Origin: Gulosibacter sp. 10
GTDB lineage: Bacteria > Actinomycetota > Actinomycetes > Actinomycetales > Microbacteriaceae
Length of the DNA: 64,000 bases
Direction of reading: 5' to 3'
Assembly (NCBI RefSeq): GCF_900163695.1
Contig: NZ_FUIC01000021.1
Coordinates: 1-64,000 of the forward strand
Part shown: positions 1-64,000 of the stretch, in pieces
Layout: every line of letters starts with the position of its first letter
Position numbering within the stretch: the first letter of the stretch is position 1
The notes under the pieces: generated by a model
Databases searched by the model: none
The model's input: the letters and a program-made list of their open reading frames with translations, nothing else
What the model was told of the DNA's origin: nothing
Made by a program: the position numbers and the translations under genes

Positions 1-161
1 CCTCGGCGGTAACCCACCGACCAGCCGAGTACGACCAACCTCCTGACCGGGTACAACTAGGAGGGCGGATATCGCCTCATCCCCCTCGAAACGACCGGCA
101 TGCGCCGCCGACGGCCCTCCTATCGCGGATCCGCGGGCCGAGGCCTCAGTACTGTGATCGC
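1..161. other. Intergenic start of window, no gene seen
   Basis: I see no convincing coding frame here. It lies upstream of a FetB-like permease, where the partner ATPase FetA is found in some genomes, but no ATPase fragment is present. The last bases before the permease GTG carry no clear Shine-Dalgarno match, so that gene may be leaderless, with a weak -10-like TACTGT about 10 bases upstream. Confidence 0.5.
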
Positions 162-905
162 GTGGATCACTTCGACGTCGCGCGCACGCTCATCACCTGC
201 CTCTGCATGGCGGGCCTCGCGGCGCTTGTCCTGTGGTGCGCCCGCGTGCCGCTGAGCTGGGAGCCGATCGTCGCCGTCCTGCGCGCCGGGGTGCAGCTGG
301 TGCTGCTCGCGCTCATCCTCTCCTTCCTGCTGACGGATGCGTCGTGGATCCTGCTCTGGCTCGGGGTCATGTACCTCGTGGCCGTGTTCACCTCGGCGCA
401 GCGGATCGCGCTGACGCCCCGGGTGGTGGCGGCCGTCGCCGCGGGCATCGGCGGCGGCGTGCTCGCCGCGCTCGGTATCGCGTTCCTCTCCGGCACGGTG
501 GAGTTCGGCGCCCAGTACCTGCTCGCCACGGGCGGCATCGTGATCGGCAACACCATGAACGCGTCCACGCTCACCGTGAAGCGCCTGCAGGAGCAGCTGG
601 CCGAGCACCGGGGCGAGGTCGAGGGCTGGCTCTCGCTCGGCGCGACGCCGCGGCAGGCGGCCGCCCGGTTCCGCGCGGCCGCCTCGCGCCTCGCGCTCAC
701 GCCGACGATCGACCAGACCAAGACGACCGGCATCGTCACGCTACCCGGCGCCTTCACCGGCGCCGTGTTCGCCGGCGCGAGCCCGCTCGACGCGGGGCTG
801 TTCCAGCTCGTGGTCCTCTCGGGCGCGATCCTCGGCTCCGCGATCTGCTCGATCACGGTCGCGGCACTGCTGGGCGCGCCGAAGCAGGTCCCTGCTATCG
901 GGTGA
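162..905 (+). CDS. FetB/UPF0014-family ABC transporter permease
   Basis: The 247-residue protein is almost entirely hydrophobic, with about six to seven membrane segments. It carries the family blocks GNTMNAS near residue 129 and TKTTGIVTLPGA near residue 186, which identify the UPF0014/YbbM (FetB) family. The characterised Escherichia coli FetAB pair exports iron and relieves oxidative stress, and a metal-export role here is inferred from family only. The start is GTG without an obvious ribosome site. No FetA-like ATPase is visible upstream or downstream, so the permease is either solitary or uses an ATPase encoded elsewhere. Length matches the family (about 250 residues). Confidence 0.85.
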   Translation: MDHFDVARTLITCLCMAGLAALVLWCARVPLSWEPIVAVLRAGVQLVLLALILSFLLTDASWILLWLGVMYLVAVFTSAQRIALTPRVVAAVAAGIGGGVLAALGIAFLSGTVEFGAQYLLATGGIVIGNTMNASTLTVKRLQEQLAEHRGEVEGWLSLGATPRQAAARFRAAASRLALTPTIDQTKTTGIVTLPGAFTGAVFAGASPLDAGLFQLVVLSGAILGSAICSITVAALLGAPKQVPAIG

Positions 906-982
906 GGCGCGGCGACCGTTACCGGCCCCGGCTGGGACTAGCGTTGGATGCGATACCGCAGAGCACGAGCGAAAGGCACCGG

Positions 983-1510
983 ATGCGAGTACGCGACGCG
1001 CAGCCGAAGGACGTCGACGCGATCACGGCGATCTACAACGACGCCGTGGAGCATTCGACGGCCATCTGGAACGACGAGACCGTGGACTCGGCCGATCGCG
1101 CGGCGTGGCTCGAGCAGCGGCAGTCGTCCGGCTACCCGGTGCTCGTGGCCGCGGATGACGCGGACGAGGCGACCGCCTACGCGACCTTCGGCGACTGGCG
1201 CGCCTTCGACGGCTACCGCCGCACGGTCGAGCACTCCGTCTACGTCCGCTCCGATCGGCGCCGGAACGGCGCGGGGCGGATGCTCATGCTCGAGCTCATC
1301 GAGCGGGCGCGCCGCCTCGACAAGCACGTCATGGTCGCCGGCATCGACGCCGCCAACGAGGGATCGATCCGCCTGCACGAATCGCTCGGCTTCACGATGG
1401 TCGGGCGGCTCCCCGAGGTGGGCACGAAGTTCGGCCGCTGGCTCGACCTCGCGTTCATGCAGCTGATGCTGGACGAGCGCGGCGCTCCTGCGCGAACAAC
1501 TTCCGCATGA
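983..1510 (+). CDS. GNAT N-acetyltransferase, phosphinothricin acetyltransferase-like
   Basis: The product is 175 residues. The acetyl-CoA loop RRRNGAGR lies near residues 91-98 and the downstream NEGSIRLHESLGF block near 120-133, the layout of the Pat/Bar/YncA group of GNAT enzymes. These acetylate small amines such as phosphinothricin or methionine sulfone/sulfoximine; the actual substrate cannot be read from sequence. The ATG at 983 gives the normal family N-terminus (MRVRDAQPKD) and is preceded by GAAAGG. The last 56 bases overlap the 3' end of the oppositely oriented acetyltransferase gene. Confidence 0.88.
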   Translation: MRVRDAQPKDVDAITAIYNDAVEHSTAIWNDETVDSADRAAWLEQRQSSGYPVLVAADDADEATAYATFGDWRAFDGYRRTVEHSVYVRSDRRRNGAGRMLMLELIERARRLDKHVMVAGIDAANEGSIRLHESLGFTMVGRLPEVGTKFGRWLDLAFMQLMLDERGAPARTTSA

Positions 1511-2060
1511 TCACGCGGGGGAAGCCGTCGAGCACCGACTTCGTCTCGGCGGCCTTCTCGAACCCGGCCTGCTCGAAGAGCCGGCGAGTGCCCGCATAGG
1601 CCATCGTCAGGTCCACCCGCTCGCCGGCGTTGTCGACCGGATACCCCTCGATCGCCGGGGCGCCGCGCGCTCGGGCGTGATCGACGGCGCCGGCGATCAG
1701 CGCGTGCATGATGCCCTGCTTCCGATGGCCGGGACGCACGCGGAAGCACCACAGCGACCAGACGTCGAGGTCGTCGACGTGCGGGATGGTCCGGCTGCGG
1801 GCGAAGCTCGTCCCCGCGCGCGGGTGCACCGCGGCCCATCCCACCGGCTCCCCGTCGAGATACGCGACGACGCCCGGAGGTGGATCCTGGGAGCAGAGTT
1901 CGCGGACCTTCTCGGCTCTGGCAGGGCCGCGGAGCGCGTTGTTCTCCTTGGCGGCGAGCCGGTAGCTCAGGCAGAAGCACACGTTCGAGGTCGGCTTCTT
2001 CGGCCCGACGAGGGCCGCGACGCTCTCGAACTCCGTCGCCGGTCGAACCACGATGTCCAT
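1455..2060 (-). CDS. GNAT family acetyltransferase
   Basis: The product is 201 residues from an ATG at 2060, which starts MDIVVRPATEFE. The frame is open further upstream, but that extension is basic and low-complexity and looks non-coding. A GNAT core is visible: the beta4/alpha3 motif WCFRVRPGHRKQGIMHALI binds acetyl-CoA, followed by an ARGAPAIEGYPVD segment and a GFEK tail helix region. The early CFCLSYRL segment resembles a subgroup of actinobacterial GNATs of unknown substrate. It converges with the preceding acetyltransferase and shares 56 bp with it in antisense. Confidence 0.82.
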   Translation of the reverse strand: MDIVVRPATEFESVAALVGPKKPTSNVCFCLSYRLAAKENNALRGPARAEKVRELCSQDPPPGVVAYLDGEPVGWAAVHPRAGTSFARSRTIPHVDDLDVWSLWCFRVRPGHRKQGIMHALIAGAVDHARARGAPAIEGYPVDNAGERVDLTMAYAGTRRLFEQAGFEKAAETKSVLDGFPRVIMRKLFAQERRARPASAA

Positions 2061-2207
2061 GCCGGACAGGATAGGGCCGTTCCCCGGAAGAGCAGCTGAT
2101 CCGCGCCGTCCTCGCTCGATGGCCATCCTACCGCTTCGAGGCCTCGGCGGCCGACGGGGATGCTGCGGCACCGGCCCACTCACACGCCCGGCCGATACGC
2201 TGACGGC

Positions 2208-2621
2208 ATGCTGCAGATCGAGCCCGTGGTCGAGTTCGTCACCGTCGTCTTCGAGATGATCGGCGTCGCCGTCATGATCATCGGCTTCACCATCGCCGCG
2301 GTGCTCGCGGTCAGGGCGCTCGCGCGCGGCCGCGGTGGCGCCGCGGCGTTCAAGCTGCTGCGCACGATCATCGGCTCCTCGATCCTGCTGGGTCTCGAGG
2401 TCCTCGTGGCGGCCGACCTCATCAAGACGGTCACGACCCCCACCCTCGAGGAGGCGCTGATCCTCGGGATCATCGTGATGATCCGCACGGTGCTGAGCGT
2501 CTCGATCCAGATCGAGATCGAGGGCGTCCTGCCGTGGAAGCGCGCGCTGTTCACGAGCGGAGGGAGGGTCCTCGGCGACACCCTCGCGAAGGAGACCCGG
2601 GATCGGCCCGTCTCCGGTTGA
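2208..2621 (+). CDS. DUF1622 family membrane protein
   Basis: The 137-residue protein has three hydrophobic segments (about residues 7-35, 55-75 and 83-105). A charged loop with KLLRTIIGSSILLGLE and the segment ADLIKTV match the DUF1622 family of small membrane proteins with no known biochemical role. Start at ATG 2208; upstream frame extensions have no membrane-protein character. It is the last core-looking gene before the lower-GC island to its right. Confidence 0.8.
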   Translation: MLQIEPVVEFVTVVFEMIGVAVMIIGFTIAAVLAVRALARGRGGAAAFKLLRTIIGSSILLGLEVLVAADLIKTVTTPTLEEALILGIIVMIRTVLSVSIQIEIEGVLPWKRALFTSGGRVLGDTLAKETRDRPVSG

Positions 2622-2697
2622 GCTGCAGCGCCGTTCCTCGCTTCAATCACGTGGCGAATTCGGCGGAAGGCGGCTTCGGGCCCTGGAGGAGGTTTCC

Positions 2698-2758
2698 GCG
2701 GATGTGAGGGAAAACCGGAGAACCACTGGTCTATATCCTGCATATGCCTCACATCCGC
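2698..2758. repeat. 12-bp inverted repeat at truncated hsdS end
   Basis: GCGGATGTGAGG at 2698-2709 is the perfect reverse complement of CCTCACATCCGC at 2747-2758, with 37 bases between. The right arm contains the premature stop of the truncated hsdS. The element also marks where the sequence changes from the GC-rich flank to the more AT-rich island. It may be a site of recombination or inversion, or an island end. Confidence 0.65.
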
Positions 2759-3108
2759 AGGTAGAAGTATACGAATTTCTGATCAACGTCCGCATCGTTA
2801 ATCGAGTACGACCAAAGCTCATTCTTGTGCGTGAACGAGCCTTCGTAATAGCTGAACCCGATATGCCCACGAGATTTCACGATGATACTTGGAACCTGAA
2901 CCACGTCCTTCGCAGGGATCACGTCTTCAGCAACGTCAGCGACAGTCTGTCCGCCCGCAAACACTCGGACCGGCCCGCCACCGCCGATCGCCTTCATCTT
3001 TGACGCAGTTATGGCAGTGCCTATATTCCGCTTCCCAAGAGAGCTAAGAGGCCGACGCGGCGCTCCATCCGGGCAGTGGCGCGCAATCAGTTCATCGATG
3101 CGGCTCAT
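2749..3108 (-). pseudogene. hsdS: Truncated type I restriction specificity subunit HsdS
   Basis: Only 119 residues remain of a protein that is normally about 350-450 residues. The start MSRIDELIARHCPDG is a classic HsdS N-terminus. It is followed by one target-recognition-domain core (IIVKSRGHIGFSYYEGSFTHKNELWS) and the beginning of the conserved helix (VDQKFVYFYLRM), after which a stop falls inside an inverted repeat. The conserved helices and the second recognition domain are missing, so sequence specificity should be lost unless a partner half exists elsewhere. Its ATG overlaps the ancestral stop of the rhuM-Fic gene by 4 bases, showing a former hsdM-rhuM-hsdS operon. Confidence 0.85.
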
Positions 3109-4061
3109 GCGGCTCCCTCCGTGATCATGCGGACGAGCAGGGCAATCATGAGGTCCTTCTCCTGGGGTCGCTCATGGCGACCATGAGGGTGATCGCAGCA
3201 AGAGCATTATTCGTGATGCGTGGCGTGCCGCCTGCGCCCGAAAGCAGTCCGTTGCGGGCGAAGAGGGTGCAGTGCCGCTGCGCTGCGCTTATTGCCGTCC
3301 GAGAGCGGGTGGTCTTTGACGACCAGGTAGAGCAGGTTCGCAGCCTTCTCTTCAACGGTCGGATAAAGATCCTGCCCGCCGAACCCCTGGTAGATCGCGC
3401 CGATCACACCGTCGAGCGCGTCGCCGCGCTCCTTGCCGAACAACCCGTCGTCGGGAAACTCGGCTGCCACCTGCGTGATGACCGACCGAGCCTCGTCGGG
3501 GGTGAGCGTCCAATCCGGCACCGAGTCGGGGTCGGTGTCGATGCTGCCTTCGTCGTAGTCGCGCAGCAAGGTGAGACCAGGCAGGTACTCCGCCAGCACG
3601 TCCGCGACCCCGGCGACCAGCTCGTCACTGGAACGGGCGAGAATCTGCACGATGGTGCCGAGCTGTTCGAGCCGCTGCTCGTTGATCGCGTATCCCTGCA
3701 CGAGGTAGTCGCGCAGCCGCTCAGTCGCCCAGATGCGAAACTGCGTGGCGACCTTGCTCTTGACTCGATAGCCGACGGAGATGATCACGTCCAGGTTGTA
3801 GTGCGGAATCTGCCGCGTCACGCGACGTGCGCCCTCCTGACGAACCTGTGAGAAATCCTCACATGTTGCCGCTTCATCGAGCTCGCCTTCCTGGTAGACG
3901 TTTCGGATGTGCTTGACGATGTTCGTCCGATCCGTCTGGAACAGCTCCGCGATCTGCTGCTGGCTCAGCCACACGGTGTCCGCATCGAGGCGCACCTCAA
4001 GCGCGGGTGCGCCGTCGTCGCGCTGGTAGAGGATCACCTCTCCAGAAGGCTCATCTGTCAT
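3105..4061 (-). pseudogene. RhuM-Fic fusion gene, frameshifted near the 3' end
   Basis: The N-terminal part (about residues 1-170) is a RhuM virulence-protein domain: GEVILYQ, VWLSQQQIAELFQ, then the YNLDVIISVGYRVKS and RIWATERL blocks. The C-terminal part is a Fic/DOC domain with the motif HPLSDGNKRSA at 251-261. Fic enzymes AMPylate or otherwise modify proteins. Right after this motif the frame breaks. The correct continuation (FARNGLL...TNNALAAITLMVAMSDP) lies one frame over, and its end (QEKDLMIALLVRM) lies in a third frame and runs to a stop overlapping the hsdS start. Two indels, one probably a lost C in a C-run, therefore disrupt the tail. Such fusions sit inside type I restriction operons. 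Confidence 0.85.
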
Positions 4062-5626
4062 GCGGCGCCTCCTTCCAGGTCGGCCACGATGGCGTCGATG
4101 GAGGTTCGCAGCTCCGCCTGGCGGGCGACGATGCGGGCGATCTCAGCGTTCAGCTCGACGATGTTCACGACCTCGCGGGTGTCTTCCTGCTCAACATAGG
4201 AAGACACGGCGAGGTTGCACTCGTTCGCCGCGATGTCCTCATTCGGCACCAGTTTCGCGACGTAGTCGACGTCCTCCCGCGTCGTGAACGTGTCGAGGAT
4301 GTGCTGCTGCTGCTCGGGCATCAGCTTGTTCTTGTTGCCGACGCGGGCGAACTCGGAGGAAGCGTCGATGAACAGCACCGCGTTGTCGGTCTTCGACTTC
4401 TTCAACACGATGATGCAGGTCGCGATCGTGGTGCCGAAGAACAAATCTGGCGGCAGCTGGATCACGGCGTCGACGTAGTTGTTGTCGATCAGGTATTTGC
4501 GAATCTTCCGTTCCGCACCGCCGCGGTACAGCACTCCGGGGAATTCGACGATCGCCGCCGTGCCGTTCACCGCCAGCCACGACAGGATGTGCATCGTGAA
4601 GGCGAGGTCAGCCTTCGACTTCGGTGCCAGCACACCGGCCGGCGCGTAGCGCTCATCATTGATGAGCAGCGGGTTCGCATCGCCCTCCCACTTGATCGAG
4701 TAGGGCGGATTGGAGACGATCGCCTCGAACGGCTCGTCATCCCAGTGCTGCGGATCAGTGAGCGTATCCCCATGCGCGATGCTGAACCGCTCGTAGTTCA
4801 CATCGTGGAGGAACATGTTGATCCGCGCGAGGTTGTAGGTGGTCAGGTTGATCTCCTGGCCGAAGAACCCACCCACGTTGTCGCGACCGAGCACCTTCGC
4901 GAACTTCAACAGCAGCGAACCGGAACCAGCCGCGGGGTCGTACACCTTGTTCACACGGCTCTTGCCGACCACGGTGATCTTCGCCAACACTTCAGAGACT
5001 TCCTGCGGCGTGTAGTACTCGCCACCGGATTTCCCCGCCTGCGAGGCGTACATCTGCATGAGATATTCGTAGGCGTCGCCGAACAGATCGATCGAGTTGT
5101 CCTCGAAATTGCCCAGGGGCAGGTCGCCGATCGCGTCCAGCAGCTTCACGAGCTTCGCATTGCGCTTCGCGACCGTGCTGCCGAGCTTGGAGCTGTTGAC
5201 ATCGAGGTCGTCGAACAAGCCCTTCAGATCGTCCTCGCTGTCCGTACCGACCGCCGACGCCTCGATGTTCTTGAAGACGCGTTCCAGCGTCTCGTTGAGA
5301 TTCGCATCCCGTGGCGCACACTCGCGCACGTTTTGGAACAACTCGGACGGGAAGATGAAGAAGCCCTTCTCCGCCACCAGGTCTAGACGGGCCATCTCGG
5401 CCTCCCCGTCAGGCAGGAACGCATAGTCGAACTCGGTGTTGCCCGCCTCGTGCTCACCGCGATTGAGGTAGGCGGTGAGGTTCTCCGAGACGAAGCGGTA
5501 GAACAGCATGCCGAGCACATAGCTCTTGAAGTCCCAGCCATCGACGCTGCCGCGCAGATCATTCGCGATCCGCCAGATCATCTTGTGCAGCTGGGCGCGC
5601 TGGGCCTCTTTGGTGGTCGGTGCCAT
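4058..5626 (-). CDS. hsdM: Type I restriction-modification DNA methyltransferase HsdM
   Basis: The intact 522-residue subunit transfers a methyl group from S-adenosylmethionine to adenine. The N-terminal HsdM helical domain (MIWRIANDLRGSVDGWDFKSYVLG) precedes the catalytic domain, with AdoMet motif I DPAAGSG at 230-236 and catalytic motif NPPY at 306-309. The ATG at 5626 is preceded by AGGAGA at good spacing. Its stop overlaps the rhuM-Fic start by 4 bases. No hsdR nuclease is present in the window and hsdS is truncated, so HsdM may be inactive or rely on another specificity subunit. The reading frame looks intact although its operon partners are broken. Confidence 0.93.
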   Translation of the reverse strand: MAPTTKEAQRAQLHKMIWRIANDLRGSVDGWDFKSYVLGMLFYRFVSENLTAYLNRGEHEAGNTEFDYAFLPDGEAEMARLDLVAEKGFFIFPSELFQNVRECAPRDANLNETLERVFKNIEASAVGTDSEDDLKGLFDDLDVNSSKLGSTVAKRNAKLVKLLDAIGDLPLGNFEDNSIDLFGDAYEYLMQMYASQAGKSGGEYYTPQEVSEVLAKITVVGKSRVNKVYDPAAGSGSLLLKFAKVLGRDNVGGFFGQEINLTTYNLARINMFLHDVNYERFSIAHGDTLTDPQHWDDEPFEAIVSNPPYSIKWEGDANPLLINDERYAPAGVLAPKSKADLAFTMHILSWLAVNGTAAIVEFPGVLYRGGAERKIRKYLIDNNYVDAVIQLPPDLFFGTTIATCIIVLKKSKTDNAVLFIDASSEFARVGNKNKLMPEQQQHILDTFTTREDVDYVAKLVPNEDIAANECNLAVSSYVEQEDTREVVNIVELNAEIARIVARQAELRTSIDAIVADLEGGAA

Positions 5627-5716
5627 ATGGTTCGTCTCCTGCGCCGTAGGGGCGTGTTCAGTTGTGTTCTCGTGTGCATTCCACGCTACCCACGGCCACC
5701 GACACCACCGAATCGG

Positions 5717-5870
5717 CCCGCCGCGATCCAACTATTTGCGCCGCAACCGCTGGCAGCCGGGGCAGCGGTACGAGGACCGGTTCGCGAACGCCTCCCGCTT
5801 GATGGCCCGCCCGCACCGCTCACGGGGCTGCCGCTCGCGACCGTACACCTTGAGCCGCCGCGCGAAGTAC
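5717..5870. repeat. Direct repeat copy A of the mutM 3' end (island scar)
   Basis: This 154-bp stretch matches 7810-7963 with eight differences counted by eye, at an offset of 2,093 bases. Homology includes about 15 bases beyond the mutM stop codon and ends abruptly at GCGAAGTAC. It probably marks integration of an element into the mutM 3' end, with this copy being the displaced original or an older end. Confidence 0.8.
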
Positions 5871-5929
5871 TCCCACTTCCCACGATAGATACATTTTCCG
5901 CGCGAGGAGATCCTTCGTTCGTTAGCCAT
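5732..5929 (-). pseudogene. mutM 3' fragment
   Basis: This is a 65-codon frame whose last 45 or so codons copy the MutM C-terminus (YFARRLKVYGRERQP to CPGCQRLRRK). The first zinc-finger cysteine (CERC in the intact gene) is replaced by arginine (RERC), and the whole enzyme body is missing, so it cannot be a functional glycosylase. The 5' part (MANERRISSRGKC) is unrelated to MutM. It is best read as a remnant made by site-specific integration or by recombination at mutM. Confidence 0.8.
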
Positions 5930-6174
5930 CAGTTCGTTCGACGTCGCGTACGAATCTTTTCATCTGCCGGCCCCATCAGATGGAGACCAGGAACAGAAGT
6001 CCCTGGAGTCGCCAGCAGCAGAGCCGCCCCGTTCGGTGCGGTCGTCGGAGTTGTTCGGACGGGACTCATTAACATGAAGCGTGAGGACGAACGATCCCGT
6101 GAGTATTGATTAGGTCGGGCTAGAAACGCCGTAATCGACGAGCGCCTCCGGCGACAAACCAACAAGGAGCAATA
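5930..6174. other. Non-coding stretch between mutM fragment and nuclease gene
   Basis: No recognisable gene, integrase or tRNA is seen. Composition is less GC-rich than the core. The last bases contain AAGGAG placed 6 bases before the GTG of the nuclease gene, so its promoter probably lies here, but no confident -35/-10 pair was found. Confidence 0.45.
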
Positions 6175-7263
6175 GTGACTGTTGAAATGGGCTTGTGGCG
6201 CGCGGACGGTGGCCGGCTCAGCCGCATCGTCCCCACCTCGATCGGGCTCGAGTCCTACCTCGAGACGTATATCGAGTCCGACCCGTCGATGCTCGGAGAG
6301 ACGCTCCTGATCATCGGCCGCCAGGTCCCGACCGCTTTCGGCGGGTTCATCGATCTGCTCGCGCTCGACGAGACTGCCGCGGTGCACGTCATCGAGCTCA
6401 AGCGCGACAAGACTCCACGCGATGTCACCGCGCAAGCGCTGGACTACGGCTCCTGGGTCGCGGGGCTCGGCCGCACCCAGATCCAAGCGATCTTTGAGAC
6501 ATACAAGCCCGGCGTCGCGCTCGAGGAGGCCTTCGCGGAGTGCTTCAACGAGACCCTCCCCGAGGAGGTCAACAGCACACAGACTTTCACGATCGTTGCC
6601 GCGAGCGTCGACGCGGCCACCGAGCGCATCGTGCGATTCCTCAACGAGGGCTTCGCCGTGCCCATCAACGTCGTATTCTTCCGTCACTTCGAAGACAACG
6701 GGGCGAAATACCTGGCCCGCACCTGGCTGGTCGAGAACGAGGGCCAACGGGCTCCCGGCGCTGCGCCCGCCAGGCAGACGAAAACCCGCGAAGCATGGAA
6801 CGGCAGCGACTGGTACGTCGCGTTCGGCGAGGACAGCGGCACCCGCCAGTGGGCCGACGGGCAGAAGTACGGCTTCGTCTCGGGCGGCGGCGGCGCATGG
6901 TTCTCCCGGACTCTGAAGAACCTGCCCATCGGCGCTCGGGTCTTCGTGCACATCCCGAAGGCGGGCTACGTCGGCGTAGGCACCGTCATTGGCGAGGCCC
7001 GCCGCTTCGACGAGGCGCTCGTCGATATCGACGGCGTCGAGACCCCGCTGCAGAGTCTCCCACTCGGGGGCAGCTACCGTCATGAGGGCGACGTCGAGGA
7101 CGAGAACGCGGAGTGGGTCGTCCCCGTCGAATGGACCAAGACGGTGCCGCGCGAGCAGGCGGTGTGGAAGAACGGGATGTTCGCGAACCAGAACACCGCG
7201 GCAAAGCTCCGCCAGAAGTTCACCATCGAGCAAGTGACAGACGAGTTCGACCTCAGCGACTGA
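6175..7263 (+). CDS. NucS-like PD-(D/E)XK nuclease fused to a PUA/EVE-like domain
   Basis: The product is 362 residues from a GTG at 6175 with a good AAGGAG site. Residues about 20-110 form a DUF91/NucS-type PD-(D/E)XK core: E30 or E34, D60, then E74-L-K76 in VIELKRD, and Q87 in TAQALDY, matching the E-D-ExK-Q pattern of that nuclease group. After a linker, residues about 205-300 (WYVAFGEDSG, KYGFVSGGG, FSRTLKNL, VFVHIPKAGYVGVGTV) resemble PUA/EVE-like domains that read modified bases. The domain pair suggests a restriction-type DNA nuclease, possibly modification-dependent. It stands alone inside the island. Function is inferred from domains only. Confidence 0.75.
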   Translation: MTVEMGLWRADGGRLSRIVPTSIGLESYLETYIESDPSMLGETLLIIGRQVPTAFGGFIDLLALDETAAVHVIELKRDKTPRDVTAQALDYGSWVAGLGRTQIQAIFETYKPGVALEEAFAECFNETLPEEVNSTQTFTIVAASVDAATERIVRFLNEGFAVPINVVFFRHFEDNGAKYLARTWLVENEGQRAPGAAPARQTKTREAWNGSDWYVAFGEDSGTRQWADGQKYGFVSGGGGAWFSRTLKNLPIGARVFVHIPKAGYVGVGTVIGEARRFDEALVDIDGVETPLQSLPLGGSYRHEGDVEDENAEWVVPVEWTKTVPREQAVWKNGMFANQNTAAKLRQKFTIEQVTDEFDLSD

Positions 7264-7378
7264 CTGTCGCCGGACGGCTCATCGAGGCCTCGACCACATC
7301 AACTGCCGGCCTCAACCGCCGTTCGCCACGTCGTAGCCCAGCGCATTCAGCTGCCCGGTCTCCTCGATGGCGTCGATG
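7264..7378. other. Short intergenic segment in the island
   Basis: This lies between the nuclease stop and the stop of the converging hypothetical gene. No strong hairpin or gene was recognised. Confidence 0.4.
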
Positions 7379-7735
7379 CTACTGACAGGGGTCGTCTTCT
7401 GCGAGGGCGCGGTGCTCGAGGAAGTAGGCCACGTCACGCGGGTAATACGCATGGCCGTGCGCCTCGGCGCACGGGCTCTTACCAGTGCAGATTGGATGGG
7501 CCTTCGGAAGCATGCAGTCCTCGAAGGTCAGGTACCTGTCGCCGAGTTGCTCGCGCAGCTGCGCCTTACTGTGCCCAATGGCACAGTCGGACCCTACGAA
7601 TCCGGAACAGCCGACCTCCAGCACCGCCGCGGGGTAGTGCGCCGAGCCGACGAGGCCCACGGGCCCAGTAACGCGGTTCGGCAGACGAAGATTCTCGTAC
7701 CTCGCAAGCGCGAGCTGCGAGGGCAAAGTCCTCAT
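7379..7735 (-). CDS. Hypothetical protein
   Basis: The possible product is 118 residues, starting MRTLPSQLALARYENL. The last 70 residues (AIGHSKAQLREQLGDRYLTFEDCMLPKAHPIC onward) have protein-like composition and GC-biased third positions. They hold several cysteines and histidines (C-x(9)-C-x(4)-C-x(3)-H-x-H), which could bind metal, but I recognise no family. The frame is open further upstream, so the start is uncertain, and no clear ribosome site is visible. It may be a degraded gene. Confidence 0.4.
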   Translation of the reverse strand: MRTLPSQLALARYENLRLPNRVTGPVGLVGSAHYPAAVLEVGCSGFVGSDCAIGHSKAQLREQLGDRYLTFEDCMLPKAHPICTGKSPCAEAHGHAYYPRDVAYFLEHRALAEDDPCQ

Positions 7736-7809
7736 ATCCGCGTCGGGAGGGGTAGAGGCTATCCACGGAACGGGAGGGGAAGCCGGGCAGAACGGTGCGG
7801 ATGGCACGA

Positions 7810-7963
7810 CCCGCCGCAATCCAACTATTTGCGCCGCAGCCGCTGACACCCGGGGCAGCGGTACGAGGACCGGTTCGCGAACGCCTCCCGCTTGATCGCC
7901 CGCCCGCACCGCTCGCAGGGCTGCCGCTCGCGACCGTACGCCTTGAGCCGCCGCGCGAAGTAC
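7810..7963. repeat. Direct repeat copy B at the intact mutM 3' end
   Basis: This is the partner of 5717-5870. It covers the end of the functional mutM reading frame and about 15 bases beyond its stop. It keeps all four zinc-finger cysteines, so integration here left the gene functional, as is typical for elements that replace the 3' end of their target gene. Confidence 0.78.
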
Positions 7964-8700
7964 CCGGACTCGCCGTTGACGTTCACGTAGAGCGAGTCAA
8001 AGGACGTGCCGCCCTCGAGCAGCGCCTCGTCGAACACGTCGCGCACGTGATCGAGCAGCTCCCCCGCCTTGCGCGTCGAGATGCTCGCGCCGGGCTGGCG
8101 CCAGTGGAGCCGCGCCCGCCACAGCGCCTCGTCGGCGTAGATGTTGCCGATGCCCGACACCACCGCCTGGTCGAGCAGCACCGATTTGACGCTCCGCGAG
8201 GTCGACCGCAGGCGGAACCGGAAGAACGCGTCGTCGAACTCCGGATCCAGCGGGTCGCGCGCGATGTGGCGCACCTGGTCGGGGATGCGCTCCTCGGGAT
8301 GGTCCGGAGCCGCCACGAGCGGCGTCACGGCGAGCGAGCCGAAGAGCCGCTGGTCGAGGAACCGCAGCTCGTACTCCCCCGCCGGTCCCTCCACCCGCAT
8401 CCGGATGCGCAGCTGCCTGTCCTCGGGCGCGCCGATCGCGCGGATGATCATCTGCCCGCTCATCCCGAGGTGCGCGAGCAGCGCGTCATCGCCCTCCGCG
8501 AAGGGCACCCATAGGAACTTGCCGCGCCGGGAGGGCGCCCGCAGCACGCGGCCCTCGATGCGCGAGACGAAGTCGAGCTCGCTGCCCACGTGACGCTTGA
8601 GCGCGCGCGAGTCGTGCACCTCCACGGCCGTCACCGTCGCCCCGGCGAGGGCGGGCGTGAGGCCGAGGCGCACGACCTCGACTTCCGGCAGCTCCGGCAC
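7825..8700 (-). CDS. mutM: Formamidopyrimidine-DNA glycosylase
   Basis: This base-excision repair enzyme removes 8-oxoguanine and ring-opened purines and nicks the site by beta/delta elimination. The product is 291 residues from a GTG at 8700, giving the mature N-terminus PELPEVE, whose proline is the catalytic nucleophile and following glutamate the proton donor. RRGKFLW supplies the conserved lysine region. The C-terminal zinc finger (CERC...CPGC) is intact. It follows rnc by 2 bases, the common actinobacterial rnc-mutM arrangement. The 3' end is the probable integration site of the island downstream. Confidence 0.97.
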   Translation of the reverse strand: MPELPEVEVVRLGLTPALAGATVTAVEVHDSRALKRHVGSELDFVSRIEGRVLRAPSRRGKFLWVPFAEGDDALLAHLGMSGQMIIRAIGAPEDRQLRIRMRVEGPAGEYELRFLDQRLFGSLAVTPLVAAPDHPEERIPDQVRHIARDPLDPEFDDAFFRFRLRSTSRSVKSVLLDQAVVSGIGNIYADEALWRARLHWRQPGASISTRKAGELLDHVRDVFDEALLEGGTSFDSLYVNVNGESGYFARRLKAYGRERQPCERCGRAIKREAFANRSSYRCPGCQRLRRK

Positions 8701-8702
8701 GG

Positions 8703-9437
8703 CTACGAGCCCCGCGGGCTGCGCAGCTCGTTCCACGCCGTGAGCGCGGCGGCGAGCTCGGCGTGCTTCTTGCTGCGGCCGGTGCCGACGGCCTCGACGA
8801 GCACCTGCCCCTTCCTGCGGGCCACGACGGAGGCGGTGAAGACCTGATCGTGCGCGGGACCGCTGCCGCTCACCTCGTACACCGGCGCATCCCCGCCCCG
8901 CTCGGCCACGGCCTCGAGCAGCGCGGTCTTCGGATCGAGCTCCGCGCTGAGCCGGTCGACGTCGACGAGATACGGGCGGACCAGGCGCAGGACGAGCCCG
9001 CGCGCCGCCTCGAAGCCCGCGGAGAGGTGCGCGGCGCCGAACACCGCCTCCATCGCATCCGCGAGGATGGACTCCTTGTCCACGCCGCCCGTGAGGTGCT
9101 CGCTGCGGCCGAGCCGCAGATACGGCCCCAGCCCGATGCCGCGCGCGATGCGCGCGAGCGAGACGGCGGACACGAGCGCGTGATGCCGCGGCGACAGCTC
9201 GCCCTCGCTGAGATCCGGGTACTCCGAGTAGAGCAGATCGGCGACCACCAGGCCGAGCACCGAGTCGCCGAGGAACTCGAGGCGCTCGTTGTCGGGAGCG
9301 CCGCCGTGCTCGTGCGCCCACGACGAGTGCGTGAGCGCGAGGTCGAGCAATTCCGGAACGAACTCGACCCCGAGGGCCTCGGCCAGCGGAGCTGGGTCGG
9401 CGACCTCGGGGTCGAATTTCTTAGAGCGACGTGCCAC
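8703..9437 (-). CDS. rnc: Ribonuclease III
   Basis: This is a 244-residue double-stranded-RNA endonuclease for rRNA processing and RNA turnover. The signature NERLEFLGDSVL is at 50-61 with catalytic E54 and D58. The second acidic pair sits in the DAMEAVFGA segment. A C-terminal dsRNA-binding domain (DPKTALLEAVAERG ... GRSKKHAELAAALTA) completes it. The GTG start shares one base with the rpmF stop, so translation is probably coupled to ribosomal protein L32. Confidence 0.97.
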   Translation of the reverse strand: MARRSKKFDPEVADPAPLAEALGVEFVPELLDLALTHSSWAHEHGGAPDNERLEFLGDSVLGLVVADLLYSEYPDLSEGELSPRHHALVSAVSLARIARGIGLGPYLRLGRSEHLTGGVDKESILADAMEAVFGAAHLSAGFEAARGLVLRLVRPYLVDVDRLSAELDPKTALLEAVAERGGDAPVYEVSGSGPAHDQVFTASVVARRKGQVLVEAVGTGRSKKHAELAAALTAWNELRSPRGS

Positions 9438-9640
9438 TAGGCGTCAGCGACGCGGCGGCCCTTGTACTCGTAGTAGAGCGGGGTGCCGTCGACATCTTCA
9501 ACGAGCTTCGCACGGTGCGGGAGGCTGTAGGTGACCTTGCCGTTCTCGACGGTCTTGACGAGGGTGGGGGTCTTGGCCTTCCACTGCGAGCGGCGCGAAC
9601 GGGTGTTCGAGCGGCTCATCTTGCGCTTGGGGACTGGCAT
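9437..9640 (-). CDS. rpmF: 50S ribosomal protein L32
   Basis: This 67-residue basic protein starts MAVPKRK-like ([21 protein letters not shown]), the hallmark of bL32. The zinc-binding cysteines seen in some L32 proteins are absent, so it is the C-minus form, which does not need zinc. It lies between yceD and rnc, as in many actinobacteria, and its stop overlaps the rnc start. Confidence 0.96.
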
Positions 9641-9837
9641 GGTTGCCTTCCTGTTCTATGTGAAATGTCTGCTTCCGCGGTGCGGTCACGCAATCGGTGC
9701 GGTCCGCGCGGGCGGTGGGGCTTCTTCGCGCATCGGTCTTGCGACCGGAACGGGCTGAGTCAATGAGGTCTCGAAGCAACGAGCCGACACCAGACGTCGA
9801 GTCTACGCGAGAACTCGGCGCCGCGCGACCCTGGGCG

Positions 9838-10347
9838 CTAGCTGTCCTCCAGCAGGCCCTGGAGCTTCGCCCAGCGCGGGTCGATCTCGTCGTCGGTCTC
9901 GGGCAGCGGCTCGGTGAGCTTCTCCCCCGTCTTGGGGTCGAGGCCCAGGCAGTCGGGCTTGCACAGCGGGGCGAACGGGAGATCGGCCACGACCACGTCG
10001 CGGATGGGCCCCTCGAGATCCACGGACTCGTCCGCGACGAGGTACTCGACGGATTCGTCGGGCAGGTAGCTGTAGAGCTCGGTGATGCTCCCCGTCCACG
10101 GCCGCTCGAGCGGGTCGAGGCAGCGGCTGCACTCGCCGGTGAAGGTCCCGGAGACCTGGGCGGTGGCGAGGATGCCGTCGACGAGCGTCTCGAGACGCAG
10201 GTCGACCTCGAGCTCCGCGCCCTTGTCGAAGTAGATCAGCCCCTCGCCGATCCGCTCGGGGACGACGAGGTCGAGCTCCAGCTCCCGCATTGTGCCTGGC
10301 CGGTTGATCATGCTGGCCACGTTCACGGCATACGGTGAAGTTGTCAT
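9838..10347 (-). CDS. YceD/DUF177 family protein (23S rRNA accumulation)
   Basis: This 169-residue member of the DUF177 family (YceD, needed for 23S rRNA accumulation in E. coli) lies upstream of rpmF in many bacteria. A cysteine pair in GECSRCLDP and a second pair in CKPDCLGLDP form the family's probable metal site. The C-terminus (DPRWAKLQGLLE) is conserved in actinobacteria. About 200 bases separate it from rpmF. Confidence 0.88.
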   Translation of the reverse strand: MTTSPYAVNVASMINRPGTMRELELDLVVPERIGEGLIYFDKGAELEVDLRLETLVDGILATAQVSGTFTGECSRCLDPLERPWTGSITELYSYLPDESVEYLVADESVDLEGPIRDVVVADLPFAPLCKPDCLGLDPKTGEKLTEPLPETDDEIDPRWAKLQGLLEDS

Positions 10348-10380
10348 GCCCCGAGTCTACGCCCCGGGGCCCCGCCGGAC

Positions 10381-10884
10381 TCAGATGGCGATGTTCGGGT
10401 CCGTGTCGCCCTGCAGGAAATCGCGGACCACATTCGGCACGTACGGCGATACATCGCCGCCGAGCTTCGCGACCTGGCGGACGAGCGAGCTCGACACGTG
10501 CGCATGCAGCGGGTTCGGCATCATGAACATCGTCTCGATCCGCGCGAGGTTGCGGTTGACGATGGCCATGGGCGTCTCGTAGTCCACGTCGTTCGAGCCG
10601 CGGACGCCCTTGACGATGACGCTGGCGCCGATGTCGGTGCAGTAGTCGACGAGCAGCCCCACGCTCCACGAGCGCACGACGATGTTCGTCGGCGCCCCGG
10701 TCTCCACGAGCGCCTGCTCGATGAGCTCGACTCGGCGCGCGATGGGGATCATCGCCTGCTTGTCGGGGTTGTGGACCACGAGGACGTGCACCTCGTCGAA
10801 CACGTTCGCCGTGCGCGTGATCACGTCCACGTGACCGAGCGTGACGGGGTCGAAGGATCCCGGGACTACTGCAATGTTCGACAT
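10381..10884 (-). CDS. coaD: Phosphopantetheine adenylyltransferase
   Basis: This enzyme makes dephospho-CoA from 4'-phosphopantetheine and ATP in coenzyme A synthesis. The product is 167 residues. The nucleotidyltransferase T/HxGH motif appears as TLGH with H18 after GSFDPV, and the second motif is the HVSSSLVR segment near the C-terminal third. The ATG at 10884 gives the expected N-terminus [13 protein letters not shown]. It is encoded just upstream of yceD on the same strand, with about 33 bases between. Confidence 0.96.
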
Positions 10885-10969
10885 GGTCTCTATCGTATGT
10901 CGTCCCGGGCTGGAAGCTTCGTGCGGCCTGCCTGAAGAATGACGACCGCACGAAGCATTTGCCCAATCG

Positions 10970-12190
10970 CTAGCCCTCCGCGAAGAGCTGCTCGCCGACG
11001 AATCCGCCCGGGGGCGCGGCCGGCGGGATCGCGAACACCGCCGAACCGACCGGCGCCGTCCATTCGTTGAGCAGGTCCGCCTCGGCGAGCCGCTGCTGGA
11101 CGGGCGCGAACTGCGCGACGGGATCCGCCTGGTACGCGCCGAACAGCAGCCCCGAATCCGAGACCTCCGCCCCGGCGCCGCCCGCGTCCGCGACCGGATG
11201 GTCGTAGTTGTAGGCAACCCGGTGGAAGCGCTCCCTCGGGTCCTCGCTGCGGGCCCGGCGCAGGTGGCTGACCGGGTTGATCACGGTGAAGCCCTGCGCC
11301 GTCACCGCCTCGAAGTCGGGCTCGTCGCGCTCCTGCGCGCCCGTGAGCGGCGCGCCGGTGTCCAGCCGCCGCCCGACGGCCGCCTCGCGCCCCGGCAGAT
11401 CCACCTCGTCCCAGGTCTCGAGGTCCATGCGGATGCGGCGCAGCACGAAGCTCGTGCCGCCGAGGAGCCACGCGGGCCCCTCGGAGATCCAGACGAGCTC
11501 GTCGAACTCCTCGGTGCCGGGCAGCGGGTTCGCGGTGCCGTCGATCTGCCCGAAGAGGTTCCGCTGGGTCGTGCCCGGCGCCAGGGAGCCCCGGGCGTTG
11601 CGGAATCCGGGCTGCTGCCAGCGGATGCGCCCGAACGCGCGCACGTCCTTGAGCAGCATCCGCTGCGCGTGGGCGAGCGTGAGCGGATCGTCGCACGCCA
11701 CGAGCAGCAGGAGATCCCCGCCCGACCATCGCTCCTCGAGCCGATCGACGGAGAACGCCGGCAGCGGGGCGAGCCAGTCGGGGGCGCCGTCCTCGTCCAC
11801 GCGCCGCACGAGCCCGCGGCCGAAGCCGATGGTGATCGCGAGCCCCGCAGGCACCTCGGCCATCTGCGGCTCCTGGTCGCCGATCGGCGCGTAGCCGGCC
11901 ATGAGCCGGCTCGCGTCGTCGGTGAGGATGCGCAGCAGCGAGCGGATGCGCTCCCGGTCGACCCGCTCGTCGAGATCCACGGCGATGTGCACGGCATGCG
12001 CGGGAGGGTCCGTGCGAAGCCCGGGCTGGTGCCCGTCCTCGCCCGGCGTCCGCTCCGCGCCGAAGGGCTCCGGCCCGGCCTGCTGCCGGACGGCGGCGCC
12101 GCCCGCGAGCACGACCGCGGCGCCGACGCCGACGCCGGCCGCGCCGACGAGCACATCCCGTCGGCGCGGCCCTTCATGACGCCCGGCCAT
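10970..12190 (-). CDS. Tat-exported Dyp-type peroxidase (EfeB-like)
   Basis: This 406-residue heme peroxidase has an N-terminal twin-arginine signal ([15 protein letters not shown]), so it is exported folded with heme. The DyP motif GxxDG appears as GQIDGTAN, and the proximal heme histidine is in SHLRRA. EfeB of the EfeUOB ferrous-iron system is the closest known functional model, but no efeU or efeO is nearby. The gene instead follows a PCuAC copper chaperone and CopC, and its ATG shares one base with the upstream stop, so it is probably translated as part of that operon. DyP as a copper-linked enzyme is an inference from context. Confidence 0.9.
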
Positions 12191-12726
12191 CAGTGGCCGC
12201 CGTGGTCGCCGTGCTCGGAGTCGGGCGCGTAGGTCTCCTGCGCCCCCGTGTACTCCTTCGCCTGCGCCGTGAACTCGTGCTCGGCGCCGTCGGCGGTCGT
12301 GACGGTCACGACGATCTCGTCGCCCGGCAGGATCTCGCGATCGAGATCCATGAGCATGATGTGGTTCCCGCCGGGCTCGAGCGCGAGCTCCTCCCCCGCG
12401 GGGATGGTGAAGCCGCCCTCCACCTCCTGCATCACGCTCGACCCGTCGGACTGCGTGATCGTCTCGTGGAGCTCGACCATCCCCGCGAGCTCGGCGTCCG
12501 CGGCGACGATCCGCAGGGGCTCGTCGCCGGTGTTCTCGATGGTGCCGAAGACCCCGGTCATCTCGGTGTCGGTCGCCTTGATCCACGGATCGGCGATGGC
12601 GAGGGCCCCGCTCTCTTGGATCGGGGCGTGATCTTCCGCCGCATCCTCCGCCTCGGCGCAGCCGATGAGGGCGAATGCGGCAATGGTTGACAGCGCGGCG
12701 AGACGCCGCGCGATTCCGATGTGCAT
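12190..12726 (-). CDS. PCu(A)C copper chaperone, predicted lipoprotein
   Basis: This 178-residue PCuAC domain protein carries Cu(I) outside the membrane, for example to the CuA site of cytochrome oxidase. The signal peptide ends in a lipobox (ALIGC, cysteine 23), so it is probably lipid-anchored. The copper site is readable as H in VELHETITQ, M in SSVMQEV, and H-x-M in GGNHIMLMD. The acidic, histidine-rich tail (SEHGDHGGH) may help bind metal. It sits between copC and the DyP gene, in line with copper handling. Confidence 0.9.
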   Translation of the reverse strand: MHIGIARRLAALSTIAAFALIGCAEAEDAAEDHAPIQESGALAIADPWIKATDTEMTGVFGTIENTGDEPLRIVAADAELAGMVELHETITQSDGSSVMQEVEGGFTIPAGEELALEPGGNHIMLMDLDREILPGDEIVVTVTTADGAEHEFTAQAKEYTGAQETYAPDSEHGDHGGH

Positions 12727-12748
12727 TGTGTGTGTTCCGTACCTTCGT

Positions 12749-13414
12749 CTAGGACTCGGTACCGGAGGCGTCCTCGTCCTCGTTCGGGCTGCTCGGCTTG
12801 CTCAGCCGCCGGATCGCGAACACGATGATCGTGCCGACCACGACGATGCCGATGATCCCGATGATCGGGGTCGGGTCGAACCGCCCGCCCTCGTCCTCGG
12901 CGGCGTCCTGGGCGGGCCCGGCCTCGAACGAGGGCTCCTGCGAGCTGTTGCCGAACGAGCCGCCGGTCTCGGCCGGCGCGCCGCCGCCCGCGACGACGAA
13001 GTCGATCGTGCCCGAGATCGGGTGGCCGTCCTGCGAGACGATGCGCCAGTTGAGCGCGTACTCGCCTGCTTCGAGCGCCGGCAGCGGCTGCGTGATCGTG
13101 TCGTAGCTGATGCTCAGCTCCTCCTCGAAGGGGATGACCTCGCCGTCGGCGCCCTGGAGCGCGAGCTCCGCGCCGATCTCGATCACCTCCGCAGAGAACT
13201 GCAGCGTCGCCTCGCCCGGCGACTCCTCCAACTCCTCGCCGGGCTGCGGCGAGGAGTCGATGAGCTGGTCGTGCGCCGAGGCGCTGCCCGCCGCCGGGAC
13301 GACGACGAGCAGCGCCGCGAGCAGCAGCGTTGCGAACAGGATGAACTGGGTCTTACGGATGCGTAGACGCAAGGGATGCTCCGGTACGTGAGTTGAAAAT
13401 GATGATGTGCTCAT
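12749..13414 (-). CDS. CopC domain copper-resistance protein with C-terminal anchor
   Basis: The product is 221 residues from an ATG at 13414. A signal peptide ends ...AGSASA, leaving a mature N-terminal histidine (HDQLIDSSPQPGEEL), the copper ligand of CopC. The CopC beta-barrel follows (LEAGEYALNWRIVSQDGHPISGTIDF contains the conserved W, D-G-H-P and G). After a low-complexity linker, a transmembrane helix (GIIGIVVVGTIIVFAI) and a basic tail anchor it. It probably passes copper among extracellular carriers, with PCuAC directly downstream. Confidence 0.9.
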   Translation of the reverse strand: MSTSSFSTHVPEHPLRLRIRKTQFILFATLLLAALLVVVPAAGSASAHDQLIDSSPQPGEELEESPGEATLQFSAEVIEIGAELALQGADGEVIPFEEELSISYDTITQPLPALEAGEYALNWRIVSQDGHPISGTIDFVVAGGGAPAETGGSFGNSSQEPSFEAGPAQDAAEDEGGRFDPTPIIGIIGIVVVGTIIVFAIRRLSKPSSPNEDEDASGTES

Positions 13415-13455
13415 GGCAGCCGTGCCGAGGCGGGACGCCGTCGGCAGGGCCGCGC

Positions 13456-14073
13456 TCACGCGAGGGCCGGAGGGCCCCTCCTGCGGATCGCCTCGGCGGT
13501 GCGGGCGCTCAGCGGACGGATGAGGGTCCCGAACCCGGTGCGGGGCCGCGCGGCGGGGATCGGCCGGGGTCCCGCCGTGCGGACGAGCCGCACGAGTCTG
13601 TCGACCGCAGCGTGGCAGCCGCGCAGGATGCGTCGGAGCAGCGCTTCGCCGTACCAGACGAGCCCTACGGTGGCGAGCGCCGCGAGCAGGTGCGCGCCGA
13701 GCATCCAGCCCCCGGCCGCCTCGGCCGCCGGCGCGACCAGGTGCAGCGCCCCGGTCTCGAAGTGGTGGGCGTGGGTGTCGACGCCCGGCGCGGAGACGCC
13801 GGAGAGATCCGTGGCCGTGAAGAACGCGTGGAACAGCGCCTGGCTCGACAGGATCGCGAGCGCCGAGCGGAGTCGGCTGAACCGGCGCCCGATGAGCGGC
13901 ACCGAGATCGCGGCCGCGAGCACGACGGCGACGAGCAGCACGGCCGGCTCCGGGTCGTGCCCGTGGGCGGCACCGTGGAGGGCGGCGGCCGGCGCCGTCG
14001 CGACGACGGCGAGCGCCCAGCCGCGGGCGAGCATGCGCGGGCCACGACCGCTGTGCCGCACGCGCTCATCCAT
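13456..14073 (-). CDS. Multi-pass membrane protein of the copper cluster
   Basis: The 205-residue protein starts MDERVRHSGRG and has about four to five hydrophobic segments. Several histidines lie between helices (HGAAHGHDPEP, DTHAHHFETGALH), suggesting metal binding. Its position immediately upstream of copC (42 bases) suggests a role in copper handling, analogous to CopD partners of CopC, although I cannot recognise the CopD fold. The C-terminal third is basic. Confidence 0.65.
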   Translation of the reverse strand: MDERVRHSGRGPRMLARGWALAVVATAPAAALHGAAHGHDPEPAVLLVAVVLAAAISVPLIGRRFSRLRSALAILSSQALFHAFFTATDLSGVSAPGVDTHAHHFETGALHLVAPAAEAAGGWMLGAHLLAALATVGLVWYGEALLRRILRGCHAAVDRLVRLVRTAGPRPIPAARPRTGFGTLIRPLSARTAEAIRRRGPPALA

Positions 14074-14211
14074 GCCTCCGAGTCTACTGCGAAGACGACT
14101 CCGGCAGGGTCCCGATTCCGCGCTTCCCCGCCCGGCGCGACTACGCTCTCGGGAAGACGCCTCGCACCAGCCCGAGCGGGTGCGGGGGCGGGCCGACGGA
14201 GGTGGTGGCGC

Positions 14212-14694
14212 ATGCGAGGACCGGGCGCGCTGTTCGCGGCGTGGACGCTGCACGACGTCGAGGAGGCGGTCGCGTTCCCGCAGACCTGCGATCGCCTCGC
14301 CGACCGCACCGGCGCCGAGCGGCTGCGGATGGACGGCCGCCAGTCCTGGGCCGCGGTCGGGATGATGGCGGTCCTGGTGGGCACCTCGTGCCTGCGCGGG
14401 GAGCGCACGCGCGGGCGCTCCCGCCTCTACCGCGCCGTGCTCGCCGGGCTGGAGGCGCACGTGGGCACCCACCTGATCGCCTCCGCCGTGCTGCGCGGCT
14501 ACACGGCAGGGGTCGCCACGGCGGTGCCCGTGATGCTGCCCGGCGCGGTGCTCGCCCGGCGCGAGCTCGAGCGGCGCGGCGCCCCGCTCCGCAGCCGCGA
14601 GTACGCCGTCGGCGCCGCCGTGCTCATACCCGCGGCGCTGCTGTGCCATCTCCTCGCCCGGCTCCTGCCCGCGAAGACGCGCACCCGGCGCTGA
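14212..14694 (+). CDS. HXXEE motif membrane protein
   Basis: This 160-residue protein carries the HXXEE signature (H14-D-V-E17-E18) near the N-terminus, followed by three to four hydrophobic helices (AVGMMAVLVGTSC, VAVPVMLPGAVLA-like segments and LIPAALLCHLLARLL). The family is uncharacterised, and the motif is suggestive of a metal-dependent active site. It is a single gene on the plus strand, divergent from the copper cluster and convergent with recG. Confidence 0.72.
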   Translation: MRGPGALFAAWTLHDVEEAVAFPQTCDRLADRTGAERLRMDGRQSWAAVGMMAVLVGTSCLRGERTRGRSRLYRAVLAGLEAHVGTHLIASAVLRGYTAGVATAVPVMLPGAVLARRELERRGAPLRSREYAVGAAVLIPAALLCHLLARLLPAKTRTRR

Positions 14695-14718
14695 GCCCCT
14701 TCTCGGCCGGGAGCCCCG

Positions 14719-16860
14719 CTATCCCATCTCGAGGTGCGCGCGCTCGGCCCCCGACAGGCGCCGCAGCGACTCGCGGAGCACCGGGGCGGAGCGCAGCTCC
14801 GGATCCCGCTCGATCAGCTCCGCCGCGGCCAGGCGCGCCTCGGCGATCACATCCGCGTCCTTGGTGACGCGCAGCAGCTTGAGCGAGGAACGGCCCCCCG
14901 ACTGCGCCGAGCCGAGCACGTCGCCCTCGCGCCGCAGCTCCACATCGCGCTCGGCGAGCTCGAAGCCGTCGAGCGTGCCGGCCACCGCCGAGACGCGCTC
15001 GTACGCCAGGGACTCCTGCGGGGCCGCGGTCACGAGCAGGCACACGCCGGCATGCTCCCCACGCCCCACGCGGCCGCGGAGCTGGTGGAGCTGGGAGACG
15101 CCGAACCGGTCGGCGTCGAGCACGATCATCGTCGAGGCGTTGGGCACGTTGACCCCGACCTCGATCACGGTGGTGGCCACCACGACATCGATGCGGCCGG
15201 CCGCGTAGTCGAGCATCACCGAGTCCTTCTCCTCGGCGCTCATGCGCCCGTGCAGCGGTTCGATGCGGCGCCCCGCGAGCAGCGGGTGCTCCCGCAGCTG
15301 CTCGAGCACCTCCGCGACCGAGGCGGCGGCCTGCTCGTCCTCGGCCGCCTCGACGCCTTCCCCCGGCTCACCGGGCTCGATCGATGGGCACACGACGAAG
15401 GCCTGACGCCCCTTCGCGAGCTCCTCCGCGGTGCGCTCCCAAACGCGCTCGATCCAGTGCGGATGCTCGGCAAGGCCCACGAGGAAGGAGGAGATGCCCG
15501 CACGCCCGCCGGGCAGCTCGCGCAGCGTGGAGACGTCGAGGTCGCCGAACGTGGTCATCGCGACGGTGCGCGGGATCGGCGTCGCGGTGAGCACGAGCAC
15601 GTGCGGGCTCGCCTTGCCCTTGCGCCGCAGCCGCTCGCGCTGCTCGACGCCGAAGCGGTGCTGCTCGTCGATCACGATGAGCCCGAGGTCCTCGTACTGC
15701 ACGTCCTCGCTGATGAGCGCGTGCGTGCCGACGACGATGCGGGCGTCGCCCGTCACGATGCGCAGCAGCGCGCGCTGCCGCTCGGTCTTCGTGAGCGATC
15801 CCGTGAGCAGGGTCGGCATGAGCCGCTTGGAGAGCTCCGGGCCGAGCGACTCGGTGATCGAGCGCAGGTGCTGATTGGCGAGCACCTCGGTGGGCGCGAG
15901 CATCGCGGACTGGCCGCCGTGCTCGGCCACCTGCAGCATCGCCCGCACCGCGACCACGGTCTTGCCCGAGCCCACCTCGCCCTGCAGCAGCCGGTGCATC
16001 GGCGTCGACTCGGCGATCTCGGCCTCGAGCCGCTCCCCCACCAGGCGCTGGTCCTCCGTGAGCGAGAAGGGCAGATGCGCGTCGAACTCGTCCCGCAGGC
16101 CGTCCCGCTCCGGCGGCCGCGCGATGGCGGGCTGCTGCGCGGAGCGCGCCCGCTGCTGCAGCAGCGCGGTCTGCAGCTCGAACGCCTCCGTGAACTTCAG
16201 CGCCTTCCTGGCGCCCTCGATGTCGCCGCGGCTGCGGGGCAGGTGGATGCGGCGCAGCGCGAGGTCGTAGGTCCAGTGCTCCTCGGGGCGGAACTCCGGC
16301 GGGATGGGATCCGGGAACTCGGGCAGCATCTCGAGCACCTTCTCGACGGCCCGCTGCACCTGCCAGCTCGTGCACTTGGCGGTGGCGGGGTAGATCGGGA
16401 TCGGCCGGTTCGTCCACTTCTCGATCGCCTCCTCGCTGTCGCCCTCGTCGCGGAAGAGCTGGTAGTCGGGATGCGAGAGCTGCGCGTCGCCGCGGTAGAA
16501 CCCGACCTTGCCCGAGAAGAGCCCGCGGGTGCCGGGGACGAGCTCCTCGGCCCGCCACGCCTGGTTGAACCAGGTGAGCTTCACCCGGCCGTGGCCGTCG
16601 GTGATGATCGCCTCCACGAGCTGCCCCCGACGGCTGCGCATGCGCCTGGCCGAGGCGCTGACCACCTCGGCGACGAGCGTGACGTGCTCGCCATCCTCGA
16701 GCCGCGACATCCGCGTCAGCTCGCCTCGGAACACGTGCCGTCGGGGCAGGTGGGCGACGAGGTCGGCAGCGAACCGCATGTCGAACGCCGCGGAGAGCGC
16801 CTCCGCCTCCTTCCGGGGCAGCAGCTCGGCCAGCGGCATCTCGGGCGTCGCGTTCGTCAC
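14719..16860 (-). CDS. recG: ATP-dependent DNA helicase RecG
   Basis: This 713-residue superfamily-2 helicase remodels stalled forks and Holliday junctions. An N-terminal wedge/OB domain (about residues 60-170) precedes the helicase motor: Walker A GEVGSGKT, motif II DEQH, motif III LTATPIPRT, and motif VI QLRGRVGRG. The GTG at 16860 has a strong upstream GGAGGCAGGA and overlaps the stop of the transglutaminase gene by 4 bases. Length is normal. Confidence 0.97.
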   Translation of the reverse strand: MTNATPEMPLAELLPRKEAEALSAAFDMRFAADLVAHLPRRHVFRGELTRMSRLEDGEHVTLVAEVVSASARRMRSRRGQLVEAIITDGHGRVKLTWFNQAWRAEELVPGTRGLFSGKVGFYRGDAQLSHPDYQLFRDEGDSEEAIEKWTNRPIPIYPATAKCTSWQVQRAVEKVLEMLPEFPDPIPPEFRPEEHWTYDLALRRIHLPRSRGDIEGARKALKFTEAFELQTALLQQRARSAQQPAIARPPERDGLRDEFDAHLPFSLTEDQRLVGERLEAEIAESTPMHRLLQGEVGSGKTVVAVRAMLQVAEHGGQSAMLAPTEVLANQHLRSITESLGPELSKRLMPTLLTGSLTKTERQRALLRIVTGDARIVVGTHALISEDVQYEDLGLIVIDEQHRFGVEQRERLRRKGKASPHVLVLTATPIPRTVAMTTFGDLDVSTLRELPGGRAGISSFLVGLAEHPHWIERVWERTAEELAKGRQAFVVCPSIEPGEPGEGVEAAEDEQAAASVAEVLEQLREHPLLAGRRIEPLHGRMSAEEKDSVMLDYAAGRIDVVVATTVIEVGVNVPNASTMIVLDADRFGVSQLHQLRGRVGRGEHAGVCLLVTAAPQESLAYERVSAVAGTLDGFELAERDVELRREGDVLGSAQSGGRSSLKLLRVTKDADVIAEARLAAAELIERDPELRSAPVLRESLRRLSGAERAHLEMG

Positions 16861-19235
16861 CGGTTCCTGCCTCCACCTCGATCGGTTCGCCTCGACCCGC
16901 GCCGGCGCCGCGAGCGCAGCGGGCCGAGCACCGAGGCCGGCGCCCACTTGGCCCGCCTCGCCTGCCGGTCGGTCGCGTGCTCGCGCATCCTGCCCGCGAC
17001 GCTCTCGACATCCTCCCACTCGACTCGCGATTCGACAAGATGTTCGGGCCCGGAGAAGGCGGATTCGTCGAGCATCTCGCCGATCCGCCGCAGGGACTCG
17101 CTCGGCGCATCGCCGGGCTCGAGCTCCAGCTGCGCGGAAAGCACGCGGAGCTGCTGCCCCGTCGTGCGCCCCCGCGGGACGTGCACGCCGTAGTCCGCCG
17201 CGCTGTCCCGGACCTCGTCCCAGGCGGCCGCGGCGATCGCCGCCGGCGCCGCGGCGTCCTCCCCCGGGCGCAGCAGCGCGCGTCTCGCGGCCCGCCTGCG
17301 GCCGCGGATGAGCCGGGGCAGGAGCACGAGCAGCGCCAGGACCGCGAGCGCGAGGACGATCGCGCCGATGGTCAGCGCGAGGCCGGCCCACTCGGGTGCC
17401 CCGCCCTGCTCCGCCTCCTGCTCGCCCGAGTCGTCGGCGTGCTGCTGATCGGTCTCGGGCTGGGTCTCCGGCGTCGTCTCCTCCCCCTGCGGGGCGGTCT
17501 CGGTGGGCACGGGCGCGACGGTCTCCTCCGGCGGCGTCTGCACCTCCTCGCCCTCGTCGCCGACCTCGGCGACCTCGGTCGAGCCGATGCCGGAGCTCGG
17601 GGTCGTCTCGAAGGGGACCCAGCCGTAGCCGTCGACCCAGAACTCCGCCCACGCGTGCAGATCGTTCGTCGTCACGGAGTACACGGGCTGGCCAAGCTCG
17701 TTGACGCTCGCGAACGACCCGGGGGTGAAGCCCACCTGGATGCGCGTGGGGATGTCGAGCAGGCGCCCCATGACGGCCATGGCGCTGGCGAAGTGGACGC
17801 AGTAGCCGCTGCGCACCTGCAGGAACTGCTCCACGACCGACAGGCTGGTGCCGTCGTAGCCGCCGGAGACGGGGGCGAGCTCGGAGTAGTCGAACGCGCC
17901 GCCGCGGAACCAGTTCTGCAGCTCGAGCGCCTGCTGGTACGGGGAGGCGTTCGGCGAGATCACGGACTCCATCTGGGCGCGGATGCCCTCGAGCGCCGGG
18001 TCGTCCGGGAGCTGCAGGTACTCGGCGAACTGCTCGCCGGCGGGGAGCGCGGTGCCGCGGAGCTCCGCCTCGGAGGGCCTCGGCACGAGGCTGTCCACGT
18101 GGAAGCTCTGCGCGAGCGCCTCCTCGTCGACGCTGCGGATATCGCCGGTGGCCTCGCTCCAGCCGTACTCGCCGTCGACGGCCGCGAGGCGCACCGGGGT
18201 GGACGGGTGCGGCAGGTACGCGCTGACCCCCGCCTCCATCACGACGTTGGAGTTCACGGCGAGCGTGCTCGGCGCGTTCCCGAGGTCGCCCGGCAGCGGC
18301 AGGTCGCCGTCGAGCGCGCCGAGGTCGGGGGTGAACTCGCCGGGCTGCCAGTCGGCGTCCGAGTCGAGCTGCGTGAGCGATACGAGCGAGAGGTAGGGCA
18401 GCTCGCCCGAGGTCTGCGACGTGGCGTAGCGCAGCACCTCCACCGGCTGATCGCGGCGCAGGTCGTCGCCGAGGTCGATGATGGGGTTCACGCGGTTCGT
18501 CGAGATCGAGGCGGTGGAGCCGACCATCTGCCACCAGTACCCGCCCGGCGCGGGCAGCATCACGGCGAGGAGCCCGGCCACCGTGATGGCGACCGCGCCC
18601 GTGGTCAGCGCGCCGACGAGTCCGCCCATGCCGCGCCCCTCGCTCGACAGGCCGCGGCTCGTGCGCTCCTCGTCGTCGAGCTGCTGCAGCCAGCGGTAGC
18701 CGAGGTGGAGGTGCAGCACCGCGAGCGCGGCGAACAGCAGCCAGTAGCCCCAGGGGGCGGCGCCGAGCCCCATCGCGAGCGGCAGCGCGACCGCCGGCGC
18801 CGCGATCACGAGGCCCACCGAGGGCGACCGCAGCACGGATACCAGCACGTCGGCGATGATCGCGAGGGCGCCGGTCGCGAGGCCCATCATGAAGGCGACG
18901 GGGGGCGAATGCCGCAGCGGCGGCTGGTCGTTCGGGAGCTGCTCGGCCAGTCCGGTCACCTGCCGGCCGATGGCCGCGAAGACGTCGGTGAGCCCGGTGG
19001 GCTGCGCGAGCACGAGCATCGCCCCGGCGAGGGTCGCGACCCCGAGCAGGATGCTCAGGGCGTTCGAGCCCGTGAACTGCCGCGCGCCCTGCATGAGCAC
19101 GAGCACGACGAGCGAGGTGATCATGGCCGGCAGCAGCCACTCGGGGGTGGAGGTGAGCGGCAGCGCGAGCAGCGCGCTGCTCCAGACGAGACCGACCAGG
19201 CCGATCGTGACGAACCAGGAGCCGCGATTGGTCAT
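16857..19235 (-). CDS. Transglutaminase-core membrane protein (TgpA-like)
   Basis: The product is 792 residues. About six transmembrane helices occupy residues 1-240 (DUF3488/TgpA-like), followed by an extracellular region with a transglutaminase core whose Cys lies in RSGYCVHFASAM and His in NDLHAWAEFWV, with the third residue near GWVPFETTP. An acidic proline/threonine-rich linker, another helix (LALTIGAIVLALAVLALLVLL) and a cytosolic DUF4129-like tail follow. This is the standard partner of MoxR and DUF58 genes. The operon is often proposed to process envelope or secreted proteins, but its substrate is unknown. Its ATG overlaps the DUF58 stop. Confidence 0.92.
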   Translation of the reverse strand: MTNRGSWFVTIGLVGLVWSSALLALPLTSTPEWLLPAMITSLVVLVLMQGARQFTGSNALSILLGVATLAGAMLVLAQPTGLTDVFAAIGRQVTGLAEQLPNDQPPLRHSPPVAFMMGLATGALAIIADVLVSVLRSPSVGLVIAAPAVALPLAMGLGAAPWGYWLLFAALAVLHLHLGYRWLQQLDDEERTSRGLSSEGRGMGGLVGALTTGAVAITVAGLLAVMLPAPGGYWWQMVGSTASISTNRVNPIIDLGDDLRRDQPVEVLRYATSQTSGELPYLSLVSLTQLDSDADWQPGEFTPDLGALDGDLPLPGDLGNAPSTLAVNSNVVMEAGVSAYLPHPSTPVRLAAVDGEYGWSEATGDIRSVDEEALAQSFHVDSLVPRPSEAELRGTALPAGEQFAEYLQLPDDPALEGIRAQMESVISPNASPYQQALELQNWFRGGAFDYSELAPVSGGYDGTSLSVVEQFLQVRSGYCVHFASAMAVMGRLLDIPTRIQVGFTPGSFASVNELGQPVYSVTTNDLHAWAEFWVDGYGWVPFETTPSSGIGSTEVAEVGDEGEEVQTPPEETVAPVPTETAPQGEETTPETQPETDQQHADDSGEQEAEQGGAPEWAGLALTIGAIVLALAVLALLVLLPRLIRGRRRAARRALLRPGEDAAAPAAIAAAAWDEVRDSAADYGVHVPRGRTTGQQLRVLSAQLELEPGDAPSESLRRIGEMLDESAFSGPEHLVESRVEWEDVESVAGRMREHATDRQARRAKWAPASVLGPLRSRRRRGSRRTDRGGGRNR

Positions 19236-20494
19236 ATCGACACCCCGATCCGCTGCGCGCTCGACCAGGGGTCGATCGCGCCCGCGTTCATCCGCACGAC
19301 CTGCCAGCCCGAATCCGCGAAGCGGTCGGCCGCCCGCAGCTCGCGGTCGGCCCCCGTCTCGCAGACCACCGCGATCGCGGGCGAGCCGTAGGCCTCGATG
19401 TCGAGCGCGCCCGCCTCGGGCTCCCGGTCGCCCCGCGTCACGAAGATGACGGGGGCGCGGCCCACTCCCGCGAGCCGGTCGAGCAGCTCCTCGTGCCGGG
19501 CGTCCGCCTCGGGCTCCGCAGGCTGCACGAGCATGAGCCGGCGCATGACCCGGCCGAGGGTCTCGGAGGCGCTCGTGCGATACACGACGTCCTCCTCGAC
19601 GTCGGGGTCGTCGTGCGTCTCGAGCAGCTCCGTGTCGTAGCCGAGCGCGTGGAGCCGGGTCAGCACGGAGGCCGCCACGGACACCCCGAGCTCGAAGCGG
19701 GGGTCGGTGCCGGCGTTCGGCGCGGTGTCGAGCACGACCACGGCCACCACCTCGGCGTGGTGCTCCTCCTGGCGCACGCGCAGCTCGCCCGCGCGCGCGG
19801 TCGCCCGCCAGTGCACGCGGCGGAGCGCGTCGCTCCGGCGGTACTCGCGGGTCACGACGTCGTCGGCGTCGCCCGAGCGCCCGAGCGCGACGTCGGCCTC
19901 GGCGCCCGTGCGCAGCGCCGGGATGTTCAGCCGGTCGACGTCGTGCACGTGGGGCCAGACCTCGACCTCGATCGCCTCGCCGACCCGGATGCGGCGCGTG
20001 GTGAGCCCGAGCCCGTCGCCGTTCTCGAGGTAGAGCGGCCCGATCTCGCTCAGGCCGCGGCGCATGCGGGTGAGCGCGTAGGCGATGCGGCGGCGCCGAC
20101 GGCCCTCGCGGCGGTGCAGGCGCGTGGCGATGCTCGAGAGCACGCCGGAGACCCGCTTGCGCTCGGTCCCCGTCACGGTGTCGACGTAGGTGGAGGACTC
20201 GAAGCCGAACAGCGAGCGGTTGCGCACCTCGGCGACGACGCGGATGCGGTCGCCGGCCGCGACCGTGGTCGGGTACACGGAGCGCTCGACCTCGAGCCGG
20301 GGCGGCGCGAGCAGCCGCAGCAGATACGCGCCCACGGGCAGCAGCACGAGCACGAGACCGATGAACCGCAGCGCAACCACGCCGAACAGCTCCGCGAGCG
20401 CGATCACGATCGCCCCCGCGATCAGCAGGCCCCACGCCCGGGGCGTCGGCCGCAGCCCCCGCGCGGTCATGGGCTGCGCGTCACTGGCCGCCAC
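19232..20494 (-). CDS. DUF58 (vWA-like) membrane protein
   Basis: This 420-residue protein has two N-terminal membrane helices (GLLIAGAIVIALAELFGVVALRFIGLVLVLLPV). The DUF58 hallmark block SDALRRVHWRATARAGELRVRQ appears near residue 220. The DUF58 region belongs to a vWA-like fold that works with MoxR AAA+ ATPases. It starts at GTG 20494, 4 bases after the moxR stop, and overlaps the transglutaminase start, so the three genes form one translationally coupled unit. Confidence 0.92.
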   Translation of the reverse strand: MAASDAQPMTARGLRPTPRAWGLLIAGAIVIALAELFGVVALRFIGLVLVLLPVGAYLLRLLAPPRLEVERSVYPTTVAAGDRIRVVAEVRNRSLFGFESSTYVDTVTGTERKRVSGVLSSIATRLHRREGRRRRRIAYALTRMRRGLSEIGPLYLENGDGLGLTTRRIRVGEAIEVEVWPHVHDVDRLNIPALRTGAEADVALGRSGDADDVVTREYRRSDALRRVHWRATARAGELRVRQEEHHAEVVAVVVLDTAPNAGTDPRFELGVSVAASVLTRLHALGYDTELLETHDDPDVEEDVVYRTSASETLGRVMRRLMLVQPAEPEADARHEELLDRLAGVGRAPVIFVTRGDREPEAGALDIEAYGSPAIAVVCETGADRELRAADRFADSGWQVVRMNAGAIDPWSSAQRIGVSI

Positions 20495-20498
20495 CGGC

Positions 20499-21470
20499 TC
20501 AGGCCCCCGTGGGAGCGGGGATCTGCGCGGCGATCTGCTCGAGCACGCGGCTGGCCTCGGCGTAGGAGCTCGACTTGCGGCCCGCGCGGCTGCCGATCAC
20601 GAGGCGATGCGCGAACACCCGCACGAGCAGGCTGCGTACGTCGTCGGGGACGACGTACGAGCGCCCGGCGATCGCCGCCGACGCCTTGGCGGCGCGCAGC
20701 AGGTGGAGCGAGGCGCGCGGGCTCACGCCCACCCGGATGGCGTCGTGCTCGCGCGTCGCGCGCGCGAGGTCGACGACGTACTGCTTGACGCTGGGCGCGA
20801 CGAACACGTCCTGCACCTGCGCGATCATGTCGCGGACCTGCGCGGCGGTAACCACCGGCTGCAGCTGCGAGAGCGGATCGATGCGGTCGCGCGACTCGAG
20901 CATCCGCAGCTCGGCGTCCCGATCGGGGTAGCCCATCGAGATGCGGGCCATGAAGCGGTCCCGCTGCGCCTCGGGCAGGGGGTAGGTGCCCTCCATCTCC
21001 GAGGGGTTCTGCGTCGCGAACACCGTGAAGGGGTCGGGCAGGCGGTGCGTCTCGCCGTCCACCGAGACCTGGCGCTCCTCCATGCACTCGAGCAGCGCCG
21101 ACTGGGTCTTGGGCGAGGCGCGGTTGATCTCGTCGCCGATCACGATGTTCGCGAACACCGGGCCCGGCTGGAACTCGAACTCGCTCTTGCGCTGGTCGTA
21201 GACGGCGACGCCGGTCACGTCGCTCGGGAGCATGTCGGGGGTGAACTGGATGCGGTTGACCTGCGAGTCCATCGCCCGGGCGAGGGTCTTGGCGAGCACG
21301 GTCTTGCCGACGCCCGGCACGTCCTCGACCAGCAGGTGGCCGCCGGCGAGCAGCACCGTCACGGCGATGCGCACCTGCTCGGACTTGCCTTCGAGCACGC
21401 TCGAGACGGCCGCCTGCAGCGAGCCGGCGTTGTCGAAGAGCGTGGCGGAGAGGGTGTCGCGCTGAGTCAT
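20499..21470 (-). CDS. MoxR-family AAA+ ATPase
   Basis: The product is 323 residues. Walker A (DVPGVGKTVLAK) is near residue 50 and Walker B (IVIGDEINRASPKTQSALLECMEE) near 110-133. The sensor segment PSEMEGTYPLPEAQRDRFM and a C-terminal lid complete it. MoxR proteins act as chaperone-like ATPases that mature or remodel partners carrying vWA domains, here probably the downstream DUF58 protein. The promoter should lie in the 54-base gap shared with the divergent rsmD. Confidence 0.95.
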   Translation of the reverse strand: MTQRDTLSATLFDNAGSLQAAVSSVLEGKSEQVRIAVTVLLAGGHLLVEDVPGVGKTVLAKTLARAMDSQVNRIQFTPDMLPSDVTGVAVYDQRKSEFEFQPGPVFANIVIGDEINRASPKTQSALLECMEERQVSVDGETHRLPDPFTVFATQNPSEMEGTYPLPEAQRDRFMARISMGYPDRDAELRMLESRDRIDPLSQLQPVVTAAQVRDMIAQVQDVFVAPSVKQYVVDLARATREHDAIRVGVSPRASLHLLRAAKASAAIAGRSYVVPDDVRSLLVRVFAHRLVIGSRAGRKSSSYAEASRVLEQIAAQIPAPTGA

Positions 21471-21524
21471 GACGGCTATCTTTCCACGTCTGCGATGACA
21501 ACTCGCGGCGCGTACGATCGAGAT

Positions 21525-22085
21525 ATGACCCGCATCATCGCCGGCGCGGCCGGAGGCGCCGTGCTCCGCGCCTCCCACAGCGGTACGAGGCCCACGAGCG
21601 ACCGCGTGCGCGAGGCGCTGTTCTCGGCCCTGGAGTCGGCGTTCGAGTTCGAGGGCGCGCGCGTGCTCGACCTCTACGCCGGCACCGGCGCGCTCGCCCT
21701 CGAGTCGCTGTCGCGCGGCGCCGAGTCGGCGGTGCTCGTCGAGCGCAGCGGCTCGGTCTGCCGCCTCGCGCGGGCCAATGCCCGGCAGGTGCTCGAGAGC
21801 GTCCCCGCGGCCCGGGCGGACGTGGTGGAGTCCACGGTGCGGTCCTGGCTGGCCTCGGCGGCCGGCGAGTTCGACCTCGTGTTCCTCGATCCGCCCTACG
21901 ATCTGGGCGATGCGGAGTGCGCCGAGGCGCTCGACCTGCTCGTGCCGCTCCTGAGCGAGGACGCGCTCGTCGTCCTCGAGCGCTCGACCCGCTCGGGCGA
22001 CGCGCCGCTCCCCGCCGGGCTGGCGCTGTGGCGCCGCCGGGACTACGGCGACACCGCGCTGCACTTCGCCGAGCCGGCGGCCTGA
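21525..22085 (+). CDS. rsmD: 16S rRNA (guanine(966)-N(2))-methyltransferase
   Basis: This 186-residue AdoMet-dependent methyltransferase modifies G966 of 16S rRNA. The N-terminus MTRIIAG, AdoMet motif DLYAGTGALALESLSRGA and catalytic motif FLDPPYDLG (DPPY) are all present. It is divergent from moxR and is followed by a strong hairpin terminator. Confidence 0.93.
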   Translation: MTRIIAGAAGGAVLRASHSGTRPTSDRVREALFSALESAFEFEGARVLDLYAGTGALALESLSRGAESAVLVERSGSVCRLARANARQVLESVPAARADVVESTVRSWLASAAGEFDLVFLDPPYDLGDAECAEALDLLVPLLSEDALVVLERSTRSGDAPLPAGLALWRRRDYGDTALHFAEPAA

Positions 22086-22106
22086 CCGCCGCGCTGGGCG
22101 GAAGGC

Positions 22107-22148
22107 CCGGCGGCGCCCCGCGCGATTCTCGCCGCGGGGCGCCGCCGG
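22107..22148. terminator. Strong bidirectional hairpin between rsmD and deacetylase gene
   Basis: CCGGCGGCGCCCCGCG (22107-22122) pairs with its perfect reverse complement at 22133-22148, leaving a 10-base loop. The stem sits between two convergent stops (22085 and 22160), so it can serve both genes. No clear T-run follows, which is common in high-GC actinobacteria. Confidence 0.75.
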
Positions 22149-22159
22149 ACCGCTCCCGA

Positions 22160-23080
22160 TCAGGCGGGGCGGTGGTGCTCGTGCCAGTGGCGCGCGATGT
22201 CGATGCGCCGGGGCGTCCACACGCGGGCGTGGCTCTGCACGTACTCGAGGAAGCGGCGGAGGGCCGCGACCCGGCCGGGCCGGCCCACGACGCGGCAGTG
22301 GAGCCCGACCGACATCATCTTCGGCGCGCCGTCGACGCCCTCCTGGTAGAGGGTGTCGAACGTGTCCTTGAGGTACGTGAAGAACTGGTCTCCCGAGTTG
22401 AACCCCTGCGCGGCGACGAAGCGCATGTCGTTGGCCTCGAGCGTGTACGGGATCATGAGGAAGGGCTCGCCGTCGATGCCGGGGACCCAGTAGGGCAGGT
22501 CGTCCGCGTAGGTGTCCGAGGAGTAGAGGAAGCCGCCCTCCTCCTGCACCAGGCGCAGCGTGTTGTCCGAGGGCTTGCCCTGGTAGATGCCGTAGGGCCG
22601 CTCGCCCGCCACCTCGGCGTGCAGGCGCACGGCCTCGCGGATGTGCTCGCGCTCGACGTCCTCGGGCACGTCCTTGTACTCGAGCCAGCGGTAGCCGTGG
22701 CTCGCGATCTCCCAGCCGGCCTCGTTCATGGCGCGCACGGCCTCGGGGTTGCGCGCCATCGCGAGCGTCACGCCGTACACCGTGGCGGGCATCTCGAGCT
22801 CGGTGAAGAGCCGGTGCAGGCGCCAGAAGCCGGCGCGGGAGCCGTACTCGTAGATCGACTCGATGTTGAGGTTGCGCTGCCCCTCCCAGGGCGCCGCGCC
22901 CACGATCTCGGAGAGCAGGTGCTCCGAGCGCGGGTCGCCCTCGAGGATGGAGGACTCGCCGCCCTCCTCGTAGTTGATCACGAACTGCACGGCGACCCGC
23001 GCGTCGTCTGGCCATTCCGGATCCGGCGTCTGCGCGCCGTACCCCACGAAATCACGGGGCGAGGGGAGGATGTTCGTCAT
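22160..23080 (-). CDS. Polysaccharide deacetylase family protein, PuuE allantoinase-like
   Basis: The product is 306 residues. The N-terminus (PRDFVGYG) and the blocks YGSRAGFWRLHRLF, ASHGYRWLEY and YSSDTYADDLPYW match the PuuE/PucL-type cofactor-independent allantoinases, which belong to the polysaccharide-deacetylase (NodB) fold. Family members hydrolyse allantoin to allantoate, though paralogs act on other amides. No ureide-pathway gene is nearby to confirm the role. The gene is monocistronic and ends at a strong terminator. Confidence 0.85.
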   Translation of the reverse strand: MTNILPSPRDFVGYGAQTPDPEWPDDARVAVQFVINYEEGGESSILEGDPRSEHLLSEIVGAAPWEGQRNLNIESIYEYGSRAGFWRLHRLFTELEMPATVYGVTLAMARNPEAVRAMNEAGWEIASHGYRWLEYKDVPEDVEREHIREAVRLHAEVAGERPYGIYQGKPSDNTLRLVQEEGGFLYSSDTYADDLPYWVPGIDGEPFLMIPYTLEANDMRFVAAQGFNSGDQFFTYLKDTFDTLYQEGVDGAPKMMSVGLHCRVVGRPGRVAALRRFLEYVQSHARVWTPRRIDIARHWHEHHRPA

Positions 23081-23380
23081 GAAGGCTCACTTCCCGAGTG
23101 CATCGCACTCATCATGGTCGACAACGGGATCGGGCGGCGGTCCGGCGGGGGTCGACCGGGAAGCCGCGATGATTCCCGTTCGCTCCGGAATCGGAGGCGA
23201 AGTTCTAGCGTAGGCCCTCCGCGGATGGGTGAACGCCGCGAGCCGCGACGGCACAGGGCCACCGCATGAGCGCAGGGCCACCGCATAGGCACAGAGCCGC
23301 CGCAAGAGCGCGGGGCGCGCCGCGCGCCGGAGGCATCGGGGCCTCGGCGCGGGGCGCGCCCCGGTGGACGCCCTCGCCCG
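23081..23380. repeat. Intergenic region with three degenerate 19-bp tandem repeats
   Basis: No gene is supported in this 300-base gap. At 23251-23307 three adjacent 19-bp units of the form GCRCAGRGCCRCCGCAWRR occur, with a few changes per unit. The remaining sequence is very GC-rich. It contains the promoter region of the deacetylase gene and the 3' flank of the AhpD-like gene. Confidence 0.6.
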
Positions 23381-23728
23381 CTACTCCGCGTGGTCGTGCA
23401 CGCCCGAGAACTTGAACCCGAGGCGGCCGTGGGTGTACGCGCCCCCGGCCTTGATCGCGGTGGCCACCCATGCGGCCTCGGCGAGCTCGGTCTTGGTCGC
23501 GCCGGCCTTGACGGCGTTCTTGCTGTGGCCGTCGATGCAGTAGGGGCACTGCGTGCTGATGCCCACCGCGAGCGCGATGAGCTCGCGGTACTTGAGCGGG
23601 ATCTCGCGGCCCTCGGGCGCGAACACCGCGTCGTTCAGGTCGCCGAACGCCTTGAGGATGTCCGGCGTGGTCTCCTTGTAGTCCTTGGTGTAGCTGGCGT
23701 CGTGCTCGCGGTCGAGGAACTCGGTCAT
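23381..23728 (-). CDS. AhpD-like carboxymuconolactone decarboxylase family protein
   Basis: This 115-residue alkylhydroperoxidase-type protein has the redox motif CPYCIDGH (C-x-x-C-x(3)-H), which marks members with peroxidase or disulfide-relay ability. The second ATG, at 23728, is chosen because AAGGAG lies 6 bases before it; an in-frame ATG 15 bases upstream would make that site part of the coding sequence. It is probably involved in removing peroxides. It is a single gene. Confidence 0.9.
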   Translation of the reverse strand: MTEFLDREHDASYTKDYKETTPDILKAFGDLNDAVFAPEGREIPLKYRELIALAVGISTQCPYCIDGHSKNAVKAGATKTELAEAAWVATAIKAGGAYTHGRLGFKFSGVHDHAE

Positions 23729-23817
23729 CGGGTACTCCTTCATCGAAACGGTCGGGTGCAGACGATAACGCGCCCGCCCTCGCGCTGTTCCTCGGCGGCC
23801 GCGCGCGTTACCCCGCG

Positions 23818-24945
23818 TTACGAGGCGCCGCCGTCCCCGGCCATGCCGACGTAGGGGTCCCAGCCGGCGGGCTCGGCCGGCTCGCCGTCGACGAGCACCG
23901 GCGCCGGCCCGGCGGGGGCGACCCGGCCGATCGCGCGGAACGGCTCGGGCAGCGGCGCGCCCTCCGGGAAGGTCGCGAGCAGCGAGTGGTCCTCTCCCCC
24001 GCCGAGCACGAGGCGGAGGGCGAGTTCGCGGGCCTCCTCCTGCCCGAGGCCGAGCGCGTCGGCGAGCGTCGGGACGAGCCGTGCCGCGTCCGCCGCCACC
24101 GTCGTGGAGTCGATCCGGATGCAGACCCCGCTCGCCTCCGCGAGCCGGGTGGCGTCGAGCAGCGGCCCGTCCGAGAGGTCCATCATCGCGGTCGCGCCGG
24201 CCCGGGCCGCGAGCACCCCGGCGCGCAGCGGCGGCTCCGGCGCGAGCTGCGCCGCGATGAGCGCCTCGAGGCCTCCCCCGGCCCCCGCGGCGCCGAGCGC
24301 GGCGAGGATGCCCGCCGTGCGATCGCCGACCGCGAATCGGCCCGCGGATCGATCCATGCGGTCGATGCCGGCGAACAGCAGGTGCAGGCCGGCCGCCGCC
24401 CGCCCGAGGCCGCCGGCCACGGCGACCGTGTCGCCGGGTCTCGCCCCCGAGCGCAGGACCGCGTCACGCCCGTCCAGCGATCCGAAGACCGTGACGGCGA
24501 TCGTCACCTCCGAGGCGGTCGCGAGATCGCCGCCGACGATGCCGCATCCCGGCGCCAGGCGCTCGAGGCCGATGGCGCAGCCGCGGGCGATCCCCGCCGC
24601 GAAGTCGACCGGCGTCTCGCGCGGCACGGCCAGCGCCATGACGATCCCGGTCGGCCGCGCGCCCATCGCGGCGATATCCGCGAGGTTCGAGGCCATGGCC
24701 TTGCGCCCCAGCTGCTCGGGGCCGGACCAGTAGAGCCGGAAATCCGGCCCCTCGATCATCGTGTCGGTGCTGATCACGACGCGCCCGTCGGGCGCGGCCA
24801 CGATCGCCGAGTCGTCGCCGGGCCCCAGCAGCGTCGGCGCCTCGGGGAGCTCAGCGAGGATGCGCCGCAGCGTCTCGCGCTCTCCCGCCTCGGCGACGGT
24901 GGTCGGGGCGGACGGGGCGGGCGCGGGATCGGGAGCGTCGAGCAC
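23818..24945 (-). CDS. thiL: Thiamine-monophosphate kinase
   Basis: ThiL phosphorylates thiamine monophosphate to the active diphosphate. The product is 375 residues if started at GTG 24945. ATP/Mg motifs GPGDDSAIVA, STDTMIEGPDF, GRKAMASNLADIAAMGA, GGDLA and MMDLSDGPLLDATRLAE follow the family order. An alternative ATG at 24972 would add nine residues and overlap the first codon of the divergent lipoprotein. Neither start has a good ribosome site, so the true start is unsettled. thiL beside a DUF3515 gene is a conserved actinobacterial pairing. Confidence 0.92.
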   Translation of the reverse strand: MLDAPDPAPAPSAPTTVAEAGERETLRRILAELPEAPTLLGPGDDSAIVAAPDGRVVISTDTMIEGPDFRLYWSGPEQLGRKAMASNLADIAAMGARPTGIVMALAVPRETPVDFAAGIARGCAIGLERLAPGCGIVGGDLATASEVTIAVTVFGSLDGRDAVLRSGARPGDTVAVAGGLGRAAAGLHLLFAGIDRMDRSAGRFAVGDRTAGILAALGAAGAGGGLEALIAAQLAPEPPLRAGVLAARAGATAMMDLSDGPLLDATRLAEASGVCIRIDSTTVAADAARLVPTLADALGLGQEEARELALRLVLGGGEDHSLLATFPEGAPLPEPFRAIGRVAPAGPAPVLVDGEPAEPAGWDPYVGMAGDGGAS

Positions 24946-24970
24946 GTGGTCACGATACCCTGAAGGCGAC

Positions 24971-25540
24971 ATGTCTCGTCGAATCTCGCGCGCGCTCGCG
25001 CCCATGCTCGCCCTTACCGCGGCCGCCCTCGCGGGCTGCAGCGGGATCAGCCCGTCCGTGCCGATGCAGCCCGCCGAGGACGCCGGCGCCCCCGCGTGCG
25101 CCGAGGTGACGGTGCGGCTGCCCGAGGCCGTGAGCGGCCTCGAGCTCCGCCATACGAACGCGCAGGCCACCGGCGCGTGGGGCGATCCGGCCGCGGTGCT
25201 GCTCCGCTGCGGCGTCGAGACCCCGCCGCCGACCACCGACCAGTGCATCTCGGTGGACGGCGTCGACTGGGTCGAGAACGACGACGAGGCGCCCACCTAC
25301 CGCTACACGACCTACGGGCGCACCCCCGCCGTCGAGGTGGTCATCGACTCCACGCAGGAGGTCTCGGGCCTCACGAGCCTCATGGATCTCAACGAGGCGG
25401 TGTCCTATCTGCCGCAGACCGGGCAGTGCGTGGGCGCCGAGGACGTGCTCGACGTGCCGGACGCCCCCGGCGCGACCGATGCTCCCGGCACGACCGACGA
25501 GCCGACGGCGACCGAACCGGAAGCGACGCCGGGCGGCTGA
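24971..25540 (+). CDS. DUF3515 lipoprotein
   Basis: This 189-residue predicted lipoprotein has an N-terminal signal with lipobox AALAGC (cysteine 23). It carries the DUF3515 features: paired cysteines (PACAEVTVRLP and VLLRCGVETPPP) and a conserved DWVENDD/YTTYGRTP segment. Function is unknown. It is divergent from thiL with almost no intergenic space, which means one promoter lies within the neighbouring coding sequence. The C-terminus is a low-complexity T/P/E/D-rich tail (about 30 residues). Confidence 0.88.
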   Translation: MSRRISRALAPMLALTAAALAGCSGISPSVPMQPAEDAGAPACAEVTVRLPEAVSGLELRHTNAQATGAWGDPAAVLLRCGVETPPPTTDQCISVDGVDWVENDDEAPTYRYTTYGRTPAVEVVIDSTQEVSGLTSLMDLNEAVSYLPQTGQCVGAEDVLDVPDAPGATDAPGTTDEPTATEPEATPGG

Positions 25541-25567
25541 CCCGCGATGGGACGCGACGACCGGGCC

Positions 25568-26065
25568 CTACGCGAGGGCGGTCGGAGGCGAGGCGGCCGG
25601 GGCGGACTGCGCCGCGGACGCCTCCGCCTGCACCGCGGCGGGCTCGGATGCGCGCTCCGCCGCGGCGGGCTCGGCGGGGTCCTCCCGGCCGGCGTCCGCG
25701 CCCGCCGGGGTCAGCCACGGCAGGTCGATGAGCGTCGCCTCCGTGACGGTCGGGTCCCATTCGCGCTGGACCACGAAGATGGGCGCGGTGCAGTCGCCGA
25801 TCGAGTCGACGCTCGCGGGCGTCTTGGCGCGCGCGGCGGCGATGATGCCGTGCAGGCCGATGAGCCCCCAGACGAGGTTGCTCGTGGCGGCGGGCACGGC
25901 GCCGAGCGCGAACGCCCCCGCGGAGGCCGCGAACCCTCCCACCGTGTTGAGCGCGAGGTACCAGCGGTTGGCGGGGTTCACCCATCCGCGCAGGATCATC
26001 AGGTACGCGGAGAGCGTGCCGAACGTCCCGATCCATCCGAGAATGCTGCCGATCATCGCTTCCAT
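25568..26065 (-). CDS. Small multi-pass membrane protein (CBU_0592-like)
   Basis: The product is 165 residues from ATG 26065, which has a strong upstream GGAGGAGGG. Three to four helices (GSILGWIGTFGTLSAYLMIL, WYLALNTVGGFAASAGAFALG, LVWGLIGLHGIIAAA) match the small CBU_0592-type family whose members have a G-W-x-G and N-x-x-G-G pattern. A long Ala/Glu-rich tail (residues about 115-165) is cytosolic or extracellular and low-complexity. Function is unknown. It is divergent from the LysR gene. Confidence 0.65.
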   Translation of the reverse strand: MEAMIGSILGWIGTFGTLSAYLMILRGWVNPANRWYLALNTVGGFAASAGAFALGAVPAATSNLVWGLIGLHGIIAAARAKTPASVDSIGDCTAPIFVVQREWDPTVTEATLIDLPWLTPAGADAGREDPAEPAAAERASEPAAVQAEASAAQSAPAASPPTALA

Positions 26066-26220
26066 AACGACCCTCCTCCGCACGGGTTGCGACATCACCG
26101 GAACCGCGCCGAAGAGGTCGTGATGCCGACCCTCGCGACGCGGTGCAGGTCTATTCTGGAGACCGCGCCCAGTTCAGCGCAATCGAATCATTCAGCATCC
26201 GGCATTTAGACTTTTCGAAT

Positions 26221-27138
26221 ATGAAGATCAACGTCGCGCGCCTGCAGTACCTGCTCCAGATCTCGCGGAGCGGCGGCGTCCTCGCCGCCGCGGAGGCGAT
26301 GAACCTCACCCCGTCGGCCGTCTCCCAGCAGCTCTCCCGGCTCGAGGCCGAGGTCGGCGTCCCGATCGTCGACCGGAGCCCTCGGGGCATCACGCCGACG
26401 GCGGCGGGCCGGGAGCTCATCGAGCTCGCGGAGAACGTGGAGCGCGAGGTCAACGAGGCGGCGCTCCGGGTGGGCGCGGCCAGCGAGCTGCCAAGCGGCC
26501 TGGTCCGGGTCGGCGGCTTCCAGAGCGTGGTGAGCGGCGTGATCGCCCCCGCGCTCCCGCGCTCCCGGAGCGAGCTGCCCGGCGTGCACCTGCAGGTGGT
26601 GGAGGACGAGCAGGACGAGCTGCTCCGCGGCCTGCGCGCCGCCGAGTACGACATCATCGCCGTGGAGCGCGACGAGTCCGTCGAGCCGGTGCGGCTCAGC
26701 CCGGGCGTGCGCGAGATCCCCCTCCTCGACGACTCGTGGGTGCTCGTGGTGCCCGCGGGCACCCAGGCCGCGATGGGCACGATCGAGCTCGAGCACCTGC
26801 GGCTGCCCTGGCTCGAGGTGGACCCGAGCTCGGGCGCGCTCGACGCCGTCAAGCGGGTGCGCCGCCGGCTGCCGGGCTCGACCACCTCGCCGCAGCGGTA
26901 CGCCAACCACCAGACCGCCATCGCGCTCGTGGCCGCGGGCGAGGGCGTGACGCTCCTGCCGCAGCTGGCCCTCGCCGAGCACCCCCTCGGCGGGGTGGAG
27001 GTGCACGAGCTGCCGGGCCTCGGCGTGCGGCGCATCTCGCTGCGGTACCGGGCCGGGAAGAAGCCCAACGCCGCGGTCAACGCGACGCTCGAGTTCATCC
27101 GCACCGCCGCGACGGGCGGCGACACGACGATCGACTGA
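26221..27138 (+). CDS. LysR-family transcriptional regulator
   Basis: This 305-residue regulator has an N-terminal winged helix-turn-helix (MKINVARLQYLLQISRSGGVLAAAEAMNLTPSAVSQQLSRLE, about residues 1-60) and a C-terminal periplasmic-binding-like effector domain. The regulated target is probably the divergent membrane gene or the gene itself, but nothing in the sequence fixes the effector. The ATG sits after a relatively AT-rich stretch (TTAGACTTTTCGAAT) that may include a -10 element. Confidence 0.9.
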   Translation: MKINVARLQYLLQISRSGGVLAAAEAMNLTPSAVSQQLSRLEAEVGVPIVDRSPRGITPTAAGRELIELAENVEREVNEAALRVGAASELPSGLVRVGGFQSVVSGVIAPALPRSRSELPGVHLQVVEDEQDELLRGLRAAEYDIIAVERDESVEPVRLSPGVREIPLLDDSWVLVVPAGTQAAMGTIELEHLRLPWLEVDPSSGALDAVKRVRRRLPGSTTSPQRYANHQTAIALVAAGEGVTLLPQLALAEHPLGGVEVHELPGLGVRRISLRYRAGKKPNAAVNATLEFIRTAATGGDTTID

Positions 27139-27172
27139 GCGGCTCTTCCCCGGGCAGCGGCCCCGGGCGCGG

Positions 27173-28318
27173 CTAGGCGTCGTGCGCGCGGCGGGCCTCG
27201 GCCCGCGATCGCGCGACGTCGATGAGCTCGGTGATGAGCTCCGGGTACGGCAGACCCGACTCCTGCCAGCAGCGCGGGAACATCGAGATGGGTGTGAACC
27301 CCGGCATCGTGTTGACCTCGTTGACGAGGAACCCCTCGGCGTCGAGGAAGAAGTCCACCCGCGCGAGCCCCTCGCAGCCGAGCGCCTCGAACGCGCGGAT
27401 CGCGAGATCCTGCGCCTGCGCCAGCTCGGCGCCGGTCACCGCCGCCGGGCAGGCCAGCCGCACGGCGCCGCTGTCGAGGTACTTCGCCGCGAAGTCGTAG
27501 AACTCGGCGCCGTCGACGAGGATCTCCCCGGCCACGGACGCGCGGGCGCGCTCGCCGTACCGCGCGCCGAGCACGGCGATCTCGATCTCCCGGCCGTCGA
27601 TGCGCCGCTCGACCAGCACGTGATCGTCCTCGGCCAGCGCGATCCGCATCGCCTCGTCCAGCTCGGCAGCGCCGTTCGCCTTCGAGACGCCCACGGAGGA
27701 GCCCGCGCGCGCCGGCTTCACGAAGACCGGATACCCCAGCTCGCGGCCGATGCGCTCGCGGATGCCCTCCGCCTCGCGCCGCCAGTCGTGGTCGTGCACG
27801 GTGAGCCCCGGCGCGACCCGCAGGCCGGCGGCCGCGAGCAGCGCCTTCGTGTAGTGCTTGTCCATGCCCACGGAGGAGGCCAGCACGCCCGAGCCCACGA
27901 ACGGCAGGTCCACGAGCTCGAGCATCCCCTGCACCGTGCCGTCCTCGCCGTAGGGGCCGTGGAGGATGGGGAAGACGACGTCGACCTCGCCGAGCGGCTC
28001 GACGCGACCGTCCGCATGACGCACCGAGACGGTGCGATGCCGCGCCGAGTCCGGCAGCTGCACGCGGGTGCCGTTGTCGACGACCTCGGGCAGGCGCTCC
28101 GGGTCGAGCCGGAACTTCTCCGGATCGTCGGATTCCAGCACCCATTCGCCGTCCCGGGTGATGCCCACGGGGATCACGTCGAACCGCGAGCGGTCGATGG
28201 CCTCGAGCACACCCGCCGCCGTGGCGCAGCTGATCTGGTGCTCGCTCGAGCGTCCGCCGAACAGCACCACCACCGTGCTCTTGCCGTCGGCGCCGTTCGC
28301 TGCGGTGTCGGTCATCAT
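27173..28318 (-). CDS. ddl: D-alanine--D-alanine ligase
   Basis: This 381-residue ATP-grasp ligase joins two D-alanines for peptidoglycan precursor synthesis. The N-terminus VVVLFGGRSSEHQISC, the PYGEDGTVQGMLE region, PVFVKPARAGSSVGVSKA (ATP grasp) and the metal-binding FLVNEVNTMPGFTPISMFP are present. The first of two consecutive ATGs overlaps the gpsA stop by 4 bases. It is the last gene of the coupled run leuC-leuD-murA-plsC-gpsA-ddl. Confidence 0.96.
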   Translation of the reverse strand: MMTDTAANGADGKSTVVVLFGGRSSEHQISCATAAGVLEAIDRSRFDVIPVGITRDGEWVLESDDPEKFRLDPERLPEVVDNGTRVQLPDSARHRTVSVRHADGRVEPLGEVDVVFPILHGPYGEDGTVQGMLELVDLPFVGSGVLASSVGMDKHYTKALLAAAGLRVAPGLTVHDHDWRREAEGIRERIGRELGYPVFVKPARAGSSVGVSKANGAAELDEAMRIALAEDDHVLVERRIDGREIEIAVLGARYGERARASVAGEILVDGAEFYDFAAKYLDSGAVRLACPAAVTGAELAQAQDLAIRAFEALGCEGLARVDFFLDAEGFLVNEVNTMPGFTPISMFPRCWQESGLPYPELITELIDVARSRAEARRAHDA

Positions 28319-29388
28319 TCTCCCAGTGGAATCTCGTTATCGGTGGCCAGATGCGGGGCCAGATCGATGGGGCGCATCTTGCCCTCGAGCACGTGCGCGA
28401 TCTGCTGCACGATGGGCATCGGCACCTGGCGCTCGCGCGCGAGCACGAGAATCGAGTTTACCGAGCGAAGCCCCTCGGCGGTCTGCTCCATGCGGCTGTT
28501 GACGTCCTGGTAGCTGTACCCCTGCCCCAGCAGGCGGCCCGCCGTGAAGTTGCGCGAGAGCGGGGACATGCAGGTGGCGATGAGGTCGCCGAGGCCCGCG
28601 AGCCCCATCATCGTGTCGCGCGAGGCGCCCATCGCCACCGCGAAGTCGGTGATCTCGGCGAGGCCCCTCGTCATGATGGACGCCTTGGTGTTCTCACCGA
28701 AGCCGACGCCGTCCGAGATGCCGATCGCGATGGCGATCAGGTTCTTCAGGACGCCCCCGAACTCGGTGCCGATCACGTCGTTGTTCACGAAGGAGCGCAG
28801 GTAGGAGTTGCGCGCGATCTGGGCGACCTCCACCGCGAGCTCCTGCGAGGTGCTCGCCACCACGATCGCGGTGGGCTCCTCGCGCGCGATCTCGAGGGCG
28901 ATGTTGGGGCCGGAGGCGACGGCGATGCGATCGGCGGAGAGCCCGCCTGCCTCCGCGACGACCTCGCTCATGCGCTTGCCCGTGGAGCGCTCGACGCCCT
29001 TCATGAGCGAGACGATCGCGGCGCCCGGCTTGACGGCGTGCTTGATCTCCTCGAGGTTCTCGCGGGCCGACTGCGCCGGCACCGAGAGGAAGACGTAGTC
29101 GGCGTCGCGCACCGCCTCGACGGCGTCGCAGGTGGCCCGGATCCGCTCGGGCAGGTTGATGCCGGGCAGGTAGTGGGTGTTGCGGTGCGCCTCGTTGATC
29201 TCGTCCCGCATATCGGGCCGGCGGACCGCGAGCGTGACATCGCGGCCGCCGTCGGCGACGACCTTCGCGAACGTCGTGCCCCAGTTGCCGCCGCCCACGA
29301 CCGTGACGCGGCCCTCCTCGGACTCCGCGGCGGAGTCGGCGAAGGCGGGCAGCGTGATCGGCGAGGTCGCCGGGTACCACTCCGTCAC
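28315..29388 (-). CDS. gpsA: Glycerol-3-phosphate dehydrogenase [NAD(P)+]
   Basis: GpsA reduces dihydroxyacetone phosphate to sn-glycerol 3-phosphate for phospholipid synthesis. The product is 357 residues. The dinucleotide motif VVGGGNWGTTFAKV, the substrate region GPNIALEI and the catalytic-lysine helix GVLKNLIAIAIGISDG are present. An unusual 25-residue extension precedes the Rossmann fold (GTG at 29388, overlapping the plsC stop by 4 bases); a start closer to the fold cannot be excluded. It is adjacent to plsC, which uses the product pathway. Confidence 0.95.
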   Translation of the reverse strand: MTEWYPATSPITLPAFADSAAESEEGRVTVVGGGNWGTTFAKVVADGGRDVTLAVRRPDMRDEINEAHRNTHYLPGINLPERIRATCDAVEAVRDADYVFLSVPAQSARENLEEIKHAVKPGAAIVSLMKGVERSTGKRMSEVVAEAGGLSADRIAVASGPNIALEIAREEPTAIVVASTSQELAVEVAQIARNSYLRSFVNNDVIGTEFGGVLKNLIAIAIGISDGVGFGENTKASIMTRGLAEITDFAVAMGASRDTMMGLAGLGDLIATCMSPLSRNFTAGRLLGQGYSYQDVNSRMEQTAEGLRSVNSILVLARERQVPMPIVQQIAHVLEGKMRPIDLAPHLATDNEIPLGE

Positions 29389-30155
29389 TGCTTCGGCTCC
29401 GCATCCGGCCGCCCGAACTCGGACTGCCCGTGGTCGGCGGGGTTGTAGAGCTCCGCCGGGGCGGCGGCGCCCCGGACGTCCTCGAGCAGGGCCGTGATCT
29501 CGCGCATGATCTTCTCGGTCGCGCCGTCCACGGCGCGCTTCGAGGTGTGCCTGCCCTCGAACTCGTCGAGGTCGATGGGCTCGCCCACCGCCACGGTGAT
29601 GCGCGTGCGGAAGCGGAGGCGGACCTTGCGCTCCCAGCGGGGAAGCACGGCCTGCGCGCCCCAGGTGGCGATCGGGATGACGGGGATGCCGCCCTGCAGC
29701 GCGAGCCGCGCCGCGCCGGTCTTGCCGCGCATCGGCCACATCTCGGGCTCGCGGGTGAGCGTGCCCTCCGGGTAGACGATGACTGCGCCGCCCATCTCGA
29801 CGATCTGGTTGGCCGCCTCCATCGACTGCGCCTTCGTGCGCGAGCGCCCGCGCTCGACCGGCACCTGGCCGCTGCGGCGCAGGAACCATCCGACCACGGG
29901 GATCTTGAACAGCGAGGCCTTCGCCATGAAGCGGGGCAGGCGGCCGAGCTTCCACACAGCGTACCCGGTCACGATCGGGTCGATGTCCGAGTAGTGGTTC
30001 GGCGTGAGGATGTACGGGCCCGTCTGCGGCAGCCTGCCGCGGATCTCGTACTTGAACATGAGCGACAGGAAGGGCACGACGATCGCGGCCATGAGCCAGA
30101 AGATCGTCGGGCGCCGCTTCTCCGGCGACCGCTGCCGCCGAGGTCCCCGCGCCAC
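29385..30155 (-). CDS. plsC: 1-acyl-sn-glycerol-3-phosphate acyltransferase
   Basis: This 256-residue membrane-associated enzyme makes phosphatidic acid from lysophosphatidic acid and acyl-CoA or acyl-ACP. The catalytic motif NHYSDID (NHx4D) and the substrate motif YPEGTLT are visible, and a hydrophobic N-terminal segment (IFWLMAAIVVPFLSLMF) anchors it. A GTG 4 bases after the murA stop fits the tight operon. Its stop overlaps the gpsA start. The tail is Pro/Ala-rich. Confidence 0.93.
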   Translation of the reverse strand: MARGPRRQRSPEKRRPTIFWLMAAIVVPFLSLMFKYEIRGRLPQTGPYILTPNHYSDIDPIVTGYAVWKLGRLPRFMAKASLFKIPVVGWFLRRSGQVPVERGRSRTKAQSMEAANQIVEMGGAVIVYPEGTLTREPEMWPMRGKTGAARLALQGGIPVIPIATWGAQAVLPRWERKVRLRFRTRITVAVGEPIDLDEFEGRHTSKRAVDGATEKIMREITALLEDVRGAAAPAELYNPADHGQSEFGRPDAEPKQ

Positions 30156-30159
30156 TCGC

Positions 30160-31530
30160 CTAGCTCTCGACGGTGAAGTCGGCGCCGAGGGTCTTGAGCT
30201 TCTGGAGGAAGTTCTCGTAGCCGCGGGCGATGATCCCCACGTTCGAGACCCGCGAGACGCCATCCGCCATGAGCGCCGCGATGAGGTGGCTGAACCCGCC
30301 GCGCAGGTCGGGCACCTCGATGTCGGCGCCGTGCATCTGGGTCGGCCCCGAGATCACGGCCGAGTGGATGAAGTTGCGCTGCCCGAACCGGCACTTCTGC
30401 CCGCCGAGGCACTCGCGGTGCAGCTCGATCGTGGCGCCCATCTTCACGAGCGCGTCGGTGAAGCCGAAGCGCTGCTCGTAGACGGTCTCGTGCACGATGG
30501 AGACGCCGGGCGCCTGCGTGAGCGCGACCACGAGCGGCTGCTGCCAGTCGGTCATGAAGCCGGGGTGCACGTCCGTCTCGATCACGACCGGCTTGAGGTC
30601 GCAGCCGGGGTGGCGGAAGCGGATGCCGTCGTCGGCGACCTCGAAGATGCCCCCGGCCTTGCGGAACACGTTGAGGAACGTGAGCATCTCGGGCTGGCGG
30701 GCGCCGCCGACGAAGATGTCGCCGCGGGTGGCGAGCGCCGCCGCCGCCCAGCTCGCGGCCTCGTTGCGGTCGAAGAGCGAGCGGTGGTCGTAGCCCTCGA
30801 GGCGGTCGACGCCCTCGATGCGGATGACGCGGTCGGCGTCCACCGAGATCACGGCGCCCATCTTCTGGAGCACGTTGATGAGATCCATGATCTCGGGCTC
30901 GGTGGCCGCGTTCGTGAGCTCGGTCGCGCCCTGGGCGCGCACCGCGGTCAGCAGCACCTGCTCGGTGGCGCCCACCGAGGGGTAGTCGAGATGGATCTTC
31001 GTGCCCCGCAGCCCATCGGGCGCGGTGAGGCGGATGCCCTCGGGCAGCTTGTCCACGACCGCGCCGAAGGAGCGCAGCGCCGAGAGGTGGAAGTCGATCG
31101 GCCGGTCGCCGATGCGGCAGCCGCCGAGATCCGGGATGAAGGCCTCGCCGAGCTGGTGGAGCAGCGGCCCGCAGAAGAGGATCGGGATGCGGCTCGAACC
31201 GGCGTGCGCGTTGATCTCGGCCATGTGCGCCGACTTCACGGCGGAGGGGTCGAGGTGCAGCACCCCGCCCTCGACATCGCGTTCGATCTTGACGCCGTGC
31301 ACGTCGAGCAGGCCGCCGACGACGCGGACGTCGGAGATGTCGGGGACGTTGCGGAGCACGCTGGGGGTCTCGCCCAGGAGCGACGCGACCATCGCCTTGG
31401 TGACGAAGTTCTTGGCGCCGCGGACCTCGATCCGGCCGTCCAGCGGCTGGCCGCCGTGGAAGGTGATGGTGTCCGCGCTCAGGCCGACGAATTTCGCGGC
31501 ACGGGCCGCATCCTGGTTAAGACTGGTCAC
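30160..31530 (-). CDS. murA: UDP-N-acetylglucosamine 1-carboxyvinyltransferase
   Basis: MurA transfers enolpyruvate to UDP-GlcNAc, the first committed step of peptidoglycan synthesis. The product is 456 residues. The conserved lysine region [11 protein letters not shown] and the catalytic-cysteine loop [14 protein letters not shown] are intact, so the fosfomycin-target cysteine is retained. A GTG at 31530 overlaps the leuD stop by 4 bases. The coupling of leucine and cell-wall genes is a conserved feature of some actinobacterial genomes, probably just shared expression. Confidence 0.96.
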
Positions 31531-32186
31531 GCGCGGGTCCCTCCCGACATCTCGATAAGGTCTCCCGCGAGCGTACCCGGTTGGGTGTCGTCGAGGGCGG
31601 GGAGCGTCTTCGGCATCCACGAGGGGCGCTTGCGCTCGAATCGGGTGATCGCGTCCTCGTCCCGGAGGGTGAGCGCGATGTCGTCGAGCCCCTCCATGAG
31701 CCGCCAGCGCGTGTAGTCGTCGATCTGGAACTCGAACGTGAGCTCGCCGATCGAGATAGTGCGGTCCTCGAGGCTCACCTCTGCCTCGATGCCCGGGGAC
31801 GCCTCGATGGCCTCCCACAGCCGCTCGACCTCGTCCTCGGCGAGCACGCCGACGAGCAGCCCCTGCTTGCCCGCGTTGCCGCGGAAGATCTCGCCGAACC
31901 GCGAGCCGATCACGACGCGGAAGCCGTAGTCCCGCAGCGCCCAGACGGCGTGCTCGCGGCTCGAGCCGGTGCCGAAGTCGTGCCCGACGACGAGGACCTT
32001 GGGGTTCGCGTACTCGGGCCGGTTGAGGATGAAGTCCGGGTCCTGGCGCCAGCTCGAGAAGAGCGCGTCGTCGAAGCCCGTCTTGGTGACGCGCTTGAGG
32101 AACACCGCCGGGATGATCTGGTCGGTGTCGACGTTCGACCGGCGCATGGGCACGGCCTTGCCGGTGATGCGATTGATCTTCTCCAT
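31527..32186 (-). CDS. leuD: 3-isopropylmalate dehydratase small subunit
   Basis: The 219-residue small (swivel) subunit of isopropylmalate isomerase is part of leucine biosynthesis. The blocks [37 protein letters not shown] and GNAGKQGLL are diagnostic. Its ATG overlaps the leuC stop by one base (TGATG), giving a coupled leuCD pair. Confidence 0.97.
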
Positions 32187-33643
32187 CAGGCGACCGCCTC
32201 CTGGTTCTGTGCGTCGGCGTAGAGGTCGGCTGGGCTCGACAGCGTGCCGCGGATCGCGGTCGCCGCGGCGACGACGGGCGACACCAGGTGGGTGCGTCCG
32301 CCCTTGCCCTGCCGGCCCTCGAAGTTGCGGTTCGAGGTGGATGCGCAGCGCTCCCCCGGCGCGAGCTGGTCGGGGTTCATGCCGAGGCACATCGAGCAGC
32401 CCGCGAAGCGCCATTCGGCGCCGAAGTCCTTGACGATCCGGTCGATGCCCTCGGCCTCGGCCTGCAGGCGCACGCGCGCCGAGCCGGGCACCACCATGAC
32501 GCGCAGGCCCTCGGCCTTGCGCCGCCCCTTGATGATCTCGGCGAACGCGCGCAGGTCCTCGATGCGCGAGTTGGTGCACGAGCCCATGAACACGGTGTCG
32601 ACCCGGATGTCCTTGAGCGGCGTCCCGGCCTCGAGGTCCATGTATTCGAGCGCGCGCGAGGCGGCCTGCTGCTCGCTCGGGTCCGAGAAGTCCTCGGGCG
32701 AGGGCACGGAGGCCGAGAGCGGCACGCCCTGGCCCGGGTTGGTGCCCCAGGTCACGAAGGGCTCGAGCGCGTCCGCGTCGATGTGGATCTCCGTGTCGAA
32801 CTTCGCGCCCTCGTCGGTCTTCAGCGTCTCCCAGTAGGCGACGGCCTCGTCCCAGTCCTCGCCCTGCGGGGCGTGTGGGCGGCCCTCGAGGTAGTCGTAG
32901 GTGGTCTGGTCCGGCGCGACCATGCCGGCGCGGGCGCCTGCCTCGATCGACATGTTGCAGATGGTCATGCGGCCGTCCATCGAGAGGCTGCGGATGGCCG
33001 AGCCGCGGTACTCGAGCACGTAGCCCGCGCCGCCGCCCGTGCCGATCTTGGCGATGACGGCGAGGATGATGTCCTTCGCGGTGACGCCCGGCCGCAGCGT
33101 GCCCTCGACGTTGACCGCCATGGTCTTGAAGGGCTTGAGCGGGAGCGTCTGCGTGGCCATGACGTGCTCGACCTCGGAGGTGCCGATGCCGAACGCCATA
33201 GCGCCGAAGGCGCCGTGGGTCGAGGTGTGCGAGTCGCCGCACACGACGGTGATGCCGGGCATGGTGAGGCCGAGCTGCGGGCCCACCACGTGCACGATGC
33301 CCTGCTCGCGGTCGCCGAGCGAGTGGAGGCGGACCCCGAACTCCTCGGCGTTCCTGCGGAGCGTCTCGATCTGCGTCCGGGAGGTGTCGTCGACGATGCG
33401 GTTGAGGATGTCCACGGTGGGGGTGTTGTGGTCCTCGGTCGCGATCGTGAGATCGGTGCGACGCAGCGGGCGCCCCGCCTGGCGGAGGCCGTCGAAGGCC
33501 TGCGGCGAGGTGACCTCGTGCATGATGTGGAGGTCGATGTAGATCAGGTCGGGGGTGCCGTCCTCGCCGCGCTTCACGACGTGGTCGGCCCATACCTTCT
33601 CCGGCAGCGTCTTGGGAACGGCTCCCTGAACAGAATCGGTCAT
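32186..33643 (-). CDS. leuC: 3-isopropylmalate dehydratase large subunit
   Basis: This 485-residue aconitase-family enzyme isomerises 2- to 3-isopropylmalate. The [4Fe-4S] ligands are visible at FMGSCTNSR and in CSMCLGMN, with the substrate loop [18 protein letters not shown] 33643 is chosen; a TTG nine bases upstream has a GGAGAAAA site at closer spacing and is a credible alternative. The 120-base gap upstream contains the operon promoter but no leader peptide or T-box was recognised. Confidence 0.96.
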
Positions 33644-33763
33644 AGTTGGCAATTTTCTCCAGATCGAGACAGCGTCGGACGCACGCGAACAGCGCCCCGC
33701 CCTGTCACTCGCGTGTTGGCAATGGTAACACCGGGGATCGCGGCGGTATTCCGCCGCGGACGG

Positions 33764-34609
33764 CTACTCCTCGGCCGGCGCGGCGGGTGCCTCCACGCCC
33801 TCTCGGCCGAGCGCGTTCGACTCGAGCACGACGACGCTCACGTTGTCGCGGCCGCCTCGGCCGACCGCGAGGTTGACGAGGAACTGCGAGAGGGAGAGCT
33901 CGGGCGACTCCTCCTGCATGTAGGCGTGGATGGCCGCCGAGATGTCCTCGTCCTCGAGCTCCTTGGTGAGCCCGTCGGAGCAGGCCACGAAGACCTGGTT
34001 GCCCTGCACGGGCATGAGCCAGAGGTCGGTCTCGATCTCGGGCTCGGAGCCGACCGCGCGGGTGATGACGTTGCGGTCGGGATGCACGAGCGCCTCCTCG
34101 GCCGTGATCACGCCGAGCGCCACCAGCTCCTGCACGGCCGAGTGGTCCACCGTGATCTGCACGACGTCCCGCCCGTTCCAGCCGTAGACGCGCGAGTCGC
34201 CGACGTTGAAGATCATCCAGTGCGGGGCGACCGCAGCGTCCGGCGCGGGGGCGACCTCGACGAGCGCGACGCCCGCGAGGGTCGTGCCGGCCACGGCCCC
34301 CGGCCCGTCGTCCTCGGTCACGAGGCCCTGGACCCGGCTGTTCGCCTCGTCGATGGCCCGGAGCACCTCGGCGGGATGCGTGGGGGCCTCCTCGTCGAAG
34401 TGGTCGGCGAACGCCGCGACGAGCGACTGGCTGGCGCGGTCGCCGTAGGCGTGGCCGCCCATGCCGTCCGCGACGAGGAACGCCGGCGGGCGCGCGAAGA
34501 CGGAGTCTTCGTTCACTGCGCGGATCGACCCGACATCCGTAGCGGCCGAAACGCGAAGCTCGAGGTCGCCGGCGCAGGTCGCGACGGTCGTCTGATAGTC
34601 GGCAGGCAC
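33764..34609 (-). CDS. PP2C-family serine/threonine phosphatase
   Basis: This 281-residue Mg/Mn-dependent phosphatase has the PP2C motifs NEDS, DGMGGH, VGDSR, CSDGL and GRDNVSVVV in order. It starts at a GTG preceded by AGGGGGATGC. PP2C enzymes of this type (PstP-like) reverse Ser/Thr kinase signalling, but no kinase gene or PstP transmembrane anchor is visible here, so it appears to be a soluble, stand-alone enzyme. The C-terminal tail is Ala/Glu-rich. Confidence 0.93.
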   Translation of the reverse strand: MPADYQTTVATCAGDLELRVSAATDVGSIRAVNEDSVFARPPAFLVADGMGGHAYGDRASQSLVAAFADHFDEEAPTHPAEVLRAIDEANSRVQGLVTEDDGPGAVAGTTLAGVALVEVAPAPDAAVAPHWMIFNVGDSRVYGWNGRDVVQITVDHSAVQELVALGVITAEEALVHPDRNVITRAVGSEPEIETDLWLMPVQGNQVFVACSDGLTKELEDEDISAAIHAYMQEESPELSLSQFLVNLAVGRGGRDNVSVVVLESNALGREGVEAPAAPAEE

Positions 34610-34740
34610 GCATCCCCCTGTGTTGTGTACCGGGCAACTCTACCGCCTCCGATGCCTCCTCCGGGAGCCCCTCGACGGAGGAGTCCCGAGGTGGGAGCGG
34701 CGGCGGGCGCGCGCATCGCGGGACGGGCTGGCCGGAAGAC

Positions 34741-34774
34741 GAAGAAGCCCAGATCCGGAGATCTGGGCTTCTTC
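34741..34774 (-). terminator. Rho-independent terminator of tRNA-Glu
   Basis: On the minus strand, GAAGAAGCCCAGAT pairs perfectly with ATCTGGGCTTCTTC (arms at 34741-34754 and 34761-34774, 6-base loop). A pyrimidine-rich run follows. The element sits just after the tRNA 3' end. Confidence 0.85.
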
Positions 34775-34778
34775 AGGT

Positions 34779-34854
34779 TGGTGACCCCAGCGGGATTTGA
34801 ACCCGCGCTGCCGCCGTGAGAGGGCGGTGTCCTAGGCCGCTAAACGATGGGGCC
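34779..34854 (-). tRNA. tRNA-Glu (anticodon CTC)
   Basis: The 73-base body plus encoded CCA reads from 34854 down. The acceptor stem GGCCCCA pairs with TGGGGTC with one G-U. The anticodon loop CTCTCAC, flanked by CCGCC/GGCGG, places CTC at positions 34-36. The T-arm GGGTTCAAATCCC is canonical. It is the only complete tRNA gene I see. Confidence 0.95.
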
Positions 34855-35065
34855 TCGCTTGCAACGTTGTATATCTTGGCACAGGTTTCACGGCGAAGTC
34901 AACCTGAAGTTCACCGAGTCAATGAAACACCAGATCAGACCCGATAAAAAAACTCTCCGGGCCGTCGGCGCCCGGTTCACCGCCATCCCTCGGCGGCGCC
35001 CAGCCTCCGCGGATCGGCGCCGCCGAGACTGGACCCGTCATCATCCGCTTCCGAAGGAGCATCGC
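34855..35065. other. Gap between tRNA-Glu and SDR gene
   Basis: This segment is comparatively AT-rich (AACGTTGTATATCTTGGCACAGG, ACCCGATAAAAAAACTCTCC), fitting the divergent promoter of the tRNA. The promoter of the SDR gene probably overlaps it. No gene is seen. Confidence 0.45.
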
Positions 35066-35659
35066 ATGAAGATTCTGCTGATCGGCGCAACCGGGCACGT
35101 GGGGTCGGCCGCCCGCCAGGCGCTCGAGGACCGCCACGAGATCATCGCCGCCTCCCGGTCGTCGGAGCCGGGCGTGGACCTGCTCGATCCCGACTCCGTG
35201 GCGCGGCTCTTCGAACGGGTCGGGACGGTGGACGCCGTGATCTCCGCGTTCGGCGCCGCCCCGGTCAAGCCCTTCGCGGAGCTCGCCCGGGAGGACTACC
35301 TGCAGGCGTTCGAGAGGAAGGCGCTGAGCCAGATCGATCTGGTCCGCATCGGCGCGCCCCACGTCGCCGACGGCGGCTCGTTCACGTTGACCACCGGCGT
35401 GCTCAGCCGCGAGCCGGTCCCCCGCTTCACGGCCGCCGCCATGGCCAACGGCGCGGTCGAGGCCTACGTCATGGCCGTCGCGCCGGAGCTGCCCCGCGGC
35501 ATCCGCATCAACGCGGTGAGCCCCTCGGTGCTCCAGAGCGCGCCGGACTATCACGCCGCCTTCCGCGGGTTCGTACCGGTGCCCTCGGAGCGGGTCGGGG
35601 CCGCCTTCGCGCGCTGCGTCGAGGGGAGCATCACCGGCCGGGCCCTCGCCGTGGATTAG
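35066..35659 (+). CDS. Small SDR-family oxidoreductase lacking the Tyr-Lys motif
   Basis: The product is 197 residues. The Rossmann motif GATGHVGSAARQAL at the N-terminus and a TLTTGVLSREP segment show the short-chain dehydrogenase fold. At the usual Y-x-x-x-K position it reads RFTAAAMANGAVEAY, so the catalytic tyrosine and lysine are absent. This resembles a small SDR subfamily of about 200 residues with unclear activity. AAGGAG lies 8 bases before the ATG. It may act as an NAD(P)H-binding regulator or use a different acid-base group. Confidence 0.82.
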   Translation: MKILLIGATGHVGSAARQALEDRHEIIAASRSSEPGVDLLDPDSVARLFERVGTVDAVISAFGAAPVKPFAELAREDYLQAFERKALSQIDLVRIGAPHVADGGSFTLTTGVLSREPVPRFTAAAMANGAVEAYVMAVAPELPRGIRINAVSPSVLQSAPDYHAAFRGFVPVPSERVGAAFARCVEGSITGRALAVD

Positions 35660-35849
35660 CCCCTCCGACCACCCCGGGGCACGTCGGCCGGGAACCGCAT
35701 GCCGACGCGGGATGGAGCGCTACCAGAGGAACCGGATCCGCACGTCCAGGCGACACGAAGAATCCCTTTTGACATGACATATGCACATCCATACGCTCAT
35801 ACCCATTGGGGCGCGATTCCATCCGGCCTCATCACTGCACCGGCGCCGT

Positions 35850-35868
35850 GATAGGGCCCGGTCCTATC
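35850..35868. promoter_or_regulatory. Palindromic operator candidate upstream of Gfo/Idh/MocA gene
   Basis: GATAGGGCCCGGTCCTATC has perfect 6-bp arms (GATAGG/CCTATC), about 20 bases upstream of the start and next to a GGAGGAG ribosome site. Symmetry and position suggest a repressor site for sugar-catabolic genes; no binding protein is identified. Confidence 0.4.
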
Positions 35869-35887
35869 TCTGTCCAGGAGGAGAACC

Positions 35888-37081
35888 ATGAGCAAGAACA
35901 GCATCGGAGTCGCGGTCATCGGCGCCGGCATGGCGGGCAAGGCGCACGCCGCGGCCTACCGCGCCGCCGCCGGCGTCTACGACACCACCCTTCCCGAGAT
36001 CCGGCTCGTGTCGATCGCCGACGTGTTCGAGCCCCTCGCCGAGTCGGCGGCCAAGCGCTTCGGGTTCGAGCGCCACGACACCTCGTGGCAGGCGCTCGCC
36101 GAGGCCGAGGACGTCGATGTCGTCAGCGTCGTCGTGGCCAACCGCCTGCACCGCGAGATCGTCGAGGGCCTCCTCGCCGCGGGCAAGCACGTGCTCTGCG
36201 AGAAGCCGCTCTCCGACACCCTCGAGGACGCCGAGGCGATGGTCGCCGCCGCGCGGCGGGCCGACTCCATCGGCCGCATCGGCCTCACCTTCCTCCGCCA
36301 GCCCGGCATCGCCTACGTGCAGCGGCTCATCGAGGAGGGCACGCTCGGCAACATCCTCCACGTGAGCGGCCGCTACCTCACCGACTACGGCTGCGACCCG
36401 CAGGCGCCGATCAGCTGGCGCTACAAGGGCCCGCAGGGCTCGGGCGCGCTCGCCGACGTCGGCAGCCACCTCTCCTACCTCATCGAGATGCTCGGCGGCG
36501 AGGTCGAGGCCGTCAGCGGCGGCGTGCTCAGCACCGCGATCACCTCGCGCCCGAAGCCGCTCGGCAATGTCGTGGGCCACGAGCACGTCGAGGTCTCCGA
36601 GGAGCGCGAGCCCGTCGAGAACGACGACTACGCGGCCTTCACCGTGAAGTACGCGAACGGCACCGCGGGCACCTTCGAGGTCTCGCGCGTCGCGACCGGC
36701 CACGCCAACACGCTCGCCTTCGAGGTGTACGGCGACAAGGGCTCCGCGAAGTTCGACTTCGACCGCCCGAGCGAGGTGCGGGTGTTCCTCAACGACGGCG
36801 ACACCGCGAACGCCGGGTTCCGCACGGTGATCCTCGGCCCCGACCACCCGTACTGGCGCGGCGGCTTCGCGATGGATGCCCCCGGCGTGGGCGTCGGCCA
36901 GAACGAGGGCTTCGTGTTCCAGGCGCGGGCCTTCCTCGAGGAGGTCGCGGGCATCCCCGAAGGCGAGTCCCTCCCCCGCGTCGCCACCTTCGAGACCGGG
37001 CTGCGCAACATGCGGCTGCTCGACGCCGTGGCGCGGTCCGCGCAGCGGCAGGGCGCCGCCGTCGCCGTGAAGGAGTCCTGA
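35888..37081 (+). CDS. Gfo/Idh/MocA family oxidoreductase
   Basis: The product is 397 residues. The N-terminal NAD-binding motif is VAVIGAGMAGKAHAAAYRAA, and the conserved EKP appears as CEKPLSDTLEDA. Members oxidise or isomerise sugars and polyols such as inositol. Substrate is unknown. AGGAGGAGAAC lies before the ATG at optimal spacing. It is followed 2 bases later by a sugar phosphate isomerase/epimerase gene, and the pair forms an operon typical of inositol or keto-sugar catabolism. Confidence 0.92.
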   Translation: MSKNSIGVAVIGAGMAGKAHAAAYRAAAGVYDTTLPEIRLVSIADVFEPLAESAAKRFGFERHDTSWQALAEAEDVDVVSVVVANRLHREIVEGLLAAGKHVLCEKPLSDTLEDAEAMVAAARRADSIGRIGLTFLRQPGIAYVQRLIEEGTLGNILHVSGRYLTDYGCDPQAPISWRYKGPQGSGALADVGSHLSYLIEMLGGEVEAVSGGVLSTAITSRPKPLGNVVGHEHVEVSEEREPVENDDYAAFTVKYANGTAGTFEVSRVATGHANTLAFEVYGDKGSAKFDFDRPSEVRVFLNDGDTANAGFRTVILGPDHPYWRGGFAMDAPGVGVGQNEGFVFQARAFLEEVAGIPEGESLPRVATFETGLRNMRLLDAVARSAQRQGAAVAVKES

Positions 37082-37083
37082 TC

Positions 37084-38049
37084 ATGCGGCTCGGACTCAT
37101 CACCGATTCCCTCGGCGCGCAGCCGCTCGAGCAGGCGCTCGACACCGTCGCGGGCCTCGGCCTCGACACCGTCGAGCTCGCCACCGGCAACTGGTCGGAG
37201 GCGCCCCACGTCGATCTCGATCGGCTCCTCTCGGACGCCTCGGCCCGCGCATCCCTGCTCGACTCGATCCGCTCGCGCGGCCTCGAGCTCGACGCGCTCA
37301 ACGCCAACGGCAATCAGCTCCACCCCGTCTCCGGGCCCGAGCACGACCGCGTCGTGCGGGGCACGATCGAGCTCGCCGCGGAACTCGGCGTCGGCACGGT
37401 CGTGCTCATGTCGGGGCTGCCCGGCGCGCGCGGAGAGCAGGCGCCGAACTGGATCACCACCTCGTGGCCGCCCGAGACGGTCGAGATCCTCGACTACCAG
37501 TGGAACGAGGTGGCGGCGCCGTACTGGACCGACCTCGCCGAGTTCGCCCGCCGGCGCGGCGTGCGCCTCGCCGTGGAGATGCACGGCACCCAGCTCGTCT
37601 ACAACGTGGCCTCGCTGCAGCGCCTCCGCGAGATCGCCGGCCCGGATGTGGTCGGCGCGAACCTCGACCCCTCGCACCTCATGTGGATGGGCGCGGACAT
37701 CATCCAGGTCATCCGCGCCCTCGGCGACGCGATCTTCCACGTGCACGCGAAGGACGTGCGCATCGATCGCGACAACGCGGGGGTCAACGGCCTGCTCGAC
37801 CCGCTGCCGCCGGCCGCGGTCGCGGAGCGCTCGTGGAACTTCGTGACCCTCGGCCTCGGCCACCCCGGAGGCGAGCGCTTCTGGGCCGACTTCGTGTACG
37901 AGCTGCGCCGCGTCGGGTTCGACGGCGTGCTCAGCATCGAGCACGAGGACGTCCTGGTCAACTCGGTGGAGGGGCTGCAGCGCTCGGCGGATCTGCTGCG
38001 CCGCGTCGTGCTCCGCGACGAGCCCGACTGGAAGCCGGCGGACATCTAG
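37084..38049 (+). CDS. Sugar phosphate isomerase/epimerase (xylose isomerase-like TIM barrel)
   Basis: This 321-residue protein belongs to the AP endonuclease 2 / IolE-IolH-like TIM-barrel family. Metal-binding blocks include AVEMHGTQLVYN, ANLDPSHLMWMGAD, HVHAKD and SIEHEDV. It probably isomerises or epimerises the product of the preceding oxidoreductase. It ends in a tandem repeat tract followed by a terminator. Confidence 0.92.
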   Translation: MRLGLITDSLGAQPLEQALDTVAGLGLDTVELATGNWSEAPHVDLDRLLSDASARASLLDSIRSRGLELDALNANGNQLHPVSGPEHDRVVRGTIELAAELGVGTVVLMSGLPGARGEQAPNWITTSWPPETVEILDYQWNEVAAPYWTDLAEFARRRGVRLAVEMHGTQLVYNVASLQRLREIAGPDVVGANLDPSHLMWMGADIIQVIRALGDAIFHVHAKDVRIDRDNAGVNGLLDPLPPAAVAERSWNFVTLGLGHPGGERFWADFVYELRRVGFDGVLSIEHEDVLVNSVEGLQRSADLLRRVVLRDEPDWKPADI

Positions 38050-38112
38050 CGAGCGGTTCGCACTAGCGGGCGGTTCGCACTGACGAGTAGCTCGCACTGA
38101 CGAGCGGCTCGC
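38050..38112. repeat. Degenerate 17-bp tandem repeats after the isomerase stop
   Basis: Three to four units of about 17 bp (CGAGCGGTTCGCACTGA-like) follow the TAG stop directly: 38050-38065, 38066-38083, 38084-38100 and a partial unit to 38112. They contain no gene. The unit is self-complementary in part (GAGCGGTTCGC), giving extra potential for secondary structure before the terminator. Confidence 0.6.
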
Positions 38113-38152
38113 GAGGCGGGCCCGGGGATCATGCTTCCTCGGGCCCGCCTCG
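38112..38152. terminator. Hairpin terminator downstream of isomerase gene
   Basis: CGAGGCGGGCCCG (38112-38124) pairs perfectly with CGGGCCCGCCTCG (38140-38152) with a 15-base loop. It lies between the plus-strand isomerase and the converging radical SAM gene, so it may act on both. Confidence 0.8.
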
Positions 38153-38187
38153 TGCATGGGGCGCCCGCCGGGATGCCTCGTCCATGC

Positions 38188-39228
38188 CTAGAAGAGCGTC
38201 GGCGCGCCGGGCACCGGGAGCGCATCCCGGATCCGCTCGACCGGCGGGGTGCGGCGCGCCCCGCGCTCGAGCCCGTAGTCGCGGAGCATCGGGCGGAGGC
38301 GGGCCGCGAGCGCCTGCCGGTACGCCTTGGCGACCGTGCTCGCGCTCCCCGGGTACAGCCCGCGATACCGCGGCACGAGCTCCGGATGCGTGCGCTCGAG
38401 CCACTCGAAGAACCAGGGCTTGACGTGCGTGCGCAGGTGCAGGGGTCCGTAGACCACGGACCGCGCTCCGGCATCGCGGATGTCGCGCAGCAGCCGGCTC
38501 AGCTGCAGCACCGAATCGGTCAGGTGCGGCAGGATCGGCATGAGGAACACCGAGCACTCGAATCCGGCCTCCGTCGCCGCCGCGATCGTCTCGAGCCTCG
38601 CCCGCGTGCCCGGCGTTCCGGGCTCGATCGACTGCTGCAGGGCGTGATCGCCCACCGCGATCGACATCGCGAGGCTCACGTCCACGCGCTCCCGCGCCTC
38701 GGCCAGCAGCGGCAGGTCGCGCCGCAGGAGCGTGCCCTTCGTGAGGATGGAGAACGGCGTGCGGCGGTCCGACAGCGCCCCGATGATGCCGGGCATGAGC
38801 CGGTAGCGACCCTCGGCGCGCTGATACGGGTCGGTGTTCGTGCCGAGCGCGACGTGCTCCCTTGCCCAGGAGGGCTTGGCGAGCTCGCGGCGCAGCACCT
38901 CCGCGACGTTGACCTTGACGACGATCTGGGAGTCGAAGTCCGCGCCGGTGTCGAAGTCGAGGTACCGATGCGAGCCGCGCGCGAAGCAGTACACGCAGGC
39001 GTGTGAGCACCCCCGGTACGGGTTGACGGTCCAGTCGAAGGGCATGGAGGACTCGCCCGGCACCCTGTTGAGCGCGCTCTTGGCGAGCACCTCGTGGCAC
39101 ACGACGCCCTTGAACTCCGGCGGGCGCACCGTGCGCAGGTGCCCGGGCATCGCGGCGACCTCGTTGAGCGCGAGCCCGGGCAGGGATCCGTCCTCGGCTC
39201 CCGCGGCACTCTGTTCGACCCAACGCAT
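38188..39228 (-). CDS. Rv2578c-family radical SAM protein
   Basis: The product is 346 residues. The radical SAM cluster motif is CSHACVYC (C-x(3)-C-x(2)-C) after NPYRG, typical of the SplB-like Rv2578c family of actinobacteria. Later blocks GTNTDPYQRAEGRYRLMPGIIGAL and PFSILTKGTLLRRDLPLL also match. Function is unknown; spore photoproduct lyase-like chemistry is only suggested by homology. It is a single gene. Confidence 0.92.
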   Translation of the reverse strand: MRWVEQSAAGAEDGSLPGLALNEVAAMPGHLRTVRPPEFKGVVCHEVLAKSALNRVPGESSMPFDWTVNPYRGCSHACVYCFARGSHRYLDFDTGADFDSQIVVKVNVAEVLRRELAKPSWAREHVALGTNTDPYQRAEGRYRLMPGIIGALSDRRTPFSILTKGTLLRRDLPLLAEARERVDVSLAMSIAVGDHALQQSIEPGTPGTRARLETIAAATEAGFECSVFLMPILPHLTDSVLQLSRLLRDIRDAGARSVVYGPLHLRTHVKPWFFEWLERTHPELVPRYRGLYPGSASTVAKAYRQALAARLRPMLRDYGLERGARRTPPVERIRDALPVPGAPTLF

Positions 39229-39430
39229 GATCGTATTCGATCACACGTTCGAATCGGTTGCAAGGGCGGACGACCGCGAGCGCATCCGAATGCCCGCAGA
39301 ACGCGGGCTCGAGGATGTCGCGGCATCCCGCCCGGCGCCTCGACGCCGGTGCCGCGGGCCGCATCGCACGGGTACGGCCCGCGGCATCCTGCCGCTCCCG
39401 ACCTCCGCCTCGGGCTCAGGCCCCGCGGAG

Positions 39431-40651
39431 TCAGGCCTTGATGTAGCCGTTCGGGTTCAGGACGTACTTCTTCGCGGCGCCCTGGTCGAAGGCCGCGTAG
39501 CCGTCCGGAGCGGCTTCGAGCGGGATCGGCGTCGCGTTCACCGCCTTCGCGATCTGCACCTTGTCATGCAGGATGGCCTGCATGAGCTGGCGGTTGTACC
39601 GCATGACCGGGCACTGGCCCGTCGTGAACGAGAGCGACTTCGCCCAGCCGAGCCCCAGCCGGATCGAGAGCGACCCCTCCTTGGCCGCGTCGTCGATCCC
39701 TCCCGGATCGCCCGTGACGTAGAGGCCCGGGATGCCCAGCGCGCCGCCGGCCTCCGTGAGGTCCATGAGCGAGTTGAGCACCGTGGCCGGCGCCTCGGTC
39801 GTCGCACCGGATCCGTGCCCCCGCGCCTCGAATCCGACCGCATCCACTCCGCACTCCACCTCGGGCACGCCGAGGATCTGCTCGATCTGATCGCGCGGGT
39901 CGCCCTTGGAGACGTCCACGGTCTCGCAGCCGAAGGATCGCGCCTGCGCGAGCCTGTCCTCGACCAGATCCCCCACGATGACGCACGCCGCGCCGAGCAG
40001 CTGCGCCCCTACCGCGGCGGCGAGGCCAACGGGGCCGCCGCCCGCGACGTACACCGTCGAGCCCGGCCGGACCCCGGCCGTGCAGGCCCCGTGGAAGCCG
40101 GTCGGGAAGATGTCCGAGAGCATCGTCAGGTCGAGGATCTTCTCGAGCGCCTGATCGCGATCGGGGAACTTCAGGAGGTTCCAGTCGGCGTACGGCACGA
40201 GCACGTACTCGGCCTGGCCGCCGACCCATCCGCCCATGTCCACGTAGCCGTAGGCGCCGCCGGGACGCTCCGGATTCACGTTGAGGCAGATGCCGGTCTT
40301 GCCCTCCTTGCAGTACCGGCAACGGCCGCACGCGATGTTGAAGGGCACCGAGACGATGTCGCCGACCTCGATGAACTCCACGTCGGGGCCGCACTCGACG
40401 ACCTCGCCGGTGATCTCATGGCCGAGGACGAGCCCCTCGGGCGCCGTCGTCCGCCCGCGGACCATATGCTGATCCGACCCGCAGATATTCGTGCTGACCG
40501 TGCGCAGGATCACGCCGTGGGGCACCTTCCGGCCCACGTTCTCCGGATGGACGCCGGGGCCGTCCCTCAACTCGAATCCGGGGTACTCGGTGTCGATCAC
40601 CTCGACGACTCCCGGACCCTTGTACGCCACTGCTCTATTCCCAGACATCAT
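39431..40651 (-). CDS. fdhA: Glutathione-independent formaldehyde dehydrogenase
   Basis: This 406-residue zinc-dependent medium-chain dehydrogenase of the Pseudomonas putida FdhA type oxidises formaldehyde to formate with NAD. Catalytic zinc ligands are in NICGSDQHMV, structural zinc cysteines in CGRCRYCKEGKTGIC, and the NAD fold in VAGGGPVGLAAAVGAQ. The first of two ATGs is used (GAAAGGACG upstream). It is divergent from a LuxR-type regulator gene, which probably controls it. Formaldehyde detoxification is the likely role. Confidence 0.93.
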   Translation of the reverse strand: MMSGNRAVAYKGPGVVEVIDTEYPGFELRDGPGVHPENVGRKVPHGVILRTVSTNICGSDQHMVRGRTTAPEGLVLGHEITGEVVECGPDVEFIEVGDIVSVPFNIACGRCRYCKEGKTGICLNVNPERPGGAYGYVDMGGWVGGQAEYVLVPYADWNLLKFPDRDQALEKILDLTMLSDIFPTGFHGACTAGVRPGSTVYVAGGGPVGLAAAVGAQLLGAACVIVGDLVEDRLAQARSFGCETVDVSKGDPRDQIEQILGVPEVECGVDAVGFEARGHGSGATTEAPATVLNSLMDLTEAGGALGIPGLYVTGDPGGIDDAAKEGSLSIRLGLGWAKSLSFTTGQCPVMRYNRQLMQAILHDKVQIAKAVNATPIPLEAAPDGYAAFDQGAAKKYVLNPNGYIKA

Positions 40652-40769
40652 CGTCCTTTCGACATGCATCGCAGGTATGCGGTCCTCCGAGCCTCATGCG
40701 TGCCCCGCCGCCTGACAACTACCCGTTCTTCCGGTCTTCGCCATACCTTCGGAGGGCTATCGTGAGGGC

Positions 40770-42086
40770 ATGGACAACGGTGTTCTCCTCCGCCGCATCT
40801 CGGACGCCCTCGCCACGCCTGCGCCGGCATTCCCCGACCGGCTCTCCGCGCTGCTCTCGGCCCTCCTCCCCCACGCCGCGCTCGTGATGCTGACCGCCGA
40901 CGCGCAGGGAGGCCGGCTTCGCGGGACCGGGGATCACGGGTTCGTCCGCAACGTCCGCGCGCTCGACCTCGACCGTCTCCGCAACCGGGCGCACGGCGCC
41001 GGCCCGGCCCTGCGGGTCTCGCTGAACGTCGGCGGCTCGATGCGCGACACCCTGCAGGTGCTCTCCCGCAACGGGGCTCTGCTCGTCCTCGCCGAACCGG
41101 GTTGGCCCGAGGGCGCGCCCGGCGACGACCTCGGCGCCGCCGAGCCCGTGAGGACGATCGTCGAGATCTGGAACATCGTCGCGTGCACCGTCCAGGATCG
41201 CGCGGACGACGCCGCTCCGGATTACCTGCAGCAGGCCCGGCGGCACTCCGGCACCCGTCTCGATGCGCTCGCGGAGCTGACCGATGCGCACTCCACCGCG
41301 TTCGAAGCCCTCCTCGCGCTCTTGCGATCGCCGCACTTGAGCGATGCGGAGGCCCGGAGCGCGGCGATCGGCCTGGCCGCGGAATCGCTGCTCGAGCTCC
41401 GCTCGACCGGCGTCGGAGCCCGGGCGCTCTCCGAGGAGCCCATCGCGGCCGCCTTCGAGACGCTGCGGAGCGAGATGCGGGCCGTCCTGCAGCATCGCGG
41501 CGTGGAGGCCGAGCTGATCGCTCCCCCGGCTCATGACGCCGGCCTGCCCGGCGAGATCGCCCGCGGGGCTCGCGCGCTGACGGTCCGGGCGGTCCTGGGG
41601 CTGCTCCAGGCGGACGGCGCGGACGGGACCAGCACGACGAGGATGCGCATCGAGTGGCGGATCGATGACGCCCGCCTCCTGATCGGCGTCCGGGACGACG
41701 GCGCGGGCGAGGAGACGGCATCCGCGACGCTGTCGGCCGCGCTCCGGCAGCGCGTCGAGGCGCTGGGCGGAAGGACGTGGGTCGAGGCGACGCCGGGATG
41801 GGGGACCATCGTGGGCATCGCGCTGCCGATCGAGCCTCCCCGTCCGGCGCCGACCTCCGTCGCGCTGCTGGGGCTGCGACCGCGCGAGCTGCAGGTGGCC
41901 GAGCTCCTTCTCGCGGGCCATCGCAACCGATCGATCGCCGCCGAGCTCGGGATCTCGGAGAACACGGTCAAGTTCCACGTCTCCCGAGTGCTGCAGAAGC
42001 TCGGCGCGACATCCCGCGGCGAGGCCATCGCCAAGCTCAGCGCCGAGCGTCGCGCGCCTTCGCCCGCCGAGACCGCGCTCGCGTGA
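40770..42086 (+). CDS. LuxR-type regulator with sensor and ATPase-like domains
   Basis: This 438-residue protein has a C-terminal LuxR helix-turn-helix (LGLRPRELQVAELLLAGHRNRSIAAELGISENTVKFHVSR). The middle (about 290-360) contains RIEWRIDDARLLIGVRDDGAG and GWGTIVGIALPI, resembling a GHKL/HATPase fold as in histidine kinases, while the N-terminal 150 residues look like a GAF-type sensor. Fusion of a HATPase-like domain directly to a DNA-binding domain is unusual. No phospho-accepting histidine box is obvious. The divergent gene is fdhA, and formaldehyde or a related aldehyde is a plausible signal, by inference. Confidence 0.8.
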   Translation: MDNGVLLRRISDALATPAPAFPDRLSALLSALLPHAALVMLTADAQGGRLRGTGDHGFVRNVRALDLDRLRNRAHGAGPALRVSLNVGGSMRDTLQVLSRNGALLVLAEPGWPEGAPGDDLGAAEPVRTIVEIWNIVACTVQDRADDAAPDYLQQARRHSGTRLDALAELTDAHSTAFEALLALLRSPHLSDAEARSAAIGLAAESLLELRSTGVGARALSEEPIAAAFETLRSEMRAVLQHRGVEAELIAPPAHDAGLPGEIARGARALTVRAVLGLLQADGADGTSTTRMRIEWRIDDARLLIGVRDDGAGEETASATLSAALRQRVEALGGRTWVEATPGWGTIVGIALPIEPPRPAPTSVALLGLRPRELQVAELLLAGHRNRSIAAELGISENTVKFHVSRVLQKLGATSRGEAIAKLSAERRAPSPAETALA

Positions 42087-42107
42087 GGCGCGCCGCCGCG
42101 GCGACGG

Positions 42108-42458
42108 TCACCCCGCCTCCGCGGCCTTCTCCGCGGCGGCGCGGCGGCGCAGCTGGATCTCGGCCTCGGCCTCGGGGATCACCACCAGACCGCGGCGGGT
42201 GTTCGAGAGGTCGTGCAGCATCTCCAGCCACGCCGGGTTGAGCTCGGGCGACCGGCTGCCGGCGAACCGGAAGACGATCGGGACCATCGGCGAGATCCAC
42301 ATGGAGAACCGGCCGCTGCCCTTCTCCGCGGGGTTGCTCCAGCTCAGGAAGAAGCTCTCCTGCCGGCGCAGCTTCTGCCCGATCACGACCTTGAGATGCG
42401 CGAGCGTGCGGTCGTCGAACTCGTACTCGCCGGCGGCGCCGTAGATGAGGTAGCCCAT
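42108..42458 (-). CDS. DUF7882-type conserved Microbacteriaceae protein
   Basis: This 116-residue protein starts MGYLIYGAAGEYEFDDRTLAHLKVVIGQKLRRQESFFLSW, a pattern seen widely in Microbacteriaceae and sometimes mislabelled ATP-dependent DNA ligase. I see no ligase motif. The pattern points to a small beta-rich domain. It is a single gene of unknown function; its presence supports the family assignment of the genome. Confidence 0.72.
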   Translation of the reverse strand: MGYLIYGAAGEYEFDDRTLAHLKVVIGQKLRRQESFFLSWSNPAEKGSGRFSMWISPMVPIVFRFAGSRSPELNPAWLEMLHDLSNTRRGLVVIPEAEAEIQLRRRAAAEKAAEAG

Positions 42459-42590
42459 GGCCGCAGTGTGGCAACCGTCGATGCGCGTCCCGTGTGCGGA
42501 AGCGCTCCGGTTCGCAGGCGATGACGAGGTTCGCCCCTCGCCGGGCGGGCCGGCGAGGGGCGAACGATCGAATGTCTGCGCGACGGGCCG
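42459..42590. other. Short gap, no gene
   Basis: This contains the promoter side of the DUF7882 gene and the 3' flank of the repeat protein gene. The GGCGAGGGGCGAACG/CCTCGCCGG repeats suggest some secondary structure, but I assign nothing. Confidence 0.35.
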
Positions 42591-42878
42591 TCAGGCGCGG
42601 CCGCCGCGTCGGCCCGCCTCGTGCGGGTCGGCGCCCTCGGGAGCGCCGAACTGGCCGGGCGAGTTCTCCCCGCCCCTGCGGCCCGCCTGCTGCGGGTCCG
42701 CGCCTTCGGAGGCGCCGAACTGACCGGGCGAGTTGACCCCGCCCTCGTGCCCCGCCTGGTGCGGATCCGCGCCCTCGGAAGCGCCGAACTGACCGGGCGA
42801 GCTCTGGCCGCCTCGACGGGCCTGCTCCTCCGTGTCCGTACGGTTGCCGAACTGTCCCGGGTTCTTCGTGTCTGCCAT
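42591..42878 (-). CDS. Small Gly/Gln-rich tandem-repeat protein (KGG-like stress protein)
   Basis: The product is 95 residues from ATG 42878 with AAGGAG 7 bases upstream. After MADTKNPGQFGNRTDTEEQARRGG it contains three units of 23 residues of the type SPGQFGASEGADPxQAGxxGG. The F-G and R-R-G-G spacing resembles the KGG/con-10 family of stress-related small proteins. The DNA repeats at 69 bp, and the units differ mainly at silent sites. Function is unknown, and it is likely disordered. Confidence 0.72.
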   Translation of the reverse strand: MADTKNPGQFGNRTDTEEQARRGGQSSPGQFGASEGADPHQAGHEGGVNSPGQFGASEGADPQQAGRRGGENSPGQFGAPEGADPHEAGRRGGRA

Positions 42879-43226
42879 GATGAACTCCTTTCTCGTCCTT
42901 CGGTATCGGACGCTTCCCACCGTAGGGACGCGCGCCCCGCGGCTGCACCGGCTTTACACGGCGCCGAGGCGGAGTATCCTTCGGCCGCCGAATCGCCTCC
43001 TCACCGCCCTCCCGCATGCGGACGCGGAACCCCGCTCCGCCCGGCGGGCAGGGCTCGGGCACCCGGGCCCCTCGGACCCGCGCCGCCTCAACGTGCGCGA
43101 AGAACATGGCGGCGATTGATCGCTTTCCCAGCCCCCGGTCGAGGCGTCTTCAGGACCGGCGCTCCGCGGGGGTCGCGCCTCCGCGTCCGCCAGCGGCTCC
43201 CCCTCCGGGACGGCTATCATGGCGGC
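42879..43226. other. 348-base gap without a supported gene
   Basis: No coding frame with good composition was found. The segment holds the promoter and 5' end of the repeat-protein gene and the upstream region of the small membrane protein gene. GC-rich hairpin-prone sequence is present but no clear terminator. Confidence 0.45.
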
Positions 43227-43391
43227 ATGCCGGCCTTCATCATCCTGCTCATCCTCGTCGCCATCGCGCTCGTGATCATCGGTGTGATCGTGAAGGTCGT
43301 GCAGTTCCTCTTCTGGATCGCTCTCGCCCTGGTCCTCATCGCCGTGATCATGTGGGCGCTGCGGTCGATCTCCGGCAAGAACCGCCAGTAG
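43227..43391 (+). CDS. Small two-helix membrane protein
   Basis: This 54-residue protein is almost entirely hydrophobic (MPAFIILLILVAIALVIIG ... LFWIALALVLIAVIMWALR) with a short basic tail. It has two predicted transmembrane helices. The GC-rich, isoleucine- and valine-coding codons are consistent with a real gene. Such small membrane proteins are common in actinobacteria, with no known role. No strong Shine-Dalgarno is visible, so confidence is moderate. Confidence 0.6.
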   Translation: MPAFIILLILVAIALVIIGVIVKVVQFLFWIALALVLIAVIMWALRSISGKNRQ

Positions 43392-43457
43392 CCGCTCCCC
43401 GGCCGCGCCGACACGTCCGTGCGGCCGTCCGGCCCGCGTCGCGTCGAGCGCCGGGCC

Positions 43458-44957
43458 TCAGCCTCGCGCGGCCTCGGCCCCGCTCTCGAGCTCGTCGAAC
43501 TTCTCGAGATCCTCCGAGAGGTTCGCGTAGGTCGACGGCCGCTTCGTCCGCAGGTACCAGGCGTAGAGCAGGCCGCCCGCCACGGCGACCACGAGCACCC
43601 AGGGCAGCATGAGCACGTAGGCGGCCTCCGACCCCGCGACGAGATCGAAGTTCGCGATCGCCATGATGCTGAACAGCAGCAGCGCGAGGAATCCGATTCC
43701 GGGCGCGATGAACGTGCTCCACAGCCGAGGATCGCGCCTGCGCCGGAAGTAGACGACGACGGCCAGCGCCGCGATGGCCTGCACGATCATGATCGACAGC
43801 GTGCCGAAGCCGAGGCCCACCGGCACGAGCGTGGCCACCGGCGGCAACGGGTTGCCCTCCGGATCGGTCTCGACGAAGACGGCGAAGATCGCCGCGACGA
43901 CCAGGGCGAACACGAGGTTCACCGCGAGTCCGCGCTGCGGGGCGCCCTTCGCGTTGGTCGCGGCGAGCCAGCGGGGCAGCACGGATGCCCGCCCGAGCGC
44001 GTAGAGGTAGCGGGCGGCGGAGTTGTGGAACGCGAGCTGCGCCGCGAACAGGCTCACCACCAGCAGGACCACCGCGACGATGCCCATGATTGGGCCGAGG
44101 TACTGCTCCACGAGCATGAGCGTCAGGTCGCCGCCGTCGAGGTGCTCGAGCGCGACCCGCTGGGCGTCGAAGACGCCCACGGCGCTGACGATCGCCCACG
44201 CGCCGAAGGCGTGCAGCACGCCGATGAGGACGATGGCCCAGTAGGTCGCCCGGGGGATCGTGCGCCGCGGCTCCTTCGCCTCCTCGCCGAACAGCGCCGT
44301 CGCCTCGAAGCCGATGAACGCGGTCGCGACGAGCAGCAGCGCGATCCAGACCGATCCGCCCACGAGGATCTCGGGGCTGAACGCGAGCGTGATCGCCTGG
44401 ATGTCGAAGCCCGTGGTGAACAGTACCGAGCCCGCGAATACCAGGATGAGCAGGATCTCGAGCACGAGCGCGATGCCGAGCACCACCGCGCTCACGTGCA
44501 CGCCCGACCGGGCGAGCAGGAACACCACCACGCACAGCACCGCCGCGCACAGGTACCAGTGGACCTCGACGCCGAAGATCATCGGCAGCGCCACCGCCCC
44601 GGTGAAGAATCCGATGGTGCCGAGCGCCCCCGCGACGAACACGTTGTACCCGATGGTCGCGATGATGCCGGTCACGAGGCCGGCCGCGCGGCCGAGGCCC
44701 CGCACCGCGATCGCGTAGAACCCGCCCGCGTTGGTGAGCTCCTTGGTCATCTGGGCGTAGCCGATCGCGAAGAGGAGCAGGGCGAGCGCCACGATCACGA
44801 CGGCCACGGGGATGCCGCCGCCGTTGCCGTACGAGATCGCGAGCGGCAGGACGACGATCGCGACGGTGACCGGCGCGACGGCGGCGATCACCAGGAACAC
44901 GATCGAGGCGACCCCGAGCTTGTTGCGTGCGAGTTGATGCTGAGCGGTATCGGACAT
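43458..44957 (-). CDS. APC-superfamily amino acid/polyamine permease
   Basis: The product is 499 residues with about 12 transmembrane helices. The N-terminus (LGVASIVFLVIAAVAPVTVAI) and the GFEATALFGEEAKEPRRTIPRATYWAIVLIG block identify the APC (amino acid-polyamine-organocation) family. The likely substrate is an amino acid or an amine. The ATG is preceded by GGAGGAACC. It is divergent from the gene for a glycine-betaine-type substrate-binding protein. Confidence 0.9.
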   Translation of the reverse strand: MSDTAQHQLARNKLGVASIVFLVIAAVAPVTVAIVVLPLAISYGNGGGIPVAVVIVALALLLFAIGYAQMTKELTNAGGFYAIAVRGLGRAAGLVTGIIATIGYNVFVAGALGTIGFFTGAVALPMIFGVEVHWYLCAAVLCVVVFLLARSGVHVSAVVLGIALVLEILLILVFAGSVLFTTGFDIQAITLAFSPEILVGGSVWIALLLVATAFIGFEATALFGEEAKEPRRTIPRATYWAIVLIGVLHAFGAWAIVSAVGVFDAQRVALEHLDGGDLTLMLVEQYLGPIMGIVAVVLLVVSLFAAQLAFHNSAARYLYALGRASVLPRWLAATNAKGAPQRGLAVNLVFALVVAAIFAVFVETDPEGNPLPPVATLVPVGLGFGTLSIMIVQAIAALAVVVYFRRRRDPRLWSTFIAPGIGFLALLLFSIMAIANFDLVAGSEAAYVLMLPWVLVVAVAGGLLYAWYLRTKRPSTYANLSEDLEKFDELESGAEAARG

Positions 44958-45376
44958 GCTGGGTTCCTCCGGTTGGTTCGTCATCGAGCCGGGAAGGACG
45001 CCGACGACGGTGTCGGTCCTGCCACGTTCATAACCACCCTGCGGACGTTCCGGGGAGATGAGTTCAGCGTTGTGCGCACTCTCCGACAAGAATCCGCCCC
45101 GGCGGTGCACGGAACGACAATTCCGACCGGCTTCGGAGGCGGCCGGCCGCGCCGTTTCTCCGGGCGGCCATAGCGACCCGATCTGTGTAATCGCTCCACG
45201 CCGGGCTCCGCCGATGCGAGATGATCGTTGATCAATCAAGTTCTTCTCCGGCCGACAGCGCGCCGATGAGAGGATGGAGACGCGGGGCCCCCAGAGCGCG
45301 CCCCGGTTCCCAGGAGAATCCGCCCATGAGAAGCGGCCGCGACGACGCGGCCACTACCGGAAGGAAACCTCACCGT
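44958..45376. promoter_or_regulatory. 419-base divergent promoter region
   Basis: No gene is supported in this gap between the APC permease and the binding-protein gene. An 8-bp palindrome TTGATCAA lies near 45229. The sequence around it is AT-rich for this genome (GATGATCGTTGATCAATCAAG), consistent with promoter elements for one or both flanking genes. Confidence 0.4.
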
Positions 45377-46252
45377 ATGTGGAAGAAAGCTCTTGCCGGC
45401 GTCGCATCGCTCGGCCTGCTCGCGAGCGTCGCGGGCTGCGCGGAAGCCGGCGACGACGGCGATACGATCACCTTCTTCGAAGTCCCGGGCTTCGACGACA
45501 CCGAAGCGATGACCGCCCTGTGGACCGTCCTGCTCGAGGAGCAGGGCATCACGCTCGAGACCACCTCGATCGACCTCGCGGCCGGGTTCACCGGCATCGC
45601 CGACGGCAGCGTCGACGGCTACGTGAACGCCTGGCTGCCCTCGACCCACGAGCAGGTCCTCGCCAACTACAAGGAAGACGTGGTCATCGTCGACGAGGAC
45701 GGGGAGGGCTACTTCCACGAGAACGAGAACGTCCTCGTCGTCCCCGAGTACGTCGAGCACGACACCATCGAGGAGGCCCTCGCCGACCCCGAGCTGTTCG
45801 GCGGGGAGATCATCGGCATCGAGGACGGCTCGGGCCTCATGACCATGCTCCCCGACACGATCGCCGCCTACGACGCCACCGACGACTTCGAGGTGGTCTC
45901 GGGCAGCACGCCCGCCATGCTCACGAGTCTGCAGGGCGCGATCGACGACCAGGAGCCGATCCTCGTCACCCTGTGGAACCCGCACTGGGCCTTCGCCGAG
46001 ATGGACCTCAAGGTGCTCGAGGACAACAAGGACGGATGGCCCGAGCCCGACGGCTCCTACTTCGTCGTCTCGAAGGAGTTCGACGAGTCGCACCCGGAGA
46101 TCGTGGAGTGGTTCGCGAACTCCCAGGTGACCCAGGAGGAGTACTCCACGCTCATGCACGCGGTGAGCCAGGCCGAGACGCCCGTGGACGGCGCTCGCAC
46201 GTGGCTCGAGGACGAGAGCAACCGCGCGACCGTGGACAGCTGGTTCGCGTAG
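45377..46252 (+). CDS. Glycine betaine/choline-type ABC substrate-binding lipoprotein
   Basis: The product is 291 residues from ATG 45377 with AAGGAAACC upstream. A lipoprotein signal ends in a lipobox (VAGC, cysteine 20). The OpuAC-type domain (residues about 30-285) contains aromatic residues of the ligand box such as W in GYVNAWLPSTH and W in VTLWNPHWAFAEM. In this family, tryptophans cage trimethylammonium groups. No cognate permease or ATPase gene is adjacent, so it must rely on components elsewhere, unless it works with the divergent APC permease. It may bind choline, betaine or a related compound. Confidence 0.88.
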   Translation: MWKKALAGVASLGLLASVAGCAEAGDDGDTITFFEVPGFDDTEAMTALWTVLLEEQGITLETTSIDLAAGFTGIADGSVDGYVNAWLPSTHEQVLANYKEDVVIVDEDGEGYFHENENVLVVPEYVEHDTIEEALADPELFGGEIIGIEDGSGLMTMLPDTIAAYDATDDFEVVSGSTPAMLTSLQGAIDDQEPILVTLWNPHWAFAEMDLKVLEDNKDGWPEPDGSYFVVSKEFDESHPEIVEWFANSQVTQEEYSTLMHAVSQAETPVDGARTWLEDESNRATVDSWFA

Positions 46253-46429
46253 CGAATATCGCCGTCCGAGAGGCGGGGCGTGCCGGGCGGCGCGCCCCGC
46301 CCCGCGTTTCCGCGTCGGCGCGGGGTTTCCCCCGCGCCGACGGTATACCTCCGATGGGAGGAGGCGCGGGGCGGAGCCGCGACGATCGGAGCCTGTGCGG
46401 GCGCGCCGGCGCGCACGAGCATTGGATGC
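46253..46429. other. Gap between binding protein and ABC transporter genes
   Basis: It contains GC-rich inverted sequences (GGCGGGGCG ... CGCCCCGCC near 46272-46302) that may terminate the upstream gene. A start region for the ABC operon lies at the 3' side, ending near GGATGCATG. No gene is seen. Confidence 0.4.
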
Positions 46430-47593
46430 ATGACCACGCAGACTCCGAATCCACACGCGCCGGGCCTTTCGTCGCCGCACTCGCAGCGCATCGTGCTCTC
46501 CGCGCGCAATCTCGACAAGCGCTACGGCACGACCACCGCGCTCCGCGACGTCTCCCTCGACCTCGTCCAGGGCAGCTCCGTCGCGATCATGGGCGCATCC
46601 GGCTCGGGCAAGACGACGCTCATGCACGTGCTCGCGGGCATCATCCGCCCCGACTCCGGCTCCGTCTCCATGACGGACGCCCAGGGCCGGAACGTGGAGG
46701 TCGCTTCCGCCTCCGAACGCGATCGCACCGCGCTGCGTCGCGAATCCTTCGGCTTCGTCTTCCAGCAGGGCCTGCTCATCCCCGAGCTCACCGCGGTGGA
46801 GAACGCGGCCCTGCCCCTCATGCTCGGGGGCGTCGAGCGCGCCGAGGCCGAGCGCATCGCCGCCGGCTGGCTCGACGCGCTCGGCCTCGCCGGGCTCTAC
46901 GGCCGCCGCATCGGCGAGCTCTCGGGCGGCCAGGCGCAGCGCGTCGCGGTGGCCCGCGCCCAGGTGACGAACCCGGCGATCGTGTTCGCCGACGAGCCCA
47001 CGGGCGCCCTCGACTCCGAGACCGGCGTGGAGGTCATGTCGGCGCTGCTCGGCACGACCTCGGGCATGGGGCGCACGCTCCTCGTCGTCACGCACGACCC
47101 GAACGTCGCCGCGCGATGCGACCGCACGGTGCAGATGCGCGACGGCGTGCTCATCGCCGATCAGGCCTCGCCCGACGCCGCACAGGCCTCGCACTCCGCC
47201 GGCGAGGACGGGAGCGACGCCCCCGCGAGCGCACCCGAGCCGGCGGGACGCCGGCCCTTCGACGCGCCGCAGGGGCAGACCCCCGCGGCGCCGAATCCGC
47301 AGGCCCCGTACGGGCAGGCCCCGCATCCGCAGGCCCCGTACGGCCAGGCCCCGCACCCGCAGGCCCCCGCGCCGCAGATTCCCTATCCGCAGGCGCCCTA
47401 TCCGCAGCCTCCGTACCCGCAGCAGGCGCCCTACCCGCAGCAGGCGCCGCCCTACGGTGCGCCGCAGATGCCCCCGCCGTATCAGTGGCCGCCCGCCCCG
47501 GAGGGCCCCGGGGCGCCGGGCCTCGGAGACGGATACCGGCCCGCGCCGCCGGCGTTCCCCGCCGGCGAGCAGGATGCGGGAGGCCCGCGATGA
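46430..47593 (+). CDS. MacB/LolD-type ABC transporter ATPase with proline-rich tail
   Basis: The product is 387 residues. The first 240 or so residues are a complete ATPase: Walker A MGASGSGKTT, Q-loop FQQGLLIPEL, signature LSGGQAQRVAVARA and Walker B VFADEPTGALD, followed by H-loop VVTHD. The last 130 or so residues are a low-complexity tail rich in P, Q, A, Y and G (APYGQAPHPQ, PYPQQAPY). Such a tail is unusual for an ATPase and may bind a partner or the envelope. The stop overlaps the permease start by 4 bases. Confidence 0.92.
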   Translation: MTTQTPNPHAPGLSSPHSQRIVLSARNLDKRYGTTTALRDVSLDLVQGSSVAIMGASGSGKTTLMHVLAGIIRPDSGSVSMTDAQGRNVEVASASERDRTALRRESFGFVFQQGLLIPELTAVENAALPLMLGGVERAEAERIAAGWLDALGLAGLYGRRIGELSGGQAQRVAVARAQVTNPAIVFADEPTGALDSETGVEVMSALLGTTSGMGRTLLVVTHDPNVAARCDRTVQMRDGVLIADQASPDAAQASHSAGEDGSDAPASAPEPAGRRPFDAPQGQTPAAPNPQAPYGQAPHPQAPYGQAPHPQAPAPQIPYPQAPYPQPPYPQQAPYPQQAPPYGAPQMPPPYQWPPAPEGPGAPGLGDGYRPAPPAFPAGEQDAGGPR

Positions 47594-49080
47594 GCCTCAC
47601 GACCCCCTCCGCCACCTCCGCCGATGCTGCGGACGGCGCCGCGCCGGAGCCCCGCTCCGACGTCGACCTCGCCGCCCTCGCCCGCGACACCGCGCAGGTC
47701 GCCTCGAGCGGCAGCGGCCACGGGGGCCCCGCCCTCGGCATCCGGCTCGCCTGGCAGCTCGCGAAGCCCTCGCGCTCCGGGTTGAGCGCGCTGCTGCTCC
47801 CGGTCGTGGCGTTCACGATCACCGCGGCGCTCGTGCTCACGGTGCTCGCGGGCGTGCGCTGGTTCTGGCAGCTCGACACCGAGAACGGCCCGTTCCTGGC
47901 CATGTTGAGCGTGCTCGCGCTGGTGCTCCTCGCCATCCCGCTCATGGGGCTCGCCGGCTCCGCCGCACGGCTCTCGCTGCGCCGGCGCGACGACCGGCTC
48001 GCGACGCTCCGCCTCCTCGGCGGCACCGGCGGGCTGGTGCGCGGCATCACGCTCTTCGAGTCCACCGCGCTGGCGCTCGTGGGCACGCTCCTCGGCGTGG
48101 CCGTCTACTTCGCGCTCATCCCGCTCGTGGGCCTGCTCCACTTCGACGGCGGGCCGATCGGCGCGGGCGGGCTCGTCCTGCCGCTGCCGTGGATCCTCGT
48201 CGTCGTGCTCGCCGTCGTCCTGATGGCGCTCGCGAGCGCCGCGCTCTCGCTCGGCAAGGTGCTCGTCACGCCGCTCGGCGTGCGCACCCGCCAGCGCGCC
48301 CCCGAGCTGAGCTGGATCCGCGTGGCCATCGGCGCCGTCGCGCTCATCGCCTGCGTGATCTTCACCACGCTGAACCCGGCTTCGGCGGGCGGCACCGATC
48401 TGCTCATGGTCGCCGCGATCTTCGCGGTGCCCTTCGCGATCATGCTCATCGTGCTCAACCTCGTGGGCCCGTGGCTCATCCGCACCCTCACGCGGATGTC
48501 GCTCAAGCGCGCCAAGTCGGGGCCGCAGCTCATCTCGGCCAGGTCGATCCTCGAGGATCCCAAGCAGGTGTGGCGGCAGGTCTCCGGCGTGGCGGTGACG
48601 AGCTTCGTGGCGGTGATCGCGGGCTCGGGCATGGCCATCGCGGGCTCGGTCGAGTCCGGCGAGGGCGCCTCAGCCGCCGAGATGACCATCAATCAGGACA
48701 TCCAGACCGGCGTGCTGCTCACGCTGATGATCTCGTTCCTGCTCACCGCCTGCTCGGCCGGGCTCACGCAGGCGGCCGCGATCCTCGACCGCCAGGACCT
48801 CTGGGTGGGGCTGCACCGGATCGGCATGGCCGTGGGCACGATGGACGGCATCCGCCGCCGGCAGATGCTGGCCCCGCTGCTGCAGGTGTCGATCACCGCG
48901 ATCGTCGTGGCCGCCGCGCTCACGCTCCCGCTGGTCGGGGCGGCGATCATGATGGACCCGCTGTCGATCGGCGTGATCGTGGTCACCTGGATCATCGGCG
49001 TGCTGCTGACGGTGCTCGCGGGCATCGCGGCCGGCGGGGTCCTGCGCTCGGTGCTCCGCGCGCAGAACGACCTCGACTGA
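47590..49080 (+). CDS. FtsX-like ABC transporter permease
   Basis: The product is 496 residues. Around eight hydrophobic segments flank two FtsX-type domains (GRITLFESTALALVGTLLG-like and GIRRRQMLAPLLQVSITAIVVAAALT). The protein has an N-terminal cytosolic stretch of about 65 residues. With the ATPase upstream it forms a MacB-like exporter or lipid/peptide-extruding complex; the substrate is unknown. An ATGA overlap couples translation. A perfect 16-bp hairpin terminator follows. Confidence 0.92.
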   Translation: MSLTTPSATSADAADGAAPEPRSDVDLAALARDTAQVASSGSGHGGPALGIRLAWQLAKPSRSGLSALLLPVVAFTITAALVLTVLAGVRWFWQLDTENGPFLAMLSVLALVLLAIPLMGLAGSAARLSLRRRDDRLATLRLLGGTGGLVRGITLFESTALALVGTLLGVAVYFALIPLVGLLHFDGGPIGAGGLVLPLPWILVVVLAVVLMALASAALSLGKVLVTPLGVRTRQRAPELSWIRVAIGAVALIACVIFTTLNPASAGGTDLLMVAAIFAVPFAIMLIVLNLVGPWLIRTLTRMSLKRAKSGPQLISARSILEDPKQVWRQVSGVAVTSFVAVIAGSGMAIAGSVESGEGASAAEMTINQDIQTGVLLTLMISFLLTACSAGLTQAAAILDRQDLWVGLHRIGMAVGTMDGIRRRQMLAPLLQVSITAIVVAAALTLPLVGAAIMMDPLSIGVIVVTWIIGVLLTVLAGIAAGGVLRSVLRAQNDLD

Positions 49081-49099
49081 CGCATCCGTCCCCCGAGCC

Positions 49100-49144
49100 G
49101 AACGCCGCCGATTTCTCCCTCGCCTCGGGAAATCGGCGGCGTTC
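49100..49144. terminator. Hairpin terminator between ABC operon and pdxT
   Basis: GAACGCCGCCGATTTC (49100-49115) pairs perfectly with its reverse complement (49129-49144), loop 13 bases. It lies after the permease stop and before the converging pdxT stop. Confidence 0.8.
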
Positions 49145-49256
49145 CGCGTCTCCGGCCGCGTCGATCCCGCACCCGCTCGCCGAGTTCCGGCGCAGACGGA
49201 CATCCGGCGCCAGGATTCGGAAGGGCGCCGTGCCCGGCTCGGGGCGGCGCCGAGCC

Positions 49257-49901
49257 TCAGGGGATGAGTTCGAGCAGGCGGCGGTGGAGGGTCGCATCGC
49301 CCGTGAGCTCCGGGTGGAAGGAGGCGCCGAGCAGGCTCCCCTGCTCAACCCCGACGATCTCGCCCTCGAAGTGCGCCATGGCCCTCGTCCGCGGGCCGTC
49401 GACGGAGACCACGCGCGGCGCGCGGATGAAGGCGGCGCGGATCCCGCCCCATTCCGTGTCGAGCACCGCCTGCGCCGAGTCGCGCTGCGGGCCGAACGCG
49501 TTGCGGTTCACCGTGATGTCGAGGCCCCCGATGGTCCGCTGCCCCGGCGCCGGATTCTCGAGCCGGTCGGCGAGGAGGATCAGCCCGGCGCAGGTGCCGA
49601 GCACCGGCAGGCCCTGCCCGATCAGCGCCCGGATGGGCTCGTCGAGCCCGAACATGCGGCAGAGCCGGTCGATGACCGTCGACTCGCCGCCGGGCAGCAC
49701 GAGCGCATCCACCCGCGCCCCGTCGGTGCCGACGAGATCGGCGGGCTTGCGCACCTGCCGCGTCCGGGCCCCGATCGCCTCGAGCAGGGAGGCGTGCTCG
49801 CGCACGCCTCCCTGCAGGCCGAGCACGCCCACGGTCGCGCGACCGTCCGCGGTCCCGGCGGTCGGCGCGGGGGCCGCACCCGTGCCGGCGCTCGCTACCA
49901 T
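49257..49901 (-). CDS. pdxT: Pyridoxal 5'-phosphate synthase glutaminase subunit
   Basis: PdxT hydrolyses glutamine and channels ammonia to PdxS. The product is 214 residues. The class I glutamine amidotransferase triad is visible: nucleophile in [11 protein letters not shown], and H and E in SFHPELTGD. The ATG at 49901 lies inside the pdxS 3' end (overlap of 7 bases), so they are co-translated. The start has an extra 20-residue Ala/Gly/Thr-rich extension before the conserved [13 protein letters not shown]. Confidence 0.96.
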
Positions 49902-50818
49902 CCGCGCTCGGCGAGGCGGTGCGGCGCGGGCAGGTCGTTGACGTTGAGCCCGACCATGGCCTCGCCCAGGCCCCGGGATGCGGCGGCGATGGCCTCGGGG
50001 TCGTCGTACTGCGCAGTCGCGCGCACGATGGCGGCGGCGCGCTTGGCCGGGTCGCCCGACTTGAAGATGCCCGAGCCGACGAAGACGCCGTCGGCGCCGA
50101 GCTGCATCATCATCGCCGCATCGGCGGGGGTGGCCACGCCGCCCGCGGTGAACAGCACGACGGGCAGCTTCCCGTGCTCCGCCACGTGCTCCACGAGGCC
50201 GATCGGCGCCTGCAGGTCCTTCGCCGCCGCGTAGAGCGCCTCCGGCTCGGAGGCCCACAGCGCCTGCAGGCGCGCGATCTCGCCGCGGATGGTGCGGATG
50301 TGCTTGGTCGCCTCCGAGACGTCGCCGGTGCCGGCCTCGCCCTTGGAGCGGATCATCGCCGCGCCCTCGGCGATGCGGCGGAGCGCCTCGCCCAGGTTGG
50401 TCGCGCCGCATACGAACGGCACGGTGAAGCCCTGCTTGTCGATGTGGTGCACGTAGTCGGCGGGGCTCAGCACTTCGGACTCGTCGATGTAATCGACGCC
50501 GAGCGCCTGCAGCACCTGGGCCTCGACGAAGTGGCCGATACGGGCCTTGGCCATGACCGGGATCGAGACGGTCTCGATGATGCCGTCGATGAGGTCCGGG
50601 TCGCTCATGCGGGCCACGCCGCCCTGCGCGCGGATGTCCGCGGGGACGCGCTCGAGGGCCATGACGGCGACGGCGCCGGCGTCCTCGGCGATGCGGGCCT
50701 GCTCGGGGGTCACGACGTCCATGATCACGCCGCCCTTGAGCATGTCGGCGAGGCCGGTCTTCACCAGCGGGGTGCCCGTCCGGGTCTGCTGGTCGGTGGT
50801 TTCGGTTGCATTGGTCAT
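49895..50818 (-). CDS. pdxS: Pyridoxal 5'-phosphate synthase subunit PdxS
   Basis: PdxS condenses ribose 5-phosphate, glyceraldehyde 3-phosphate and ammonia into PLP. The product is 307 residues. The blocks [45 protein letters not shown] and [14 protein letters not shown] are diagnostic. It is divergent from a MocR-type regulator gene and overlaps pdxT. Confidence 0.97.
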
Positions 50819-50840
50819 CGCACCATCATCGGCAGCGCAG

Positions 50841-50886
50841 TGGACTATTTCCAGATCCACTTCCAGGGCATTGCACTGGACCACTT
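50841..50886. promoter_or_regulatory. Direct-repeat operator candidate for the PdxR regulator
   Basis: TGGACTATTT (50841-50850) and TGGACCACTT (50877-50886) are 36 bases apart (8 of 10 identical), with a CCACTT and a further CCA-containing segment between. They occupy the whole divergent region between pdxS and pdxR. MocR-family PdxR regulators bind direct repeats in such divergent promoters and respond to PLP; binding here is inferred. Confidence 0.55.
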
Positions 50887-50902
50887 GTGCGAGACTGGAC
50901 CG

Positions 50903-52372
50903 GTGCGCCCCGCCTCCGCCCCGGAACTGCCCGTCGCCCTCGACCGCGGCGGCCCGCTCGGGCTGCCCCAGCAGCTCGCGCAGGCCGTCCGCGCCCTCAT
51001 CGAGCAGGGATCGCTCCGGCCGGGCGATCCGCTGCCCTCCACCCGCGCCTGGGCGGCGCGGCTCGAGGTCTCGCGCGGCACGGTCGTCGCCGCCTACGAG
51101 CAGCTCGCCGCCGAGGGGTACCTCGTCGGCGAGGCCGGCTCGGCCACCCGCATCAACCCCTCGCTCCCGGCAGCGCATCCCGCCGCCGGGAGGCCGCGGC
51201 CGGCGAACCCGACCGGCCCCCTCCGCCTGCCCCGACGCGCGTCGGGGCGCCCCGCCGCCATCGACATGCTGCCCGGCCAGCCGGCCACCGACCTGCTGCG
51301 CACCCCGGCCTGGCGCCGGGCATGGCGCACCGCGTCGGATGTGGAGCTCGCCCCGCTCCCCATCGAGGGCGATGCGCGGCTCCGACGCCGGATCGCCGAG
51401 CACTACCGCCGGATGCGCGGGCTCTCGCGCGATGCCGATCGGTTCCTCGTGACGGCGGGCGGGCGCGAGGGCCTCTCTCTCGTGCTCCAGACGCTGCACT
51501 CGGAGCTGCGCGGGGCGCGGCCGCTGCGGGTCGGCGTGGAGTCGCCCGGCTATCCCTCGCTCCGGCGGGCCGCCACCCGGCTCGGCGCCGAGCTCGTCCC
51601 GCTCGAGGTGGACCGCGCCGGGCTCCGCACCGACCTCCTGCCGAGCGGCGGCGCGCGGCCCGATCTCGCGATCGTCACGCCGAGCCACCAGTACCCGCTC
51701 GGCGGCTCGCTGCCCGTCGACCGCCGCCTCGAGCTGCTCGAATGGGCGCAGCGCGAGGGCGTGCTGCTGCTCGAGGACGACTACGACTCGGAGCTCCGCT
51801 ACGTCGGCCAGCCGCTGCCCACGCTCACCGCGCTCGACGACCCCGAGGCGGGCACCGTCGCGCTGCTCGGCACGTTCTCGAAGACGATGGCGCCGGCGCT
51901 CGGCCTCGGGATGCTGTGCGCGTCGGGCGCCCTGCGCGACCGCCTCCTCGCGACCCGCGCGGATCTCGGCACGCCGGTCTCCGCGGTGGTGCAGCACGCG
52001 CTCGCCGACTACCTCGCCTCGGGCGAGCTGCACCGCCATACGGCGAGGGTGCGCCGCGCCTACCGGCACCGCCGCGACCTCGTGCTCGAGCGGCTCGGCG
52101 AGCTGCCCGCCGCCACGGTCTCGCCCATGGACGGCGGCCTGCACGCCGTGATCCGCACCGGGATGCCCGAGGAGGCGCTGCTCGACGCGTGCGCGCGGGC
52201 TCGGGTGCGGGTCTCCCCCGGCGCCGCGTACTGGCAGCGCCCCGACACCGCCGCGAACGGCGAGGCGGATGGCGGAGAGTCGGAGGGCGGGAGCATCGTG
52301 ATCGGCTACGCGCACCTCGCCGATGCGGAGCTCCGCGAGGGGCTCGATCGCCTGCGCCGGGCGCTCGGCTGA
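50903..52372 (+). CDS. pdxR: MocR-family PdxR-like transcriptional activator
   Basis: This 489-residue fusion has an N-terminal GntR-type winged helix (about residues 15-80: [22 protein letters not shown]) and an aminotransferase-like domain with the PLP lysine in [10 protein letters not shown]. It is divergent from pdxS, the arrangement in which PdxR activates pdxST when PLP is low. The GTG start has no Shine-Dalgarno and may be leaderless, as seen in other actinobacterial pdxR genes. Confidence 0.93.
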
Positions 52373-52498
52373 CCGGCTCGCGGGTGCGGCGAGGCCGATT
52401 CCGAATCCGCCCTCGTTTCTCGACGCTTGTAGATTTACACTATCTGCAACCGTGTCGGCCGATGTCCGACTCACGCGCTCAAGGAGGAGACGAGTTCC

Positions 52499-54535
52499 AT
52501 GTCGCACGCCCCTGATCAGACCCATACGCACGGCAAGCGGGTCACGACTCCCGTCGAGGCCGCGCACCCCCTCGACCCGCTCACCGCCGACGAGATCGAC
52601 CGCGCCCGGGAGATCCTCGTGGAGGCGGGTCATCTCGGCGAGGACACCCGGGTACCGATGCTGCTCCCGCTCGACCCCGACAAGCGGGAGGTCGAGGAGT
52701 GGCGCCCCGGCGCGCCGCTCGACCGGCGCGTCATCGCGACCCTGCTCGACCGGCCGAGCGGGGAGTCCGCCGAGGCGATCGTCTCGCTCACCCGCGGCGA
52801 GGTGGACGACTACCGGGTGCTGCCCAATCGCGAGCACCCGTACGGGCAGCCGCAGGTGCTGCTCGAGGAGTTCGAGGAGGTCGGCGAGATCGTCAAGGCC
52901 GATCCGGGCTGGCGCGCGGCCATGGAGCGCCGCGGACTCGGCCGGTACATCGACACGTGCTTCTGCTCGCCGCTCGCGCCGGGCTACTTCCCCGACCGGG
53001 AGGACGAGAACGGGCATCGCATGCTGCGCTCGCTCACCTACCTCATCCCCAACCCGGGCGACAGCCCGTGGGCGCATCCGGTCGAGGGGCTCATCGCGCT
53101 CGTGAACCTCACCGAGCGCCGCGTCGTCAAAGTAGAGGACGAGGGCGACGTGCCCGTGCCGATGGAGCACGGCAACTACGGCCTCGACGCGCAGGGCCCC
53201 GCCCGCACCTCGCTCAAGCCGATCGACATCAGCATGCCCGAGGGGCCGAGCTTCTCGGTCGACGGCGGCCTCGTGCAGTGGGAGAACTGGAAGTTCCGGG
53301 TGGGCTTCAACGCCCGCGAGGGCCTCGTGCTCAACACCGTCAGCTTCCGCGACGGCGACGAGGACCGGCCGGTGCTCACCCGCGCGAGCGTGCCCGAGAT
53401 GGTCGTGCCCTACGGCGACCCGAACTTCACCCGCTACTGGATCAGCTACTTCGACGCCGGCGAGTACCTGCTCGGCAAGAGCGCGAACTCGCTCGCGCTC
53501 GGCTGCGACTGCCTCGGCGTCATCCACTACTTCGACGGCTTCGTCGCCGACGACCACGGCCATGCGCACAAGATCCCGCAGGTGATCTGCATGCACGAGG
53601 AGGACTACGGCATCCAGTGGAAGCACACCGATCTCGAGGGCAAGGCGGACGTGCGTCGCAGCCGCCGCCTCGTGGTCAGCTACTTCGCCACCGTGGGCAA
53701 CTACGACTACGGCTTCTTCTGGTACTTCTACCTCGACGGCTCCATCCAGGTCGAGGCCAAGGCCACGGGCGTGGTGTTCGCCGGCGCGAACCATCCCGGC
53801 TCGGAGGCGCCGCACGGCCCGGAGATCGCGCCCGGCATCTTCACCCCGGTGCACCAGCACATCTTCTGCGCCCGCCTCGACACGGCCGTCGACGGGGAGG
53901 ACAACACGGTGCACGAGGTCGATGTGCGCCGCATCCCGATGGGCTCGCAGAACCCCTACGGCAACGCGTTCACCTACGAGCAGACGCAGCTGCGCAGCGA
54001 GCTCGAGGCGCAGCGCATGGCGGACAACGAGGCGAACCGGGTGTGGGAGGTCCGCAGCGCCCACCGGACGAACCACGTGGGCAGGCCCACCGCGTTCCAC
54101 CTCATCCCCGAGGGCAAGCCCGTGCTCATGGCCGATCCCGAGTCGACGGTGTACGCGCGCGCCAACTTCGCCACCAAGCACCTGTGGGCCACGCAGTACG
54201 CGCCGCGCGAGCTCTACCCGGCCGGCGACTACCCCAACCAGCACGCGGGCTGGGCCGGACTGCCGAGCTGGACCAAGGACGACCGCAGCCTCGACGGCGA
54301 GGACGTCGTGCTCTGGCACTGCTTCGGGCCCACCCACGTGCCGCGGCCCGAGGACTGGCCCGTGATGCCCGTCGACTACTCGGGCTTCTGGTTCAAGCCC
54401 TACGGCTTCCTCGACCGCAACCCCACCATGGACCTGCCCTCGGATGCGCGCTCGCAGGGCGCCTGCGCCGCGGACGACTCCGCGGGCGGATGCTGCTCGG
54501 GCGAGGCCTCCGAGGGCGAGGGCTGCTGCGGCTGA
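52499..54535 (+). CDS. Copper-containing primary amine oxidase with Cys-rich tail
   Basis: This 678-residue enzyme oxidises primary amines to aldehydes with release of hydrogen peroxide and ammonia. The topaquinone precursor is Y402 in NYDY (401-404). Copper ligands are H452 and H454 in HQH and H613 in PTHVP. The catalytic base is D319 in YFDAGEY. Phenylethylamine or histamine type is likely, but not resolved. The last 28 or so residues ([12 protein letters not shown], then GEGCCG) hold five cysteines in a small tail not found in typical family members. AAGGAGGAGACG precedes the ATG. A strong terminator follows. Confidence 0.95.
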
Positions 54536-54552
54536 CCGGCCGGCGCCGCGAC

Positions 54553-54596
54553 GCGGAACGGCCCGGCGCCCCGATCGGGGCGCCGGGCCGTTCCGC
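54553..54596. terminator. Very strong 21-bp hairpin terminator
   Basis: The arms 54553-54573 and 54576-54596 are perfectly complementary, with a 2-base loop as written (in practice the inner pairs open). It sits between the amine oxidase stop and the converging katG stop, so it can serve both operons. Confidence 0.85.
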
Positions 54597-54641
54597 TGCG
54601 ACTCGTCGAAGCGGCGCCGCCGCGCCGTCAGCCGGCCGCCG

Positions 54642-57417
<2,776 letters not shown>

Positions 57418-57553
57418 GCGCGAAGTGTAGCGTCGCCGCCGCCGGAGCGGCCGTGAACGTGACGACGTCTTACGGGGCTCGTCTTGGCGCGGCCGGAACG
57501 GCGGGGTAGCCTGCCGGTTCGCCTGTCCTTCACCCCGGCTCCGGCCGAATACC

Positions 57554-58570
57554 GTGAAACGAGGTCGCCCGTTGTCGCCACGCATCGGATTCTTCACCCG
57601 CCTACTCGAGGACGCGCCGGCCGCCGAGCGGTACCACTTCGCGCTCGAGCAGATCGAGCACGCGGAGCGGCTCGGGTTCTCGACGGCGTGGATCGCGCAG
57701 CATCATTTCGACGCGGCCGAGGGCGGGCTGCCCTCGCCGTTCCTGCTGCTCGCCGCCGCGGCCGAGCGCACCTCCCGCATCCGCCTCGGCACCGGGGTCG
57801 TCACGCTGGCCCACGAGAACGCCGTCCGCACCGCGGAGGACGCCGCCGTGCTCGACCTGCTCTCGGGCGGGCGCGTGGAGCTGGGCGTCGGCACCGGCGC
57901 TTCGCCGGAGTCCCTGGAGCTCTTCGGCTTCGGCGGCCGCGACCGCAACGACCTCTTCGCGGAGAAGCTCGCGCGGCTCCGCGAGGCGCTGGCCGGGCGG
58001 CCGCTCGACGAATCCGGGCGGCACCTCCAGCCTGCGGCGCCGACGCTCCCCGGCCGCATCTGGCAGGCGACGCTCTCGCCCTCCGGAGCCCGGCGCGCGG
58101 GTCGTGCGGGCGACGGGCTCATGCTGTCGCGCACGCAGGTCCGCGAGACCGGGCAGACGCTCGACGACGTGCAGCTGCCGATCATCGACGAATACCTCCG
58201 GGCGCTGCCCGAGGGCGTCGAGCCGCGCATCCTCGCGTCGCGGACGCTCGTCGTCGTGGACGAGGAGAACCGCGCCGCCGCCCTGCGCCACGCGGAGGAG
58301 CGGGTGCGCTCGCTCGCCCGCGGATTCCTCCGCAGTCCGGAGGCCTCCGCCGGCGACCTCGACGAGCTGTTCGCCCTGACGAACACTTGCTTCGGCACGG
58401 TGCCCGAGGTCGTCGACCGCCTCGGCGCGGATGCGACCGCGGCCCGGGCCGACGAGGTGTCGTTCCAGGTGCATTCGATCGACCCGGGGCACGAGCTCGC
58501 GCTGCGCTCGCTCGAGCTCATCGCCACGGAGGTCGCGCCGCAGCTGGGCTGGGGCGGGGCCGGCGCCTGA
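57554..58570 (+). CDS. LLM-class flavin-dependent oxidoreductase
   Basis: The product is 338 residues from GTG 57554. The luciferase-like fold begins PRIGFFTRLLED, and the block IRLGTGVVTLAHENAVRTAEDAAVLDLLSGGRVELGVGTG is typical of bacterial luciferase-like monooxygenases using FMN or F420. Substrate is unknown. A TTG at 57572, with GAGG 7 bases upstream, is a credible alternative start that removes six residues. It is divergent from furA; it converges with an ABC permease gene 4 bases away. Confidence 0.88.
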   Translation: MKRGRPLSPRIGFFTRLLEDAPAAERYHFALEQIEHAERLGFSTAWIAQHHFDAAEGGLPSPFLLLAAAAERTSRIRLGTGVVTLAHENAVRTAEDAAVLDLLSGGRVELGVGTGASPESLELFGFGGRDRNDLFAEKLARLREALAGRPLDESGRHLQPAAPTLPGRIWQATLSPSGARRAGRAGDGLMLSRTQVRETGQTLDDVQLPIIDEYLRALPEGVEPRILASRTLVVVDEENRAAALRHAEERVRSLARGFLRSPEASAGDLDELFALTNTCFGTVPEVVDRLGADATAARADEVSFQVHSIDPGHELALRSLELIATEVAPQLGWGGAGA

Positions 58571-58574
58571 GCTG

Positions 58575-59297
58575 TCAGCGGCGGGGCTCCCAGCGGAACA
58601 TCGCCCGCGCCAGCACGACCGCGACGACGGCCCAGAGGATGGTCGGGGCGAGCAGGACGAGCGCCTCGCCCGCATCGAGCGTCCGGTTCCAGGCGCCCAC
58701 GGTGAGCTCGGTGGCCGAGCCGCCCGGGAGCAGCCGTTTGAGCCACGCGAGATCGGCGGTCCCGGTGAACCCGATCCAGAAGGCGATCGCCGAGGTGCCC
58801 AGCGTGATGGGCAGCGTGGTGACCTGCGCGTGCTCGGGCGACTGCGTGATCCCGGCCGTCGCGAGGGCGAAGCCGATCATCATCACCACGAGCGAGAGGG
58901 CCGATGCCGCGAGCAGGGGGATGTTCGGGCTCGCCTCCCCCACGACGCCGAGCACGGTCAGCACGGCCGCCACCTGGACGACGCCGATGATCGCCGGAGG
59001 CGCGAGGATGCCGATGAGGATGCCTGCATCGCCGATCGCGGTGGAGCGCAAGCGCTTCAGGAACAGCGTCTGCCGCCTCGAGGCGAGAGTGGTCACGGCG
59101 GTGGCGTAGAGGCCCATGCCGATGAGGATGACCATGAAGACGCCTGCGAGGAAGCCCGCCCCTGCCGGGAACTGCGCGAAGATCTCGCGCTGGGCGATGA
59201 AGAGCAGGCTGAGGCCGACCGGGATGACGGTGGCGCTGAAGAAGACCATCCGGTTGCGGAGGATCTGCCGGAACTCGCTGCGGGCGATTGCGAACAC
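58575..59297 (-). CDS. ABC-2 type transporter permease
   Basis: The product is 240 residues with six hydrophobic segments and a GTG start (MFAIARSEFRQILRNRMVF). The ABC-2 transporter domain is recognised by the central segments FLKRLRSTAIGDAGILIGIL and IGFALATAGITQSPEHAQVTTLPITLG. With the ATPase encoded 45 bases upstream it forms a drug or lipid exporter, of the type often controlled by a DesKR-like two-component system. Confidence 0.9.
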   Translation of the reverse strand: MFAIARSEFRQILRNRMVFFSATVIPVGLSLLFIAQREIFAQFPAGAGFLAGVFMVILIGMGLYATAVTTLASRRQTLFLKRLRSTAIGDAGILIGILAPPAIIGVVQVAAVLTVLGVVGEASPNIPLLAASALSLVVMMIGFALATAGITQSPEHAQVTTLPITLGTSAIAFWIGFTGTADLAWLKRLLPGGSATELTVGAWNRTLDAGEALVLLAPTILWAVVAVVLARAMFRWEPRR

Positions 59298-59342
59298 GAT
59301 GAGGTTGCCTTTCGAGTGACGTACGGGGATTCGGGGCGGCGG

Positions 59343-60230
59343 TCAGCTCCGCGCCACGGAGCGGAAGACGCCGTCGAGGCTGGTGGGGCCGGCCTCGAGC
59401 TCCCGGAGCTCGAGGCCGTGGCGGTCCGCCCAGCCGAGGAGTGTGTGCAGGTCGCGCTGCAGGGCGTGGGTCTCGACGAGCAGGCGGCCATCCTCGGTCT
59501 CACTCGTCGGCAGGGGCGACGGCGCGGGCACTGCCCGCGGCGGCCGGAAGCGGATGGTGGCGGGCAGCGCCGCGGTGAGGTCGGCGACGGTGCCCTCGAC
59601 CCTGAGGCTGCCCTCGTGCATGAGCCCGATGCGGTCGGCGCGCTGCTGCGCCTCCTCGAGGTAGTGCGTCGTGAGCACCACCGTCGCGCCGTCCTCGCGC
59701 ATCCGGTCGACGGTGCGCCACAGCGCGTCTCGCGACTCCACGTCGAGCCCCGTCGTCGGCTCGTCGAGGAAGATCAGCTCGGGCGAGCCGTAGATCGCGG
59801 TCGCGAAGTCGAGGCGGCGCTGCTCGCCGCCCGAGAGCTGCGAGACCTTCGTGTCGGATTTCCGGTCCAGCCCCACGAGGCCGACGACGCGGTCGACCCG
59901 ATCGGCGCGTCCGGTGAGCCCGCCGATGAGCGCCACCGTCTCCCCCACTGTGAGGTCTGGGCTGAACCCGCTCTCCTGGAGCATGATACCGACGCGGGGC
60001 CGCACCTCGGCCCGGTTGCGGGGGCTCTCGCCGAAGACCCGCACCGTTCCGGAGCTCGGGGCGCGATGCCCTTCGACGACCTCGAGGGTGGAGGTCTTCC
60101 CCGCCCCATTGGTCCCGAGCAGCGCGTAGAGCTCGCCCCGTCCGACGGAGAACGAGAGGTCTCGCACCGCGTGAAAGGCGCCGTACGCGACGCCGAGCCG
60201 TTCGACTTCGATCACTGGTTCGTTCTGCAT
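59343..60230 (-). CDS. ABC transporter ATPase (ABC-2 exporter)
   Basis: The product is 295 residues. Walker A LGTNGAGKTS, signature LSGGEQRRLDFA and Walker B IFLDEPTTGLDVES are complete. The C-terminal 70 residues (LPATIRFRPP to LDGVFRSVA) form the regulatory tail typical of DrrA-like export ATPases. It is paired with the downstream permease. It is divergent from the sensor kinase gene, with a shared promoter region of about 110 bases. Confidence 0.93.
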   Translation of the reverse strand: MQNEPVIEVERLGVAYGAFHAVRDLSFSVGRGELYALLGTNGAGKTSTLEVVEGHRAPSSGTVRVFGESPRNRAEVRPRVGIMLQESGFSPDLTVGETVALIGGLTGRADRVDRVVGLVGLDRKSDTKVSQLSGGEQRRLDFATAIYGSPELIFLDEPTTGLDVESRDALWRTVDRMREDGATVVLTTHYLEEAQQRADRIGLMHEGSLRVEGTVADLTAALPATIRFRPPRAVPAPSPLPTSETEDGRLLVETHALQRDLHTLLGWADRHGLELRELEAGPTSLDGVFRSVARS

Positions 60231-60341
60231 GCCCCGAGTCCACCGGCTTCCCGGACGCCCGGGTAGTGGCGCGCGTTCACGAGCGGGATGTGACGCGGCA
60301 TCACTACTGCCCTGCGCGGCGGACTGCAAGACTGAGGGGTC

Positions 60342-61499
60342 ATGACGACTGCAGCGAATACCGAGGCGCACCGCCGGATGCACCGCACGACGGTGCTCAC
60401 GGTCGTCGTGGCGGTCGCTCCCCTGTGCCTGGTGGCCATCGCCGTCACCTCGGACGCCTGGTGGGAGGCGCTCATCCTCGGCGCCGGCGTGCTCGGGACT
60501 TTCCCGATGCTCTTCGACCGCGACACGGCCGGCACACGCGCGTACTCGGTCTACGCCTCGCTCGTCTCGCTGCTCGTCTGGCTTGCATGCGCGCTCACCG
60601 CGCTGAACCCCTTCGGGTTCTTCGGGCTCGCGCTGACCGGGGCCTCCCTCATCGCCCGGCGCCGCGTCAGGCCGCTGCTGCTCATCCCATGCCTCGCCGT
60701 CTTCGTGGGCGCCATCGGCGCCCTCGCGCTCATCCGCCTGCCGCTCGACTGGGAGGCCGTCGGGCGGTTCGTCGGCCTGCCGATGGCGCTCACAGCCTTC
60801 GCGGCCGGAGTCGTCCTGCTCATCGAGCAGTACTGGTTCATCCTGCGCGATCTGGAACGGGCGCAGCACGCCGAGACCGAGCTCGGCATCATGCGCGAGC
60901 GGATGCGATTCGCGAGCGACCTGCACGACATCCAGGGCCACACCCTCCACGTCGTCAAGCTCAAGGTCTCGGTGGCCGAGGGCCTCGTCCGGGGCACGGG
61001 GGCGGCGGGCGCGCCGACGCTCGACGAACTCCGCGAGGTGCGCGAACTCGTGGGCGAGACCATCGCGCAGACGCGCGCCCTCGCGCACGCCGAGCGGCGG
61101 ATCAATCTCCCCGCCGAGCTCGAGAACGCGAAGAACCTCTTCGAGGCTGCGGGCATCGACGTGCGCGTCGAGGGCCGCCTCGGCAGGACGTTCCCCGACG
61201 CGACGGAGGAGCTGCTGGCCCAGGTGCTCCGCGAGGCCACCACGAACATCCTCCGCCACGCGCAGGCCGCCGAGGTGCGCATCGCGCTGCACGAGCGGGG
61301 GATCGAGATCGAGAACGACGGCGTCTCGGCGGAGGGCGAGCCGGGGCTGCACGGGCTGCTCGGCCTGCGGGAGCGGGTCGCGGCGCGGGGCGGCGCCCTG
61401 CGCATCCGCCGGGTCTCGCCGCGGTTCGTCACGGCGGCGGACTTCCCCCGCCCCGCGCCTGCATCGGGCGCCTCCGAACGGGAAGAGGATCGCGCATGA
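60342..61499 (+). CDS. DesK/NarX-type sensor histidine kinase
   Basis: The product is 385 residues. The first 150 or so residues form five to six membrane helices with little extracellular domain, the intramembrane-sensing layout. The phospho-acceptor H is in LHDIQGHTLHVVKLKV (HisKA_3), and the ATP-binding N-box is EATTNILRHAQA. This kinase type senses envelope stress. The ABC-2 exporter genes, on the other strand, are the likely targets. Confidence 0.92.
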   Translation: MTTAANTEAHRRMHRTTVLTVVVAVAPLCLVAIAVTSDAWWEALILGAGVLGTFPMLFDRDTAGTRAYSVYASLVSLLVWLACALTALNPFGFFGLALTGASLIARRRVRPLLLIPCLAVFVGAIGALALIRLPLDWEAVGRFVGLPMALTAFAAGVVLLIEQYWFILRDLERAQHAETELGIMRERMRFASDLHDIQGHTLHVVKLKVSVAEGLVRGTGAAGAPTLDELREVRELVGETIAQTRALAHAERRINLPAELENAKNLFEAAGIDVRVEGRLGRTFPDATEELLAQVLREATTNILRHAQAAEVRIALHERGIEIENDGVSAEGEPGLHGLLGLRERVAARGGALRIRRVSPRFVTAADFPRPAPASGASEREEDRA

Positions 61500-62098
61500 T
61501 CACGGTGATGCTCGCCGACGACGAGGCGCTGCTCCGGAGCGCCCTCGCCGCGCTGTTGCCGGCGCGGGGGGACATCCGCGTCGTCGGCCAGGCGCCCGAC
61601 GGCGCGACCGCCGTCGCCGCGTTCCTCGAGCACCGGCCGGACGTGCTCGTGCTCGACCTCGAGATGCCCGGCGGGGACGGCCTCGACGCGGCTGCGAAGG
61701 TGCTCCGCTCCGCCCCGGACCAGGCGGTGCTGATGCTCACCCGTCACGCGCGGCCCGGTGTGCTGCGGCGGGCGCTGAAGCTGGGCGTGCGGGGGTTCGT
61801 CAGCAAGTCGGCGGAACCGGAGCATATCGCGGAGGTGATCCGCACGCTGCACGAGGGCAGGCGCTGGGTCGATCCGGACGTATCCGCCTCGGCCGTCATC
61901 GACGACTGCCCGCTGACCGATCGCGAGCTGGATGTGCTGCGGGAGACCCGCGCCGGATACTCCGTCAAGGAGATGGCAGGACGCCTGCATCTCGCCGAGG
62001 GCACCGTCGGGAACTACCTGTCCAGCGCGATCCAGAAGACGCAGTCGAAGACGAGGCACGAGGCCGCCCGGTACGCGCGCGAGCGCGACTGGATCTAG
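61496..62098 (+). CDS. NarL/DesR-type response regulator
   Basis: The product is 200 residues. The receiver domain has the DD pair (LADDEA), phosphorylated aspartate in LVLDLEMPGGDG and lysine in VSKSAEPE. A LuxR-type HTH follows (LTDRELDVLRETRAGYSVKEMAGRLHLAEGTVGNYLSS). The start overlaps the kinase stop by 4 bases, so the pair is coupled. It probably activates the divergent exporter operon. Confidence 0.95.
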   Translation: MITVMLADDEALLRSALAALLPARGDIRVVGQAPDGATAVAAFLEHRPDVLVLDLEMPGGDGLDAAAKVLRSAPDQAVLMLTRHARPGVLRRALKLGVRGFVSKSAEPEHIAEVIRTLHEGRRWVDPDVSASAVIDDCPLTDRELDVLRETRAGYSVKEMAGRLHLAEGTVGNYLSSAIQKTQSKTRHEAARYARERDWI

Positions 62099-62113
62099 CC
62101 TCGTGCCCTCGAC

Positions 62114-62776
62114 TCAGGGGCGCTGCTCGGGGTGGTACTGCTGCGACATCTTGTCGATCCAGGCCAGTGCGAGCGCGGAGACGATGAAGGCCAGGTGGAT
62201 CATGACCTGCCAGAAGACGCCCTCGGAGGTGTACGTCTCGCCGGTGACGTCGCCGTTGCTGCTGGGCGCGCCGATGTTGCCGACCTCGATGAACGTGCGC
62301 AGCAGATGGATGGACGAGATCGAGATGATCGAGATCGCCAGCTTGACCTTGAGCACGTTGGCGTTGACGTGGTTGAGCCAGTCCGGCTGGTCCGGATGGT
62401 CGTTGACCCGCAGCCTCGAGACGAAGATCTCGTAGCCGCCCATGATCACCATGATGAGCAGGTTCGCGATCATGACGACGTCGATGAGGCCGAGCACCGC
62501 CAGCATGATCTTCGCCTCGTTGAGCTCTTCGAGTCCGAACAGGACGTCCTCGGTGAGATGCCAGAGCTCCACGAGGAACACGATGACGTAGAGCAGCTGC
62601 GCGACGATGAGGCCCAGGTAGAGCGGGGCCTGCAGCCACCGGCTGGCGAAGATCACGTAGCCGAGCGCTCCGCGCCGGGCCGGTTCGTCGCGGACGGGGC
62701 TGGGGACGTCCGACGGGTTGTCGGGGATCTCGGTCGTGCTCGTCGAGGGATCGGGATGGGTGTGGCTTGAAGTCAC
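62114..62776 (-). CDS. YqhA/UPF0114 family membrane protein
   Basis: The product is 220 residues with four transmembrane helices (LGLIVAQLLYVIVFLVEL, MLAVLGLIDVVMIANLLIMVI, VLKVKLAISIISISSIHLL, MIHLAFIVSALALAWIDK). UPF0114 hallmarks GGYEIFVSRL and IISISSIHLLRTFI are present. A GTG at 62776 is chosen, with no clear ribosome site, giving a 45-residue disordered N-terminus (HTHPDPSTSTTE). Function is unknown. Confidence 0.88.
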   Translation of the reverse strand: MTSSHTHPDPSTSTTEIPDNPSDVPSPVRDEPARRGALGYVIFASRWLQAPLYLGLIVAQLLYVIVFLVELWHLTEDVLFGLEELNEAKIMLAVLGLIDVVMIANLLIMVIMGGYEIFVSRLRVNDHPDQPDWLNHVNANVLKVKLAISIISISSIHLLRTFIEVGNIGAPSSNGDVTGETYTSEGVFWQVMIHLAFIVSALALAWIDKMSQQYHPEQRP

Positions 62777-62937
62777 GCGTCGGAATCGACTTTCTCGTAA
62801 GTCCGAAGGATGCGCGGGCGGCGCCCTGCGCGGGGAAGGAGAAAATCGTATGGGCAGTCCGCCGCGCGAAGCTTGGAGCCCGCCGTGGCTTCGCTGACCT
62901 AGCCTGTGCCGCATGGCGACGAAGCTTGCTGCGGCAG

Positions 62938-63099
62938 GTGCGCACGCCGAGCGACCACTCGTCCGGATACGAACCGGGGCTGCCCATCCGCGATGCCTGG
63001 CACGGGGTCGTGCAGGCCTGCACCGCGGTGACGGTCGAGGCCGTCGAAGGCCGGCACACCATGATCGCCCTGGAGCTCGAGCGGGGCGGTCCGCGTTAA
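62938..63099 (+). CDS. Short possible gene or remnant next to the CRISPR array
   Basis: A 53-codon frame starting at GTG has coding-like composition and ends IRDAWHGVVQACTAVTVEAVEGRHTMIALELE, but I recognise no family. It may be the 3' end of a degraded gene. No ribosome site is visible. If it is real it precedes the array leader, where a cas operon is often found; no Cas similarity is seen. Confidence 0.3.
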   Translation: MRTPSDHSSGYEPGLPIRDAWHGVVQACTAVTVEAVEGRHTMIALELERGGPR

Positions 63100-63199
63100 G
63101 GTGGGCCAGGGCTCGTTCGTGAGAAATGCGCCCGGATCGGACAACTCCAAAGTGAATGAACGCTGCGTCGCGTCGGGGAGGAAACCCTGGTCAGGAAGT
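63100..63199 (+). promoter_or_regulatory. Probable CRISPR leader
   Basis: This is the sequence immediately before the first repeat, more AT-rich than the flank (GAGAAATGCG, CTCCAAAGTGAATGAACG). It is on the side where repeats are identical, which is the leader side because the far end is degenerate. No promoter can be fixed by eye. Confidence 0.55.
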
Positions 63200-63898
63200 G
63201 CCCTCTCCGTGTGGACGGAGGTAGGCCTGGACCAATCGTAAAGCCGCCGTCGAGGTTCGCGCCCTCTCCGTGTGGACGGAGGTAGGCCCGTCGCACCGAG
63301 CGCCACGCCCTCGAAGCCGTCGCCCTCTCCGTGTGGACGGAGGTAGGCCTGTCTGTGTCGCGGCCGAGGAACCAGTCACTGCGCCCTCTCCGTGTGGACG
63401 GAGGTAGGCCCCCGTGCGTCAGCTCCACCACGACAGAGCGGACGCCCTCTCCGTGTGGACGGAGGTAGGCCGAGGCCAAGTGAGCACGTTCAGCGAGTGG
63501 GCAAGCCCTCTCCGTGTGGACGGAGGTAGGCCGCCGCCGCCGTGCCGACCCTGTTTGACCTCGCGGCCCTCTCCGTGTGGACGGAGGTAGGCCCCTCCGC
63601 TGGCTGCACCGCGACCAGCTCGTCGAGCCCTCTCCGTGTGGACGGAGGTAGGCCTAGGGTTGATCCCCGTTACCGGGTAGTCCACTAGCCCTCTCCGTGT
63701 GGACGGAGGTAGGCCTCAACGCCAGACCCTCGGCTATATCGGCTCTACGCCCTCTCCGTGTGGACGGAGGTAGGCCGTCGACTGCTCTATCCGCTGAGCT
63801 ACGGAGGCAGCGCTCTCCGTGTGGACGGAAGTCAGCCTGCATTGTTCGCGGCGTTCGGCCATATCGGGTCGCCCCCTCCGCGTAGGCGGAAGCCCGGG
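63200..63898 (+). CRISPR. CRISPR array, type I-E-like repeats, no cas genes in view
   Basis: Twelve repeats at a period of 61 bp (28-bp repeat, 33-bp spacers). The repeat GCCCTCTCCGTGTGGACGG (first 19 of 28 bases) folds with CTCCGT/ACGGAG arms, like type I-E repeats. Repeats 1-10 (63200-63776) appear identical. Repeat 11 (63810-63837) differs at about four positions, and repeat 12 (63871-63898) is heavily degenerate, marking the trailer end. Transcription is inferred left to right. There are eleven spacers; the tenth (63777-63809) is tRNA-like. No cas gene is seen to its left, and only 100 bases remain to its right. Confidence 0.95.
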
Positions 63899-64000
63899 CT
63901 CCGGGCAGGCCGAAACGCCATTCCTGCGACGCCATGCCCGCTGGGCATCCGCGCGAATAGCCCATCCGGCACCGCGTCAGGTCGTACCAGCGGATGACAT
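63899..64000. other. Sequence after the array trailer
   Basis: One further 61-base step (63932) lands on a sequence with a small hairpin (ATGCCCGCTGGGCAT, 63934-63948), which could be a very degraded thirteenth repeat or an unrelated terminator. No gene is visible before the window ends. Confidence 0.35.

Follow-up and report, generated by a model that had tools for sequence, protein, structure and literature searches.

A CRISPR spacer resembling the 5' half of tRNA-Arg in a type I-G-like system of Gulosibacter sp. 10

CRISPR array

The window analysed here is a stretch of 64,000 nucleotides of one contig of Gulosibacter sp. 10. Near its right end lies a CRISPR array with regular conserved repeats, unique spacers and a leader junction in common with a second array of the same host. 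The features are as follows.

63186..63199, plus strand: end of the leader, CCTGGTCAGGAAGT, abutting repeat 1
63200..63898, plus strand: CRISPR array of 28-nt repeats and 33-nt spacers (61-nt unit)
63716..63748, plus strand: spacer 9
63749..63776: repeat 10, the last perfect copy, directly before spacer 10
63777..63809, plus strand: spacer 10, GTCGACTGCTCTATCCGCTGAGCTACGGAGGCA, 33 nt, whose minus strand reads as base -1 and positions 1-32 of a tRNA-Arg
63777..63784, plus strand: expected crRNA seed (positions 1-8), the complement of tRNA positions 32-25
63810..63837: repeat 11, degenerate, with 4 mismatches
63838..63870, plus strand: spacer 11, between two decayed repeats
63871..63898: repeat 12, badly decayed

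Ten perfect repeats are thus followed by a decayed pair. Spacer 10 had been placed at the decayed end of the array in the preliminary description; it does adjoin a degenerate repeat at the old end, and spacer 11 and a twelfth repeat come after it. The hairpin of the repeat has a folding energy of -14.3 kcal/mol (z -2.66). With up to 3 mismatches the repeat was found in no other genome among 398 of the family, and it had 0 matches in IMG/VR.

CRISPR-Cas systems of the host

An effector operon is located about 14 kb to the right of the array on the same contig (C5:77486-84720, equal to L130:1487-8721) and is followed by the second array.

C5:77486-78139: Cas6 (PF08798), an additional stand-alone gene
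within the operon: Cas7g/Csb1 (PF09617, 81 bits, cut-off 25)
within the operon: Csb2-like Cas5/6g (PADLOC model Cas56g, E 7.5e-29; PF09609 below the cut-off, 19 of 21 bits)
ending at C5:84720: Cas3g (TIGR02621, 556.9 bits, cut-off 400)
C5:84865-87151 (L130:8866-11152): second array, 38 repeats, after Cas3g

The operon contains the type I-G set of Cas3g, Cas7g/Csb1 and Cas5/6g (Csb2), and like known type I-G (I-U) systems it stands beside an array. It differs from them in its 28-nt repeats, in its separate Cas6, in having no Cas1 at the locus, where type I-G systems carry a Cas4-Cas1 fusion and Cas2 for adaptation, and in that no large subunit, Cas8g/Csx17, was recognised among the ORFs picked for scanning. 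The type I-G repeats described in the parts of PMC12915315 and PMC9638904 consulted are 36 nt long, whereas those of both host arrays are 28 nt. The 337-aa C-terminal part of the Cas3g ORF has no PADLOC model match up to E 1. Relatives of the Cas7g comprised one plasmid match at 28% identity and none that was confirmed in IMG/VR. The operon may possibly represent a new I-G variant. With no Cas8g/Csx17 recognised, and with Cas1 found in the host assembly at the type II-C locus alone, the system may or may not be active today.

Between the repeats of the second array and the window repeat there are at least 8 differences in 28 positions. Since the two arrays share the unit length, a similar central hairpin and the identical 14 nt preceding repeat 1, the window array is best read as a left-to-right sister array of the type I-G-like system. 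The window repeat itself has what we take to be a I-E-like appearance, and an orphan type I-E array had been considered until the I-G-like operon and the second array turned up. A search of the host for Cas5 was empty, as was one for Cse1 (0/11 genomes of the genus, host included), with searches that detected only 6 (Cas5) and 2 (Cse1) of 14 control genomes. A search with the Cas3 core gave 10 hits, all under the cut-off, the best of which was identified as Cas3g in the NCBIfam scan; the operon and the second array were found through this identification.

A second CRISPR system, apparently of type II-C, is present on another host contig (C38; L062:6740-9846 and 10229-14576). It comprises a putative Cas9 (a large ORF, assigned by reading), Cas1 (PF01867) and 47 exact 36-nt repeats.

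Targets of other spacers

Spacer 9 matches at 30/33 positions an M23-peptidase gene in the structural region of a prophage, near capsid, tape-measure and minor-tail genes, in a genome of the same genus (G325); its core had 0 matches in IMG/VR. In the second array, the spacer at L130:10359-10391 agrees at 30/33 positions with the prophage G399 (IMGVR_UViG_2866961575, 42.2 kb; loci L091 and L110), and a further spacer has hits with 2-4 mismatches to DNA methylase genes in the 3 mycobacterial phage or prophage records examined. For the other window spacers nothing convincing was seen among the phage (60 of 401) and plasmid (25 of 60) records listed. Matches to G399 that were short or weak, and possibly due to chance, were discounted: those of spacer 7 (8 mismatches), spacer 5 (15 nt) and spacer 11 (18 nt), and one of a type II-C spacer (16 nt only).

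The flanks of these targets disagree and yield no common PAM: the spacer 9 target has GAA, the G399 target CTG, and the methylase genes ATA or GTA. The site of spacer 10 would be flanked by GAA only if the anticodon were TCT. The PAMs of type I-G reported in the available portions of PMC12915315 and PMC9638904 are TTN and TAT.

Spacer 10 as a tRNA 5' half

The reverse complement of spacer 10 consists of T, GCCTCCG, TA, GCTC, AGCGGATA, GAGC, A and GTCGAC in this order. It thereby includes the 5' strand of the acceptor stem, T8-A9, the whole D-arm, position 26, and the 5' strand of the anticodon stem with C32. An Rfam scan of 63700-63900 returned nothing up to E 1. In ungapped comparison with the 45 distinct host tRNAs (47 hits), spacer 10 reached 27/33, against 18-19/33 for the other 10 window spacers and 16-21/33 for the 37 spacers of the second array. 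The mean of 150 shuffles in the same comparison was 18.1 and the maximum 21 of 33, so that the tRNA 5' half described from the sequence at the outset is borne out and a chance likeness is refuted as practically inconceivable. When the set was extended to the 149 distinct tRNAs collected, host included, spacer 10 reached 29, whereas no other window spacer exceeded 21; among the 44 host type II-C spacers, none of which was tRNA-like, the highest score was 20/28.

Four of the 45 host tRNAs contain the D-arm string GGATAGAGC, all of them tRNA-Arg, and the acceptor start GCCTCCGTA is that of the host tRNA-Arg(CCT) and tRNA-Arg(CCG). The later loci supplied 115 distinct tRNAs, with a bias, as many were fetched for their likeness to spacer 10 and a few host genes are counted again; the D-arm string is present in 33 of them, of which 31 are tRNA-Arg. 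On the strength of this string and the acceptor start, spacer 10 is almost certainly of Arg isotype, an assignment made with good confidence. The spacer ends at tRNA position 32 and therefore does not include the anticodon. Its anticodon stem (GTCGA, A31) occurs in none of the tRNA-Arg genes collected here.

Host tRNA genes and the crRNA seed

In the host assembly, which is 99.08% complete and comprises 3.65 Mb in 55 contigs, nothing but the spacer itself matches spacer 10 with up to 3 mismatches, with the reservation that a gene in the assembly gaps could escape. Targeting of the host's own tRNA gene, one of the options considered initially, is accordingly not borne out. The closest host tRNA is tRNA-Arg(CCT), with 5/32 mismatches at crRNA positions 2, 3, 5, 6 and 17, four of them in the seed as placed after the type I-G system of PMC12915315. 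The other host genes have 7/32 (tRNA-Arg(CCG)), 7/32 (tRNA-Arg(TCT)) and 8/32 (tRNA-Arg(ACG)) mismatches. Most of the mismatches of spacer 10 to the closest tRNA-Arg genes lie in the expected seed. Because the host has no near match and tRNA-Arg(CCT) is mismatched, decay of the array end, which had been proposed to explain tolerance of the spacer, is not needed. Spacer 10 is like a self-targeting spacer in resembling a housekeeping gene of the host, and unlike one in its mismatched seed and in having no host gene within 3 mismatches. Transcription of the array from left to right, a direction supported by the leader on its left, would yield a crRNA complementary to the tRNA itself, as first suggested.

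Search for the source

A survey of 398 genomes of the family (host included, drawn from a larger group) found matches with up to 3 mismatches in three others, two of the same genus as the host (G100 and G255) and one of a different genus (G041). The longest is to the tRNA-Arg(TCT) of G100 and G255, with 28 contiguous identical nucleotides including T at position -1, and 3 mismatches at crRNA positions 2, 4 and 5, in the seed. The preliminary description would have been abandoned had nothing beyond a generic D-arm been matched; the 28 contiguous nucleotides include the acceptor strand and base -1.

Phage-borne tRNAs are nearly as close to spacer 10 as the chromosomal genes of the sibling species. 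An IMG/VR contig with 21 tRNAs and a tmRNA (L102) has 27 contiguous nucleotides and 4/33 mismatches, a phage-borne tRNA that ARAGORN calls Ala (L092) has 3/32, and the tRNA-Arg(TCT) of Rhodococcus phage Francesca has 4/32. In IMG/VR, the 32-mer and the 26-nt core of spacer 10 had 0 matches each, and the 16-nt seed core was found in 6 stretches, three of them tRNA-Met genes and none a tRNA-Arg. In the GTDB r220 contigs the 26-nt core was found in one stretch (L063, Pseudomarimonas) in which no anticodon loop comes next. Partial matches were seen in the best 60 of 526 INPHARED records and the best 40 of 497 PLSDB records, none spanning the whole spacer; the best among the matches listed covered 97% of spacer 10 at 87.9% identity and 94% at 90.3%. 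An exogenous origin, as envisaged at the outset, is favoured. No gene identical at 33/33 positions was found in IMG/VR, GTDB r220, or the INPHARED and PLSDB matches listed.

One record filed as phage, MT835505.1 (L137), was dropped as evidence; the ORFs around its tRNA look bacterial by eye. Its tRNA-Arg(TCT) is identical to that of the host over 74 nt, and the record may be misfiled chromosomal DNA. The tRNA-Arg(TCT) gene varies between species of the genus (L020, L064, L065, L070, L081, L129), mostly in the anticodon stem and the D-loop.

A tRNA-splitting phage of the genus

The 5' half of a tRNA-Arg(TCT) lies at the left end of G399, and the 3' half near its right end. The left half is preceded by a putative orn gene (assigned by reading); its protein shares 94% identity with the G100 counterpart, for which reason the host of G399 apparently belongs to this genus. 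The two tRNA halves have a short core in common, and the host tRNA is not rebuilt on integration: ARAGORN calls no tRNA at the left junction and, at the right end, only a phage-borne tRNA-Arg(TCT), which directly adjoins a gene of the phage-integrase family. The phage L115 has an integrase 72% identical to that of G399 and likewise an adjoining tRNA-Arg(TCT). L116 has an integrase of 48% identity and a tRNA-Arg(TCT) near the end of the record, which could be a host gene.

With neither junction rebuilding the tRNA and a cognate phage tRNA present, the arrangement in G399 looks like tRNA-dependent lysogeny as presented by Guerrero-Bustamante and Hatfull (2024; PMC10865867), where a host tRNA is split and a tRNA of the same isotype is carried beside the integrase. 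It differs in isotype, which is Arg(TCT) in G399 and Lys, Ile2 or Leu in the phages that Table 2 of that paper marks for this mode of lysogeny, as far as its text was available. Judged from their sequences, these records show tRNA-Arg genes being carried by temperate phages of such bacteria. The replacement tRNAs themselves do not hold a near-exact protospacer of spacer 10, with 6/32 mismatches in G399 and 5/32 in L115, and both have A at base -1. The host tRNA half attached to G399 has 3 mismatches, and the chromosomal tRNA-Arg(TCT) genes of the sibling species (3/32, T at -1) fit spacer 10 better than the G399 and L115 copies.

Origin of spacer 10

The reading that we favour, with some reserve, is that spacer 10 serves against a phage or other element and was taken from a foreign, possibly phage-borne, tRNA-Arg. 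It would be a copy of a tRNA-Arg gene not native to the present genome, most probably one borne by a phage or other mobile element among related actinobacteria, and the type I-G-like system of the host would have stored it in a secondary array. The array would be transcribed from left to right, with Cas6 or the Csb2-like protein cutting its repeats, and Cas3g would be recruited to the foreign tRNA gene by the crRNA together with Cas7g/Cas5g; the tRNA-Arg genes of the host would be spared because of the seed mismatches. A temperate phage with tRNA-Arg as its integration site and a replacement tRNA-Arg of its own is a plausible source, and a tRNA-splitting prophage of this kind is present in an apparent relative of the host (G399). 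In support of a foreign element are the tRNA identity, the lack of a host copy, the matching leader junction, one prophage-matching spacer in each array, the closeness of several phage-borne tRNAs, and the tRNA-Arg(TCT) beside the integrases of G399 and L115. Against it stand the lack of an exact source, the better fit of sibling chromosomal genes than of G399 and L115, the GTCGA stem seen in none of the collected tRNA-Arg, the inconsistent flanks, and the missing Cas8g/Csx17 and Cas1 at the locus.

That better fit, over base -1 and positions 1-27 of the tRNA-Arg(TCT) of G100 and G255, is also what would be expected if the host lineage had once sampled its own tRNA-Arg gene and that gene had afterwards diverged or been exchanged, a tRNA-splitting phage being one possible agent. 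Such a relic would agree with the variation of tRNA-Arg(TCT) among species of the genus, the distance of the host's own copy from the spacer included, and with the position of spacer 10 at the old end of the array. The host tRNA-Arg(TCT) is intact, however, with no second copy or fragment in the surrounding 20 kb, the GTCGA stem is in none of the collected tRNA-Arg, and spacer 9 of the same array matches a prophage; a relic is therefore considered unlikely, though it deserves serious weight. The chromosomal tRNA of another bacterium, acquired through transformation or transduced DNA, is a less probable source still: the longest match is indeed to chromosomal genes of sibling species, but a tRNA is a tiny target, and the strongly matched spacers of the system hit phage or prophage DNA. 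CRISPR-associated transposons home near tRNA genes, according to the part of PMC11656645 seen, and spacer 10 resembles their guides in being tRNA-related and next to an atypical repeat. Together with the antisense orientation of the crRNA and the place near the array end, this might suggest a dedicated regulator or homing guide acting at a tRNA. There is no matching host tRNA to serve as the site, no transposase or other transposon gene was seen among the 9 flanking proteins scanned, and the array is a normal one with a prophage-matching spacer, which makes such a role highly improbable.

With 47 tRNA genes of roughly 75 bp each in 3.65 Mb, about 0.1% of the host genome is tRNA sequence; for a 42-kb phage that carries a single 75-bp tRNA, the share is about 0.2%. 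Among the 92 spacers of the host (11 + 37 + 44), one accidental tRNA-derived spacer is expected about 1 time in 10. Spacer 10 is uncommon yet requires no special mechanism.

Biological significance

Genes for tRNAs are among the most conserved sequences common to host and phage. A tRNA-derived spacer is a natural test of the precision with which CRISPR tells self from foreign DNA, and in the case of spacer 10 this separation would depend on a few anticodon-stem bases in the seed. In the literature covered, mostly titles and the opening lines of abstracts and including PMC6563490, PMC4053933, PMC8530359, PMC7162821 and PMC11656645, spacers against tRNA genes are not announced, which is weak evidence of their absence.

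The target of spacer 10 may be a phage of the tRNA-dependent-lysogeny kind. More speculatively, and with doubt, the spacer could strike the indispensable replacement tRNA of such a phage, in which case the divergence of the host genes in the seed would provide self/non-self discrimination and may drive the differences in tRNA-Arg(TCT) within the genus. If the source is a phage of this kind, the targeted gene could not be lost without giving up lysogeny, and close relatives would offer both sides of the conflict. A foreign tRNA-Arg gene is, whatever its carrier, an unusual target of an otherwise ordinary immune system.
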